DNA of 64,000 nt from an uncultured Pseudomonadota bacterium (GTDB taxonomy: Bacteria; Pseudomonadota; Gammaproteobacteria; Burkholderiales; Rhodocyclaceae), in NCBI GenBank assembly GCA_903951825.1, contig CAJBDJ010000026.1, positions 55,335-119,334 of the forward strand, in the 5' to 3' direction. The position numbers and the translations under genes were made by a program. The notes beneath the pieces were generated by a model, which saw nothing but the letters and a program-made list of their open reading frames with translations, did no database searches and was not told the DNA's origin. Positions 1 through 64,000 of this stretch are shown piece by piece (the stretch's first letter is position 1; each line of letters begins with the position of its first letter).

Positions 1-1233
1 GTGGCCGCGCGGATCGTGATCGCGCGCCTGCTTGATCGGGTTATAGACGCGCGCCACGTTGATTCCCGTCGTCCCCGCCTGCATCTGCATTTGCGGCCAG
101 TGAATTCCCGGTTCGTAGTCGAGAAACTGGCGCGCCAGCCAGAGACCGACCGGGCGCCAATGCAGCCACAAGGGGTAGGCGGCCACCGAAACCAGCATCG
201 CGCGCATCCGAAAATTGATCCAGCCGCAGTCACGCAACATCGCAACACAGGCATCGACCAGCGGCCAGCCGGTTCGACCCGCGGTCAATGCCGAAAAATG
301 CACGGAATTCCAGTCGTTCTCGCGCAGCCCATCGTAACCCCGGTGCAGATTCTCAAACTCAAGCGATGGCTCGCTTTCCAGTTTCTGGATGAAATGGCAA
401 TGCCAGTAGAGGCGGCTGATAAACGCCTGCAAGCCGCTACGCTGGCGACTGGCACTGGCTGGAAGTCGCTCGGCAAACGAGCGCGTCGCGTGCTCGACCT
501 CGCGCAGACTGAGGCAACCGAAGGCAAGATAAGGAGATAGTCGGGAACAAGCCGTTGGCGCCGACAGTGGCGAAGAAATTCCGCCGCGATACTGATTGCT
601 GCGCTCGCTCAGGAATTCATGCAGGACGTACAGCCCGGCCTGACGGCCTCCCCGCTGCCGCAAAGGCACCGTTTGATCACTCAGACCGACTGCCGCCGGC
701 AACGGAGGTGGCGGCTCACTCCACGGCAAAACGACGCTCGGCACGTGTGCGGGCGCCGCAACCGGCGGCGCCGCCATGAATTCTTCCCGGCGCTGCTGCC
801 AGCGATCACGCGCCGGCAAGCGCCGCACGACGCCAAATTGCGGAATCTCATGCCAACTCACCGCATGTGCCCGACACCAGCGAGCAACCGCCCGATCCCG
901 CTCAAAAGTCAGGCCGTTGCCGGTTTCCTCGTGGGCGTACAAGTGGCCGAAGGGTGATTGGCGATACAGACGCTCCAGCACCCCGGTGACTTCACCGCTG
1001 ACCAGGTGCAGCCGCCCGCCTGCGTCGCGCAAGCTGCGATAGAGGTCACGCAAGCTTTCGATCAGGAAATCATAGTGCTGGCGAGCCGCGTCGGGCGCCG
1101 CCCAAAGACTCGGTTCGATGATGTACAGACACAGCACCGGACCGCGTTGCAGCGCCTGCAACAAGGGCTGATGGTCGTCGATGCGCAAGTCGCGCTTAAA
1201 CCAGACGACACTGTAGTTTCCCTGTCTGCTCAT
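1..1233 (-). CDS. phrB: Deoxyribodipyrimidine photolyase / cryptochrome family protein, C-terminus beyond the window
   Basis: Reverse strand reads [44 protein letters not shown]... and later [30 protein letters not shown]...[18 protein letters not shown]; photolyase N-terminal and FAD-binding motifs. Open at left edge, so not in ORF track. Confidence 0.9.
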
Positions 1234-1429
1234 TCCCGCTCCCACCCACTCCCGAGGTTCGATCAATCTATCCAGAGATTACACGCCCCCTACGCCCTTG
1301 CCCCCTAGTGAGCGCCTCGCTGAATCAGTTCGTCAGTTGCGACTGTCGTCGTCGTGACGTGTTGCTGTCGTTGCCAATGGCTTGCTGGCATGTCAAATTG
1401 AAATCTTTACGGCAAGTGGAGCATGACAA

Positions 1430-1900
1430 ATGTTGGTACAAAAATTACGTCTTCAACACGGCTGGTCGCAGCAACAACTCGCCGACGCCAGCGGGCTGAG
1501 CGTTCGTACTGTCCAGCGTATTGAGGCGGGTTATCCCGCCAGCACCGAGTCACTCAAGTCGCTTGCGGCGGTTTTTGGCGTTGAGTTTTCAATGCTTGAT
1601 CCGGAGCGCAGCATCAGCCCTGTCGATACGGATAGTTCCGAGCCAGCCATGCAGGAGGCGTTGAGATACGCGGTGAGCGTGCGACGTTTTTATGCCCACC
1701 TGGCTAAATATATAGTTGTTACGTTTGCTTTGCTCGCGGTTAACCTGATAGCCACACCACAGCGTTTGTGGGTTTTGTGGGTGATTGCTGGCTGGGGGCT
1801 GGGCATTTTTTTGCACGCTTTCCGTGTTTTCCGGGGCAGCCGGTTTCTGGGTTCAGCGTGGGAGCGGAAGTGGGTAGATAGCTTTCTTCGACGCTCGTAG
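1430..1900 (+). CDS. XRE-family HTH regulator with C-terminal 2TM domain
   Basis: LRLQHGWSQQQLADASGLSVRTVQRIEAG is a classic HTH; two hydrophobic segments follow. Confidence 0.85.
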   Translation: MLVQKLRLQHGWSQQQLADASGLSVRTVQRIEAGYPASTESLKSLAAVFGVEFSMLDPERSISPVDTDSSEPAMQEALRYAVSVRRFYAHLAKYIVVTFALLAVNLIATPQRLWVLWVIAGWGLGIFLHAFRVFRGSRFLGSAWERKWVDSFLRRS

Positions 1901-1936
1901 TGAGCTGCATTCGTTCGTTCAGCCAAAAAAGCGCGG

Positions 1937-2149
1937 CTATCGGCTCGGTTTTTTGCGGTAGGTTTTGAACAGCAATTTGGCGTCATGGTCGGCGCGTTCG
2001 AGGGTGCATAGCGCTGGGTTGTCGTCGTGGCCGCTGAAAAACTCATCTTCCTGCGCCTGCATCACCATGCGGATGGCGGCTGCGTCGCTTAGCGCATAGC
2101 GTTCGGTCAGCTGCGTGGCAACTTCGTCGAGGTGTTCCTCGTAAGTCAT
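1937..2149 (-). CDS. Small hypothetical protein
   Basis: 70-aa ORF MTYEEHLDEVATQLTERYALSDAAAIRMVMQAQEDEFF..., directly downstream of the next minus-strand ORF. Confidence 0.6.
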   Translation of the reverse strand: MTYEEHLDEVATQLTERYALSDAAAIRMVMQAQEDEFFSGHDDNPALCTLERADHDAKLLFKTYRKKPSR

Positions 2150-2175
2150 GGGGGCGAGCCTGGTCGGGGGCCGCT

Positions 2176-2460
2176 TCAGCCGGCGGCCTTTTGTTCGTTG
2201 GCCAGTGCCGTTTCGGCGATTTCACGATAGAGCGAGGCGACCTTGCCGGCGAGCTGCTCGAATTCCGGATGGCGCTCAAGCATCGGCATGGCCTGCAGGG
2301 AGTCGCTCAGGAGTTCGTGCATGAAGGCCAGATCGAATTCGTCCAGGCATTCGCCTTGGTCAACCCTGGCTTTGAGCGCCAGCGCACGCGGCAGGCGTTG
2401 CGACTCGAAACGATCCATCAAAACGGCAAGAATCCCTTTTTCGTCCTCGCTGCTACTCAT
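2176..2460 (-). CDS. Small hypothetical protein
   Basis: 94-aa ORF MSSSEDEKGILAVLMDRFESQRLPRALALKARVDQGECLDEFDLAFMHELL...; plausible protein composition. Confidence 0.65.
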   Translation of the reverse strand: MSSSEDEKGILAVLMDRFESQRLPRALALKARVDQGECLDEFDLAFMHELLSDSLQAMPMLERHPEFEQLAGKVASLYREIAETALANEQKAAG

Positions 2461-2732
2461 CGCGTGTCTCCTTGGCTGGTTTTTTCAGCGCGTCAGTCTA
2501 TCACCGGCTTGCCGAGTGCTCCCGTTCTACCCTCAGGGCACTTGCATCAAAACGACAATGACATTGTCGTTGACCCCGCAAAATAGTTTTTTACGCTCAA
2601 TAAGTTAAACAGCCCTTTCGTCAGTCCTTGAGTGTGAGTGATTGTTTTTGGCAGTCAACGACGTTGGCATTCGTGCGATTGCCCTGCCTCGTCCCCGAAT
2701 GCCCGGGAAAGGCCTTGCGATATACTGGTTTG

Positions 2733-5030
2733 ATGACCCCAAACGCACAAAATCCTGCCGGCAGCGAGCCGGCACTCCCGGCTCGCTGGGCGCTTGCTGT
2801 CGGCGACAAGCTGATGCCCGGAGAAATCGTTCAGGCCTGGCTGCAACTCGACCTGGATGCCCGTCTACAGTTCTCGCACGGGCTGCTGATCGTTACCAAC
2901 CAACGGCTGCTGGCGCAAGCGCCGGGCGAAACGCGCTGGCAGGAGTGGCCATTGCGCGCCGGCCTCAAGCTCAACCATCTCGACCATGCCGGCGTTGGTA
3001 CGCTGGAACTGATCGACGAACAGGGCCGCCTCGCCTGCTGGCGCTACACGCTGGGTCACAACCTGGCGGCTCTGCGGGTAATTGGCGAATTTGATCTGCA
3101 GCGGCAAAGCGTGGTCAGCGGTCGCCCGGTCGAGCGCCCGGAAGACGATTTCTGCCCAAAATGCAAGGCAGCGCTGGCGCCGGGCGAGGACGAGTGTCCG
3201 ATCTGCACGCGCGAAACCGCGACGCCGCCATCAACCTGGACGTTGCTGCGCCTGTGGCGCTTTGCCAAACCCTACCAATGGCAACTGCTGGCCGGATTCC
3301 TGCTCACTTTGGCGTCGACCGCAGCGACGCTGGTCGCTCCTTATCTGACCATGCCGCTCATGGACAAGGTCTTGATTCCCTTCCAGAACGGCCAGCCGAT
3401 CGACTGGAGTCTGGTCACGCTTTACCTCGGCGGATTGTTCGGCGCGGCGCTCGTGGCCTGGCTGCTTGGCTGGATACGTACTTATATCCTCGCCCTGGTG
3501 TCCGAACGTATTGGCCGCGACTTGCGGACGACCACTTACGAGCACCTGCTCGGCCTCTCGCTGGAGTATTTCGGCGGCAAGCGAACCGGCGACCTGATGG
3601 CGCGCATCGGTACCGAAACCGACCGCATCAACGTCTTCATTTCGCTGCACCTGCTCGATTTCGCCACCGACGTGCTGATGATTGCCATGACTGCCGGCAT
3701 CCTCTTCTCGATCAATCATTGGCTGGCGATTGTCACCCTGTTGCCGCTGCCCTTCATCGCCTGGATGATCCATCATGTACGCGACAAGCTGCGCACCGGG
3801 TTCGAAAAGGTCGACCGTGTCTGGGCCGAAGTCACCAACGTCCTCGCCGACACCATTCCCGGAATTCGCGTGGTCAAGGCGTTTGCCCAGGAAAAACGCG
3901 AAGCCGAGCGCTTCCGCGAGTCAAACGGTCGCAATCTGGCGATGAACGACAAGCTCAACAAAACCTGGTCCCTGTTCTCGCCGACCGTCACGCTGCTCAC
4001 CGAAGTCGGCCTGCTCGTCGTCTGGGCGTTCGGCATCTGGCAGATTTCCAAGAATGACATTACGGTGGGCGTGTTGACGGCCTTTCTCGCCTATATCAGC
4101 CGTTTTTACATCCGCCTCGACTCAATGAGCCGGATTGTCTCGGTGACGCAAAAGGCCGCTGCCGGCGCCAAGCGCATTTTCGATGTCCTCGATCACGTTT
4201 CAAGTGTCCCCGAGCCGAACAATCCCGTGCATTTGGGCAAGTGCGAAGGCCGCCTTGAGTTGCGCAAGGCGAGCTTTCGCTACGGCACTCGCGCCGTAAC
4301 GCGCGATGTTGATCTGGTCATTGAACCGGGCGAAATGATCGGTCTGGTCGGTCACAGTGGCTCAGGCAAAAGTACCCTGGTCAATCTGATGTGCCGTTTC
4401 TACGACGTCACCGAAGGCGCGGTCTTTATTGATGGCGTCGACGTCCGCTCGGTGCCGGTGGCTGAATTCCGCCAGAACATCGGCCTTGTCTTGCAGGAGC
4501 CTTTCCTCTTTTTCGGGACGATTGCCGAAAACATCGCCTATGGCAAGCCGGCGGCCACGCGCGGCGAAATCATTGCCGCCGCGCGCGCTGCCCACGCCCA
4601 CGAATTCATCCTGCGCTTGCCGCACGGTTACGATTCGCTGGTCGGCGAACGCGGGCAGGGACTCTCCGGCGGCGAGCGCCAGCGTATCTCGATCGCCCGC
4701 GCCCTGTTGATCAACCCGCCGATCCTGATTCTCGACGAGGCCACCTCCTCGGTCGATACCGAAACCGAAAAGGAAATCCAGAAGGCTCTGGACAACCTGG
4801 TGCTCGGTCGCACCACCATCGCCATCGCCCACCGCTTGTCCACCTTGCGCAAGGCCGACCGGCTGGTCGTCATGGATCGCGGCCGCATCGTCGAAATCGG
4901 CAATCACGACCAGTTGATGATGATCGAAGGGCATTACTACAAGCTTTATCAGGCACAGGCGCGCAACGTCGATAGCGAACCGGAAGAACGACGCAGCATC
5001 GAGTCACCCAGCAAGGACACCGTCAAATGA
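2733..5030 (+). CDS. ABC exporter half-transporter (TM domain + ATPase) with internal zinc-ribbon; cyanophycin-locus associated
   Basis: Walker A GHSGSGKST, signature LSGGERQR, Walker B ILILDEATSSVD; CPKC...CPIC zinc ribbon before the TM domain. ATG at 2733 preferred to the 2628 ORF start. Confidence 0.9.
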   Translation: MTPNAQNPAGSEPALPARWALAVGDKLMPGEIVQAWLQLDLDARLQFSHGLLIVTNQRLLAQAPGETRWQEWPLRAGLKLNHLDHAGVGTLELIDEQGRLACWRYTLGHNLAALRVIGEFDLQRQSVVSGRPVERPEDDFCPKCKAALAPGEDECPICTRETATPPSTWTLLRLWRFAKPYQWQLLAGFLLTLASTAATLVAPYLTMPLMDKVLIPFQNGQPIDWSLVTLYLGGLFGAALVAWLLGWIRTYILALVSERIGRDLRTTTYEHLLGLSLEYFGGKRTGDLMARIGTETDRINVFISLHLLDFATDVLMIAMTAGILFSINHWLAIVTLLPLPFIAWMIHHVRDKLRTGFEKVDRVWAEVTNVLADTIPGIRVVKAFAQEKREAERFRESNGRNLAMNDKLNKTWSLFSPTVTLLTEVGLLVVWAFGIWQISKNDITVGVLTAFLAYISRFYIRLDSMSRIVSVTQKAAAGAKRIFDVLDHVSSVPEPNNPVHLGKCEGRLELRKASFRYGTRAVTRDVDLVIEPGEMIGLVGHSGSGKSTLVNLMCRFYDVTEGAVFIDGVDVRSVPVAEFRQNIGLVLQEPFLFFGTIAENIAYGKPAATRGEIIAAARAAHAHEFILRLPHGYDSLVGERGQGLSGGERQRISIARALLINPPILILDEATSSVDTETEKEIQKALDNLVLGRTTIAIAHRLSTLRKADRLVVMDRGRIVEIGNHDQLMMIEGHYYKLYQAQARNVDSEPEERRSIESPSKDTVK

Positions 5031-5497
5031 CCGCAGCCGATTTCACCCTCCACCGCGACGCTTTCGGCCAACTCGTATTAACCACCCAAAATGGCGAAGA
5101 ACACCGAGGCGTCACGCCGGTACGCGCCTTTCCGATCGCCGCTCCCGACGAGGGCATCGCCCTGGTGAGCACGGAAGGCCACGAAGTCGGGTGGATTGAG
5201 CATCTCGCCGCACTGCCCGCCGCCAGCGGCCAGCTGCTTGAAGAAGAACTGGCCAGTCGCGAATTTGTGCCGGAAATTGAAAAAATAACCGAAGTCTCCA
5301 GTTTTGCCTGTCCGAGCACCTGGCAAGTTGTCACCAATCGCGGCAATGCCGTATTGCTGCTCAAAGGCGAAGAAGACATCCGCCGCCTGTCGCAGAGTCG
5401 CTTGCTGATTGCCGACACGCACGGCATCCAGTTCCTGATTCGCGATCTCGGCAGCCTCGATCGCCATACCCGCAAACTGCTCGACCGCTTCCTGTGA
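5027..5497 (+). CDS. DUF1854-like protein of cyanophycin loci
   Basis: 156 aa, overlaps the ABC gene stop by 4 nt (ATGA), precedes two cphA-type genes; RDAFGQLVLTTQNGEEHRGVTPVRAFPI is typical of the family. Confidence 0.75.
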   Translation: MTAADFTLHRDAFGQLVLTTQNGEEHRGVTPVRAFPIAAPDEGIALVSTEGHEVGWIEHLAALPAASGQLLEEELASREFVPEIEKITEVSSFACPSTWQVVTNRGNAVLLLKGEEDIRRLSQSRLLIADTHGIQFLIRDLGSLDRHTRKLLDRFL

Positions 5498-5616
5498 CGG
5501 GCTGTAGCGAAAGGTGAGATTTTTTTGACGTCGGTCAGCCATGTCCGTCGGAAAGCGTTAATAATTGCTGGCTGCCCCCAACAACATGACCAACAACCGA
5601 GCAGGGCGAATCAAGC

Positions 5617-7872
5617 ATGAAGAAAAAAGACCTGATCATCCGCGACATCACTTCCCTGCGCGGGCCGAACATCTGGACTTATCGTCCCGTCCTTGAAGCC
5701 CGTGTCGATCTCGGCGAACTGGAGGACTTTCCCTCCAACAAGATTCCCGGCTTTGGCGAACGCCTCGCGGCCTGGCTTCCCTCGCTGATCGAGCACCGCT
5801 GCAGTTATGAAACACACGGCGGCTTTTTGCGCCGCGTCGACGAGGGCACCTGGGTCGGCCACATCCTCGAACACGTCACTCTGGAGCTGCAAAATCTGGC
5901 CGGCCTGCCCGGTGGATTTGGCAAAACCCGCGAGACATCGGAGCGCGGCGTCTACAAGGTTGCCGTTCGCGCCTGGCACGAAGAAGTGACCCGCACGGCG
6001 CTGTACAAGGCACGCGATTTGATCATGGCGGCCATTAACGACACTCCGTTCGACGTCGCCGCAGCCGTTGAAGAACTCGCCGACATGGTCGACGCCAAGT
6101 GCTTGGGGCCGTCAACAGCCAGCATCGTCGATGCCGCCGACGACCGTGACATTCCGACCATCCGCCTGCTCGACGACGGCAATTTGGTTCAAATTGGCTA
6201 CGGCGCCGCCATGCGTCGCATCTGGACGGCAGAAACCGACCGCACCAGCGCGATTGCCGAAACCATCTCGCGCGACAAGGATTTAACCAAATCCCTGCTG
6301 GCATCCTGCGGCGTGCCGATCCCCGAAGGGCGCGAGGTCAGCAGCGCCGAAGACGCCTGGGAGGCGGCCACCGATATCGGTCTGCCGGTGTGCATCAAGC
6401 CGGTCGATGGCAACCACGGGCGCGGCGTCTTCATTGACGTCAAAACCCGCGAGGAAATCGAAAAAGCTTACCGGATCGCGGTTGATGAAGGCAGCGGCGT
6501 CCTCGTCGAACGTTCGATCCCTGGCACCGAGCATCGTATGTTGGTGATTGGCGGCAAACTGGTTGCCGCCAATCGCGGCGACATGGTGATGGTCACCGGC
6601 GACGGCCAGTCGACCGTCAGCGAGCTGATCGCCTTGCAAGTCAACTCAGACCCGCGACGCGGCCCGACCGAGTTGCATCCCCTCTCCACCATCCGCATCG
6701 ACTCGGCGGCGCGCATGGAACTTGAGCGGCAAAACCTGAGCGCCGACTCGGTGCCCGCCCCAGGCCGCCAAGTGCTGATACAGCGTAACGCCAATCATGC
6801 CTTCGACGTCACCGATGAGGTTCATCCCGAAACCGCCGCCCTGGTTTCGCTGGCGGCGCGCGTCATCGGCCTCGATATCGCCGGCATCGACCTGGTGGCC
6901 GAAGACATTTCGAAGCCGCTGGCGGAACAGGGCGGCGCCATTGTTGAAGTCAATGCCGGCCCCAGCCTGCTGATGCACCTCAAGCCCGGCATCGGCAAGC
7001 CGCGCCCGGTGGGTAAGGCGATTGTCGACAATCTGTTCGCCGCCAACGACAGCGGCCGCATCCCGCTAGTCGGCGTCACCGGCACGCATGGCAAAACGAC
7101 CGTCGCCAAGCTCGTCGCCCACCTGATTTATGTTTCCGGCAAGCGCGTCGGCCTGGCGTGCAGCGATGGCGTCCACCTTGACCGCCGGCATGTACAAAAA
7201 GGCGATGCCGCGACCTGGATCGGCGGCCATCGCCTGTTGCTCAACCGGGCGCTGCAAGCGGCGGTGATCGAAAACGGGGCGCGCACCATTCTCGGTGAAG
7301 GCCTCGCTTACGACCGCTGTCAGGTCGGCATTGTTACTAACATCGACATTGACGCTGAAGACCTCGGGCGCTGGGATGTTCATCCTAGTGGCGGCGAATA
7401 CTTCACCACCTACCGCAACACCTACCGCACGCAGATCGATGTGGTTCTCAAAAGCGGCTATGCCGTGCTCAATGCCGGCGACCCGGCGGTTGCCGATCTC
7501 GCCGAAATCTCCGATGGCGACGTCATTCTCTTTGCTGCCGATGCCGACTGTCCGGCGATGGTCGCGCATCTCGCCGCCAACAAACGCGGCGTCATTGTCC
7601 GCGACGGTCGGATAGCGCTGACCACTGGCAACGATGAGGCATGGTTGATCTGCCGTCTCGGCGACGTCCCGCTGATCGGCAAGAAAAAAGACCCGGCAAC
7701 GATTGCCAACGTGCTCGCCGCAGTTGCTGCCGGTTGGGCACTGGGCATCACTTTTGACGCCATCAGCACCGGCATCAAGACCTTTGGTCTTGACCTGCCC
7801 AGTCACACCGCACTGCTCGCGCCGGTCGCCAAAAAGCCGCGCAAAGCGTCACCCAAGAACCAACAAGGATAA
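5617..7872 (+). CDS. Cyanophycin synthetase-like protein lacking the Mur-ligase C-terminal domain (CphA'/CphA2-like)
   Basis: N-terminal region, ATP-grasp and Mur-ligase P-loop GVTGTHGKTT; ends about 100 aa shorter than the neighbouring CphA. Confidence 0.88.
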   Translation: MKKKDLIIRDITSLRGPNIWTYRPVLEARVDLGELEDFPSNKIPGFGERLAAWLPSLIEHRCSYETHGGFLRRVDEGTWVGHILEHVTLELQNLAGLPGGFGKTRETSERGVYKVAVRAWHEEVTRTALYKARDLIMAAINDTPFDVAAAVEELADMVDAKCLGPSTASIVDAADDRDIPTIRLLDDGNLVQIGYGAAMRRIWTAETDRTSAIAETISRDKDLTKSLLASCGVPIPEGREVSSAEDAWEAATDIGLPVCIKPVDGNHGRGVFIDVKTREEIEKAYRIAVDEGSGVLVERSIPGTEHRMLVIGGKLVAANRGDMVMVTGDGQSTVSELIALQVNSDPRRGPTELHPLSTIRIDSAARMELERQNLSADSVPAPGRQVLIQRNANHAFDVTDEVHPETAALVSLAARVIGLDIAGIDLVAEDISKPLAEQGGAIVEVNAGPSLLMHLKPGIGKPRPVGKAIVDNLFAANDSGRIPLVGVTGTHGKTTVAKLVAHLIYVSGKRVGLACSDGVHLDRRHVQKGDAATWIGGHRLLLNRALQAAVIENGARTILGEGLAYDRCQVGIVTNIDIDAEDLGRWDVHPSGGEYFTTYRNTYRTQIDVVLKSGYAVLNAGDPAVADLAEISDGDVILFAADADCPAMVAHLAANKRGVIVRDGRIALTTGNDEAWLICRLGDVPLIGKKKDPATIANVLAAVAAGWALGITFDAISTGIKTFGLDLPSHTALLAPVAKKPRKASPKNQQG

Positions 7873-7878
7873 AGCGTC

Positions 7879-10452
7879 ATGGACGTCTCCCGCATTCGAG
7901 CCCTGCGCGGCCCCAACCTGTGGAGCCGGCATACGGCGATCCAAGCCATCGTCACCTGTGAAGGTGCCGAGGCGGCGATTTCCGATCTGCCCAATTTTGA
8001 AAATCGTTTGCGCGAGCGCTTCCCGGAGCTCGGCGACCTGATTCCTGCCGATCATCTCGACACCGTTTCAATGGCACACGCCCTCGAGTTTGCGGCGCTC
8101 GGGCTGCAGGCTCAGGCCGGTTGTCCGGTCACCTTCAGCCGGACAGCACAGTCCTACGAAGCCGGTGTTTATCAGGTGGTTGTCGAATACACCGAAGAAG
8201 AAGTCGGTCGCCTGGCGTTTGAGCGTGCCGAGCAGCTGTGTCTTGCCGCCTTGAACGACACCCCTTTCGATCTCGATGCCACTCTCAAGGAACTGCGCGA
8301 TCTCGATGAGGATATTCGCCTTGGCCCATCAACCGGCGCCATTGTCGCTGCCGCCGTCGCCCGTGGGATTCCCTATCGTCGCCTGACGCAAGGCAGCCTC
8401 GTCCAATTCGGCTGGGGCAGCAAGCAAAAGCGCATTCAGGCGGCCGAAACCTGTTTCACCAGCGCCATTGCCGAATCGATTGCCCAAGACAAGGAGCTGA
8501 CCAAGAACCTGCTCCATGCGGCTGGCGTCGCCGTTCCTCGCGGGCGCCCGGTGCACGACGCCGACGACGCCTGGGCGGCGGCCCAAGAAATCGGCGTGCC
8601 GGTTGTCGTCAAACCGCGCGACGGCAATCAGGGCAAAGGCATTTCGGTCAATCTCACGCAAGAAGAACAAATCAAGAAGGCCTACACGCTCGCCGAAGAA
8701 TTTCGCTCCGACATCCTGGTTGAAAAATACCTTCCCGGTCATGATTTCCGCCTCCTGGTGATTGGCGACAAACTGATCGCTGCAGCGCGGCGCGACCCAC
8801 CGCTGGTCATTGGCGACGGCACGCATACCGTCCGCGAGCTGGTCAATATCGTCAATAGCGACCCGCGCCGCTCCGATGGTCACGCCACTTCGCTGACCAA
8901 AATCCGTTTCGATGACATTGCCCTTGGCCGCTTGGCTGAACAGGGTTTTGCTGCCGACACCGTGCCGCCGCGCGGCGTGCGTGTCGTTCTGCGCAACAAC
9001 GCCAATTTATCGACCGGCGGCACCGCTACTGATGTCACCGATGACGTTCACCCCGAACTCGCCGCCTGCGCGGTTGCCGCCGCACAAACCGTCGGCCTCG
9101 ACATTTGCGGTATCGACGTCGTTTGCGACACCATGCTCAAACCGCTTGAGGATCAGGGCGGCGGCATTGTCGAATGCAACGCCGCGCCCGGCCTGCGTAT
9201 GCACCTCGACCCGTCGTTCGGCAAAGGCCGTGCCGTCGGCGAGGCAATCATCAGCATGATGTTCCCGGAAGGCGAGAACGCCCGTATTCCGGTCGTCGCT
9301 ATCGCCGGCACCAACGGCAAGACCACCACCAGCCGCCTGATTGGGCGCATCTTCGAAAGTAACGGCCTGCGCGTTGGCATGACCAGCACCGATGGCGTCT
9401 ACATCGACGGCAAGCGTACCGACAGCGGCGATTGCTCGGGCCCGAAGAGTGCCCGTAATGTCCTTCTTCATCCCGATGTCGACGCCGCCGTCTTCGAAAC
9501 CGCCCGCGGCGGGGTTTTGCGTGAAGGACTCGGTTTCGACATGTGTGATGTGGCGGTGATCACCAACATCGGCTTGGGCGACCACCTGGGTCTCAATTTC
9601 ATTACCACCGTCGACGAACTGGCGGTGGTCAAAAGAGTCATCGTCGAAAACGTTGCAGCTAGCGGCTCCGCCGTTCTCAATGCCGCCGACCCGGTGGTGG
9701 CAGCCATGGCGCAGCACTGCCACGGGCAGATCATATTCTTCGCCCGCGACCGCGCCAACCCGGTTCTTGCCACGCACCGCGCCCAGGGCAAGCGCGTCGT
9801 CCATGTCGAGCGCGAAGCGATTATCTGCAGCGAGGGCCGCAAAAAACACCGGATTCCACTCGCCAACGTGCCGCTCACCCGCAACGGCACCATCGGTTTT
9901 CAGGTCGAAAACGCCATGGCTGCGGTTGCCACCGGCTGGGCGCTCGGCTATTCCTGGGAAGTCATTGAGTACGCCCTGGCAAATTTCGTCAGCGATGCCA
10001 ACAGCGCCCCCGGCCGCTTCAACGTTTTCGATTACCGTGGCGCCACCCTGATTGCCGACTATGGTCACAACCCCGATGCCGTCCAAGCGCTGGTCAATGC
10101 CGTTGACAACATGCCGGCCGGCCGTCGCTCGGTAGTGATCAGCGGTGCCGGTGACCGCCGCGACGAAGATATTCGCCAGCAAACCGAAATTCTCGGCGAC
10201 GCCTTCGACGACGTCATCCTCTACCAAGATGCCTGTCAGCGCGGCCGCGCCGATGGCGAAGTCATCGCCCTGCTGCGTCAAGGGCTTGCAAATGCCCGCC
10301 GCACGCAGAAAATTGATGCCATTGACGGCGAGTTCATCGCCATCGACACGGCGCTCAGTCGCCTGCAAAAAGGCGATCTTTGCCTGATCCTGATTGACCA
10401 GGTCGAAGCCGCCCTGGCACACATTGCCAAGCGCATCGGCGAAGCCGCCTGA
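7879..10452 (+). CDS. cphA: Cyanophycin synthetase
   Basis: 857 aa with ATP-grasp, AIAGTNGKTTTSRLIG P-loop and full Mur-ligase C-terminal region including DYGHNPDAVQALVNAV. Confidence 0.95.
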   Translation: MDVSRIRALRGPNLWSRHTAIQAIVTCEGAEAAISDLPNFENRLRERFPELGDLIPADHLDTVSMAHALEFAALGLQAQAGCPVTFSRTAQSYEAGVYQVVVEYTEEEVGRLAFERAEQLCLAALNDTPFDLDATLKELRDLDEDIRLGPSTGAIVAAAVARGIPYRRLTQGSLVQFGWGSKQKRIQAAETCFTSAIAESIAQDKELTKNLLHAAGVAVPRGRPVHDADDAWAAAQEIGVPVVVKPRDGNQGKGISVNLTQEEQIKKAYTLAEEFRSDILVEKYLPGHDFRLLVIGDKLIAAARRDPPLVIGDGTHTVRELVNIVNSDPRRSDGHATSLTKIRFDDIALGRLAEQGFAADTVPPRGVRVVLRNNANLSTGGTATDVTDDVHPELAACAVAAAQTVGLDICGIDVVCDTMLKPLEDQGGGIVECNAAPGLRMHLDPSFGKGRAVGEAIISMMFPEGENARIPVVAIAGTNGKTTTSRLIGRIFESNGLRVGMTSTDGVYIDGKRTDSGDCSGPKSARNVLLHPDVDAAVFETARGGVLREGLGFDMCDVAVITNIGLGDHLGLNFITTVDELAVVKRVIVENVAASGSAVLNAADPVVAAMAQHCHGQIIFFARDRANPVLATHRAQGKRVVHVEREAIICSEGRKKHRIPLANVPLTRNGTIGFQVENAMAAVATGWALGYSWEVIEYALANFVSDANSAPGRFNVFDYRGATLIADYGHNPDAVQALVNAVDNMPAGRRSVVISGAGDRRDEDIRQQTEILGDAFDDVILYQDACQRGRADGEVIALLRQGLANARRTQKIDAIDGEFIAIDTALSRLQKGDLCLILIDQVEAALAHIAKRIGEAA

Positions 10453-10453
10453 T

Positions 10454-10861
10454 ATGCAGACAAAACTCGCGACGGTTTTTTTGGCCGCCTGCATCAGCCT
10501 CTCGGCTCACGCCTACAGCGGCGAAGAGTTGTACGGTGATTGTCAGGCGGCCGACGACGTTTATGCCGGAAAAACCTCGGCTGACCCGTATCAGTCGATT
10601 CGCAGCGCACGTTGCATGTCCTACATTTCCGGCTTCGCTGACGGCTACGCGGTCGGCGATTATTTGGCCGAAAAAGTCGGCGTCTCGCTCAATGCCATCT
10701 GCTTGCCAAGAGATCAAAATCTGCCTTACCGCATGGTTCGTTCGGTGCTCTCACATCTCGACCATCTCCCGCCGAAACCGGCGTCGAGTACCGCAATGCT
10801 GGTTGCGGCAGCACTGGCCAAAACCTTTCCCTGTGCAGATCAGCTTGAACCAAAGAAGTGA
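10454..10861 (+). CDS. Secreted Rap1a/Tai-family-like protein
   Basis: Signal peptide MQTKLATVFLAACISLSAHA then YSGEELYGDCQAAD...RCMSYISGFADGYAVG...CLP; starts 2 nt after the cphA stop. Confidence 0.7.
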   Translation: MQTKLATVFLAACISLSAHAYSGEELYGDCQAADDVYAGKTSADPYQSIRSARCMSYISGFADGYAVGDYLAEKVGVSLNAICLPRDQNLPYRMVRSVLSHLDHLPPKPASSTAMLVAAALAKTFPCADQLEPKK

Positions 10862-10886
10862 TTCATGGATAATGCGCCCTTTCGTT

Positions 10887-10971
10887 GCCCCGGTGGCGGA
10901 ATCGGTAGACGCAGCGGATTCAAAATCCGCCGCCGAAAGGTGTGCCAGTTCGAGTCTGGCCCGGGGCACCA
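10887..10971 (+). tRNA. tRNA-Leu (anticodon CAA), CCA encoded
   Basis: Acceptor GCCCCGG/CCGGGGC, anticodon arm GCGGA-TTCAAAA-TCCGC, T-arm GTTCGAGTC, 3' ACCA; long variable arm. Confidence 0.96.
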
Positions 10972-10982
10972 GTCACTCGGAT

Positions 10983-11015
10983 AGGGCTTTCAGCGATGGA
11001 AGCCCTTTTCTTTTT
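10983..11015 (+). terminator. Intrinsic terminator after tRNA-Leu
   Basis: AGGGCTT...AAGCCCT perfect 7-bp stem followed by TTTCTTTTT. Confidence 0.8.
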
Positions 11016-11160
11016 CCGGCCACGGCGTGCGCAACGCCTTGGCGAGACTCCACGGCACTCTTCCATGGGCTGAACAGAAGAAAAAATTCTCCTTCATGAC
11101 AACCAAAACCATCCTGGCGCGTTGTATGAGGATCAAGAGTTGTTTTATTAAGGAATTGTC

Positions 11161-11796
11161 GTGCGCTGGATACTGTTTGCCCTACTGACTGCTTTCACAT
11201 CGGCCAGCATTAACGCTGCTGAGCCGGCCGATGTTGACGCGACCTACGCCGACGCTGCGGCCAGTTTTTCCCTCGGCGAAGCAACAGTGATCGTGACGCC
11301 AGTTCCGACCCCGGCGCAAGTTACGATTCTGCGCAGCGACCTCAGTTTTACGCCGGAAATCGCCGCCGCTCGCAAACTGAAAGCTGCTAAAAAGCTCAAG
11401 CTGGCGAAGAAGCCGGTGCTTCCGAAGTCCATGCTGTCACGTGCCGAACGACAGCAAATTGCGCTGCTGAACGCCAAGACCAAAACTAGCTCGCTTGATT
11501 GGTCCGACAACGAAGATGCTGGTTCGGGCGCCGAAGACATTGTCCTCCACCGTTCTTTCAACCGCCCCAAGCTTGCCGATGCAGACGACAGGGAAGGTGC
11601 TGATCGCGACCACTTCATTCCTGAAGAAGTCAAATTGCGCCTTTACCTAGCGCGCATGAAAGCGGTCGAAGCCCATGCCCTGGCCTCGGTGCCTGAGCCG
11701 GAAGTGGACGATGCGGCCTTTACGCCAGCAGTCAAGCTGCGCCTGTTACTGGCTCGCGAAAAAGCGCTTGCGGCGCAGAGCAAGCAGTTTTCCTGA
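11161..11796 (+). CDS. Secreted/periplasmic hypothetical protein
   Basis: GTG start, signal peptide ...LLTAFTSASINA, 211 aa; Lys/Ala-rich central segment KLKAAKKLKLAKKP. Confidence 0.7.
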   Translation: MRWILFALLTAFTSASINAAEPADVDATYADAAASFSLGEATVIVTPVPTPAQVTILRSDLSFTPEIAAARKLKAAKKLKLAKKPVLPKSMLSRAERQQIALLNAKTKTSSLDWSDNEDAGSGAEDIVLHRSFNRPKLADADDREGADRDHFIPEEVKLRLYLARMKAVEAHALASVPEPEVDDAAFTPAVKLRLLLAREKALAAQSKQFS

Positions 11797-11817
11797 GGCA
11801 ACCCCGGCGGAATTGAT

Positions 11818-12216
11818 TCAATCGTTGACCGGGCCACGCAACAACTTGACCCGTCCGCGCCTGAGTTTGCTTTCGAGTCTTTTTCGCTGAGCGCTGCGCG
11901 TGGGTTTCGTCGGGCGCCGTGGCACTTGAATGATCGCCGCCAAGGCAATCAGCTCACGCAAACGAACCAGTCCGTCATCACGATTACGCTCCAGGCTGCG
12001 ATGTTTCTGCGCCTTGATGACGACCATGCCATCACTGCTGATCCGCTGATCGCGCATATGCAATAGTTTTGTCTTGATTTCGTCGGGCAAACTTGAGGCC
12101 TTGATGTCAAAACGCAGGTGAATGGCGTTGGACACCTTGTTGACGTTCTGCCCGCCGGCACCCTGGGCACGGATCGCCGTGAACTCAACCTCGCTTTCGT
12201 TGAGGACGAGGGTCAA
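11818..12216 (-). CDS. arfB: Alternative ribosome-rescue factor ArfB (YaeJ-like, RF1-type hydrolase)
   Basis: RAQGAGGQNVNKVSNAIHLRFD (GGQ motif) and basic C-terminal tail. Confidence 0.93.
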   Translation of the reverse strand: MTLVLNESEVEFTAIRAQGAGGQNVNKVSNAIHLRFDIKASSLPDEIKTKLLHMRDQRISSDGMVVIKAQKHRSLERNRDDGLVRLRELIALAAIIQVPRRPTKPTRSAQRKRLESKLRRGRVKLLRGPVND

Positions 12217-12217
12217 G

Positions 12218-14326
12218 TTAACGGCGCTCCCAAAGCGTGACTTCCGACAGGGTGTGCTGGAACTTGCGGCGGGTCTCGCGAATCACGAAAGGCACCGCGA
12301 GCGGCTCGTCCAGCAAGCGGAAATGCCTGCCAAGCAGTGCCTTCAGACCATCCAGTGTCGTAAAACTTTCGCCATCGCGCTTGAAGCCGCCGACCCAGTT
12401 TTCGCGCTGGGTATGTTCCGGCAACCAGGTGTAAGGTGAGGCGATCAGCAAGATGCCGCCGGGGTTGAGACGCTGATGCACGTCTTGCAGGAAGGACGCG
12501 GGGTCATACAGGCGATCAATCAGATTGGCGGCAAGGATCAGGTCGTAGCCGGCAAAAAGCGGCTTGAGATTGCAGGCATCGCCCTGAAAGAATTCAACCT
12601 TGCCGGCCACATCCGCCAAACCAAGCGCCGCCAGGCTGCGCTCCTTGTAGGCCACCAGTTCGCCCTCTTCAACCAGCGTGTAGCGCAGGCGTCCCTCTTC
12701 GGCGAGTCGAATGCCAAGGCTGATGAAGCGTGCCGAAAAATCAATGCCGGTCACACGATCGAAATGGCGCGCCAGCTCAAAACTGGCACGACCGGTGGCA
12801 CAACCGAGATCAAGTGCTTTTTTTGCCGGTTTTCCGGCCATTGCTTGAATAGCCAGTTGAGCCAGCGTGCGCGGAAAATTGGTGACACCGAAATACTCGT
12901 CGCCATAATGGAATTCGGCGTATTCGGAGAGCAGTCGATCAGTTTCGTAGTGCGATGACAGATGCTGGCCGGATGCGCTTGAAACAATGTAGCGAAAACC
13001 GGCATGTTGGAAGAAGTGCCGACGGAAGGCGTAGCGGGAAGCCGGCGAAGCCAGGTTGCCGGAAGAAATCCACGAGCCGCCCTTGATCAGATTGTGGCGC
13101 TCGTCAAAGGTTGGCGTCGTGAAATCATCGTAAATCGGATGAACATCAAACCCTTCAAGGGGATAAATCGGCGTTTCGCACCACTGCCAGACATTGCCGA
13201 CAACATCGAAAAGCGGCCCTTGGACGAAGGTGTTGACCGGGCAAGACGAGGCGTAATGCGCCAGTTGCAGATTGGCTGCCACCGGCTCATTAGCGCCGGA
13301 ATAAGCGCAGAGCGCCTGCCATTCGTCTTCACTGGGCAAACGCACCGATTGCCCGCTGACCCGTGATTTCCACCGGCAAAACGCCTTGGCCTCGTGATAA
13401 TTGGTTTCAACCGGCCAGTCCCAGGGCATCTCCACCGCCTCAAGCATCAGCCGCAAGCGCCAGCCGGCGCTGCTTTTGATCCAGAAGCACGGATGCACGG
13501 CGCGGGCGTATTGCCGCCAGGCCAGCCCTTCCGGCTCCCACAAGGCCTCGTCGGCGTAACCGCCAGCCTCGACAAAGGCGAGAAATTCGGCGTTGGAGAC
13601 TAGATAGCGGCTACTCTGAAAGGCAGCGACGGTGGCGACACGATGACCAAATTCATTGTCCCAGCCATAATGCCCCGGTGCTTTTCGTTCGCGCCCGAGA
13701 TGGACGACAGTCGAAGGAATATCGACCAGGCTATTGACCGGCGCGGCGCCGCTTACACGACACGGCGCCCAAGCGGGGTGCGCCTTAACGAAGTCGAGTT
13801 GATGTTGGCGAATCAGCACCGACGACGTTTCAAGATGAATGCGCTCATGCTCGACACCCATCAGCACGACCCACCACGGGTCATCCCAGGTTATCGGCAG
13901 CGCCAGGCTTTTGTTGCGAATCAGCTCATCGACCGTCATCCGCACTTGCTGACGATAAGCTTTGACCTCGTCCACGGCCGGCCAGTCGTAATGCGCCTCG
14001 CTGAGATCATCCCAGCTCATTTCGTCGACGCCGATGGCAAACATCGACTCGAACTTTGGATTGATCCGGGTTTCAACCCAGCCAGCGAGGAGCAATTTGT
14101 TGATAAAGAAGGTGGCGGTATGGCCGAAATAAAAAATCAGCGGGTGGCGCAAGGCAATCGGCTTTTTATAAAAAGCCTCGTCGCAAGTCAGCCCCTCGAA
14201 CAACTGCTCGTAGCGATCAAAGGTGGCGTGAAAGTAGTCGAGAATTTCAGCGCGCTTTTGCTCAACGTCGTCGCCGGTCAGTGCGGGGGATTGGGGAAAG
14301 GTGGGCAAGGGAGAAAAGCGGTACAT
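12218..14326 (-). CDS. ovoA: OvoA-type 5-histidylcysteine sulfoxide synthase fused to 4-mercaptohistidine N1-methyltransferase
   Basis: DinB-like N-terminus with HERIHLET, FGE-sulfatase-like middle domain, C-terminal SAM methyltransferase (KALDLGCATGRASFELAR). Confidence 0.9.
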   Translation of the reverse strand: MYRFSPLPTFPQSPALTGDDVEQKRAEILDYFHATFDRYEQLFEGLTCDEAFYKKPIALRHPLIFYFGHTATFFINKLLLAGWVETRINPKFESMFAIGVDEMSWDDLSEAHYDWPAVDEVKAYRQQVRMTVDELIRNKSLALPITWDDPWWVVLMGVEHERIHLETSSVLIRQHQLDFVKAHPAWAPCRVSGAAPVNSLVDIPSTVVHLGRERKAPGHYGWDNEFGHRVATVAAFQSSRYLVSNAEFLAFVEAGGYADEALWEPEGLAWRQYARAVHPCFWIKSSAGWRLRLMLEAVEMPWDWPVETNYHEAKAFCRWKSRVSGQSVRLPSEDEWQALCAYSGANEPVAANLQLAHYASSCPVNTFVQGPLFDVVGNVWQWCETPIYPLEGFDVHPIYDDFTTPTFDERHNLIKGGSWISSGNLASPASRYAFRRHFFQHAGFRYIVSSASGQHLSSHYETDRLLSEYAEFHYGDEYFGVTNFPRTLAQLAIQAMAGKPAKKALDLGCATGRASFELARHFDRVTGIDFSARFISLGIRLAEEGRLRYTLVEEGELVAYKERSLAALGLADVAGKVEFFQGDACNLKPLFAGYDLILAANLIDRLYDPASFLQDVHQRLNPGGILLIASPYTWLPEHTQRENWVGGFKRDGESFTTLDGLKALLGRHFRLLDEPLAVPFVIRETRRKFQHTLSEVTLWERR

Positions 14327-14488
14327 ACCGGTGCGACTTTCATCAAAATTGGCGGAACCCAGGCGGGAATCTCATTTTACCCGAGCGACTGGATCACACC
14401 GGAGATCAGTACACGCTGAGCCTTTGTCGGTCTCGACCACGCCGGCGGCCACCGCGAACCCGCCTTCGTCTGCAGCTATTTCTCAAAT

Positions 14489-14516
14489 AAAAAAGGGAGC
14501 CGAAGCTCCCTTTTTG
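14489..14516 (-). terminator. Intrinsic terminator downstream of porin (potentially bidirectional)
   Basis: AAAAAGGGAGC-CGAA-GCTCCCTTTTT perfect hairpin with A/T tracts. Confidence 0.85.
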
Positions 14517-14538
14517 CCTAACTGACGATTAAATCAGA

Positions 14539-15699
14539 TTAGAACTGGTGACGCAGACCGACGTTGAAACCTGTCTGGAAGGTGCCGCCACCATTGCTAC
14601 CGTCACCGACAACTGTAGCGCGGCGCGTGGTAACGCGATTGTTCGTGGCGCTGTCGTTATCGATCATCGCGTAAGCGGTGTAGAGGTTGGTGCGCTTGGA
14701 CAGGCTGTAATCGGTACCAATTGCGTACTGCTGAGCATTGCCGCCGGCTGCTGAATTGCCATCAGAAAGATTGTAAGACGCTTTGATTGCGAACTTGCCA
14801 ACCGGAACGGTGGCGCCAATCATCCAGTTATCAATCTTGACATCGCTAAATCCCGTCGCGTTGTCTTGAATGCTGTTGGAATACCAGCCGGCAATTTTAA
14901 CCACTTTGGCGTCATAAGAGCCACCAAGCGTAATGTTTTGAACCGATTTCACAGTGTCAAGACCACCAATCGTCGGCACGCCGTTGGATCCAGCTGCGAT
15001 GTAGTGATAATTCAAACCCAAATCAATACCTGCACCGTTGTAACGAGCCAAGATGGCATAGACAGAGTTGTTTTGAGCATTGCTAGTAAGGCTGTCTTGA
15101 CCAGATGGTATCGTGGTGCCAGCAAGGTTGGTGGTGCCGGCATTAGCAGTATCTGCAGAATTTGAATAGGCACCGGTAATGGTCAAACCACCAAATGACG
15201 GGGAGACATATGCAACTGCGTTGTTAACGCGAACCGGATCAAACAAGCCACCACCATAAGTGTTGCTGTACTGACCTACGGTGCCGTTACCGAAAGGATC
15301 AACTGAGGAAACGAAAGAGTAATGCGGCGTGTAGAGGCGACCACCGATCAACGTACCGAAACCACCGGTCAAACCGGCGTAAGCTTGGCGGCTGAACATT
15401 GAGCCGGCAGCATGATCCCTGCCGGTATCAAGCAAGAACCCAGCTTCCAGCTGGAAAACGGCTTTGAGGCCGTTACCCAAATCTTCAACGCCTTTGAAAC
15501 CAAGGCGGTTGCCTGATTGCTGGCCGCCATTGATTTGGCTGGAGCTGCTTGGTTTGGATACGCCAAGCGCCGGAGTGATGGCATCAGTACGGTAGGCATA
15601 GCCATAATCAACAACACCATAAACGGTCACGTTGCTTTGTGCGAAAGCTGCGGTAGAAGCAAGGCCTGCAACAGCCAGAGCGATAATTTTCTTTTGCAT
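14539..15699 (-). CDS. Gram-negative general porin
   Basis: MQKKIIALAVAGLASTAAFAQSNVTVYGVVDYGYAYR...NRLGFKGVEDLGNGLKAVFQLE...VGLRHQF, C-terminal F. Confidence 0.95.
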   Translation of the reverse strand: MQKKIIALAVAGLASTAAFAQSNVTVYGVVDYGYAYRTDAITPALGVSKPSSSSQINGGQQSGNRLGFKGVEDLGNGLKAVFQLEAGFLLDTGRDHAAGSMFSRQAYAGLTGGFGTLIGGRLYTPHYSFVSSVDPFGNGTVGQYSNTYGGGLFDPVRVNNAVAYVSPSFGGLTITGAYSNSADTANAGTTNLAGTTIPSGQDSLTSNAQNNSVYAILARYNGAGIDLGLNYHYIAAGSNGVPTIGGLDTVKSVQNITLGGSYDAKVVKIAGWYSNSIQDNATGFSDVKIDNWMIGATVPVGKFAIKASYNLSDGNSAAGGNAQQYAIGTDYSLSKRTNLYTAYAMIDNDSATNNRVTTRRATVVGDGSNGGGTFQTGFNVGLRHQF

Positions 15700-15957
15700 C
15701 TTGAAAATCTCCTTAGTGGTTAGTTTTTAATCCGATCTCTCGAACCGATTAAGCTTTACCTCTCGGATTGAGAAGTTAGACGGATTGTCGCAAAGAGGGT
15801 GCGGGCAGGGCAATCGATGTTTGTGTTCATTGTGTTGTTTATTGGTTGCTTGTTGTGTTGACGCAACAAATCGCCACTTTCGCCGCCTCGGGGGCTGGCA
15901 TTGACATGAACGGGATCAGCGATAGACTGATTCGCCAACAATTTTTCGGAGTCTGTT

Positions 15958-16439
15958 ATGGGAACTGCTCAACTGGTTTACATGACGGTAGCCGATTACC
16001 TGGCCGGCGAAGCGTTGCTCGGCCCGCGCCATGAGTATGTGAATGGCGAGATTTTTGCCATGGCGGGTGCCTCGAAGGCGCATGGAACGCTGGCGCTCAA
16101 TTTCGCCATGGCCTTGCGTGTTCATCTTCGGGGTAAGCCTTGTCGCACGTGGACATCGGACATGAAGGTGGAGGTTCAGGCCGCCAATGCCTACTATTAC
16201 CCTGATGTGGTGGTGACCTTGCGCGGCTGAGGAGTTGCGCGCCGATTCGCCACAGAACTTCGTCAGCGCGCCTTTACTCGTGGTTGAGGTGCTTTCGCCG
16301 CAATAAAGGGGGATGGCTGCAGGAAATTGCCGCTGCCGGCGGATCGGTTTTGTTGACGAGCCTGGGGTTTGGCTTGACGCTTGAGGCTATTTACGAAGAC
16401 TCGGATGTGCCGGCATTGAGTGCCAAGGCAGAATTTTAG
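15958..16439 (+). pseudogene. Decayed Uma2-family (DUF820) nuclease gene
   Basis: N-terminal 90 aa (VADYLAGEALLGPRHEYVNGEIFAMAGASKAHGTLALNFAMAL...YYPDVVVTLRG), then out-of-frame AAEELRADSPQNFVSAPLLVVEVLSPQ and GWLQEIAAAGGSVLLTSLGFGLTLEAIYEDS. Confidence 0.85.
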
Positions 16440-16993
16440 GTGTCAAGGTCTTCAAACACTTCGGCCAGCGTGGCATGGAAATCCAGGCACTTAAGCCGCA
16501 GGCCGTGCGCGGCTTCGCTGGCGGCAAGCAGCCAGTCGTTTTCGGGCATGCGCCGATAAACGTCGATATGGTGGGTGTCCGGGTCGATCAGGACGTATTC
16601 TTGTAGGCTGGCAATCTGGCGATAGGCGGCAAATTTGTCGCCACGATCAAAGGCGGCGGTGTTGGGCGAGAGAATTTCGATGATCACGCGCGGGTGGTGC
16701 ATGACAAGATCGGCTTTGAGATCGTCGGGGTCGCAGGTCACGAGAATGTCGGGATAGAAGACGTTTTCGGCCACCTGGATGCGCATGTCGGTCATTAGCG
16801 CTCGGCATTGTGTGCCGCGCAGGAACGTCTTGAGCAGGGTTCCGAGGTTGATTGCAACAATATTGTGTGTTTGCCGGGCGCCCGTCGTCGCAAAAACCTC
16901 TCCGTGGTAGAACTCCTGCTTTTCCGCCTGGGTGGCTTCCCAGTCGATGAACTCGGCGGCTGTCATGACGTACTTTTCAAGGGGTAGACCCAT
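16436..16993 (-). CDS. Uma2-family endonuclease
   Basis: MTAAEFIDWEATQAEKQEFYHGEVFA...VFYPDILVTCDPDDLKADLVMHHPRVIIEILSPNTAAFDRGDKFAAYRQI. Confidence 0.88.
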   Translation of the reverse strand: MGLPLEKYVMTAAEFIDWEATQAEKQEFYHGEVFATTGARQTHNIVAINLGTLLKTFLRGTQCRALMTDMRIQVAENVFYPDILVTCDPDDLKADLVMHHPRVIIEILSPNTAAFDRGDKFAAYRQIASLQEYVLIDPDTHHIDVYRRMPENDWLLAASEAAHGLRLKCLDFHATLAEVFEDLDT

Positions 16994-17043
16994 GGCGGAC
17001 TCCACTGCTGGCTTGGTTTTGACATGCACAGTGTAGCTGATCT

Positions 17044-17514
17044 TCAGACTGCCGGAGGGGTAGAAAACCCGCATTGCCGCCACGCTTCATAAACCGTCAC
17101 GGCGACGGCGTTGCTCAGGTTGAGGCTGCGCTGAGCGGGCAACATGGGCAGGCGCAAGCGATGTTCGGCGGCGAATTCATTCATCACTTCCGGCGGCAGG
17201 CCGCTAGTTTCGCGGCCAAAGACAAAGACATCGTTGTCGCTGAATGCGGTGTTGAACGGGCTGGCGCTGCCGTGCGTGGTGATGGCAAACAGGCGGCGAT
17301 CGGCCAGTGCGTTTTTGCACGCCGCCCAATCGGCGTGGCGAATGATCCGGGCGGTGTCATGGTAGTCAAGCCCGGCGCGGCGCAGGGCTTTATCGTTGAA
17401 ATTGAAGCCGAGTGGTTCGACCAGGTGAAGTTCGGCGCCGGTGTTGGCGCAGAGGCGGATGACGTTGCCAGTGTTGGGGGGGATTTCGGGCTGGTAGAGG
17501 ACGACGGCGAACAT
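17044..17514 (-). CDS. trmL: tRNA (cytidine(34)-2'-O)-methyltransferase
   Basis: MFAVVLYQPEIPPNTGNVIRLCANTGAELHLVEPLGF...FGRETSGLP...LPM...RSLNLSNAVAV. Confidence 0.95.
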   Translation of the reverse strand: MFAVVLYQPEIPPNTGNVIRLCANTGAELHLVEPLGFNFNDKALRRAGLDYHDTARIIRHADWAACKNALADRRLFAITTHGSASPFNTAFSDNDVFVFGRETSGLPPEVMNEFAAEHRLRLPMLPAQRSLNLSNAVAVTVYEAWRQCGFSTPPAV

Positions 17515-17521
17515 GGCGCGT

Positions 17522-18235
17522 TCAGTGTTTGAGGGCGCGCGCGATGACCGCGAGATCGATGCGGGTGGCGCCGTGGAGCGCAAGAACGCGGGCGGCTTCG
17601 CGCAGGGTGGCGCCGGTGGTCATGACGTCGTCGATGAGGAGCAGGCGGCGGCCGCTGAGGTCGCGCTGGCATTCGAAGGCGCCGCGCACGTTGCGCGCAC
17701 GTTCTTTGATGGCGAGTTCGGCTTGCGGGGCGGTGGCGCGACGGCGAATCAGTGATTGGTGGTCGAGCGGGAGGCCGGTGTGCCGCGCCAGGCGGCGGGC
17801 GATTTCGATGGATTGGTTGAAGCCGCGCTCACGCAGGCGCAGCGGATGAAGGGGCAGGGGGATCAAGCTGTCGTAGTCGGCGGCCTCGATGATCGGTGCC
17901 AGTTGGTCGCCGGCCCAAGCGGCGAGGGCGAGTTGGTGCCCGTATTTGAGTGCCTGGATGAGGCGGTCAAGCGGGAATTCGTAGCGAAAAAGCGCGTGCG
18001 TGCGGGTAAAAGCGGGCGGGTCTTTGAGGCAGGCGCCGCAGCGTTCGCCATGCGTGGTTTGTTCGCCGCATTGCGGGCAGCGTATTTCCGGCAGGGTCGG
18101 CAGATCGGCGCTGCAGGCCGGACATAACAAGGCGCTGCCGCTGTCATCTGCACAGAGCAGGCAAGTACCGGGCATGAGGTACTGCTGCCAGCGCTGAAGC
18201 GTCGATTGGATGGGCTGGAGTAAAATTGCGGTCAT
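17522..18235 (-). CDS. ComF family phosphoribosyltransferase-like protein
   Basis: Zinc-finger CLLCADD...CPAC...CPQCGEQ plus PRPP motif LLLIDDVMTTGATLREAARVL. Confidence 0.93.
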   Translation of the reverse strand: MTAILLQPIQSTLQRWQQYLMPGTCLLCADDSGSALLCPACSADLPTLPEIRCPQCGEQTTHGERCGACLKDPPAFTRTHALFRYEFPLDRLIQALKYGHQLALAAWAGDQLAPIIEAADYDSLIPLPLHPLRLRERGFNQSIEIARRLARHTGLPLDHQSLIRRRATAPQAELAIKERARNVRGAFECQRDLSGRRLLLIDDVMTTGATLREAARVLALHGATRIDLAVIARALKH

Positions 18236-18326
18236 CGGGCGCTGCCCTTGATAATTTATAATTATGGCGTTTTTGCCGTTCGGCTCGCCGCTTAATTTAC
18301 CTGAATTCTCCAGATAGGGTTTCCCC

Positions 18327-19313
18327 ATGCAACACGTCAGTTCGTTTGCCAAAGTCGCTCCCGCCGCCGCTCCTGATTTGTCACCCCGCTGGCAGCTGGC
18401 CGAGGTGATGGCTTTGTATGACATGCCCTTGAACGATTTGCTGTGGCGGGCGCAGGGCGTCCATCGCGAGAATTTTGATGCGAATGCGGTGCAACGTTCA
18501 TCCTTGCTTTCGGTAAAAACCGGGGGCTGTTCGGAGGATTGCAGTTATTGTTCGCAATCGGCGCGTTACGACACCGATACCGAGCGCGAGCGCTTGATGC
18601 CGCTCGACGAAGTCATCGCTGCCGCCCGGGTGGCCAAGGACAAGGGCGCTTCTCGCTTTTGCATGGGCGCCGCCTGGAAGGGGCCAAAAGATGGCGACCT
18701 CGAGCGTGTTCTGGATATGGTGCGCGAGGTCAAGGCGCTTGGAATGCAGACCTGCGTGACTTTGGGGATGCTCAAGCAAGGCCAGGCCGGAAAGCTGAAG
18801 GATGCCGGCCTCGATTATTACAACCACAATCTCGATACGGACAAGGATTTTTACGGTCAGGTAATCAAGACGCACACGCATGACGACCGGCTCGATACGC
18901 TGGATCAGGTGCGCGAGGCGGGGATCAACGTTTGTTCGGGCGGCATTATCGGTATGGGCGAATCGCGGAAAAATCGCGCCGCGCTGCTCGTTCAGCTGGC
19001 TAATCTGGCGCCGCCCCCGGAGTCGGTGCCGATCAATAATCTGGTGCCGATTCCGGGAACGCCGATGGCTGATAACCCGCGCCTCGATCCGTTCGAGTTT
19101 GTCCGCACCATTGCCGCCGCGCGAATTACCATGCCGGGCTCGTGGGTGCGCTTGTCGGCCGGACGGCAGGAAATGAGTGACGAATTACAGGCATTGTGCT
19201 TTTTGGCCGGTGCCAACTCGATTTTTTATGGTGAGCGTTTGCTGACGACGGGCAACCCGGATGTCGAGCGTGACGAGGCGTTGTTTGCTCGCCTCGGTCT
19301 GAAGGCCATTTGA
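18327..19313 (+). CDS. bioB: Biotin synthase
   Basis: Radical-SAM [14 protein letters not shown] and full-length similarity by recognition. Confidence 0.98.
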
Positions 19314-20203
19314 GCCAGGAGCCCACACCCCCCGCCCTGCTCGATCGCCGGCAAGTTCGGCGTAGGTTTGCGCGGGTTGCCGAAACTTATGGCGAGGGCG
19401 ATTTTTTCGCGCGGGAAATCGACCGCCGTATGCAGGAGCGACTCGACTATGTGCGCGTCGATGCCAAGCGGGTGGTCGATTTGGGCTGCGCTCGCGGTGC
19501 CAGCCTGCGTGGTTTGGCCGCACGTTTTCCGGCGGCGCAGCAGGTGGCGCTGGATTGGGTGCCGGCGATGTTGGCCGACGTCAGACCGCAATTGCCGGCT
19601 TGGCGGCGCTGGATCGGCGGGGGTTCTGGCGGCGCCCTGACGCTGGCCGCCGATGCGGCCAAATTGCCGTTGCTGTCGCGGTCAGCCGACTTGATCTGGT
19701 CAAATTTGCTCTTGCACTGGCTTGACGATCCGCTGCCGGCGCTCGCCGAAGCGCATCGAGTACTTGAGGTTGGTGGTTTGTTGATGTTTTCGACGCTGGG
19801 GCCGGATACGCTCAAAGAACTGCGCGCCGTCTTCGCCGATGGATACGCCCATACCCAGCGCTTTCTGGATATGCATGATATCGGCGACATGTTGGTTGCT
19901 TGCGGCTTTGCCGATCCGGTCATGGACATGGAAGTGATCAAACTGACTTACGACAGTTTTGATGATCTGCTCGGCGAATTGCGGGCTGCCGGTTCGTCCT
20001 GTGCAATGTCGGCGCGCCGGCGCGGGTTGACCGGGCGGGCGAGTTGGGCGCGGGCGCGGGCGGGTTACGAAGCTTGGCGCGAGGATGGCAAATTGCCGGC
20101 AACGTTTGAGGTGGTCTATGGCCACGCCTGGAAGGTGGCCCCCGTCAAAGCGGCCGATGGTCGCGCGATTGTTCGCTTCGAAACGCCGCGCCGTGGCGGC
20201 TAA
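19310..20203 (+). CDS. bioC: Malonyl-ACP O-methyltransferase
   Basis: SAM methyltransferase [44 protein letters not shown]; overlaps bioB stop (TTG start). Confidence 0.93.
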
Positions 20204-20865
20204 TCCGGTTTTTGTTTGAAATAACGCAGTGGTTTGGCGCTTGTTGCCTGAGTGACGGGAATCGCTTTGCGCTGGCGTTCCTTGATTCGCCAGGCCAGCA
20301 AATGCGCCAGTATCAGCGAAGCGGCGAGTGGCCAGAGCAGGGCGGCGCCCTCGGCTAACCAGACGTAATGCAGGCAGCCGAGAATAGCGGCGGGATAAAT
20401 GCCGCGATGGAGTTCCTGCCAGCGGCGTCCGCCCAGACGACGAACGGCGAACTGGTTGGAGGTAAGCGCCAGCGGTAGCAGAATGGCGAAGGCAGCAAAA
20501 CCAGGGATGACGTCAGGGCGTTTGAACATATCCGTGGCGATGGCGTTGATTTCAAAGCGGTGGTCAAGACCGATAAACGAGAAAAAGTGCAGACTTGCGT
20601 AGAAGAAGGTGAACAAATCCATCGGTCGGCGCAAACGGGTCAGCCAGTGCCATTGCGTTGTGGCACGCAAGGGCGAAATGCCGAGGGTGAGCAACAGAAT
20701 GATCAGGGTCGAGGTGCCAGTCCAGCGTTGTACCTCGTCGATAAAACTGGCACCCCAATCGGCGTTGAGCGCAAGCACGGCCAGTCGCCCAAAAGGCAGC
20801 AGCATGAGCAGCGCGAGCGCAAGCTGGATCCGTCTCAATTGACTGATTGACGGTTGGCTGTTCAT
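20200..20865 (-). CDS. msrQ: MsrQ (YedZ) heme-binding membrane subunit
   Basis: Multi-TM YedZ-like protein: TLGISPLRATTQWHWLTRLRRPMDLFTFFYASLHFFSFIGLD...WQELHRGIYPAAILGCLHYVW. Confidence 0.9.
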   Translation of the reverse strand: MNSQPSISQLRRIQLALALLMLLPFGRLAVLALNADWGASFIDEVQRWTGTSTLIILLLTLGISPLRATTQWHWLTRLRRPMDLFTFFYASLHFFSFIGLDHRFEINAIATDMFKRPDVIPGFAAFAILLPLALTSNQFAVRRLGGRRWQELHRGIYPAAILGCLHYVWLAEGAALLWPLAASLILAHLLAWRIKERQRKAIPVTQATSAKPLRYFKQKPD

Positions 20866-20875
20866 CGGGAGTTGG

Positions 20876-21718
20876 TCAAACGGCTAGCGCGGCGCGTAAT
20901 TCGGCGACGTATTCTTCCGCTTCGCCGAGCAGATCGGGGTAGCGTTCAAGATTTGCAGCGCGCGCGGTGATTTCGCTGGCGTCGGCAAAATCGGGGTTCC
21001 AGTCACTGTCATAGCCGGCGAGCGGATTGGCAAAATAGAGGACGTCGCGCACTGAGGCAGGGGTGTCAAGGTGTCGCAGTTGATCATGGCCGCGCACCGC
21101 GTCGGTGATCTGCTCCGGCAAGCCGAGAATTTGCAGCAGCTTGTTGCTTGTTTCGGCGTGCCAGTCACGAATCAATTCGAGTGTCGCGGCATGATTTTCA
21201 CGGTATTCGGAGTAATCGGCGGCGCGAAATAATAAATAGAAAATCCCGATGTCGTGCACTAGTCCGGCAAGCATGGCCTCCTCCGGATTGATGCGACCAA
21301 TGCGGCCAGCCAAGATGCGGGCAATGGCCGAGACGCGCAAGGTGTGCTCCCAGGCGTTGCGCGAAATATCACCAAAAACTGTGAGGTTTTTGGATTTCAG
21401 CATTTGATCCATTGCTACTGCCAGCGAGGTGGTTCGCACGGCTTCAAAACCCAAGCGCTTGATCGCCGACCCCAGTTCAGAAACGCCTTGACCCGATGGG
21501 TTGTAGGCCACGGAATTGGCGAGCTTGAGTAATTTGCTGGAAATCAGCGGTTCAATCCCGATGACTTGAACTACGCGTTGCAAATTGGTATTCGGATCGC
21601 TCAGCGTGTCGCGAACCAAAACGGCAGCATCCATGCAAGTCGGAAAGTTGACATCGCCCGAGAAATCCCGGGCGATGTCTTCAAGAATCCGAAAGTGGGA
21701 GTTATCCGCTGTTACCAT
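20876..21718 (-). CDS. HDOD domain signalling protein
   Basis: 280 aa; PLISSKLLKLANSVAYN, HTLRVSAIARILAG...EEAMLAGLVHDIGIF. Confidence 0.88.
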   Translation of the reverse strand: MVTADNSHFRILEDIARDFSGDVNFPTCMDAAVLVRDTLSDPNTNLQRVVQVIGIEPLISSKLLKLANSVAYNPSGQGVSELGSAIKRLGFEAVRTTSLAVAMDQMLKSKNLTVFGDISRNAWEHTLRVSAIARILAGRIGRINPEEAMLAGLVHDIGIFYLLFRAADYSEYRENHAATLELIRDWHAETSNKLLQILGLPEQITDAVRGHDQLRHLDTPASVRDVLYFANPLAGYDSDWNPDFADASEITARAANLERYPDLLGEAEEYVAELRAALAV

Positions 21719-21719
21719 G

Positions 21720-22151
21720 TTAACTGGTGATGTATTTTTCCAGCTCTGCGATCAGAAATTGCTGACTGCTAATGGTCTCCTTGACCAGATCGCCAATCGA
21801 GACCATGCCGGCAACCGAGCCATCATCATTGATGACGGGCAAGTGGCGAAAGTGCTTTTCGGTCATCAGGGCGCGGCATTCATCGAGCGTTGCTGTCGGC
21901 GATACATAGGCGACCTTGTCGCTCATGATTTCACGGACAAAGGTTTCCTTGGAGCTTTTGCCGTGCAGAATGATTTTCCGCGCATAGTCTCGTTCCGAGA
22001 AAACGCCAACTAGCTGCTCGCCATCAAGTACCAGCAGGGCACCAACGTCGTTGCTTGCCATGACCGACAGGGCGTGAAAAACGGTATCGCCGGGGGCGAC
22101 CACTGCCAGTGGCCGCGTTTTGCTGGCAAGCATCTGTTTGAGGGTTTTCAT
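21720..22151 (-). CDS. CBS-domain protein
   Basis: Two CBS motifs: VFHALSVMASNDVGALLVLDGEQLVGVFSERDYARKI and TLDECRALMTEKHFRHLPVINDDGSVAGMVSIGDLVK. Confidence 0.92.
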   Translation of the reverse strand: MKTLKQMLASKTRPLAVVAPGDTVFHALSVMASNDVGALLVLDGEQLVGVFSERDYARKIILHGKSSKETFVREIMSDKVAYVSPTATLDECRALMTEKHFRHLPVINDDGSVAGMVSIGDLVKETISSQQFLIAELEKYITS

Positions 22152-22242
22152 GAACTTTTCTCCTGGGCGTTGCGCGTTGCAAAAACGTGCAACTCAGTCT
22201 AGCGTTGCGCCGGGGCGCTGCCAAGTGTCAATTGCTGAAGAA

Positions 22243-22267
22243 ATAAAAAAGGCAGCTAAAGCTGCCT
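22243..22267 (-). terminator. Intrinsic terminator downstream of cytochrome c gene
   Basis: AGGCAGC-TAAA-GCTGCCT stem; TTTTTTATTT on the minus strand. Confidence 0.8.
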
Positions 22268-22287
22268 GTTTCATCATCTGCCGCCTA

Positions 22288-22923
22288 TTAACGCAGGCCG
22301 GCTGCGTATTCGGCAAGCGCCTTGATTTCAACATCGGAGAGCTTTGCGGCGATTGTGCGCATCATCCTCGCCGGGTCATTGGCGCGTTCTTCTGCACGGA
22401 AAGCCTTGAGCTGAGCTTCTGTATATTCGGGGAACTGCCCCGCCAGTTTCGGATATTGTGCCGGCAATCCAGCACCGGCCGGGCCGTGGCAACCGGCACA
22501 GGCGGGAACGCCTTTGTTGAAATCACCCTGGCGCCACAATTGCTGGCCAAGGGGAATTTTTGATGCATCGCTGGCTTTTGCCGGGGTGGCTTTTTGCGAC
22601 GAGAACCAGGCGGCGACGTTTTTCATGTCGTCATCCGAGAGCGGCGCGGCCATCCCCGCCATGATTGCGTTGTTGCGCGCTGCCGGCTTGCCGTCAACGG
22701 CCTTGAAGTTTTTCAATTGTTTGTAAATATATTCTTCGACTTGACCAGCCAGGTGCGGATTGGCTGCGGTCACGCTGTTGCCATCGGCTCCGTGACAGGC
22801 AACGCAGATGGTCTCGGCGATCGCTTTGCCTTTGGCGGGATCGACCTTTGCCGCGGGTGCATCCGATGCGTTGGCGATAAAACTGGTGGCGAAAAGAATC
22901 GCCATTGCCGTGGTGCGAATCAT
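22288..22923 (-). CDS. Di-heme cytochrome c (c4-like)
   Basis: Signal peptide, two heme motifs CVACH and CAGCH. Confidence 0.92.
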   Translation of the reverse strand: MIRTTAMAILFATSFIANASDAPAAKVDPAKGKAIAETICVACHGADGNSVTAANPHLAGQVEEYIYKQLKNFKAVDGKPAARNNAIMAGMAAPLSDDDMKNVAAWFSSQKATPAKASDASKIPLGQQLWRQGDFNKGVPACAGCHGPAGAGLPAQYPKLAGQFPEYTEAQLKAFRAEERANDPARMMRTIAAKLSDVEIKALAEYAAGLR

Positions 22924-23031
22924 TGCTGAGCTCCTTGTACGCGTTTAATGGCGCTTTGGCCGGAACGGAGGTTTCAAACCTGCTATTCTATATCAGTTAA
23001 TCGCCATCCAGGCGGGTCTTGCGAGTTTTTT

Positions 23032-23694
23032 ATGTCACTGTTTCAACAGGCGGTTTTCTTGACTACCGTCGCCAATCTCCGCGATATGCCGCAGGATTCC
23101 GTTCGCGAAGTTGCTTTCGCCGGGCGTTCGAATGCGGGAAAGTCTTCGGCTATCAATACGCTCGCCGGGCGGGTCAGGCTGGCCTATGTCAGTAAAACGC
23201 CGGGGCGAACGCAACATTTGAATTATTTCACCCTGGCGGCCGGCAAGTATTTTGTTGATTTGCCGGGCTATGGTTTTGCCAAGGCACCGGAAGCGATTCG
23301 TGCTCAATGGGAAGGCTTGATCGGCCCGTATTTGAGCAAGCGCGAACAGCTGGCGGGGCTCGTCGTGATCATGGATATCCGGCGGCCAATGACCGATCTT
23401 GATTTGCGCTTGCTCGACTGGTTTCGGCCAACCCGTCGGCCGATTCATATCCTGCTCTCGAAGGCTGACAAATTGAGCCGTCAGGAGCAGACCAAAACCC
23501 TGCGCTCGGTGATTGCGGAAATCGCCACCTGGGGTGATGCTGAGCTTTATTCGGTGCAGCTTTTTTCCAGTTTGAAGAAAACGGGTGTTGAGGCGTGCGA
23601 GTCTGTTTTGGCTGGCTGGCTGGATATCGAAGTGCGGGTGGCAGAAAAGAAAAAGCCCCCGGACAAGGGGAGTCCGGGGGCAAAAATGCCTTGA
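23032..23694 (+). CDS. engB: Ribosome biogenesis GTPase YihA/YsxC
   Basis: [40 protein letters not shown]. Confidence 0.95.
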
Positions 23695-23800
23695 CGAGGT
23701 CAAGACACCCGCTCAGGGAGGTGAAGCGGGAGACAGCACATGCCATCTGCTCGATAGGACGTGGCTTGTCGATGAAAGTTCTCGATAGATCAATTTTTAA
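23645..23800 (-). ncRNA. Putative small RNA with anti-SD loop; terminator overlaps engB 3' coding end (5' end uncertain)
   Basis: Minus-strand series of perfect hairpins: CCCGCT[TCACCTCCCTG]AGCGGG (23708-23730), CTTGAC[CTC]GTCAAG (23690-23704), GCCCCCGGAC[TCCCCTT]GTCCGGGGGC then TTTTTCTTTT (23681-23645). Confidence 0.6.
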
Positions 23801-24826
<1,026 letters not shown>

Positions 24827-24831
24827 CCGCT

Positions 24832-25443
24832 TTAACGGCTGCCCGGTGTGGCGGATTGCGAAAGGCAGGCGAAATAAAGCATGGGCCACTGCTGTTGCCA
24901 TTGTGCTAGTGGTTCGCGGCTGAATCCGCTGCGCGCATATTGCTCCCAGCGCCCGACGGCATAGCAGCGCAGGAGATTGGCCAGGGCGCCAAAGTCGGCA
25001 TCCGGCTTGAGGTTTTCCTGGGTGGCGGCGATGCGCAAGGCTTGTTTGAGCGCCGCTTCGATTTTGTCGAGGAGGGCGCTGATACGATTTTGCAGACGTT
25101 CGTTTTCGTTGACCAGTACGTCGCCGATCAGGAGGCGCGTCATGCCGCGGTTTTTCTGGGCAAAGCGCAATAGCAGGGCGACGATTGCTTCAACTTGCTT
25201 GAGCCCTTCGGATTCGTCGGAGGTGATTTGGTTGATCACGGCAAACAGGCTTTGTTCTATGAATTCGATGAGCCCGTCGTACATCTGGGCCTTGCTGGCA
25301 AAGTGGCGGTAAAGCGCCGCTTCCGAGCAATCCAGTTTGGCGGCGAGAGCGGCCGTGGTGATTTTTTCACCCTTCGGGGTTTCCAGCATACCGGCCAGGG
25401 TTTGCAGGATCAGAAGTCGGCGTTCGCCCGGTTTGATAGCCAT
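24832..25443 (-). CDS. slmA: Nucleoid occlusion factor SlmA (TetR family)
   Basis: MAIKPGERRLLILQTLAGMLETPKGEKITTAALAAKLDCSEAALYRHFASKAQMYDGLIEFIE. Confidence 0.92.
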   Translation of the reverse strand: MAIKPGERRLLILQTLAGMLETPKGEKITTAALAAKLDCSEAALYRHFASKAQMYDGLIEFIEQSLFAVINQITSDESEGLKQVEAIVALLLRFAQKNRGMTRLLIGDVLVNENERLQNRISALLDKIEAALKQALRIAATQENLKPDADFGALANLLRCYAVGRWEQYARSGFSREPLAQWQQQWPMLYFACLSQSATPGSR

Positions 25444-25470
25444 GCTTGTCTCTCAAAATAAACGGCAAAA

Positions 25471-26114
25471 TCAGCGTAGTCCGAAACGCTTTGCCAGTTG
25501 CAGGATGCTGCTGATTTTAACGTCGACGCAAGGCGATCGGCGATAGCCAGCGCTCACCCACACGGTTTTCATGCCGAGCTTTTTGGCGCTTGCCAGATTG
25601 GCCAGGCTATCCTCGACCATGATGCACTGGCGTGGCTTGATGCGTTCGGCATTGAGTAGTGTGCGAAATCCGGCGAGTAGTGGTTTGGGTTGAAAATTGA
25701 CGCTCTCTACCGAATAGACCGCATCGAAGCAGGCGTCCAGGCCGGTAATGCCGAGTACCGCTTCGGTGTAATGGCGTGGTGCATTGGAGAAGATTATTTT
25801 GCGCCCCGGCAGTCGTTGCAGCATGGGGATGAGCGGTTTCTGAAAAACCAGCATCCCGGCAAGGTCGGAAAATTGATGGGTTTCCCGCAGGAAATGCCGC
25901 GGATTGGTTCCGTGGTGGCGCATCAGCCCGAGCAGCGTGGCGCCGTAGCGTTGCCAGTAGTCCTGGCGGAGGCGGGTGGCTTCGTCCGGGGTGAGACCGA
26001 GATGCCGCTCGATATAGTCGCGCATCGCGCGGTTGATGTGGGGGAAGATGTGCGGTGTCGCGTTATGCAGCGTATTGTCGAGATCAAAAATCCAGACCTG
26101 ACGGGATGGCGGCA

Positions 26115-26115
<1 letters not shown>
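25471..26115 (-). CDS. Pyrimidine 5'-nucleotidase, HAD superfamily
   Basis: WIFDLDNTLHNATPHIFPHINRAMRDYIE, IFSNAPRHYTEAVL, CIMVEDSLANLASAKKLGMKTVWV. Confidence 0.93.
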
Positions 26116-27032
<917 letters not shown>

Positions 27033-27092
27033 CTACAAAGAAAAAGGCCGTCAAGGGGTTCGCCCCGGCTTTTTGGACGTGAAGCGATGCGC

Positions 27093-27551
27093 TCAGCGGG
27101 TTTTTGCCCCGGCAATGCGCGAGGGCAAGGCGAGGATGGCCTCGCGATTGGAGGCGGAAAAGCATTTTTCTGCAGCTTCCTTCCAGTTGAGCCAGCACCA
27201 CTGGCGATGTTCGTCCGGAGAAATTCGGATTGCTTGGCGCTCGGGCAGAAGCAAACTGAACACATGTTCGGTATTTTCGCTCACCCCCGGGGCATAGCGG
27301 TGCCGCCATTCCTTGAAGATTTCGTAACGATTGGTCTGTTGCCAGTCACTGAGTTCGAAGCGGTTCGTGTTGAGGCCGGTTTCTTCGCCGACTTCGCGTG
27401 CTGCCGTAGCGATCAGGCTTTCGTCACCCTCGCGGCTGCCGGTGACGGATTGCCAGAATCCGGGATGGGCGGAACGTTCAAGGAGCAAGACATCAAGATC
27501 CCGCGTGAAGATCACCACCAAAACGGAGACGGCTTGTTTGTAAGCAGTCAT
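27093..27551 (-). CDS. nudB: Dihydroneopterin triphosphate diphosphatase (Nudix)
   Basis: GSREGDESLIATAAREVGEETGL Nudix box; RSAHPGFWQSVTGS. Confidence 0.92.
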   Translation of the reverse strand: MTAYKQAVSVLVVIFTRDLDVLLLERSAHPGFWQSVTGSREGDESLIATAAREVGEETGLNTNRFELSDWQQTNRYEIFKEWRHRYAPGVSENTEHVFSLLLPERQAIRISPDEHRQWCWLNWKEAAEKCFSASNREAILALPSRIAGAKTR

Positions 27552-27976
27552 GCCTCGGGCAGTTTGGCGATGCCGCGTGCCGGCGTGTCGATCAGTACCC
27601 ACAGCGGCAAGCCTGCTTCCTGGCGACTGGCGGCGGCCGCCTGAAGCACTTCAATAAACGTCGAGAAATCTTCCGGGTCGGCGCCGCGAACGCGATCGAT
27701 ACCACCAAGAAAGACAACGTGACCCTTGGCCGGTAGCCAGTCGGGGTCGCTCAGGCAATCGAAAAGCGCATCCAGATTGGCGCCAAACCAAATCGGAAAC
27801 TGCAGGGCGTTGCCCAGACCCCGCAGTGTGGCTTCCATTGTTTGGTGCCCGCTCAGGTCGGCACTCAATACCGCGAAATGAACTTTTTGGGCGCTGGCTT
27901 CAAGACTCGCCCGGCGCACTGATGGAAGGTAGTAAAGGCCGGCACGTTTGACTGACTTGAGGAGTTTGTCGCTCAT
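27548..27976 (-). CDS. Barstar-family ribonuclease inhibitor
   Basis: FPIWFGANLDALFDCLSDPDWLPAKGHVVFLGG is the barstar core. Confidence 0.9.
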   Translation of the reverse strand: MSDKLLKSVKRAGLYYLPSVRRASLEASAQKVHFAVLSADLSGHQTMEATLRGLGNALQFPIWFGANLDALFDCLSDPDWLPAKGHVVFLGGIDRVRGADPEDFSTFIEVLQAAAASRQEAGLPLWVLIDTPARGIAKLPEA

Positions 27977-27979
27977 CGC

Positions 27980-28336
27980 TTACCTCCTGATGCGTTGAAA
28001 AGTGCGGTAATGGTCGGCAGTATAGTAAAACTCGTCGCCGCGTCCGGCAACGATGCGCCGCGCGCCGCGATTGCGGCTACCGGGTGTTTTGACCGTGTAT
28101 TCGCGGTAGTAGCCGCGCTGATGCAGGGGAAGACGTTTTTCGTAATTACCGAAAATGCTGCCGTCGCGTGAGTAGGGAAAGGGGCCGTCTTCCTCGATAA
28201 GCTTGAGGGTTTGCCGTGCTTCGAGCGGCAAATCGGCAAGCGAAACCCAATTGACCTCTGGGTTGTCGCGCGCCAGACCGAGTGAGGCGCCGATGGCCAG
28301 CCAGGCAATCAGCAAAACCCGGAAGCAGCGGCGCAT
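27980..28336 (-). CDS. Secreted barnase/RNase Sa-type ribonuclease
   Basis: Signal peptide; FPYSRDGSIFGNYEKRLP...YYREYTVKTPG..NRGARRIVAG..DEFYYTADHYRTFQRI with E, R and H catalytic positions. Confidence 0.88.
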   Translation of the reverse strand: MRRCFRVLLIAWLAIGASLGLARDNPEVNWVSLADLPLEARQTLKLIEEDGPFPYSRDGSIFGNYEKRLPLHQRGYYREYTVKTPGSRNRGARRIVAGRGDEFYYTADHYRTFQRIRR

Positions 28337-28342
28337 GGTCGT

Positions 28343-30145
28343 TTACACCACCGGGCTGGCAGGCTGCAAATCAGCCTTTTGCCGCAGCCGAATGTGCAAC
28401 TCGCGCAATTGCTTTTCGTCGACCGCCGAGGGGGCGTCAGTGAGCAAACACTGCGCGCGCTGGGTTTTCGGGAAGGCGATGACGTCGCGGATGGACTCGG
28501 CGCCGGTCATCATGGTGACAATCCGGTCAAGCCCGAAAGCCAGGCCGCCATGCGGCGGGGCGCCGTATTTCAGGGCGTCGAGCAGAAAACCGAACTTGGC
28601 TTGCTGTTCTTCGGGGCCGATATTGAGTGCCTGGAAAACGGTTTCCTGAATTTCGGCACGGTGGATACGCACCGAGCCACCGCCGATTTCCCAACCGTTG
28701 AGGGCGAGATCGTAGGCTTTGGCCAGGCATTTGCCGGGATCGGTCTTGATGAGCGCCACGTGCTCATCCTTGGGGCTGGTAAATGGGTGGTGGCAGGCCG
28801 TCCAGCGATTGTCTTCCGCGTCGTATTCGAACATCGGGAAGTCGACAACCCACAATGGTTCCCAGGCTCGACCATTGACGAAACCTTTTTCGTGACCAAT
28901 CTTGAAACGTAGTGCACCGAGGGCATCATTAACAATCTTGGTCGTGTCGGCACCGAAGAAAATCAGGTCGCCGGATTGCGCTTGGGTGCGTTCAATAATG
29001 GCTTTGAGGGCGTTTTCATGAAGGTTTTTGACGATCGGCGATTGCAGGCCCGATTCGTTAAGCTGCGTGACGTCGTTGACCTTGATGTAGGCAAGCCCCC
29101 GAGCCCCGTAGATGCCAACAAATTTGGTGTATTCGTCGATTTCGCCGCGCGTCAATGTTGCGCCGCCCGGGATGCGCATCGCCGCGACGCGGCCGTTGTC
29201 ACTGTTGGCCACGCCGGCGAAGACCTTGAACGAGACATCTTTGACGGCGTCGGTAACATCGGTGAGTTCAAGCGTTACCCGTAAATCCGGCTTGTCGGAG
29301 CCGAAGCGATTCATCGCCTCGGCGTAACTCATACGCGGGAAGGGGGCTGGCAGATCGACGTTGATTGCGTCCTTGAAAACGTAGCGAATCAGCTTTTCAA
29401 TCAGGGCGGTGATCTCGTCTTCGCTCATGAATGAGGTTTCGATATCCACCTGGGTGAATTCCGGCTGGCGATCAGCCCGCAGATCCTCGTCACGGAAGCA
29501 CTTGACGATCTGGTAGTAGCGGTCAAATCCCGCAACCATAAGCAATTGCTTGAAAAGCTGCGGCGATTGCGGAAGTGCGAAGAACTGGCCGTCGTGAACG
29601 CGTGAAGGAACGAGGTAATCACGGGCGCCTTCCGGGGTCGATTTGGTCAACATCGGCGTTTCGATATCGATAAAACCGTTGTCATCAAGAAAGCGCCGGA
29701 AAGCGCGTGCCGTTTTGTAGCGTAGCATCATGTTGTTTTGCATCTGCGGACGGCGCAGGTCAATGACGCGATGCGTCAGACGGACGTTCTCGGAAAGATT
29801 CTCCTCGTCCAGCTGGAAGGGCGGCGTGATTGACGGATTGAGCACTTCGATCTGCTGGCAAAGAATCTCGACTTCACCCGAGGCAAGGTTGGCATTGCTG
29901 GTACCCGCCGGACGCGGGCGTACTTTGCCGGTGATTTTCAGGCAAAACTCGTTACGCACCGATTCGGCAATGGCGAACATCTCGGCGCGATCCGGGTCGC
30001 AGACAACCTGAGCCAGGCCTTCGCGGTCGCGCAAGTCAATGAAAATGACGCCGCCGTGGTCGCGCCGGCGATGCGCCCAACCGCAAAGTGTGACCGTCTG
30101 AGTATCAAGGGAGGCGTTGAGTTGTCCGCAGTAATGAGTACGCAT
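28343..30145 (-). CDS. aspS: Aspartyl-tRNA synthetase
   Basis: [56 protein letters not shown]. Confidence 0.97.
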
Positions 30146-30162
30146 GAAGCTTTCCGAGTGTT

Positions 30163-30801
30163 TCAAGTGAGGGTAACGGCGCGAGTGTGTGGCGGAGGCG
30201 CCACGACACCCATGGAGATAATGTATTTGAGGGCTTCGTCCACTGTCATTTCGAGTTCGATGACCTTGCTTGCCGGCAGCATCAGGAAAAATCCGGATGT
30301 CGGGTTGGGCGTCGTCGGAACATAAACGCTGAGGTAATCGCCAGCGAGATGATTGACGACATCGCCGCCCGGTGCGCCCGTCAGAAAGGCAATCGTCCAG
30401 CTATCCTGATGCGGGTAATTGACTAGAACCGCTTTGCGAAAGGCGTTGCCATTGGGCGAAAAAATGGTGTCGGAGACTTGCTTGACGCTGTTGTAGACGG
30501 AGTTGACAACGGGAATTCTGGCCAGGAATTTTTCCCACCAACCGACCAGTTTTTGGCCGATAAAGTTGGCGGCGAGCAACCCGGTCATGAATATCATGCC
30601 CAAGGTCAAAATGGCACCGGCGCCGGGAACCGCGAAACCAAGCAAGCGCTCCGGGTGAATTGCTTGCGGCAAAAGGCGCAGCGATTGATCCAGTGCGCCG
30701 ACAATCAGCGACAGAACCCAGAAAGTGATCGCCAGAGGCACCCAAATCAGGAGTCCGGTGATGAAGTAGCGTTTGATCAGCTGGCCGCGCACGGCGTACA
30801 T
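30163..30801 (-). CDS. DUF502 family membrane protein
   Basis: [23 protein letters not shown]...[13 protein letters not shown]...[18 protein letters not shown]. Confidence 0.93.
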
Positions 30802-31040
30802 GCTCCCGAGCCGCCTTGGCAAGGCGGGGTGGTCTCTGCGCTGGCGGCGGGTTTGCCGCCGCCTTTGAAGTCGGTGGCGTACCAACCGCTGCCTTTGAGT
30901 TGAAAACCGGCGGCAGAGAGTAATTTGTTGTAGTTTTCCTGCCCACAGGAAGGGCAGGTGGTGAGCTGCGCATCGCTCATCTTTTGCAGGTGTTCTTTGC
31001 GGGAACCGCAGGCGTCACAGCGATATTCGTAAATCGGCAT
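30777..31040 (-). CDS. FmdB-family zinc-ribbon protein
   Basis: MPIYEYRCDACGSRKEHLQKMSDAQLTTCPSCGQ...GFQLKGSGWYATDFK. Confidence 0.93.
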   Translation of the reverse strand: MPIYEYRCDACGSRKEHLQKMSDAQLTTCPSCGQENYNKLLSAAGFQLKGSGWYATDFKGGGKPAASAETTPPCQGGSGACTPCAAS

Positions 31041-31110
31041 CAGAGTCCTCCAAAGCATTGAATTATAACTGACAGGTATATCCGGCCATATCGGTATCCT
31101 GGAGGATTTT

Positions 31111-31962
31111 TCAAGTCAGCAGGCCAAGGTACCTTTGTGTCAGCACTTGCCCCCAAAACAGGGCAATGAGACCCGCTCCGGCCAGATAGGGCCCAAACGG
31201 GATCGGGATGTGACGGCCATGTTTGGCGAAAATGATCAGCCCGATACCCACTGCCGCGCCAACCAGAGAAGAAAGAAGAATGATCGCCGGCAACATCTCC
31301 CAACCCAACCAGGCGCCGAGCGCGGCCAGCAGCTTGAAATCGCCGTAGCCCATGCCTTCTTTGCCGGTAGCCAGCTTGAATGCCCAAAATACGCTCCAAA
31401 GCGCCAGATAGCCGATCATCGCGCCTAGTGTCGCCGAGGTGAGGTCTGTCATGACACCATGCAGATTGAAGGCGAGGCCAGCCCAGAGCAGCGGCAAGGT
31501 AATTGAGTCGGGTAGCAGTTGCGTATCAAAATCAATGGCGGCTAGCGCAATCAGCGCCCAAAGCAGAATCAGTGCGCCAAGTGCGCTCCATTGCCAACCG
31601 AAATGCCAAACAGCAAAGGCCGAGAGGATGCCTGTGCCGAGTTCGATCAGCGGGTAACGAATGGAGATGGGGGTGCCGCACCCTGAACACTTGCCACGCA
31701 AAAGCAAAAAACTGATGACTGGAATGTTCTCCCAGGCGCTAATCGCATGGCCGCACGAGGGGCAGCGCGAACGGGGTCGGGAGAGGCTCAGGGGCGGATT
31801 GGTGTCGGGTGTCTCACCGCGCAATTCTGCACATTGCCCCCGCCATTCGCGCTCCATGATTTTTGGTAAACGATGAATGACGACGTTGAGAAAGCTCCCG
31901 ACGCACAAACCGAGTAGCAGGGCAAACCAGATGAGAATTTCGGGTGACGCTACAGACATCAA
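31111..31962 (-). CDS. pilD: Prepilin peptidase / leader methyltransferase
   Basis: GSFLNVVIHRLP, CPSCGH...CSGCG zinc motifs, GMGYGDFKLLAALGAWLG. Confidence 0.96.
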   Translation of the reverse strand: MMSVASPEILIWFALLLGLCVGSFLNVVIHRLPKIMEREWRGQCAELRGETPDTNPPLSLSRPRSRCPSCGHAISAWENIPVISFLLLRGKCSGCGTPISIRYPLIELGTGILSAFAVWHFGWQWSALGALILLWALIALAAIDFDTQLLPDSITLPLLWAGLAFNLHGVMTDLTSATLGAMIGYLALWSVFWAFKLATGKEGMGYGDFKLLAALGAWLGWEMLPAIILLSSLVGAAVGIGLIIFAKHGRHIPIPFGPYLAGAGLIALFWGQVLTQRYLGLLT

Positions 31963-33176
31963 ACAACCGCACCCAGTTTGAAAATCGGTAGATACATGGC
32001 AATCACCATGCCACCAATCAGGGTGCCAAGCACGACCATGATGATCGGCTCCATGAGGCTGGACATGGCATCGACTGCATCATCGACCTCTTGTTCAAAG
32101 AAGTCGGCGACTTTGGAAAGCATTCCGTCCAGCGCACCGGATTCTTCGCCAATCGCTACCATTTGCGTCACCATATTCGGAAACAGATTGGTGTTTTGCA
32201 TGGCATTGGTGAGGTTTGTGCCTGTTGAGACCTCGCTTTGAATTTGCTTGGTGGCTAGCTTGTAAACGTAGTTTCCAGCAGCGCCGCCAACCGATTCAAG
32301 TGACTCCACGAGCGGCACACCGGCAGCAAACATGGTTGACAGGGTTCGCGTCCAGCGGGCGATCACCGACTTCCTGATGATGTTGCCAAAAACAGGGGCT
32401 TTGAGTAGGAGGCGATCCATGGCGAACTGAACTTTTTCCGAGCGTTTCCATGCTTCAAAAAAACCGTAAATGCCACCGCCAATAAGGCCGAAAATGATGA
32501 ACCAGTAAGCGACAAAGAAATCGGAAATCGCCATCACCAGCAGCGTGGGTGCCGGAAGGTCGGCACCAAAACTGGTGAACACCTGCTTGAAGGCGGGGAT
32601 CACAAAAATCATGATCACCGCGGTAATGACGAAGGCCACTACTAGGATGGATATCGGGTAAAAAAGAGCTGCTTTGATCTTGCTCTTGATGGCGATCATT
32701 TTTTCTTGGTAGGTTGCCAGTCGGTCGAGCAATGTATCGAGGATACCCGCTTGCTCTCCGGCGCCGACGAGGTTGCAGTAAAGCGCATCGAACTGCAGTG
32801 GGTATTTACGAAATGCTTGCGACAGCGAACTGCCGGTTTCGACGTCAGATTTGATGTCGAGTAACAGTTTGCCCACGGCCGGGTTGGAATGGCCGCGCCC
32901 CACAATGTCGAAGGCCTGCAACAGGGGAACGCCTGATTTCATCATGGTCGCCAGTTGGCGGGTGAACAGTGAAATGTCTTTGTCAGAGATTTTTCCGCCG
33001 GACTTGAAGCGCTGTTTGGTTAGCTTGACGCCAGTTATGCCCTGACGCCTCAACGTACTCTGCACGACCGCTTCGCTGGCCGCACGTATCTCACCGCGCA
33101 GCACCTTGCCGTCCTTGCTTTTGCCTTCCCAACGAAATGAAATTTCCTTGGCTTTGATTTTTTTCTGAGTGGCCAT
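31959..33176 (-). CDS. pilC: Type IV pilus inner-membrane protein PilC (T2SS F family)
   Basis: SLFTRQLATMMKSGVPLLQAFDIVG...; adjacent to pilB and pilD. Confidence 0.96.
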   Translation of the reverse strand: MATQKKIKAKEISFRWEGKSKDGKVLRGEIRAASEAVVQSTLRRQGITGVKLTKQRFKSGGKISDKDISLFTRQLATMMKSGVPLLQAFDIVGRGHSNPAVGKLLLDIKSDVETGSSLSQAFRKYPLQFDALYCNLVGAGEQAGILDTLLDRLATYQEKMIAIKSKIKAALFYPISILVVAFVITAVIMIFVIPAFKQVFTSFGADLPAPTLLVMAISDFFVAYWFIIFGLIGGGIYGFFEAWKRSEKVQFAMDRLLLKAPVFGNIIRKSVIARWTRTLSTMFAAGVPLVESLESVGGAAGNYVYKLATKQIQSEVSTGTNLTNAMQNTNLFPNMVTQMVAIGEESGALDGMLSKVADFFEQEVDDAVDAMSSLMEPIIMVVLGTLIGGMVIAMYLPIFKLGAVV

Positions 33177-33191
33177 CCCGACTATTTCCTC

Positions 33192-34919
33192 TTACAGATT
33201 CGTGGTGCTCAAAACCTCGTCAAGCGATGTAAGCCCCTGTTTTACTTTGAGAAGTCCCGATTCGCGCAGATCCTTCACACCTTCTTGCTTGGCCTGGGTC
33301 GCGATATCGAGAGCGGTGGCGCCGCTCATGATAAGCCGTTGCATTGCCTCTGATACCGGCATCACCTGATAAATGCCGACCCGGCCTTTGTAACCACTCC
33401 CCTTGCATCGGTCACAGCCAGTCGGCCCATAAAGCGTCCACGAACCATCAAGCTCCTCTTCACGAAAGCCGGCTTCGAGCATGGCCGCGTGCGGGACGGT
33501 CATGGGCTGTTTGCAGTTGCACAGGCGGCGGGCAAGACGTTGCGCGGTTATTAGCAAAATGCTGGAGGCAATGTTGAAGGTCGGAACCCCCATGTTCATC
33601 AAGCGGGTGAGAGTTTGCGGTGCGTCGTTGGTGTGCAGGGTGGACAAAACCATGTGGCCGGTTTGCGCGGCCTTGATGGCGATTTCGGCAGTTTCCAGGT
33701 CGCGTATCTCGCCGACCATGATGACATCCGGATCTTGACGCAGGAAGGCCTTGAGTGCGACCGGAAAGGTCAGCCCGGCACGGTCGTCAACGTTGACCTG
33801 ATTGACGCCCGGCAAATTGATTTCGGCAGGATCTTCCGCCGTCGAAATATTGACGCCATCCTTGTTCAGGATATTCAGGCAGGTGTACAGCGATACGGTC
33901 TTCCCGGAACCGGTTGGGCCGGTGACTAAAACCATGCCATAAGGACGGTTGACCGCGTCAAGCAAGGATTCTTTTTGCTCAGGTTCATAACCCAGGGCCT
34001 CAATGCCCAAAGTAGCGGAGGCCGGGTCAAGAATACGCAATACGATCTTCTCGCCTTGCAGGGTGGGCAGGGTGCTGACGCGAAAATCAATAGACCGCGT
34101 CTTGGAAAGCACAAGCCGCATCCGCCCGTCCTGAGGCACCCGCTTTTCAGCGATATTGAGTCGTGAAATGACTTTGATTCGAGAGGCGATTTTTTCCTTG
34201 ATGGCGAGCGGTGGGGTCGCTACTTCGCGAAGAATGCCATCAACCCGAAAGCGGATGCGATAGTACTTTTCATAAGGCTCGAAATGGATGTCGGAGGCAC
34301 CATCGTTGATCGCATCAAGGAGCATTTTCTGGATGAATTTGACGACCGGAGCATCGTCGATATCTTGGCCGGCAGCCAGGCTTTCGGCCATGTCGGCTTT
34401 GGCGCTGGCTTCCTCGTCAAGAAAATCGAGGTTGATGTCGTCGCCACCCAGATTTTTCAGGGCATCTTCAGTTGACTCCGAGTGTTTGGCGACCAGCGGC
34501 GTGAGCTTGGATTGTTCAACAATGATCGGGTCGACCGCCAGCCCTGTCTGGAAGCGGATTTCATCCAGCGCACGCAGGTTGGTAGGGTCTGCGATGGCGA
34601 CTGAAAGTCGATTCCCGCGCTTGTTTAGCGGAATCACTTTGTGGGCAGCAATCAGCTTGCGATCAATCGCGCTAACGGGAATGAGCCGCTCATCAAAAGC
34701 CGTCAGATCAAGCAGGGGATAGCCGAAGGTCTCAGCCACAAAACGCGCAATTTCAAGGGCGCTGGCTTTTTTGCTGACAACGATCTGCTCGATCAACGAA
34801 ACTTTGGCTTGCCCGGCCTGACTCAACAACTCCTCCGCCTCGGCTTCCTTGAGTCGACCGGCCTGAACGAGTGCTCGAGCAAGCCCGCTAAGCGAGCTAT
34901 TTTGAAGAGTGGATACCAT
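33192..34919 (-). CDS. pilB: Type IV-A pilus assembly ATPase PilB
   Basis: GPTGSGKTVSLYTCLNILN, LRQDPDVIMVGEIRDLETAEIAIKAAQTGH, tetracysteine CNCK...CDRCKGSGYKGR. Confidence 0.96.
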   Translation of the reverse strand: MVSTLQNSSLSGLARALVQAGRLKEAEAEELLSQAGQAKVSLIEQIVVSKKASALEIARFVAETFGYPLLDLTAFDERLIPVSAIDRKLIAAHKVIPLNKRGNRLSVAIADPTNLRALDEIRFQTGLAVDPIIVEQSKLTPLVAKHSESTEDALKNLGGDDINLDFLDEEASAKADMAESLAAGQDIDDAPVVKFIQKMLLDAINDGASDIHFEPYEKYYRIRFRVDGILREVATPPLAIKEKIASRIKVISRLNIAEKRVPQDGRMRLVLSKTRSIDFRVSTLPTLQGEKIVLRILDPASATLGIEALGYEPEQKESLLDAVNRPYGMVLVTGPTGSGKTVSLYTCLNILNKDGVNISTAEDPAEINLPGVNQVNVDDRAGLTFPVALKAFLRQDPDVIMVGEIRDLETAEIAIKAAQTGHMVLSTLHTNDAPQTLTRLMNMGVPTFNIASSILLITAQRLARRLCNCKQPMTVPHAAMLEAGFREEELDGSWTLYGPTGCDRCKGSGYKGRVGIYQVMPVSEAMQRLIMSGATALDIATQAKQEGVKDLRESGLLKVKQGLTSLDEVLSTTNL

Positions 34920-35215
34920 TAATACTGATCGAACACAGAGTCATCCGAGGATGATGCTACGCAGGCCATCGTTTGTAAAGACTGGAGGCAGTCGCCGCTG
35001 GGTCGGAAGACGCAAGTGCCGACACCACTGCGACCCTGCGTATGAACCATGTTCACCCCCAGTCGTTTTGCTCCCCTGTGTAAATTTTCGAGGGCATGGC
35101 GAAAGTGACGGCGGTTGGCGGCCATCATGGCAGTTTCCGAGCCAAACAAAAAGCCGGAGAGGATCAGAAAAACAAAAAGTGCGTCCAGCAACGCTGGCAG
35201 TGGAACGTCAGTCAT
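34919..35215 (-). pseudogene. N-terminal remnant of HlyC/CorC-CorB (DUF21) transporter
   Basis: MTDVPLPALLDALFVFLILSGFLFGSETAMMAANRRHFRHALENLHRGAKRLG matches the DUF21 N-terminus; similarity then stops and the ORF ends after about 98 aa. Confidence 0.78.
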
Positions 35216-35223
35216 TGCTTGGA

Positions 35224-36069
35224 CTAGATTCGACCGAGGAGCACTTCGGCGACGAAACGGCTGCCCACGTAAGCGAGGATCAACAGCGAGAAACCGGCCA
35301 GCGTCCAGCGCAAAGCGCGCTTGCCGCGCCACCCCCAAACGTGCCTCCCGACCAGAAGGGTGGCAAAAATACCCCACGACGCAAAAGCGAAAATGGTTTT
35401 ATGGTCAACGGTGAGTGGCTTGCCAAAAATTTCTTCTGAAAACATGACGCCACTACCGACGGTGACGGTGAGTAGTGCAAAACCGAGAAAAAGCATGCGA
35501 AAAAGTACGGACTCAATGGCCAGCAAGGGGGGGAGACTGGTGAGCGCGCGCTTGAACAGGCGGCGATGCAGGGCGTTTTCAATAAATCCCATGAAAATGG
35601 CGTGCAGGGCAGCCAGTGTGAGCAGGCTGTAGGCAGCGATTGCCGCCAGGAAATGAAGCTGGAAGCCGGTAGCGGCAGCGTTGGCGACCAGGTGCACGTT
35701 AGGGAAAAAAACCGGCAGGGCGGTACAAAGCGCGGCCAGGGAAAGCACCATCGGCTGCATGCCTTCCATGCGGGTCGTGAAGCTTTCTAGCCAGTAAATC
35801 AATACGGCCAGCCACATCATCAGCGACAGGGCAAAACTGAAGGAGAAGCGCATTCCGGCATCGGAAACAAGGGAGACATAGAGACCGGTAGCGTGAAGGC
35901 AGAGGGTCGCGGCGATGACGAGGCGCTCCCACGGCCGCATTGGGCAAGCGATACATTGGTGCTCGCTTTCCCGCCAGCGGGTGTTCCAGAAGTGCACACC
36001 AAGCCCGGCGTAGAGCAAGGCGGCAAGAGCGTGCGGGATAAGCTGAATTACAATGACTGACATAACCAA
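35224..36069 (-). CDS. CcsA/YpjD-type cytochrome c assembly membrane protein
   Basis: Multi-TM protein with LHATGLYVSL, FLAAIAAYSLLTLAALHAIFM, VDHKTIFAFASWGIFATLLVGRHVWGWRGKRA. Confidence 0.9.
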   Translation of the reverse strand: MVMSVIVIQLIPHALAALLYAGLGVHFWNTRWRESEHQCIACPMRPWERLVIAATLCLHATGLYVSLVSDAGMRFSFSFALSLMMWLAVLIYWLESFTTRMEGMQPMVLSLAALCTALPVFFPNVHLVANAAATGFQLHFLAAIAAYSLLTLAALHAIFMGFIENALHRRLFKRALTSLPPLLAIESVLFRMLFLGFALLTVTVGSGVMFSEEIFGKPLTVDHKTIFAFASWGIFATLLVGRHVWGWRGKRALRWTLAGFSLLILAYVGSRFVAEVLLGRI

Positions 36070-36092
36070 ATTCTACTAGAAGCCCACTCCCC

Positions 36093-37451
36093 ATGCTCGA
36101 TAACCTGACTAACCGTTTGGCGCGCGTCATGAAGACGCTTAAAGGCGAAGCGCGCCTGACCGAATCCAACATTTCCGACGCCCTGCGCGAGGTACGGATG
36201 GCTTTGCTGGAGGCTGATGTAGCTTTGCCAGTGGTCAAGGAATTTATTGCTGCGGTCAAGGAAAAGGCGCTGGGTGAAGCGGTGATTGGTTCCTTGAGCC
36301 CGGGACAGGCGCTGGTCGGTGTTGTTCATCGCGAGTTGACGCGAATTATGGGGGGCGCCAACGAAGGCATTAATTTCAATACGCAGCCACCTGCCATCAT
36401 CTTGATGGCGGGGTTGCAGGGTGCCGGAAAAACGACGACGGTCGGCAAACTCGGCAAGTTTCTCAAAGAGAGTCACAAGAAAAAAGTTCTGGTTGTTTCT
36501 TGTGACGTCTATCGTCCGGCAGCGATTGAGCAGTTGAAGGCAGTAGCCGCTCAGGCCGGCGTTGACTTCTTCCCGTCGGCCGTCGGTGAACAACCGGAGG
36601 CGATTGCTTTGGCGGCGGTCGATTGGGCCAAGCGTCATTATCACGAAGTGCTTTTGGTGGATACTGCGGGTCGTCTGGCGGTTGATCAAGAGATGATGGC
36701 GGAAATCAAGCGCCTGCATGCCGCCATCAAGCCGATTGAAACCTTGTTCGTCGTGGATGCCATGCTCGGTCAGGATGCCGTCAATACGGCCAAATCGTTC
36801 GATGAGGCGCTACCGCTCACCGGCGTGGTGCTGACCAAGCTTGATGGCGACGCGCGCGGCGGTGCCGCCTTGTCGGTTCGTCACATTACCGGCAAGCCGA
36901 TCAAGTTTTCTGGTGTTGGTGAAAAACTCGCCGGTCTCGAGGCTTTTCATCCTGAGCGAATGGCTTCGCGCATTCTTGGCATGGGCGATGTACTCTCGCT
37001 GATTGAAGACGCTCAGAAGGGGCTCGATGAGGACAAGGCGATTGCTTTTGCCAAAAAACTCAAGTCAGGTAAAGGTTTTGACCTCAACGATTTCAAGGAA
37101 CAGATCGGCCAGATGAGAAATATGGGCGGACTTTCCGCCCTGATGGACAAAATGCCGGCACAGATCGCCCAAATGGCCGGGCAATTGCCCGCCGGGACCG
37201 AAAATAAAATGGTCGCTCGTGTCGAAGGGATCATCAATTCGATGACGCCGACCGAGCGCGCCAAGCCGGAAATAATCAAGGCCAGCCGCAAACGGCGGAT
37301 TGCGATGGGGGCGGGAGTGCAGGTTCAGGAAGTCAATCGACTGCTCAACCAGTTCGAGCAGTCGCAAAAAATGATGAAGATGATGAGCAAGGGTGGCGTC
37401 GGCAAGTTGATGCGCGGCATGAAGGGGATGCTGCCGGGGTTGGGTCGCTAA
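36093..37451 (+). CDS. ffh: Signal recognition particle GTPase Ffh
   Basis: GLQGAGKTTTVGKLGKFL, DTAGRLAVD, C-terminal Met-rich M domain. Confidence 0.98.
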   Translation: MLDNLTNRLARVMKTLKGEARLTESNISDALREVRMALLEADVALPVVKEFIAAVKEKALGEAVIGSLSPGQALVGVVHRELTRIMGGANEGINFNTQPPAIILMAGLQGAGKTTTVGKLGKFLKESHKKKVLVVSCDVYRPAAIEQLKAVAAQAGVDFFPSAVGEQPEAIALAAVDWAKRHYHEVLLVDTAGRLAVDQEMMAEIKRLHAAIKPIETLFVVDAMLGQDAVNTAKSFDEALPLTGVVLTKLDGDARGGAALSVRHITGKPIKFSGVGEKLAGLEAFHPERMASRILGMGDVLSLIEDAQKGLDEDKAIAFAKKLKSGKGFDLNDFKEQIGQMRNMGGLSALMDKMPAQIAQMAGQLPAGTENKMVARVEGIINSMTPTERAKPEIIKASRKRRIAMGAGVQVQEVNRLLNQFEQSQKMMKMMSKGGVGKLMRGMKGMLPGLGR

Positions 37452-38060
37452 TCAGGGGTTTTGGGCAAGGCGGGGCGATTTCTCGTAGTTCCATTGCCCA
37501 TGCCAGGCGGCGCGTACCATGTTCGGGTACTCCGGTTTGCCGAGGCTACCGTTATATCGGCCAAGGGCGCGGTAAAGGTCGCCTTTTTCAATATCCAGAT
37601 AATGCCGCAGGATGGTACAGCCGTAGCGCAGGTTGGTGCGCAGGTCGAACAGGCTGTCTTCCGGGCGCCCCAATAATCTCAGCCAAAAAGGCATGACCTG
37701 CATGTAGCCCCGGGCGCCGGCTGATGAAACGGCATATTTCCGAAAGCCCGATTCGACTTGTATCAACCCGAGAACCAGTTGCGGGTCAAGGCCGGCACGG
37801 GTCGCTTCGTAATGCACGCTGCGCAACAGGTCGAGCCGGTACTCCTGATTCGGTATGCGCTTTTCCAGGCGGCGGGACATTTCCGATAACCAGTCCACTG
37901 CCTCCATCGGGTTGCGAAAGGAACTGCTCGGCGGCTTCGTGTCGGAGACTGCCTTGTGCAATGCCCCTTGAACGGCGGCTGACAGGGGTTCGTTTTTTTG
38001 CGCCCCGGCCATGGCTGCCGGAGCGACCAAAAAAACTAGGCTCGCAATCAGCCAGCGCAC
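37452..38060 (-). CDS. Lytic transglycosylase (SLT family)
   Basis: [46 protein letters not shown]. Confidence 0.9.
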
Positions 38061-39778
38061 AATTTTTCGTTGATTGCTGAGAGTATCTCGGCCTTGGCAA
38101 TCATTGTCGCCTCAGCGTCAAGCCGCCCCTTGTATTCGAACAGCCCCTCTTTCAGGCCGCGCTCGCCGATGACGATACGGTGCGGAATGCCGATCAGTTC
38201 CATGTCGGCAAACATCACCCCCGGGCGCTCATTGCGATCATCGAGAACGGCATCGATACCGGCGGTCTTGAGTTGGCCGTATAGTTCATCGGCGGCAACC
38301 CGCACTGCCGCACTCTTGTGATACCCCATCGGCACGATGCAAACCGTGAAGGGAGCAATCGCCGGTGGCAGAAAAATGCCTTTTTCGTCATTGCCCTGTT
38401 CGATTGCCGCGCCAACAATGCGCGAAACCCCAATCCCGTAGCAGCCCATTTCCATGGTTTGACTCTTGCCGTTTTCGTCGAGGTAATTGCAGTTCAACGC
38501 CGCAGCATATTTTTGGCGCAACTGAAAAATATGGCCGACCTCGATGCCGCGACATAGCTCAAGCTGGCCTTTTCCGTCCGGCGAGAGATCGCCGGCGACG
38601 ACATTACGCAGATCGGCAATTTGCGGCTCTGGCAAGTCGCGGCCGAAATTGACGCCGCTCAGGTGAAACCCGGCTTCGTTGGCGCCACAAATAAAATCAC
38701 TCATGACAGCGACCGAGCGGTCGGCAAAAACCAGTACTTTTTCCGGCTTGACCGCAACCGGCCCGATATAACCAGGTTTGCAGCCGAGGTGGTCTTCGAC
38801 CTCGGCCTCTGTTGCAAAGCGAAATGGGGAAATGGCGGCAATTTTGCCGGCCTTGATTTCGTTGAGTTCGTGGTCACCACGCAGCAACAACAGGGCGAAG
38901 GCTTGGCTGCCGTCTTCTTTTTCGCTGAATACGGCGATTGACTTGACCACTCGGCTCAGGGGCTCACCGAGGAACCCGGCAACATCGACACAGGCCGTTT
39001 GACCCGGCGTGGCGACTTTTTCCATTCCTTTGCTCGCTGCCAGTCGGGTTGATGATGGCGCCAGCGCTTCTGCCAACTCAACGTTGGCGGCGTAGTCGGA
39101 CTCCGGGCAAAAGGCGATGTCATCTTCGCCGGAGTCGGCGAGGACATGAAACTCATGCGAACCGGTGCCGCCGATCGAACCAGTGTCAGCGGCAACCGCA
39201 CGAAACTTGAGGCCGAGGCGATTGAATATCTTGGTATAGGTGGCGTACATCTTGCCGTATTCGCGCACCAGGTCATCGAAGGAGGTATGAAATGAGTAAC
39301 CGTCCTTCATCAAAAATTCGCGTCCCCGCATGACGCCGAAGCGTGGACGAATCTCGTCGCGGAACTTGGTCTGAATCTGGTAAAGGTGGATCGGCAACTG
39401 GCGATAACTTTTTACATCGCGGCGAACGACATCGGTGATGACTTCCTCGTGGGTCGGTCCAATGACGAATTCACGCTGATGACGATCCTTGAAGCGCAAC
39501 AACTCCGGGCCGTATTGCTCCCAGCGTCCCGATTCTTGCCACAATTCTGCGGGCTGCACTGCGGGCATCAGCAATTCGAGAGCGCCGGCATGGTTCATCT
39601 CGTCGCGGACAATGCTTTCCACTTTGCGCAAGACGCGCAGGCCGAGCGGCATCCAGGTGTAAATTCCAGCGGCGGCACGTTTGATGTAGCCGGCTCGCAA
39701 CATCATTTTTTGACTGATGACTTCAGCGTCAGCAGGGGCTTCTTTGAGCGTGCTGAAAAAAAATTGCGATGTGCGCAT
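38048..39778 (-). CDS. proS: Prolyl-tRNA synthetase
   Basis: [54 protein letters not shown]. Confidence 0.97.
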
Positions 39779-39889
39779 GGGATGCCCTTGAATTCGTTGC
39801 AAAAGCCGGATTTTACATGCCGCACCTTCTTTGCAAGCGGCCGGGCTTTGTGAAAGAATCAGGGCAACCGTTAATTAATCAGGATTTTT

Positions 39890-40417
39890 ATGCTCGACCG
39901 TGAAGGCTACCGCCCCAACGTCGGCATTATTCTTTGTAACGCCAACAACGAGGTTTTCTGGGGTAAGCGCATACGTGAGCATTCGTGGCAGTTTCCGCAA
40001 GGTGGCATCAAGCGCGGAGAAACGCCGGAGCAGGCCATGTTCCGCGAACTACACGAGGAAGTCGGGCTGCGACCCGAGCATGTACGCATTCTGGGACGAA
40101 CCCGTGGTTGGTTGCGTTATGAAGTGCCGACACACTGGATCAAGCGCGAATGGCGCGGATCTTATAAAGGGCAAAAACAGATATGGTTTTTGCTACGCCT
40201 CGTTGGCCGTGACAGCGATGTGTCCCTGCGCGCGACCAGTAAGCCGGAGTTCGATGCCTGGCGATGGAACGAGTATTGGGTGCCGCTGGATGCGGTCATC
40301 GAATTCAAGCGCACTGTTTACGAACAAGCGCTTAGTGAACTAGTGCGTTTTCTCGGTGGCAAGTTTCGGCATACATCGGCCGGCGCCGAGACATCTCCTT
40401 CCGTGGAAAAGGGTTAG
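39890..40417 (+). CDS. rppH: RNA pyrophosphohydrolase
   Basis: [60 protein letters not shown]. Confidence 0.97.
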
Positions 40418-40457
40418 TACTTTGGCCGCCGGCTTGAAATTTGGTTTGAACATCGCG

Positions 40458-40949
40458 ATGTCTCTTGTATTCGTCTTCTCGGCGCTTGCCGCCGAGTTTG
40501 AGAGAGACTATGAAGTCAAGGCGTGGGTGGAGACTGCTCTTGATTTACCCGCGGCTCCGCGCCAGAGTGACCTTGTCGGGTTTTATGTCAGTTCTGCTAC
40601 CGAACACCTTTTTTTTGTTGATGCCTCCAGTCTTTCTGTCGGAGAGGACGGTGTCGTGCGTTACGTTTTAGTCGTTCAGACGATGGGCGGGGCACGCAAT
40701 GTCAGTTATGAAGGTATCCGCTGCCTGACGCGCGAACACCGAATTTACGCCGCCGGTCGGCGCGATGGCTCCTGGTCAATGTCACGGAATAACGAATGGA
40801 CAAAAATTCAGGATGCTGTCGCCAATCGTTATAACGCAGCACTTTTTCTGGATTATTTTTGTCCCTCCGGAGGCATCGTGAAAAATGCTGAAGAAGCTCG
40901 GACAGCGCTGCGCAGTGGCGGTCACCGCGAAACAATTCTGGTGCAGTAA
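40458..40949 (+). CDS. CNP1-like family secreted protein
   Basis: Signal peptide then [32 protein letters not shown]...[23 protein letters not shown]; downstream of rppH. Start uncertain. Confidence 0.8.
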
Positions 40950-41572
40950 TGTCATTTGATAATGTGATTTTTGAATTCGATCGCGCCTTGCGAACAGTGT
41001 TTGCCAACTCCCGCAGTCAACGACCCGTGCCGGGCAATGATGTCCCGGAGGCCGTGATGTCTGCCGAAGAGAAGGCTCATGCCTGTGGGTTGATGCGCGT
41101 GAATCACTGCGGTGAAATTTGTGCGCAAGCCCTTTATCAGGGGCAGGTGCTGACGTCGCGGGATGCTGCAGTGCGGGACGCCCTGCGCGGTGCCGCCGAC
41201 GAAGAAACCGAGCATCTGGCGTGGACGGAGCAACGAATAGCCGAGTTGAATGGCCGTAAAAGCCTGTTGAATCCCTTTCTTTACCTAGGGGCACTGACAC
41301 TCGGGGTGGTTGCCGGTGTGCTCGGCGATAAATGGAATCTTGGATTTCTTGCCGAGACCGAGCGCCAAGTGGAGGCTCACCTTGATAGTCACCTGGTTTC
41401 GTTGCCTGAGCAAGATTTACGTTCGCGCCACATCGTTGATCAGATGCGCCTCGACGAAATTAGTCATGCCGAAACGGCGGTTCGGCTTGGCGCCGCAGAA
41501 CTGCCACCGATCGCTGTCAAGGCAATGAAACTCAGCGCCAGGTTGATGACCGAGACGACCTACCGTATCTGA
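40949..41572 (+). CDS. coq7: Coq7-type demethoxyubiquinone monooxygenase
   Basis: [19 protein letters not shown]...[13 protein letters not shown]...DEISHAETA diiron motifs. Confidence 0.95.
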
Positions 41573-41585
41573 CTCATCGAGTGTG

Positions 41586-42014
41586 TCAGCCCTCTTCGAT
41601 TATCTCGAAGTCGTGGGTAATTTCGGCTGTCTTGGCAATCATGATTGACGCCGAGCAGTATTTTTCTTTGGAAAGCTCGATAGCCCGCGCAACGGCATCG
41701 GGCTTGAGTTGCTTGCCCTTCACCAGATAATGAAAGTGGATATGGGTGAACACCTTCGGGTCTGCTTCAGCGCGTTCGGCTTGCAGGCGAACCTCGCATC
41801 CACTGACTGAATGTCGTCCCTTCTTGAGGATCAGTACGACATCAAAAGCGGTGCAGCCGCCAGTACCGGCGAGCACCATTTCCATTGGCCGAAAGCCGAG
41901 GTTTCGGCCGCCGGCTTCCGCTGCGCCATCCATCACCAGCGCATGCCCGCTCCCACTTTCGGCAACAAAAGCCATGCCGGCGGCTTCTCCCATCCATCTT
42001 ACTGTGCAGTCCAT
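41586..42014 (-). CDS. OsmC family protein
   Basis: PMEMVLAGTGGCTAFDVVLILKKGRHSVSGCEVRLQAERAE. Confidence 0.92.
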   Translation of the reverse strand: MDCTVRWMGEAAGMAFVAESGSGHALVMDGAAEAGGRNLGFRPMEMVLAGTGGCTAFDVVLILKKGRHSVSGCEVRLQAERAEADPKVFTHIHFHYLVKGKQLKPDAVARAIELSKEKYCSASIMIAKTAEITHDFEIIEEG

Positions 42015-42139
42015 TGATATCCCTCCGAGTAAATTTCATTCTACCGTATGCCCTCACCAGAGGTCGGATGCGGCGGATTGCTGCGGCGCATCAATTTTCT
42101 TTATATTCCCCGGTTTTTTGAGGGCTTGCGCTTTTTAAA

Positions 42140-42392
42140 AATGTGACTTTAGTTAATTAAAAAATAAAAAAACTTTGTTAATCAATGTTTTATAGTTTAT
42201 TTTATAAATTTATTAATTAATTTGTAAATTAATGACGCGATGCATCAAATATATTGTTTTCTTGCTTCGAGAGGTGCAGAATAAGAACCATTGGAACGGC
42301 AAGAAGGCAATTTTTCTGCGGTTCGTATTTGTCTCCTCCACCCTCCTCCTTTGGTGTGGATTTAGCGCGGCTCACCGAGCCGCGTTTTTTTT
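42140..42392 (+). ncRNA. Putative small RNA locus: AT-rich promoter region, CU-rich anti-SD segment, intrinsic terminator
   Basis: 42140-42240 almost pure A/T; 42333-42354 CTCCTCCACCCTCCTCCTTTGG; 42366-42384 CGCGGCTC-ACC-GAGCCGCG then T8. No supported CDS on + here. Confidence 0.6.
42366..42392 (+). terminator. Strong intrinsic terminator with no upstream + strand gene
   Basis: Perfect 8-bp GC-rich stem, 3-nt loop, 8 T residues. Confidence 0.9.
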
Positions 42393-42487
42393 GCCAAAGG
42401 CGCCGCAGACATTACGGCGCAATAGCTTAAGTCCAGCGAACTCGCCTTCTCGAACGACTAACAGCGACGACTTCGGCGCCTCACAGA

Positions 42488-42880
42488 TCACGCACGGGAT
42501 TGAGTCTGTATCAGTTCGACCTTGTAGCCGTCCGGGTCTTCGACAAAAGCGATGATTGTTTTGCCATGCTTCATCGGCCCCGCTTCGCGCACCACCTTGC
42601 CGCCACGTTTTTTGATTTCGGCGCAGGCAGCGGCGGCATCGGTAACGGCCAGGGCGATGTGCCCGTAGCCGTTACCGAGGTTGTAGGCGGAACAATCCCA
42701 GTTATGCGTGAGTTCAAGCACACAGCCTTCGGCCTCCGGGGCGTAGCCGACAAAAGCCAGGGTGAATCGACCCTCGGGGTAATCCGTACGACGTAGTAAT
42801 TGCATTCCGAGAATCTCGGTGTAGAAGGCGATTGAGCGATCGAGGTGGCCGACGCGAAGCATGGTGTGCAGGATACGCAT
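42488..42880 (-). CDS. gloA: Lactoylglutathione lyase (glyoxalase I)
   Basis: [46 protein letters not shown]. Confidence 0.96.
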
Positions 42881-42889
42881 GAAAAATCC

Positions 42890-43651
42890 TTAAAAATTGG
42901 GCAGTTGTGGCGCTGTTTGGCGAAGTTCCCGCCGGCGGGTGCGCCAGTCGGGGCAGATTTGTGCAACGACTGACCAGAATCTGTGGCTGTGGTTCATCTC
43001 TTTGAGGTGCGCGAGTTCGTGACAAACCACGTAGTCGAGAATCGATAGCGGCATCAAAATCAGCCGCCAGTTGAGGGCAATACTTCCGTGCGGACTGCAA
43101 CTGCCCCAGCGTGTTCGAGCCGAAGAGAGGCGTAGCGGTGGTGTTGCGACGCCGAGTTCGGACGCGTAAATGGTCAGACGTTCGGCAACAACATGGCGGG
43201 CTTTTTCACGCAGGGCGGTGTTGAGCAGATTTCCGGCATTGACTTTGGTCGTTGGCCGCAGATGCAGAGCGCCGCCGCTGAATTCCCAGTGCGGGCGGTC
43301 ACTCTGGGTGATGCGGACGGTCAATGGCGCACCGAGGATGGAAATTACACAGCCATCAGTGATTTCATGCTTTTGTGCGATGGGGCGCGTCTGCCAGTCG
43401 GCGAGTTTATCGAGCACCCAGGCGCTGTGCTGGTGGATGAGTTTTTCGATGTCGGCGAGTTGCGCTTTGTGAGGTGCGCCGACGCGCAGGCCGCGCTGGT
43501 CGATCGTCAGGCCGATGGTTCGCCGCTGGCTGCGCCGCAGGTGATAAGTCAGGTCAACGCCGGCAATCGTCAACCTGTGGCTGGCTTCAACTGGCGTCGT
43601 GATGGGCATCCGAATAGCGATGCGGCGAGAGTCGGTGCATTTCCGCCTCAA
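42890..43651 (-). CDS. YgjP/SprT-like M48-type metallopeptidase (DUF45)
   Basis: RTRWGSCSPHGSIALNWRLILMPLSILDYVVCHELAHLKEMNHSHRFWSVV. Confidence 0.92.
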   Translation of the reverse strand: MRRKCTDSRRIAIRMPITTPVEASHRLTIAGVDLTYHLRRSQRRTIGLTIDQRGLRVGAPHKAQLADIEKLIHQHSAWVLDKLADWQTRPIAQKHEITDGCVISILGAPLTVRITQSDRPHWEFSGGALHLRPTTKVNAGNLLNTALREKARHVVAERLTIYASELGVATPPLRLSSARTRWGSCSPHGSIALNWRLILMPLSILDYVVCHELAHLKEMNHSHRFWSVVAQICPDWRTRRRELRQTAPQLPNF

Positions 43652-44339
43652 TCCAGTCTTCAGCGCGCTGATTGACTTCGATTTCGCTCATCCCAGCTGG
43701 ATCAAACGCCGGACCGATGCTGACGGTAATGATTCCGGGCTTTTTGATAAAAGCCTGACGCGGCCAGAGTTCGCCGGCATTGTGGGCGATCGGCACAACC
43801 CGGCAGCCGACGTGGGTGGCAAGGTGGGCGCCGCCGGCCTTGTAGCGCTTTTTTTGACCCGGCGCGACGCGTGTTCCTTCGGGAAAGATGATTACGTAAA
43901 AACCCTGTTCAAGGCGCTCACGGCCTTGCGTGACCACTTGTTCGAGGGCATCCTTGCCGGCAGCACGATCGATCGAAATCATCTTCATCGCTGCCAGTCC
44001 CCAGCCGAGCAGCGGGATTTTCAATAACTCTTTCTTGAGTACGAAAACGCAATAGGCGCCATTCGGAACGAGATCTTGCAGGGTCATTGTTTCCCATGCC
44101 GACTGGTGTTTGGCGAGAATGAGGCACGCTTGCGGCGGCATGTTTTCAAGGCCGATGACGCGCGGCCGGATGCCAAGCAGATTTTCAACGCCGAATTGAA
44201 TGCCCAGGCGCCACAGTTTGCCTAGCCGATAACCCCAGATTCCGCGCAGCAGAAGGGCTGCGCCGACCACCAGCGGGGCAGTCAGAACTGACCAAGCAAG
44301 CGCCCAGGCCATGAAAACGGTTGAGCGTAGCGCGTTCAT
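43587..44339 (-). CDS. plsC: 1-acyl-sn-glycerol-3-phosphate acyltransferase
   Basis: KHQSAWETM, FPEGTRVAPGQKKRYKAGGAHLA. C-terminal end overlaps the metallopeptidase ORF start. Confidence 0.93.
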   Translation of the reverse strand: MNALRSTVFMAWALAWSVLTAPLVVGAALLLRGIWGYRLGKLWRLGIQFGVENLLGIRPRVIGLENMPPQACLILAKHQSAWETMTLQDLVPNGAYCVFVLKKELLKIPLLGWGLAAMKMISIDRAAGKDALEQVVTQGRERLEQGFYVIIFPEGTRVAPGQKKRYKAGGAHLATHVGCRVVPIAHNAGELWPRQAFIKKPGIITVSIGPAFDPAGMSEIEVNQRAEDWIEAEMHRLSPHRYSDAHHDAS

Positions 44340-44881
44340 GCTTTTTTGCCGGCCAAAATCCAGTCCACCGCTGCTTCCAGATTGGCGAAGTCACGCGTTC
44401 CCGGTGGCAGATTGCCTTCGGCCAGCGTCTTTTCGCCCTTGCCGGTGCGTACCAGGAGCGGCAGGCATCCGGCGGCAGCGCCGGCCTGCAGGTCGCGCAG
44501 CGAATCACCGATTGCCGGGACGCCTTTGAGGTCGGTATTGAGCGTCGTCGAAATGCGCTTGAACATGCCCGGTTGCGGCTTGCGGCAGTTACATTTGGAG
44601 TCGGCGGTATGTGGGCAATAAAACACGGCATCAATGCGCCCGCCAACGGTAAATAGCGCTTTGTGCATCTTTTCGTGGATGCTGTTGAGGGTGTCCATGT
44701 CGAACAACGAACGTCCGACGCCGGATTGGTTGGTGGCGACGACGACGGTGTAGCCGCTCTGGTTGAGCTTGGCGACCGCTTCCAGACTGCCGGGGATGGG
44801 CTTCCACTCGGCGGGACTCTTGATGAATTGGGCGGAGTCGAAATTGATCACGCCGTCGCGGTCGAGAATGACGAGTTTCAT
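44336..44881 (-). CDS. gmhB: D-glycero-beta-D-manno-heptose-1,7-bisphosphate 7-phosphatase
   Basis: MKLVILDRDGVINFDS...ATNQSGVGRSLFD...CPHTADSKCNCRKPQPGM. Confidence 0.95.
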   Translation of the reverse strand: MKLVILDRDGVINFDSAQFIKSPAEWKPIPGSLEAVAKLNQSGYTVVVATNQSGVGRSLFDMDTLNSIHEKMHKALFTVGGRIDAVFYCPHTADSKCNCRKPQPGMFKRISTTLNTDLKGVPAIGDSLRDLQAGAAAGCLPLLVRTGKGEKTLAEGNLPPGTRDFANLEAAVDWILAGKKA

Positions 44882-46986
44882 GTTGATAGCCTGGACAGAT
44901 CGGCGATCTGGTTCATCGCCAGGTGCAGTTTGGCAAGCAAGCCGAGGCGGTTGGCGCGAATGGTCGGGTCGTCAACATTGACCATCACATCGTCAAAAAA
45001 AGCATCGACAGGCTGACGCAGGGCGGCCAGCGTTTGCAGCGATTCGCTGTAATCGCCGGTGGCAAAGGCGGCGTCGGCTTGCGGCACGACGTCGACAAGC
45101 GCCGCGTGCAGGGCAATTTCGGCGGCTTCCTTGAGCAGTGCGCCATCAACCCAGGGGTCGATGGCGCCATCGACCTTTTTCAGGATATTGCCGACGCGCT
45201 TGTTGGCCGCCGCCAGGGCGGCGGCTTCTGGCAGCGCCGAGAAGGCACGCACGGCGGCCAGGCGCTTGCGAATGTCGCCAAGGCGTTGTGGGCGCTGGCT
45301 GACCACGGCGTCAACTTCCTGCGCCGTATAGCCTTGCTCACGCAGGTTGCCGGCGAGGCGATCGTAGATGAAATCGGCGAGCGCCGATTCCGCTGCCTGA
45401 AAGCCGTCTACCGCGGCAAAGGCGGCAGTGCTGGCAGCCAATAGCGAATTCAGGGGTAAATCGAGATCGCCTTCAGTCAACATGCGGATGATGCCAAGCG
45501 CGTGGCGGCGCAGCGCGAAGGGGTCGCGGTCGCCGGTCGGGATCTGCCCGATACCGAACATGCCGACGAGGGTTTCCAGCTTGTCGGCAAGCGCGACAAT
45601 CGTGCCAACCTGGCCGCGCGGCAGGGCGTCGCCGGCAAAGCGCGGCTTGTAGTGATCCTCGATGGCGTCGGCAATTTCCGCCGAGATGCCGTCGTGCAGC
45701 GCGTAGTAGCGCCCCATGATGCCCTGCAGTTCGGGGAACTCGCCGACCATGTCGGTCAGCAGATCCGCTTTGGCGAGCAGGGCGGCGCGATTGGCTTGCA
45801 GGCCGAGCAAGTCTCCGCCAAGGCGCGTGCCGAGGGTGTTGGCAATCGAACCGACACGCTGGACGCGCTCGCCCTGGGTACCCAGCTTGTTGTGGTAAAC
45901 GACTTTGGCCAAACCCAGAACGCGCGATTCCAGCGAACGTTTGCGATCCTGGTCGAAGAAAAACTTGGCATCGGCGAGGCGCGGGCGGACGACGCGCTCG
46001 TTGCCCCCAATGACGGCCGAGGGGTCGGCCGGATTGATGTTGCTGACGAGCAGGAATTTGTGGGTCAGCTTGCCGGCCTTGTCGAGCAGCGGAAAATATT
46101 TCTGGTTGGCCTTCATCGTCAGAATCAGGCATTCCTGCGGTACCGCCAGATATTCTTCCTCGAACTCGCCGATCAGCACATTCGGGCGCTCGACCAGAGC
46201 AGTCACTTCGTCGAGCAGGGCGTCATCGTCAATCGGCTTGCCGCCGGCGATTGATGCGGCAGCGGCAAGTTGCCGGGCGATCTCGGCGCGGCGCGCGGCA
46301 AAAGAGGCAATCACCGCCCCATCGCTGGCCAGCCGCGCAGCGTATTCGTCGGCGTTGGCAAAGACGACCGGATCGACCGCGGCCTCAAAACGGTGACCGC
46401 GCGTTTGACGGCCGGATGTCAGTCCAAGCAAGGCAAGCGGCACGATTTCGCTGCCGTGCAAGGCCACCAAGCCATGGGCGGGACGAACAAAATTGACGCT
46501 GCTCCAGCCGTCGGCCAACTGGTAGCTCATCACCTTGGGAATCGGCAGCGCGGCGAGCGCCGCTTCCAGCGCTTTTTGCAGGCCGGCCGCCAGTGTTGCA
46601 CCGGCGGCCATGCTGTCGTAGAAAAGAATGTCGGCCTTGCCGTCGTTTTCGCGTCGCAGGCTGGCGACAGCGGAGGCGTCGGCGCCCAGTGCGGCGAGCT
46701 TCTTGAGCAGCGCCGGCGTTGCCTTGCCGCCCGCATCGAGGCCGACGGCAAGCGGCATCAATTTGTGCGCAACCGCCTTGTCGGCAGCCACTGTGGCAAC
46801 CTCGGTGACATGCGCCGCCAGTCGGCGTGGCGAGGCGTAGGCCGTGGCAATCGCCGACGCTGCCGCCAAGCCGCTGTTTTGGAGGGATTGCGTGAGGGTT
46901 TGGGCAAAAACTTCGCCAAGTTTTTTCAGCGCCTTGGGCGGCAGTTCTTCGACGAACAGTTCAACGAGCAGATTTTTTGACGACAT
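44878..46986 (-). CDS. glyS: Glycyl-tRNA synthetase beta subunit
   Basis: MSSKNLLVELFVEELPPKALKKLGEVF; overlaps gmhB start by 4 nt. Confidence 0.97.
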   Translation of the reverse strand: MSSKNLLVELFVEELPPKALKKLGEVFAQTLTQSLQNSGLAAASAIATAYASPRRLAAHVTEVATVAADKAVAHKLMPLAVGLDAGGKATPALLKKLAALGADASAVASLRRENDGKADILFYDSMAAGATLAAGLQKALEAALAALPIPKVMSYQLADGWSSVNFVRPAHGLVALHGSEIVPLALLGLTSGRQTRGHRFEAAVDPVVFANADEYAARLASDGAVIASFAARRAEIARQLAAAASIAGGKPIDDDALLDEVTALVERPNVLIGEFEEEYLAVPQECLILTMKANQKYFPLLDKAGKLTHKFLLVSNINPADPSAVIGGNERVVRPRLADAKFFFDQDRKRSLESRVLGLAKVVYHNKLGTQGERVQRVGSIANTLGTRLGGDLLGLQANRAALLAKADLLTDMVGEFPELQGIMGRYYALHDGISAEIADAIEDHYKPRFAGDALPRGQVGTIVALADKLETLVGMFGIGQIPTGDRDPFALRRHALGIIRMLTEGDLDLPLNSLLAASTAAFAAVDGFQAAESALADFIYDRLAGNLREQGYTAQEVDAVVSQRPQRLGDIRKRLAAVRAFSALPEAAALAAANKRVGNILKKVDGAIDPWVDGALLKEAAEIALHAALVDVVPQADAAFATGDYSESLQTLAALRQPVDAFFDDVMVNVDDPTIRANRLGLLAKLHLAMNQIADLSRLST

Positions 46987-46987
46987 A

Positions 46988-47920
46988 TCAGGCGGCTTTC
47001 TTTTCAATCTGGGCGAGGACTTCATCCGCCCACGCCCGCGGCGCCATCGGGAAGCCGAGGCGGGCGCGGCTGTCGAGGTAAGCCTGCGCCACGGCGCGCG
47101 CCAGGTTGCGGATACGGCCGATATAAGCGGCACGCTCGGTGACCGAAATGGCACCCCGTGCATCGAGCAGGTTGAAGGTGTGGGCGGCTTTCAGCACTTG
47201 CTCGTAGGCCGGCAGCGCGAGTTTGGCCAACATCAGTTGCTGCGCCTGTTTTTCGTGGGCGGCAAAGGCGGTGAACAGGAATTCGACGTCGGAATGCTCG
47301 AAGTTGTAGGCCGATTGCTCGACTTCATTCTGGTGATAAACGTCGCCGTATGTCAGGCCATCCGTCCATTGAAGATCAAACACGTTTTCGACACCTTGCA
47401 GGTACATGCACAGACGCTCCAGACCATAGGTGATTTCGCCGGTGATCGGCTTGCAGTCAATGCCGCCGACCTGCTGGAAATAAGTGAATTGGGTTACTTC
47501 CATGCCATTCATCCAGACTTCCCAGCCCAGCCCCCAGGCGCCCAGTGTCGGGTTTTCCCAATCATCTTCGACAAAACGCACGTCATTTTTCTTGAGGTCG
47601 AAGCCGAGCGCTTCCAGAGAGCCGAGATACAGTTCAAGAATGTTGTCCGGCGCCGGCTTGAGCACGACTTGATACTGGTAATAATGCTGCATCCGGTTCG
47701 GGTTCTCGCCGTAGCGGCCATCTTTCGGGCGGCGCGACGGTTGTACGTAAGCGGCCTTCCAGGGCTCGGGGCCGATGGCTCGCAAGAAGGTTGCGGTATG
47801 GCTGGTGCCGGCGCCGACTTCCATATCGTAGGGTTGCAGCAGGGCGCAGCCCTGATTGTTCCAGTAAGCCTGCAGCCGCAGGATGACTTCTTGAAAGGTA
47901 GGGGGCTTGCGGGTCATCAT
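46988..47920 (-). CDS. glyQ: Glycyl-tRNA synthetase alpha subunit
   Basis: [49 protein letters not shown]; upstream ORF extension rejected. Confidence 0.97.
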
Positions 47921-48245
47921 CGAACGCACTCGGTAAGACAGAAAGGTGCGAATTTTACTTGGTTTTGGTACGCGCCAGCAGCGCACCGGAAGGCGCCGGC
48001 GAGAGCGGTGGTGTGGGGATGGACAAATCCTCCTTGTTGTTGTGATGCAACATTGGCGCTGCCATAGAAGTGTCGAAATATTGACGATATTCAATATAAT
48101 CAATAGACTGCAATAAATGCTGCGGTGCAGCAACGATTGCCCTGCTGGTCTGCCCTTGTCGGCTGCAGGAGAATCGATGCCGTACCCCCTGTAACCGTTT
48201 GCTGTCGGCGTTGTTGGCCGCAGTGGCAACAGTGAAGGAGGTCAC

Positions 48246-48947
48246 GTGTTCACTACGACACTATTCCACCCGGTCATGTCCCGCTGGACATCGACTGTCA
48301 TTAACCTGATCCAGAACGCCCTGATGATCTCCGGCCTGTTTTTGGTGATTGGCCTGGTCGGCCTGCATCAGGGCCATGCCGGCCTGATCGAAGGTGCCAG
48401 ATCGTTGCTGCCGAGACAACTGCTGCAGGGCGAACTCCCGGTCGATACGGTGCTTGACGAAACCTTGGTTGAAGATAGCCAGGCTCAAAAACTCAGTGCG
48501 CCGATGCGCGGTGCCCTGTCCTACGTCTCCAAACGCTACCGCGTGTCGACCGACGCGCTGTTGCCGGTTTTCGCCACGGCGCAAGAAGCTGGGCGTGAGT
48601 TGCGCATCGATCCTCTGTTGATCATTGCCGTGATTGGTGTCGAATCCGGCTTCAATCCACTCTCGCAAAGCGTCGTTGGTGCTCAGGGTTTGATGCAGGT
48701 CATGCCGCGTTTCCACAAAGACAAATTGCCCAGCGATGCTGGAGACCTGCCGTTCTTCGACCCGCTGACCAATGTTCAGGTGGGCGCCAGGGTGCTCAAG
48801 GAATCGATCACCCGCAATGGCGGCATCGAGAGTGGTCTGCAGCAATTCGCCGGCGCCATCAATGACCCAGATCGTCGCTATGCACTGAAGGTTCTGGCCG
48901 AGCGCCAGCGTCTTGAACAAGCCGCGCAGCGATTGGGCGCGGCCTGA
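48246..48947 (+). CDS. Lytic transglycosylase domain protein
   Basis: RIDPLLIIAVIGVESGFNPLSQSVVGAQGLMQVMPRFH, N-terminal TM. Confidence 0.9.
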   Translation: MFTTTLFHPVMSRWTSTVINLIQNALMISGLFLVIGLVGLHQGHAGLIEGARSLLPRQLLQGELPVDTVLDETLVEDSQAQKLSAPMRGALSYVSKRYRVSTDALLPVFATAQEAGRELRIDPLLIIAVIGVESGFNPLSQSVVGAQGLMQVMPRFHKDKLPSDAGDLPFFDPLTNVQVGARVLKESITRNGGIESGLQQFAGAINDPDRRYALKVLAERQRLEQAAQRLGAA

Positions 48948-49004
48948 GCGAAGCGCTCCCCCCGTATAATTTATTCCCTTGATCATCAGACAGGGAGCGC
49001 GGAT

Positions 49005-49949
49005 ATGTTCGATTGGAGAGATTACGGCAACGGCATCATTGCCTTCGATGCCGGCTATGTCCGGCCGATTCTGGCAGCGATTCACCTGATTGTCGCTGAT
49101 GGTCGCGTCGCCCTCGTCGATACTGGCAGCAACGATTCCCTGCCGAATGTTCTTGCCGCGCTCGAAAAGCTCGGGCTGGCGCGCGACGCCGTCGATTACA
49201 TCATCCTTACCCACATTCACCTCGATCATGCCGGGGGTGCCGGACGGCTCATGCGCGAACTCCCGCGAGCCAGGCTGGTCGTTCATCCGCGCGGGACGCG
49301 GCACATGGCCGAGCCCTCCAGGCTGGTGGCCGGGGTCACGGCAGTTTATGGTCAGGAATATGTCGAAACCGTCTACGGCGACATCCTGCCCGTCCCTGCC
49401 GAGCGGATCATCGAAGCCACCGAGGGGCTGATTCTGCACCTGGGGCGTCGCGAATTGCTGATGATCGACACGCCGGGTCATGCCAAGCACCACATTTGTG
49501 TGGTTGACCGCCAGGCCGGGGCGATTTTCTCTGGTGACATGTTCGGCCTCTCCTATCGCGAATTTGACGTCGATGGACGCCAGTTCATCATGCCAACCAC
49601 CTCGCCGACACAGTTCGATGCCGCTGAAATGCGCACCTCGATTGAGCGCCTGATGAGTTTTCAGCCGAGCGCCATGTATCTCACGCACTACGCTCAATTG
49701 ACCGATTTGCCGACGCAAGCCGCCAATCTGCGGCGCCGTCTGGACGCCCAGGTAGCGATTGCCGAAGCGCACGCCGCGGGCGGACAAAACCGCCACGCTG
49801 CGATCAAGGCGGAAACTACGGCCTACCTGCTGGCTGAATTGCGCGCCCACGGCTGCCAGTTGCCGGAAGCCGCCATGCTTGAAGTGCTGGCGACCGATCT
49901 TGAACTGAATGCTCAGGGGCTCGCTTACTGGCTCGATCACCGCGGCTGA
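49005..49949 (+). CDS. MBL-fold metallohydrolase
   Basis: IILTHIHLDHAGGAGRLMRELP (HxHxDH), ...DTPGHAKHHICVVD...SGDMFG. Confidence 0.93.
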   Translation: MFDWRDYGNGIIAFDAGYVRPILAAIHLIVADGRVALVDTGSNDSLPNVLAALEKLGLARDAVDYIILTHIHLDHAGGAGRLMRELPRARLVVHPRGTRHMAEPSRLVAGVTAVYGQEYVETVYGDILPVPAERIIEATEGLILHLGRRELLMIDTPGHAKHHICVVDRQAGAIFSGDMFGLSYREFDVDGRQFIMPTTSPTQFDAAEMRTSIERLMSFQPSAMYLTHYAQLTDLPTQAANLRRRLDAQVAIAEAHAAGGQNRHAAIKAETTAYLLAELRAHGCQLPEAAMLEVLATDLELNAQGLAYWLDHRG

Positions 49950-50303
49950 TCAAATGGCGAGGCAGCGCAACTTTGTGAATCTGTCGGCCTCTGATGCGCT
50001 GTGTGCCATGCGCCAAAAACGCGGATGAGTTTGAACTGGAAATTATCGACCCAAGACGACAATCCCTGATTGAAGTATCCGGATCATTACCCACGTCGAA
50101 GAGGTGCAAAAAATGACGCAAGATATTCGACACTGGAAGCAACTGCACGAACTGTGTAAGCAAGTGGTGCGTTTGTATCGCAAGAGCCGGCAGCTGCACC
50201 ACGCTTCTGTCTTGAGTTGAATTGCAATAGCTCAAACAACTCTGTGACCGTAGTCCTGAGGGGCATTCACCTTGATTTTCGCCCCGTCCAGACTGATCGT
50301 GCC

Positions 50304-51209
50304 CTAATTTACTGGGCGGTCATTCGGATTGGCGTAAGCAGCCTTGTTCAAAGGCGAAATCGGGAAATTTAAATTCCGGTTTCCGGGTGGAATCGGCTTC
50401 ATGAACCAAGTGTCGTAGAGTCTTTCCATTTCACCGGACTTCATTAAACCAAGCACAACATCATCAACCAATTGCTTAAATTGCGCGTCGTCTTTAGGCA
50501 AAATCAATGCGTAGGGTTCGACGGAATAACTTTCGTCAAGGATGGCGTACTTTTCGGGCTTTGCGGATTCTGCCCGTGAAGCGAGCAAACTGGCGTACTC
50601 GGTAACGTACGCATCGGCATTCCCGGCAACCAGCATGGACATTGATTGCGCAGGATTACGGCCAAGCAGTGTACGAATTGAAACCCCGCGCGACAATGCA
50701 GCCTGCTTGATCAAGCGATCTGCAGGCTCACCCACAGTGGTGACGACACGCTTGCCATCCATATCCTTGAGCGATTTTCCAGCCGACTCTACTGGCACCA
50801 TGGCCCTTACTTCGGAAACAAAGAAGGTCGTCGAGAATGCAACCTGTTGCGCGCGACCCACCGTATTCGTGTGGGCGCCACATCCGATGTCCGCCATTCC
50901 TGTCTTGACCATCATCGTCGGGGTATTCGAACTCAGCGGGACGGGCTGCACCAAGAGTTTTTTGCCGAGTTTTTCTTCGATAGCTTTGACCACACGATGG
51001 CAGATATCAACACCCATCCCCATGGGTTCATCGCTGCCGGAAACGGCAAAAGAAAAAGGAACGGACGTCTCATCGTAGCCAAGAAAGATGCTACCTCTCG
51101 CTGAAATCCGCTCCAGCGTCGAACCCGAAACCTCACTCCGCGCGACAAAACTGGCGGTGGCGAGTGCCGCAATGCACAACATGCGGATCAGCGAATGACG
51201 CGACTTCAT
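50304..51209 (-). CDS. Family 3 amino-acid-type periplasmic solute-binding protein
   Basis: Signal peptide; ISARGSIFLGYDETSVPFSFAVSGSDEPMGMGVDICHRVVKAIEEKLGKKL...; overlaps TolC gene stop by 4 nt. Confidence 0.92.
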   Translation of the reverse strand: MKSRHSLIRMLCIAALATASFVARSEVSGSTLERISARGSIFLGYDETSVPFSFAVSGSDEPMGMGVDICHRVVKAIEEKLGKKLLVQPVPLSSNTPTMMVKTGMADIGCGAHTNTVGRAQQVAFSTTFFVSEVRAMVPVESAGKSLKDMDGKRVVTTVGEPADRLIKQAALSRGVSIRTLLGRNPAQSMSMLVAGNADAYVTEYASLLASRAESAKPEKYAILDESYSVEPYALILPKDDAQFKQLVDDVVLGLMKSGEMERLYDTWFMKPIPPGNRNLNFPISPLNKAAYANPNDRPVN

Positions 51210-53101
51210 TTGCTATCTTTCTTGCAGCCACCCGATTGTGCATTTGCACAGGGAACTGAACTTTCGCGATTGATCAACCACTTGCCATTGACCTTGATCA
51301 TTTCCAGTGTTTTTTGCGTAATGTCGTTGTAACGGCTGGACTTGTAAACCTGACGGAAATCGGCGAAAGCCCGATCATTTCCATCTTGGCGTACCGTCAG
51401 ATCGTGAATGGTAACGTTGATCACGTCACGTCCGACAATTCGACTGCGCCGTATCTGGTACCAGTCTTCGCGCGACACACCGCCATCCGGGGTAAAAGTC
51501 TGTGCGTAGAAATTGATGTAATTGTTGTAATCCTTCGCCATCCATGCGGCAGCCCAGGCTCTGACTTGTTGCCCCACTTCCACATCGGCACCTAGTGGAG
51601 CGAGTGCGGGCGCTGAGGTAATGCCAGGACGGCTTTTTTCCACCATCAGCATGGCACGACTGTCGAGTTCCTCTCGACCTGTAGCGACGACACGCACCGC
51701 TTCCGGTGCGCACAACTGGGTTCCATCGACCTGGGCAAGCGCCTGCTGTTCAGGTGTATCCGTATCCAGTTTTTCAAGCCCCAAAAATTCCAGCAAGGTG
51801 CCCATGCCGGCATGGGTACGCAGATAGGCGAGAATCAGATCCATATCAACGTTGACTGCTGCGCGGCGCGCTGACAAGAGTTCGTTTTCGGTGTCGAGCA
51901 AGTCAAGCAGGGTGCGCTGCCCCACGTCGTATTGATCACGATAGGCATCACGTGTTTTTTCCAGCTGGGAAACCTGCGACTTGACAAATCCCACTTGCTG
52001 CCGAAGCCGGCTGACATCGTTGTAGGCAATCGCAAGTGTCTGGCGGGTATCACGACATGCTTTTTCGCGCATGTCTAGCGAAATATTTTTTCGCTCCATG
52101 AATTGCTTTTCACGCGCCAAATCGGAGCCGCCGTTGAAAAGATTCCAGGAAACCACGAACTCGGCAACGTTATTTATGCGGTCACCCGTCACCCCCTGAT
52201 AGTTGGTGGTGTTGTCGGTTCGTGCCCGAAAGTCAAGCCGCGGCAAATAGGCTGCACGGCGGACGTCAATATCGTACTGCGCGGCTTCGATATTCTCGAT
52301 GGCAGCCAGTAATGCCGGATTCTTTTTGAGCAAAATTCCAATTGCTTCAGCCTGGCTATCAGGATATTTCTCACCCATTAAATTGGGCGGGACGGCAATG
52401 TTGGGTGGCTGACTATTGACTAGACGCAGATAACGCGCAGTGACGTCATGAAGATTAGCCGTCTCGGTGGTCAAATTGAGTTCTGCCAGCGCCAAGCGAC
52501 TACCCGCTTGTTCAAGATCTACACGGCGACCCACCCCCGACTGGGTGCGCCGCATCAGCTGTTCGTAGGTGGTTTTGTGTTGAACGTAATTGTCTTCGGC
52601 AAGATTGTTGAGAAGGCGGTAGCGCAGCACATCAAGATAAGCACGCGAAGCCTCAAGGGCGACATTTTCCGATGCGTCGAGCAATTCGTAGTAACGAACC
52701 AGTTTGGCTTTATCAAGCCTGCGCACTTCGTTTCGTGCGGCGAATCCATCAAAAATCATCTGGCTAAGGCTCAGCACATAGCCGTTACGGTTGTAATCGT
52801 TAGATTGATTTAGCGGCGGCTGCTCCAAACTCTCCTTGCCAGCCCCGACGGTCGCATCGACGCGCGGGAGCATGCTGCCGAAAGCAACCCCCACTTCTTC
52901 ACTGGCCGCCTTGTAATTGTGCCACTTGGAAACAACTTCCGGGCTGTTGAGAATCGCACTTTGAGCCACTGATTTCAACGTAGTGAATTCTGGTGTCTTT
53001 GGCGCGTCGGCTCCGGATGCGGTTGGTGTACCGGCGATACTCAGCAGTGGGAACGCCAAAGCTAGTGCAAGACTGATAATCGATTTAGTATTCATGGTCA
53101 T
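51206..53101 (-). CDS. TolC-family outer-membrane efflux protein with C-terminal NTF2-like (Cds6-type) domain
   Basis: TolC repeats (SQMIFDGFAARNEVRRLDKAKLVRYYELLDASENVALEASRAYLDVLRYR...) then VRAWAAAWMAKDYNNYINFYAQTFTPDGGVSREDWYQIRRSRI. Confidence 0.9.
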   Translation of the reverse strand: MTMNTKSIISLALALAFPLLSIAGTPTASGADAPKTPEFTTLKSVAQSAILNSPEVVSKWHNYKAASEEVGVAFGSMLPRVDATVGAGKESLEQPPLNQSNDYNRNGYVLSLSQMIFDGFAARNEVRRLDKAKLVRYYELLDASENVALEASRAYLDVLRYRLLNNLAEDNYVQHKTTYEQLMRRTQSGVGRRVDLEQAGSRLALAELNLTTETANLHDVTARYLRLVNSQPPNIAVPPNLMGEKYPDSQAEAIGILLKKNPALLAAIENIEAAQYDIDVRRAAYLPRLDFRARTDNTTNYQGVTGDRINNVAEFVVSWNLFNGGSDLAREKQFMERKNISLDMREKACRDTRQTLAIAYNDVSRLRQQVGFVKSQVSQLEKTRDAYRDQYDVGQRTLLDLLDTENELLSARRAAVNVDMDLILAYLRTHAGMGTLLEFLGLEKLDTDTPEQQALAQVDGTQLCAPEAVRVVATGREELDSRAMLMVEKSRPGITSAPALAPLGADVEVGQQVRAWAAAWMAKDYNNYINFYAQTFTPDGGVSREDWYQIRRSRIVGRDVINVTIHDLTVRQDGNDRAFADFRQVYKSSRYNDITQKTLEMIKVNGKWLINRESSVPCANAQSGGCKKDSK

Positions 53102-53145
53102 CTCGGATTTTTTGATTTGTGCATTTAGGCAGTTAACGAACGTGC

Positions 53146-53853
53146 GTGACACCCAAAGATAACATATTAACCAGAAATTTTTACACTTCCTTGCCCGCCC
53201 ATTTCATCCCTGATTGCCGAAAAATTGTCGTCTGGTTGGCGTTTTTGGGGGGGCTGTGCATACTTTATCCGGTCTTCGGTCTCAACTTTGAGTTGATGCA
53301 ACAATCCTTGGTGGCGCGCTTTGGGCCGGGGCAGGTGACGGTATTTCGCGAATGGCAGCAGTTGCTGGAAAATGCCCGCAACGGGGCAGAATCCGAAAAA
53401 TTGCGTAAAACAAACGATTTCTTCAACCGACGTATCGGCTTTGACGATGACATAACGGTTTGGGGGCAAGCCGACTATTGGGCTACGCCTCTGGAGACGA
53501 TAGGCCGTGGTCGCGCCGACTGCGAAGACTTCTCAATCGCAAAATATTTCACTTTGCTCAACATGGGCGTACCGCTTGCGAAATTGAGGTTGGTGTACGT
53601 CAAGGCCAGCCTTAACGGTTCGCTTCAGGCACATATGGTGCTGGCCTACTATGCCAGCCCCTCTTCTGATCCCTTGGTACTCGACAATTTGATCACTGAC
53701 ATTCGCCCGGCGTCGCAGCGCAGCGATCTGTTTCCTATTTTCAGTTTTAATGGTGCGGGCTTGTGGCAGGGCACCGGAAACCAGTCGAGCAAGAGTAATC
53801 TCTCGCGCTGGCAGTATTTGCTGCAGCGTGCCCGCGCTGAAGGCTTCCAGTGA
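53146..53853 (+). CDS. lapG: LapG-like periplasmic transglutaminase-like cysteine protease
   Basis: ETIGRGRADCEDFSIAKYFTLLNMGVPLAKLRLVYVKA...AHMVLAYY...LVLDNL: Cys-His-Asp triad of the BTLCP family. Start codon uncertain. Confidence 0.9.
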   Translation: MTPKDNILTRNFYTSLPAHFIPDCRKIVVWLAFLGGLCILYPVFGLNFELMQQSLVARFGPGQVTVFREWQQLLENARNGAESEKLRKTNDFFNRRIGFDDDITVWGQADYWATPLETIGRGRADCEDFSIAKYFTLLNMGVPLAKLRLVYVKASLNGSLQAHMVLAYYASPSSDPLVLDNLITDIRPASQRSDLFPIFSFNGAGLWQGTGNQSSKSNLSRWQYLLQRARAEGFQ

Positions 53854-53863
53854 GGTAGTTCGC

Positions 53864-55777
53864 ATGTCTCTTTTTCGACAGCTTTGGATTGCAGTGATTG
53901 CTGCAACGCTCATCGCCTTCGCGGGCAGTTTGATCGTCAGCATGATCACCGCACGCCAATACGTGGAACAACAATTGGCGATTAAAAACAATGACAACGC
54001 AAATTCGTTGGCCTTGTCCATGTCCCAGTTGCCCAAAGACCCGATCACCATCGAGCTGCAGGTGGCGGCGATATTTGATAGCGGTCAGTACGCCTCGGTG
54101 CGGGTCAATAACCCACAAGGCGGATTGATCGTCGAGCGGGTCAACCAGGCGGATACTGCCCATGTTCCCGGCTGGTTCATCGCCTTGTTCCCAATTGACT
54201 CAGCGCCCGGAGTCGCGCAGATATCAACGGGATGGGCGCAATTTGGAACGGTTGAGTTGGTCAGTCGCAAACAATTCGCATACCAGGAGTTGTGGCGTGG
54301 TGGAATCAGACTGATCTGGTGGTTTGTCGGTGGCGGCATTGCGGTAGGTCTGTTTGGCATGATGGTTCTTCAGCGTATCAAAAGGCCGCTGGATGCAGTC
54401 GTTGAACAGGCTCAGGCGATCAGCGAACGACGTTTTGTGGTTATCCCCGAGCCTCCGGCACTTGAGTTGAAAAGCGTAGTGCGCGCGATGAATGCCATGG
54501 TCGGCCGACTCAAAGTGATGTTTGCCGAAGAGACCGCGCGGCTCGAAAAAGTGCGCCGCGAGGCAACGCAGGACGGCCTGACCGGCGTAGCCAATCGTGC
54601 GTATTTTATGAATCAGCTTGATGCAGCGCTCAAGGATGATGATGCAGCCGCTTTCGGCAGCTTGCTCTTCGTTCGTCTGACTGATCTCGTGGGCATCAAC
54701 AAACGTGGCGGCCGCGAGGCGGCGGATGATGTGCTACAGAAGATCGGCAAAGCCCTTGCTGAGATCGCCGCTCAAATCCATGGAGGAGCCCCGGCTCGAC
54801 TGCACGGCGGTGACTTCGCCTTGCTGTTGCCGGGAATCGCTGATCCAGGCGCGTTCGCCGAAAAACTTCTCACCGTGATGGGTGACTTGGTCGCCGCCGG
54901 CCTGATTGATCCGGGCGCCGTTGGTTATATCGCAAGCGGCACCTATCAGCGCGGCGATAGCCCCGGCCATTTGCTCGCCCATCTCGACGCGACGCTGGCC
55001 AGTGCCGAGGGGCAAGGTGCACTCGCTTGGGTGCGTGCTGAGTTGAATCAGGAAACCCCCGCCAACTCACATGCCGAGTGGAAAGTGCTTCTGGAAACCG
55101 CCATCCAGAGGCAACGTGTGCGCCTGGTTGATTTCCCGGTTTGCGGAAAAGAGGGGCAGCTACTCCACATGGAATGTCCGCTGCGACTGCAAGCGACTGA
55201 AAATGGCGAGTGGCTGACCGCCGGCAGCTTCATGCCGATGGCCTCACGGTTAGCCATGACCAGCGCCCTCGACCTGGCGGCAACCCGCCTCGCGCTTGCC
55301 CGAATTGCCGATGGCGCATTAGCCGTTGCGGTCAATATATCCGGCGAGTCGATTGTTGATCCACTATTTCGCAGTCGCATTTATGCGCTGGTCGCTCCCC
55401 ACAAAAAGATTGCTTCACGTCTCTGGCTTGAGGTATCGGAGGTTGGTGCATTCCGTCACCTCACCGAATTCCGCGCCTTTTGTGACAGTTTGCGTCCTCT
55501 TGGATGCCGGCTCGGCATTGAGCACTTTGGTCGCCAATTTAGCGATATTGGCCAAATTCATGACTTCGGGCTGGATTACATCAAGGTCGATGGCAGCTTC
55601 ATCCGCGCCATCCATGAGGAACAGGGCAACCAGACATTCCTCAAAGGACTCTGCGGAATTGCCCACAATATTGGATTGACCGTTATTGCCGAGAGTGTCG
55701 AAAATGCCGACGAACTAGCCGTCCTCCCTGTCCTCGGTTTTGACGGCGCCACCGGTCCCGCAGTATCAAGAATGTAG
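53864..55777 (+). CDS. lapD: LapD-like c-di-GMP receptor (periplasmic domain, HAMP, degenerate GGDEF and EAL)
   Basis: MSLFRQLWIAVIAATLIAFAGSLIVSMITARQYVEQQLAIKNNDNANSLALSMSQLPKDP...; GGDEF replaced by HGGDF; EAL position reads MECPLRL; ends FDGATGPAVSRM. Confidence 0.92.
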   Translation: MSLFRQLWIAVIAATLIAFAGSLIVSMITARQYVEQQLAIKNNDNANSLALSMSQLPKDPITIELQVAAIFDSGQYASVRVNNPQGGLIVERVNQADTAHVPGWFIALFPIDSAPGVAQISTGWAQFGTVELVSRKQFAYQELWRGGIRLIWWFVGGGIAVGLFGMMVLQRIKRPLDAVVEQAQAISERRFVVIPEPPALELKSVVRAMNAMVGRLKVMFAEETARLEKVRREATQDGLTGVANRAYFMNQLDAALKDDDAAAFGSLLFVRLTDLVGINKRGGREAADDVLQKIGKALAEIAAQIHGGAPARLHGGDFALLLPGIADPGAFAEKLLTVMGDLVAAGLIDPGAVGYIASGTYQRGDSPGHLLAHLDATLASAEGQGALAWVRAELNQETPANSHAEWKVLLETAIQRQRVRLVDFPVCGKEGQLLHMECPLRLQATENGEWLTAGSFMPMASRLAMTSALDLAATRLALARIADGALAVAVNISGESIVDPLFRSRIYALVAPHKKIASRLWLEVSEVGAFRHLTEFRAFCDSLRPLGCRLGIEHFGRQFSDIGQIHDFGLDYIKVDGSFIRAIHEEQGNQTFLKGLCGIAHNIGLTVIAESVENADELAVLPVLGFDGATGPAVSRM

Positions 55778-55920
55778 CGGTTTGTCGGGTCATTCACCCG
55801 GCAATTCCGCAGTTTCATTAGGCGACTTCCATTGTTGTCTGGTGCTGAAAATCAGACATTAACCGTTTGGGGCTGTTTTCTACGGTCATCATCGCCTGGT
55901 CACAGGCGCAGTCAGGCTGT

Positions 55921-56262
55921 TCAGGCGGCTTTTTTGGACAACGGGTTGTTGCCCCAGGTGTTTTGCCAGAAACGGTAGGCGTTTTGCGCGGCCATCAGGG
56001 AAAGTAGCGACATGCGTGTTTGGTGCTGCCAGAGCCAGGACAGGCGGGGCGCCGGTTTGAGGCCGTAGGTTGGCGCTCGGCCGATTTCGCTTTCAACGAT
56101 GCTGAGAAAGCGGTTGATGAGTACGCCGGAGTATTCGGTGCCTGTGTCTTGGCCGGTCAGTTGCTCGGCTTCGGAAATCGCCCGGCGCCAAAGTTTGAGT
56201 GCTAGCTCATCGCTGATGCCGGCTTTGCGGGCAATCCAGGGGAGAAGTTTGGGGGCTTTCAT
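55921..56262 (-). CDS. Conserved hypothetical protein
   Basis: 113 aa MKAPKLLPWIARKAGISDELALKLWRRAISEAEQLTGQ...; coherent protein composition. Confidence 0.7.
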   Translation of the reverse strand: MKAPKLLPWIARKAGISDELALKLWRRAISEAEQLTGQDTGTEYSGVLINRFLSIVESEIGRAPTYGLKPAPRLSWLWQHQTRMSLLSLMAAQNAYRFWQNTWGNNPLSKKAA

Positions 56263-56507
56263 GTGCTGACTCCTTGTAACTCAGTGGGGTGACCACTGGC
56301 TGTTTTGAATGCCTTGTGGGCAAAAGTTATTGTGCGGTGCACAAATTGTTTTGGGAAGTATACTTCCCGCTTGCTCGGGAAACGACGAAATACTCTGGAT
56401 GTTGATTGTTGCGTTGCACAATAACAACGAAGCGGTCTTGCCAATTTGTATGTTGATCGCTTGGCGGGCGCTATCTTTGCGTTTTTTCTCTCTCATTGTC
56501 GGGATGA

Positions 56508-58658
56508 TTGATGTCTGATTTGCTTGCCAATCTCAATCCGCCGCAACAACAAGCGGTGACCTTGCCAGCGGTTCATGCGCTGATTCTTGCCGGCGCCGGC
56601 AGCGGGAAAACGCGGGTGTTGACGACGCGCATTGCCTGGTTGATGGCCACCGGGCAGGTCGGGCCGCAGGGTATTCTGGCCGTGACCTTTACCAACAAGG
56701 CGGCCAAGGAGATGACGGCGCGGCTGGCGGCGCTGGTGCCGATCAATACGCGCGGGATGTGGATCGGCACCTTTCACGGTCTGTGCAATCGTCTGTTGCG
56801 GGCGCACTACCGCGAGGCCGGGCTGCCGCAGACGTTCCAGATTCTCGATGCGGCCGATCAGTTGGCGATGGTCAAGCGCCTGCTCAAAAACCTCAATGTC
56901 GATGACGAAAAATATCCGCCGCGCGAGTTGTGCCATTTCATCAACGCGCACAAGGAGCAGGGCGTGCGTGCCGCGGCCGCTGAGGCTTACGATCATTACT
57001 CGCAAAAGCGCGTCGAGTTGTATGCCGAGTACGAGGCGCAATGCAATCGCGAGGGCGTCGTCGATTTTGCCGAACTGCTGCTCCGTTGCCATGAATTGCT
57101 GCAGCGCAATGAACCCTTGCGCACGCATTATCAGACGCGCTTTCGCAGTATTTTGGTCGACGAGGTGCAGGACACCAACCGCTTGCAATATGCCTGGCTG
57201 CAGTTGATCGCCGCTGGCGGGGCGAAGATTTTTGCGGTCGGCGACGACGATCAGAGCATTTATGCCTTTCGCGGGGCCGAGGTCGGCAACATGCGCGATT
57301 TCGAGCGCAATTTTGCGGCGCCGAATGTGATTCGCCTGGAGCAGAATTATCGTTCGCACGGCAATATCCTCGCCGCTGCCAATGCCTTGATCAAAAACAA
57401 CCGCGCCCGTCTGGGCAAGAATTTATGGACCGAGGCCGGCGATGGTGAGCCGATTCGCGCTTTTGAGGGCTATTCGGATATCGACGAGGCGCGTTTCATT
57501 GTCGAGGAAATCCGCGAATTGCTGCGCGATGGCATCTCGCTGACGCAGATCGCCATTCTTTACCGTTCCAACGCGCAATCGCGCTTGCTTGAGCACGAAT
57601 TATTTGCGCGGGCGGTGCCGTACAAGGTTTATGGCGGTTTGCGCTTCTTCGAGCGGCAGGAAATCAAGCACGCACTCGCCTATTTGCGCTTGCTGGGCAA
57701 TCCCGACGACGACACGGCGTTCTTGCGCGTGGTTAATTTCCCGACCCGCGGGATTGGCGCCCGTTCGCTGGAAAACCTTCAGGCGCTGGCGCACCAGGCC
57801 AATTCCAGCCTCTATAACGCCGCCGCCTCGCTGAACGGCAAGCCGGGGCAGGCGGTGGGCGGTTTTATTCGGCTGATCGAAAGCCTGCGTCTGGAATGCG
57901 CCAAGCTGCCCTTGCCCGAAATTGTCGAGCATGTGATCGAAAAATCCCGCCTGGGCGAGCATTACCGGCTCGACAAGGAGGGGCAGGAGCGGCTCGAAAA
58001 CCTTGCCGAATTGGTCAACGCCGCCGCCGGTTTTGTTGATGAGGACGGGGTGGTACGCGGTGATCCGGCGGACGGCGGGGCGCTGGTCTCGTTTCTCACC
58101 CATGCCTCGCTGGAGGCCGGCGAGCATCAGGCCGGCGAGGGGCAGGAGGCGGCGCAGCTGATGACGGTGCACTCGGCCAAGGGACTCGAATTTGATGTGG
58201 TTTTCATCAGCGGTCTGGAGCAGGGGCTGTTTCCGCACGACAACGCGGTGGCGCAAGGCCAGGAGGGGCTGGAGGAGGAGCGTCGCCTGATGTATGTGGC
58301 GCTGACCCGCGCCCGCCGGCGGCTTTATGTTTCCTGCGCGCAGTCGCGGATGCTGCACGGCCAGACGCGCTATTGCGTGCCGTCGCCGTTTCTTGACGAA
58401 ATTCCGGAAGCCCTCTTGCTCAAACTCAACAAGAAGGCCGCGCCGGTCGCCCGCCATGATTCATTTTCCGGGGCATATTCGGCACCCCCGGCAGCCGGGG
58501 GTTTGCGTATCGGGCAGGCGGTTGAACATGCCAAATTCGGTATCGGCGTCATTGTTTCAACCGAAGGGCGGGGCGCCGATGTGCGCGTGCAGGTCAATTT
58601 TGGCGGCAGCGGGATGAAGTGGCTGGCGCTGGAGTACGCCAAGCTGACGCCGCTTTGA
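56508..58658 (+). CDS. uvrD: UvrD/Rep-family DNA helicase
   Basis: LNPPQQQAV, LAGAGSGKTRVLTTRIAWL, VDEVQDTNRLQYAWL, QNYRSHGNIL, MTVHSAKGLEFDVVF. Confidence 0.96.
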   Translation: MMSDLLANLNPPQQQAVTLPAVHALILAGAGSGKTRVLTTRIAWLMATGQVGPQGILAVTFTNKAAKEMTARLAALVPINTRGMWIGTFHGLCNRLLRAHYREAGLPQTFQILDAADQLAMVKRLLKNLNVDDEKYPPRELCHFINAHKEQGVRAAAAEAYDHYSQKRVELYAEYEAQCNREGVVDFAELLLRCHELLQRNEPLRTHYQTRFRSILVDEVQDTNRLQYAWLQLIAAGGAKIFAVGDDDQSIYAFRGAEVGNMRDFERNFAAPNVIRLEQNYRSHGNILAAANALIKNNRARLGKNLWTEAGDGEPIRAFEGYSDIDEARFIVEEIRELLRDGISLTQIAILYRSNAQSRLLEHELFARAVPYKVYGGLRFFERQEIKHALAYLRLLGNPDDDTAFLRVVNFPTRGIGARSLENLQALAHQANSSLYNAAASLNGKPGQAVGGFIRLIESLRLECAKLPLPEIVEHVIEKSRLGEHYRLDKEGQERLENLAELVNAAAGFVDEDGVVRGDPADGGALVSFLTHASLEAGEHQAGEGQEAAQLMTVHSAKGLEFDVVFISGLEQGLFPHDNAVAQGQEGLEEERRLMYVALTRARRRLYVSCAQSRMLHGQTRYCVPSPFLDEIPEALLLKLNKKAAPVARHDSFSGAYSAPPAAGGLRIGQAVEHAKFGIGVIVSTEGRGADVRVQVNFGGSGMKWLALEYAKLTPL

Positions 58659-58763
58659 GAGGTGCGGTGAGCGGATCAGGCGGGTGATGCGGTGGATTGA
58701 AATCAGCCGCCAGTGATACGCTCAGGGTGTGCCCGGAAATAACGAAAACTTGAGGAGATGATC

Positions 58764-59738
58764 ATGAACCACGCCATCCAGTTTCATCAAACCGGCGGCC
58801 CCGAGGTGTTGTCCTGGGAACCACTGGCCTTGAGCGCGCCCGGCCCCGGTGAAGTCACGGTGCGCCATGCCGCTGTCGGCCTCAATTTTATTGATACCTA
58901 TCACCGCAGCGGACTGTATCCGCTGCCTCTGCCGTCGGGGATCGGCCTCGAAGGCGCCGGCGTTGTTGAAGCGCTGGGTGCCGGGGTGGGCGAGGTTGCC
59001 GTCGGCGATCGTGTGGCCTATGCCGGCGGCCCGCTCGGTGCGTATGCCGAGGCGCGCAACATCCCCGCCCATCGCCTGCTCAAGCTGCCGCCCGAAATCA
59101 GTTTCGAGACGGCGGCGGCGATGATGTTGCAGGGGTTGACGGCGGCTTATTTGCTGCGCAAGACCTATTGCGTCGCTGCCGGCGATACGGTCTTGATTCA
59201 TGCCGCCGCCGGCGGGGTCGGCCTGATCGCCTGCCAATGGGCGAAGGCCCTGGGGGCAACGGTGATCGGTACCGTCGGCTCGGCGGCCAAGGCCGAATTG
59301 GCGCTGGCGCACGGTTGCGACCATGTCATCAACTACAGCAGCGAAGACTTTACCCGCCGAGTTCGCGAAATTACCGGTGGCGAGGGCGTGCCGGTGGTCT
59401 ACGACGGGGTCGGCAAGGCGACTTTTGCCGGTTCCCTCGACTGCCTGCGCCCGCTCGGCCTGATGGTTTCTTACGGCAACGCCTCGGGGTCGGTGCCGCC
59501 CTTCGATCTCCTGACGCTCTCGCAAAAAGGCTCGCTGTTCATCACGCGCCCGACGATTGCCAGCTATACCGCAAAACGCAGCGACCTTGAGGCGCTGGGT
59601 GCCGCCTTGTTCGACGTGGTCGTTTCCGGCCAGGTGCGTATCGAAGTGCATCAGCGTTATGCGCTGCAAGACGCCGCCCGCGCGCATCACGATCTGGAGG
59701 CGCGGAAGACCACCGGCTCGACGATCCTCCTGCCATGA
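58764..59738 (+). CDS. Quinone oxidoreductase (zeta-crystallin family)
   Basis: MNHAIQFHQTGGPEVLSWEPLALSAPGPGEVTVRHAAVGLNFIDTYHRSGLYPLPLPSGIGLEGAGVVE; NADPH-binding AAAGGVGL. Confidence 0.95.
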   Translation: MNHAIQFHQTGGPEVLSWEPLALSAPGPGEVTVRHAAVGLNFIDTYHRSGLYPLPLPSGIGLEGAGVVEALGAGVGEVAVGDRVAYAGGPLGAYAEARNIPAHRLLKLPPEISFETAAAMMLQGLTAAYLLRKTYCVAAGDTVLIHAAAGGVGLIACQWAKALGATVIGTVGSAAKAELALAHGCDHVINYSSEDFTRRVREITGGEGVPVVYDGVGKATFAGSLDCLRPLGLMVSYGNASGSVPPFDLLTLSQKGSLFITRPTIASYTAKRSDLEALGAALFDVVVSGQVRIEVHQRYALQDAARAHHDLEARKTTGSTILLP

Positions 59739-61060
59739 TGCGCCAGCTCAAGGCGCGACTGCTCTCGCTGCGCGATTTGCTGGCGACGGCCTGGTGGATC
59801 GTCTTGATCGTCGGTATCGGCTTTTTGGTCGCCTACCAGTTTGTCGAACCGGCGCCGCCCAACAAAATCAGCATTTCCACCGGCAGCGATGCAGGCGCCT
59901 ACTACCTCTTTGCCAATCGCTACGCGACGATTCTGGCGCGCAACGGGATAACGCTGGAGGTCAAAACTTCTGTCGGCTCTCTGGAGAATCTCGAGCGGCT
60001 GCGCCGCGGCGAGGTCGATATTGGCTTCGTCCAGGGCGGCGTCGTGGCGCCCAAAGAAGATCAGGAGTCGCCCAACGAGTCTGGTCTGCGCTCGCTGGGC
60101 AGCCTTTTTTATGAGCCGGTGTGGGTTTTTTATCGCAGCGAAAAGCCGCTTGATCGTCTCGGTGATCTGCGCGGCAAGCGCCTGGCGGTCGGCCAGGACG
60201 GCTCCGGCGTGCGGCAGTTGGCGCAGCAGCTTCTTGCTGCCAACGATATTCCCGTCGATAAGCGACTGCTCTCGCTATCCGCGCTGAAGGCGGCTGAAGC
60301 CCTGCAACAGGGACATATCGACGCGGCTTTCATCATTGCCGCCGAAACGGCGCCGGTGGTACAGGTGCTGGTGCGTTCGCCGGGCATCAAGGTGATGAGC
60401 TTCGCGCAGGCGGGGGCGTATCAGCGGCGCTTCCCGTTTTTGACCAAACTCACGTTTCCGCAGGGTGTCGCCGACCTCGTACGCAACTATCCGCCCGAGG
60501 ACATCAAACTGCTGGCGCCGACGGCCAACCTGATTGTTCGCGACGACCTGCATCCGGCGCTGCAGAGCCTGCTCTTGCAGGCGGCCAGCGAAGTGCATGG
60601 ACAATCCGGGTTTTTCCAGGATGTTGGCGAGTTTCCAGCCTACAAGGATCGGATGTTGCCCTTGTCGCCGGAAGCCGGGCGCTACTTCAAATCGGGCCCG
60701 CCGTTCTTACAGCGCTACCTGCCCTTCTGGCTGGCGGTATTGATTGATCGGCTGATCGTTCTGCTGATCCCGATCATCGCCCTGCTTATTCCCCTGCTCA
60801 GAATCGCCCCGGCGATTTACAACTGGCGCGTGCGCTCGAAAGTTTTTCGCAGCTACGGCGAGCTGAAATTCCTTGAAGACGACCTCAGCCAGCGGTTTGA
60901 GCTCGCCAAAGTCGCCGAATATCGCCGCCGCCTCGACGCCCTCGACGCCGAGGCGGCGCAACTCAGCGTGCCGCTGGCTTTCACCGATCTGGTGTATACC
61001 CTGCGCGAACACGTCAATCTGGTGCGTTGCATCCTCGACAAGAAGGAGTCTCAGGCATGA
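59735..61060 (+). CDS. TAXI-family TRAP solute-binding protein with N- and C-terminal TM segments
   Basis: ISISTGSDAGAYYLFANRYATILARNGITLEVKTSVGSLENLERLRRGEVDIGFVQGG...; late hydrophobic segment LIDRLIVLLIPIIALLIPLL. Confidence 0.9.
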   Translation: MMRQLKARLLSLRDLLATAWWIVLIVGIGFLVAYQFVEPAPPNKISISTGSDAGAYYLFANRYATILARNGITLEVKTSVGSLENLERLRRGEVDIGFVQGGVVAPKEDQESPNESGLRSLGSLFYEPVWVFYRSEKPLDRLGDLRGKRLAVGQDGSGVRQLAQQLLAANDIPVDKRLLSLSALKAAEALQQGHIDAAFIIAAETAPVVQVLVRSPGIKVMSFAQAGAYQRRFPFLTKLTFPQGVADLVRNYPPEDIKLLAPTANLIVRDDLHPALQSLLLQAASEVHGQSGFFQDVGEFPAYKDRMLPLSPEAGRYFKSGPPFLQRYLPFWLAVLIDRLIVLLIPIIALLIPLLRIAPAIYNWRVRSKVFRSYGELKFLEDDLSQRFELAKVAEYRRRLDALDAEAAQLSVPLAFTDLVYTLREHVNLVRCILDKKESQA

Positions 61061-61689
61061 AAGCCTTTCTCGTCGCCAATCCCAAGGGCGGCTCCGGCAA
61101 AAGCACGCTGGCGACCAATCTGGCCGGCCATTTCGCCTCCCGCCGGCAAGCCGTCATGCTCGGCGATATCGACCGCCAGCAATCGTCGCGTGCCTGGCTG
61201 GCCATCCGCCCCTTCGAGCTGCCGACCATCGACACCTGGGAGGTCGGCGCCGACCACGTCTCGCGCCCGCCAAAAGGCGCCACGCATGTCGTTCTCGATA
61301 CGCCGGCCGGGCTGCACGGCAAGCTGCTCGAACGGGTATTGAAGCTGTCAACGCGAATGATCATTCCGGTACAGCCGTCGATGTTCGACATGCTGGCGAC
61401 CCGCCACTTCCTGCAGGCGCTGCTCGCTGAAAAAGCGGTACGCAAGGGACGCATCGATGTCGCCGTCATCGGTATGCGCGTCGATGCGCGAACCCGCGCC
61501 GCCAGCGAACTGGAACGGTTTTTCGCCGGCTTTGATCTGCCGGTGCTGACCTATCTGCGCGATACGCAGGTCTACGTCCAGGCCGCAGCCGCCGGCATGA
61601 CCCTCTTCGATCTGCCCCCCGCCCGCGCCGAGCGCGATCTTGAGCAATGGCAGGCGATTATCGACTGGGCAGAAGCCGGCGCCGCCTGA
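61057..61689 (+). CDS. ParA/MinD-like deviant Walker ATPase
   Basis: MKAFLVANPKGGSGKSTLATNLAGHFASRRQAVMLGDIDRQQSSRAWLA; overlaps the TAXI stop (ATGA). Confidence 0.93.
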   Translation: MKAFLVANPKGGSGKSTLATNLAGHFASRRQAVMLGDIDRQQSSRAWLAIRPFELPTIDTWEVGADHVSRPPKGATHVVLDTPAGLHGKLLERVLKLSTRMIIPVQPSMFDMLATRHFLQALLAEKAVRKGRIDVAVIGMRVDARTRAASELERFFAGFDLPVLTYLRDTQVYVQAAAAGMTLFDLPPARAERDLEQWQAIIDWAEAGAA

Positions 61690-62008
61690 GACCTCATCTG
61701 CCGGCGGAACCGCTCGCCGGGTGCTTGGCTCGTAACAGCATCCGCCGGAATCATCTGCCGAACGCCTTTTCCACTGAGGCAATCAATCCCTGATCCGCGT
61801 CGTCAAGCACGCCACCGTCTTTGCGTGCCGCGCTGCAATCCAATCGATTAACGACTCCTCTTGAGCAAGCAGCACGCTTGGCTCGGGCAATGCCTTTTCT
61901 AAACATGTCGAAAACATGGAAAGTCCCCAAAACGCTGACCTGGCAAGGGAGAAAAAACAGGCGGCAAGGGGAGCCGAAAAAAGAGGCGAAAAATTTTTGT
62001 GGTGGGTC

Positions 62009-62037
62009 TTGACAGATATTGACTGAATTGGTTTACT
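62009..62037 (+). promoter_or_regulatory. Candidate sigma70 promoter upstream of adhesin gene
   Basis: Perfect -35 TTGACA, 17-nt spacer, weak -10 TTTACT, about 110 nt before the ATG. Confidence 0.45.
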
Positions 62038-62144
62038 AATTTATCACCAAGGTCATATCCGCAAAGCAATAGGCTCATCGTCATGCCTAGACAATTCCCA
62101 CCCCCACGCCAACCGTCGTCACCGCCTTTTTGAAGGAGACTCCC

Positions 62145-64000
62145 ATGTCACTCCCGATTAATCCCACTTCTGCCCAAGTGGCGGCGCTGACGGCAGCACA
62201 AGTCGAGGCATTGACGCTCGGTGAATTGCGCTACTCCGTTGCTGAAACAGGCGAGGCGGTTATGTCGGCGCTCTCCCCCAAACAGGTCGGGGTCTTGCGC
62301 CGCAAGCGCCTCGGCAGTCTGACGTTGTTCGAAGTGCGCTCCCTGGATGGTGCTGGGCTCACCGAGAAACAACTGGGGTGGGAATTCAAGCTCGAGGGCA
62401 TGGGATTTACCCTGTTGCAGCTGTTGACGGTGAATCAAGTCGCCCGCTTGTCGAACGCAGTCGTCGCTGCCCTGAACCTGACCCAGCTCAGACACCCCTT
62501 GACCGACGGCTCCGGCAACACCGTCCTGCAAGCACTGAACGCGGCGCAGGTTGTTCAGATCAATCCGCTGGTTCAGGGGGCATTCGATCCGGCGGATTTC
62601 AACAGTCTGAGTCTTGTCCAGCAACAGGCATTGCGTGGCGCGGAAGGCGGTGGTGGGGAGCCGTTGTTGAGTGTGGCGGCGACCGTCAGCACGCTTGCGA
62701 GCGTCGCCGATACCAGCGTTACGGTGGCGGTGGTGGCTAACAACGCCATTCTCCAAAGCGCGCCGGTGATGGTGAGCGATGCGGCTCCATCTGCGGGGAT
62801 GCTTGTGACCATACAGGCAGTGGGCGATCCGATTTACCTTGATCCCGGCTCTGACACGGGTGTGTCTGACGCTGACGGTATAACGTACCAAAGGAAGCCG
62901 GTGATTCGAGGCCATGTTGCAAATGGCAATACACACGTGTATGTGGCGGTTTCGGGTCCTGGTTTGGGGTTCTATTACCGTAAACCGATAAACCCGGATG
63001 GTACGTGGAGTATCAATTTGGCTAGCGATTCCACTACCACTGACTACTCTGGAGGGTCATCTTCCACGATGCCTGCGAATGGACTCAATGACGGCACATT
63101 CACAGTCCAATGCTGGCCGATGGTTGGCTGGAGCTTCGGCAATGTGATCAACTACTCTTTTACTATAGATAGCACGCCACCGACGGTCAGCCGCATAGAT
63201 ATCTCCGGTGCAAATGGGGCGGGTTATTTCAAGACTGGAGATACCGTCACCGTCTCGGTGGTCTTTAATGAAGCGTTGGCTCTGGTGGGAATAACTCTGG
63301 GGGATTGGGGGTACATATCTCCGCAAGCAGTTTTGATGCTCAACATTGGCGGCACCCAGCGGCAATGCAATTTCGATGGGCTTGAAAATTCGAATTCTCT
63401 AAGATTTAGTTACCAAATCGCAGGGGACGATTCTGACGACAACGGAATCAGCATCGACACATTCTTTTGGACATTCGGTAGTATCCAGAACTTGGCTGGC
63501 ATCGACGCCAACTTGGATTTTGGGCCAGTTCAAAGCAATTACAAGGTCGACACCGCCGCCCCGTCGACCCCGGCCGCTGCGCCGACCGGCTACAACGACA
63601 ACGCGGGCGCTATCCAAAGTGCCAGCAGTACGGCGGCGACCACGGATGACACGACCCCGGGCATTCTGGTCGGTGCGAGATTGACCGACACCGTCAATCT
63701 GTATGTGGACGGCACGAAGGTGGGCTCCACCTACGACTCGGCCACGGGAACCCTAACCCCGACAACCGCCCTGGGCGAAGGCGCTCACAACTTCACCTAC
63801 ACGCTCACCGACGCGGCAGGCAACGAATCAGACCCAAGCCCGGCGCTGAGCATCACCGTCGACACCACCGCCCCGCCCCTGACGATCACGCAGACCAACG
63901 CGACCGTTGCCGGCAACGGGGTGATCAACGCCAGTGAACGGACGGCAGGCGTGACCCTTTCGGGGACGACCGAGGCGGGCAGTAGCGTGACGATTGCGAC
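62145..64000 (+). CDS. Large repetitive adhesin-like protein with Ig-like repeats, C-terminus beyond the window
   Basis: ATG after AAGGAGA. MSLPINPTSAQVAALTAAQVEALTLGELRYSV...; later VDTTAPPLTITQTNATVAGNGVINASERTAGVTLSGTTEAGSSVTIAT typical of tandem Ig-like adhesins. No in-frame stop seen to window end. Confidence 0.88.
   Translation, partial: MSLPINPTSAQVAALTAAQVEALTLGELRYSVAETGEAVMSALSPKQVGVLRRKRLGSLTLFEVRSLDGAGLTEKQLGWEFKLEGMGFTLLQLLTVNQVARLSNAVVAALNLTQLRHPLTDGSGNTVLQALNAAQVVQINPLVQGAFDPADFNSLSLVQQQALRGAEGGGGEPLLSVAATVSTLASVADTSVTVAVVANNAILQSAPVMVSDAAPSAGMLVTIQAVGDPIYLDPGSDTGVSDADGITYQRKPVIRGHVANGNTHVYVAVSGPGLGFYYRKPINPDGTWSINLASDSTTTDYSGGSSSTMPANGLNDGTFTVQCWPMVGWSFGNVINYSFTIDSTPPTVSRIDISGANGAGYFKTGDTVTVSVVFNEALALVGITLGDWGYISPQAVLMLNIGGTQRQCNFDGLENSNSLRFSYQIAGDDSDDNGISIDTFFWTFGSIQNLAGIDANLDFGPVQSNYKVDTAAPSTPAAAPTGYNDNAGAIQSASSTAATTDDTTPGILVGARLTDTVNLYVDGTKVGSTYDSATGTLTPTTALGEGAHNFTYTLTDAAGNESDPSPALSITVDTTAPPLTITQTNATVAGNGVINASERTAGVTLSGTTEAGSSVTIA

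Follow-up and report, generated by a model that had tools for sequence, protein, structure and literature searches.

The locus lies in a 64,000-nt stretch of DNA, here called the window, whose overall composition is 58% GC. The coq7 gene (40949..41572, plus strand; PF03232) is followed by osmC (41586..42014, minus strand; PF02566) and, further along, by a gene for a gloA-like glyoxalase (42488..42880, minus strand; PF00903). The first-pass annotation had described osmC and gloA as divergent, but both are on the minus strand and co-oriented. It was correct in noting an AT-rich island between them, with positions 42098-42231 reaching 81% A+T; these positions form the spacer between two PhaR-like boxes described below. 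The CU-rich segment that it had pointed out, CTCCTCCACCCTCCTCCTTTGG, is present at 42333-42354, and the terminator that it had placed on the plus strand was found at 42364-42386(+), with a stem of 10 pairs (7 GC) and a T run immediately after. The gloA-like gene was not found downstream of the RNA in 27 same-genus relatives and is therefore local at this site, perhaps as the result of a local rearrangement.

A covariance-model search of Rfam, as the first-pass annotation had proposed, assigned 42330-42393(+) to RF02278 (Rfam name Betaproteobacteria_toxic_sRNA) with 63.2 bits (E 2e-10) over the full model (1-64), above the gathering cut-off of 50 bits. The fold of the 64-nt RNA has an energy of -25.9 kcal/mol (z = -5.28), and no shuffled sequence folded as well; together with the RF02278 score, this places the RNA far beyond chance. 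The predicted layout, from 5' to 3', is a single-stranded UGUCUCC, hairpin 1, a terminator hairpin and a U tail, with the UGUCUCC end of this short form placed by homology to the short form of Bordetella S17. Seed site 1, UGUCUCCUCC (42330..42339, +), has its first 7 nt predicted unpaired in the unpairing profile, and G2-C9 are invariant across 23 diverse copies. Seed site 2, UCCUCCUUU (42344..42352, +), is placed in the loop of hairpin 1 by the fold and the unpairing profile. Hairpin 2 (42364..42392, +) is an intrinsic terminator with a U8 tail, identified by the terminator call and by compensatory changes at several stem pairs across families among the 23 diverse copies; hairpin 1 hardly varies and so is uninformative by covariation. 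The two-hairpin fold was seen in all 69 distinct RF02278 copies examined. The region is thus a free-standing two-hairpin sRNA of an already catalogued family and, judged by position and seed, the predicted ortholog of Bordetella S17. The earlier reading, a free-standing trans-acting sRNA with a seed blocking Shine-Dalgarno (SD) sequences, matches published RF02278 members (PMC5688073, PMC11722255). A second RF02278 copy in the same genome (56.3 bits) lies directly behind a phasin gene.

Other families with similar features gave no competing assignment. Anti-hemB (RF02837) was absent from the matches at 42000-42600 and MmgR (suhB; RF00519) had none there (both at E up to 1), while NmsRb (RF02877) scored 25.8 bits at 42330-42393, below its cut-off of 52. 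A single regulatory class had been suggested for this RNA and an engB-linked candidate at 23647-23733 (-). The CU-rich seed is indeed common to both, as is a terminator, but the engB-linked RNA is anti-hemB (RF02837, 73 bits), with three stems, and scores a sub-threshold 24.8 bits against the RF02278 model; a single class was ruled out, the two belonging to separate Rfam families. Across the order, 34 of 41 genomes had an RF02837 match.

The RNA and its setting are widely conserved. In an alignment of 28 same-genus loci the RNA is almost unchanged while its flanks drift, and osmC adjoins it in 27 and coq7 in 26 of these loci (counted from lists). A lack of conservation of both the CU-rich segment and the terminator in close relatives had been named as evidence against the sRNA; both seed and terminator are kept in close relatives having the RNA. 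At least 120 stretches from named GTDB genomes contain an exact copy of a 27-nt core, TGTCTCCTCCACCCTCCTCCTTTGGTG; Bordetella, Achromobacter, Cupriavidus, Ralstonia, Pandoraea, Herbaspirillum, Thauera and Dechloromonas are represented, and by our count coq7 or osmC is nearby in about 100 of the loci listed. Many named records from Rhodocyclales and Burkholderiales share the coq7-osmC-RNA order of the window genus, and Bordetella loci also have the coq7-osmC order. The same 27-nt core stands beside coq7 in two Bordetella loci, the B. pertussis sequence itself not being among them; S17 of B. pertussis is likewise beside coq7, and a 27-nt region of it was reported to be identical across Betaproteobacteria (PMC11722255). 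In an order-wide sample of 100 evenly drawn genomes, RF02278 was present in 68 (41 above the cut-off).

Alignment of 27 genus relatives and two outgroup loci revealed a conserved promoter of the form TTG-17 nt-CANAAT. In the window this corresponds to a -35 element TTGTTT (42254..42259, +), 17 nt from a -10 element CAGAAT (42277..42282, +). From the position of this promoter, transcription would begin at about 42289, some 7 nt past the -10 element, giving a predicted primary transcript of about 104 nt (42289..42392, +). Bordetella S17 has a long form that is cut by RNase E to a 67-nt short form (PMC11722255), and the transcript of about 104 nt is probably cut to the 64-nt form. The first-pass annotation had also listed a plus-strand open reading frame at 42232..42555. 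The frame is open, but its ATG falls within a PhaR-like box and precedes the predicted start at about 42289, which makes it unlikely to be a gene; as a protein-coding sequence it was rejected, its start codon being upstream of the promoter. Terminators with no gene before them can be remnants, and the hairpin might accordingly be thought a mere terminator of upstream read-through with no free RNA. Conservation of the promoter, the seed and both hairpins, and the fact that relatives are proven transcripts (PMC4603805, PMC5688073, PMC11722255), make this explanation scarcely credible. A toxic role, which the family name implies, is nearly as hard to sustain: cloned members of the family stop E. 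coli growth (PMC4603805, PMC5688073), but overexpression of S17 left exponential growth of E. coli unimpaired (PMC11722255), the RNA has a regulated promoter and housekeeping genes as neighbours, and no antitoxin partner was noticed. A toxin was rejected as the primary reading.

The predicted promoter lies downstream of two boxes resembling the published Ralstonia eutropha PhaR consensus, YTKNTGCRNYGCANMAR (PMC12849132), to which the Sinorhizobium meliloti PhaR motif is similar (PMC12542648). The distal box, TTGCTGCGGCGCATCAA (42078..42094), has 0 mismatches to YTKNTGCRNYGCANMAR, a perfect fit that chance would give 0.05 times per 64 kb; the proximal box, ATGACGCGATGCATCAA (42232..42248), has 2. 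Both fall within the 3-mismatch rule of PMC12849132. The proximal box is at the orthologous position in 28 of 28 genus loci and the distal one in 26 of 28, and in this genus they stand upstream of the -35 element, at about -49 and -203. The distance between them is about 157 nt in same-genus relatives and 154 nt in the window; 157 nt corresponds to about 15 turns of the helix, a spacing that would suit looping, although this is only a suggestion. The spacer (42098..42231) is AT-rich in relatives too, but its sequence is not conserved. In the alignment of relatives, the palindrome just upstream of the -35 element reads TTGTGC-NNN-GCACAA. The palindrome first derived, TTGTGCNNNGCACAA, proved to be only a genus-level form and was set aside for the published consensus.

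The genome from which the window comes encodes PhaR, the sensor of carbon stored as PHB granules (PF07879, 103.5 bits). A genome search found the palindrome before phasin genes and before a CoA-binding ligase gene of the succinyl-CoA-ligase type. In the genome of the window it also stands at the promoter of phaR itself and over the -35 element of the second RF02278 copy. PhaR-like palindromes precede a CoA-binding ligase gene in several genomes of the genus, which suggests a PhaR regulon wider than the phasins. Elsewhere in the window, the interval that separates the gene for a 113-aa protein (55921-56262, -) from a UvrD-family helicase gene holds two near-perfect PhaR-like boxes (56329-56345 and 56406-56422); the 113-aa protein had no Pfam match and may be a PHB-related PhaR target.

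Association of the box with the RNA extends well beyond the genus. The exact core TGCRNYGCA was present no more than 220 nt upstream of the RNA in 98 of 118 named loci, compared with 242 of 4661 random stretches from the same loci; in promoter register the figures were 52 of 118 and 11 of 4661. PhaR (PF07879) is encoded in 71 genomes of the order-wide sample of 100. The exact core stood upstream of 29 of 49 RF02278 copies in genomes with PhaR and of 0 of 22 in genomes without it (p 4e-7). Because related genomes do not contribute independent copies, the count was also made by family: a box with at most 2 mismatches to the full consensus was found in 16 of 21 families with PhaR and 1 of 11 without (p 4e-4). 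The box rate in genomes lacking PhaR equals the shuffled background. PhaR is encoded in every one of the 49 named genomes with the 27-nt core that were tested.

Some copies lack a box in genomes that encode PhaR, which favours a plain RF02278 RNA with a palindrome that serves a different regulator, PhaR being uninvolved. This is improbable, since the palindrome fits the published PhaR consensus and stands at phasin and phaR promoters, and no exact core preceded any of the 22 copies in genomes without PhaR. PhaR control is nonetheless not universal, as 20 of the 49 copies in PhaR-encoding genomes are without the exact core, and a strict requirement of the RNA for PhaR was rejected because 16 of 68 RNA-carrying genomes lack PhaR. 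No paper joining PhaR to RF02278 was found in the non-subscription literature searched; as far as that search extends, the link is new, while the RNA itself is of a known kind.

Other CU-rich RNAs were seen in the vicinity of PhaR-like boxes. Seven genomes from five families encode a two-hairpin RNA divergently from phaR at a distance of 0.4-0.9 kb, and PhaR-like boxes lie in the interval; four of these loci were searched and gave no Rfam family at gathering score. The genome of the window has a hairpin-plus-terminator candidate at C35:77470-77526 (CCCCTCCTCTCGAAA, then TTTCGAGAA, then the terminator). This candidate precedes a cytochrome c gene and is itself preceded, at 130-240 nt, by a PhaR-like palindrome. 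It had no Rfam match at gathering score, and a similar candidate is present at another locus.

Targets were predicted by searching for perfect matches to GGAGGAGAC, the complement of GUCUCCUCC, located 1-10 nt before an ATG. The search returned 38 sites in five related genus genomes. Among the 23 in the retrieved set that precede real open reading frames, 18 belong to solute-binding proteins (12; Peripla_BP_6 or DctP) or AMP-binding CoA ligases (6), with orthologs counted repeatedly. A reversed pattern makes a poor null, given the enrichment of ribosome-binding sites ahead of ATG codons, so the control was GGAGGAGKK, a matched SD of similar strength whose final two bases are incorrect; its four dinucleotides together gave 43 sites, and 0 of 11 reading frames (Pfam for 10, inspection by eye for the eleventh) were in the target classes. 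Predicted targets in the genome of the window include two branched-chain-type binding proteins and two ligases, one of them FadD-like. These agree with the published targets of S17, which are transporters and a fatty-acid ligase (PMC11722255), and with the carbon-transport targets predicted for the Burkholderia double-hairpin RNAs (PMC5688073).

Taken together, these observations are best accommodated by an RF02278 RNA, orthologous to S17, that is expressed from its own promoter, governed by PhaR, and blocks the ribosome-binding sites of genes for carbon uptake and activation, a reading to which we assign a probability of roughly 0.78. Because the promoter carries predicted PhaR sites, carbon storage probably controls the RNA through PhaR. 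The RNA would be transcribed from about 42289 under the control of PhaR at the boxes 42232-42248 and 42078-42094, and the 64-nt form would prevent translation by base-pairing to ribosome-binding sites through UGUCUCCUCC and the loop UCCUCCUUU. Blocking of ribosome-binding sites, with involvement of Hfq and RNase E, has been published for relatives (Bordetella S17, PMC11722255; Burkholderia, PMC5688073). PHB granules, as they form, would titrate PhaR off the DNA, as published for R. eutropha. If PhaR is a repressor, granule formation would allow the RNA to be made, so that its level most likely rises. The RNA would then turn down carbon import and activation by way of solute-binding proteins and acyl-CoA ligases, and a cell already storing carbon would import less. 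PhaR binding at the boxes, the sign of control and the targets are all predictions from sequence.

We lean towards repression, though not strongly. A box covers the -35 element in Bordetella, Achromobacter, Cupriavidus and Paraburkholderia records, as expected for repression. For S17, BvgA did not act on the promoter in vitro and the authors postulated a repressor (PMC11722255); given the box over the -35 element, PhaR is a candidate for that repressor. Activation is conceivable because the boxes of the window genus lie upstream of the -35 element, and their positions at about -49 and -203 resemble those at phaP3, which is activated by R. eutropha PhaR (PMC12849132). The RNA would in that case be made when PHB is absent and restrain uptake genes then. 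Such a role is unlikely, though less so than that of a different regulator: the box is in the classic repressor position in Bordetella, Achromobacter, Burkholderiaceae and the second copy of this genome, R. eutropha phaP1 is repressed from a site just upstream of its -35 element, and S. meliloti PhaR represses mmgR (PMC12542648).

A broader proposal, which we consider slightly better than an even bet, is that anti-SD sRNAs of Betaproteobacteria form a post-transcriptional arm of the PHB-sensing PhaR regulon, comprising RF02278, S17 (with PhaR as its repressor) and the unclassified phaR-divergent RNAs; carbon import would then be shut down as granules form. RF02278 has had no agreed signal, its members rising in biofilm, stationary phase or virulence mode, and PhaR offers a concrete, testable candidate regulator. 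If PhaR has this role, the sensing of stored carbon would be tied to control over the translation of nutrient-uptake genes in a large group of bacteria, among them PHB producers and human pathogens.

Among known systems, B. pertussis S17/S17S (PMC11722255) is the closest, sharing with the window RNA an RF02278-like seed, two single-stranded seed sites, a 3' terminator, a coq7 neighbour, its own sigma-A promoter, and transporter and fatty-acid-ligase targets. S17 differs in length (190 nt, compared with about 104 nt for the window RNA, which has a shorter leader) and in box position (over the -35 element in Bordetella, upstream of it in the window genus), and was studied as a Bvg-mode RNA with no PhaR link drawn. 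Burkholderia cenocepacia ncS03, ncS05, ncS27 and ncS62 (PMC5688073) are likewise RF02278 double hairpins with CU-rich seeds over ribosome-binding sites and carbon-transport targets; there are four copies in that species and two in the genome of the window. A common upstream motif was noted in that study, the text of which does not mention PhaR. Neisseria NmsRA/NmsRB (RF02877; PMC5362039) similarly have one anti-SD seed in a single-stranded region and a second in a loop, control central metabolism and are apparently toxic to E. coli, but are tandem siblings with an extra 5' stem. Sinorhizobium meliloti MmgR (RF00519) also has a PhaR-binding palindrome in its promoter and a tie to carbon storage (PMC12542648, PMC8401924); it differs in belonging to another Rfam family, in Alphaproteobacteria, and in negatively regulating phasins. 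The arrangement proposed here would, if true, parallel the PhaR-MmgR pair of Alphaproteobacteria in unrelated RNAs.
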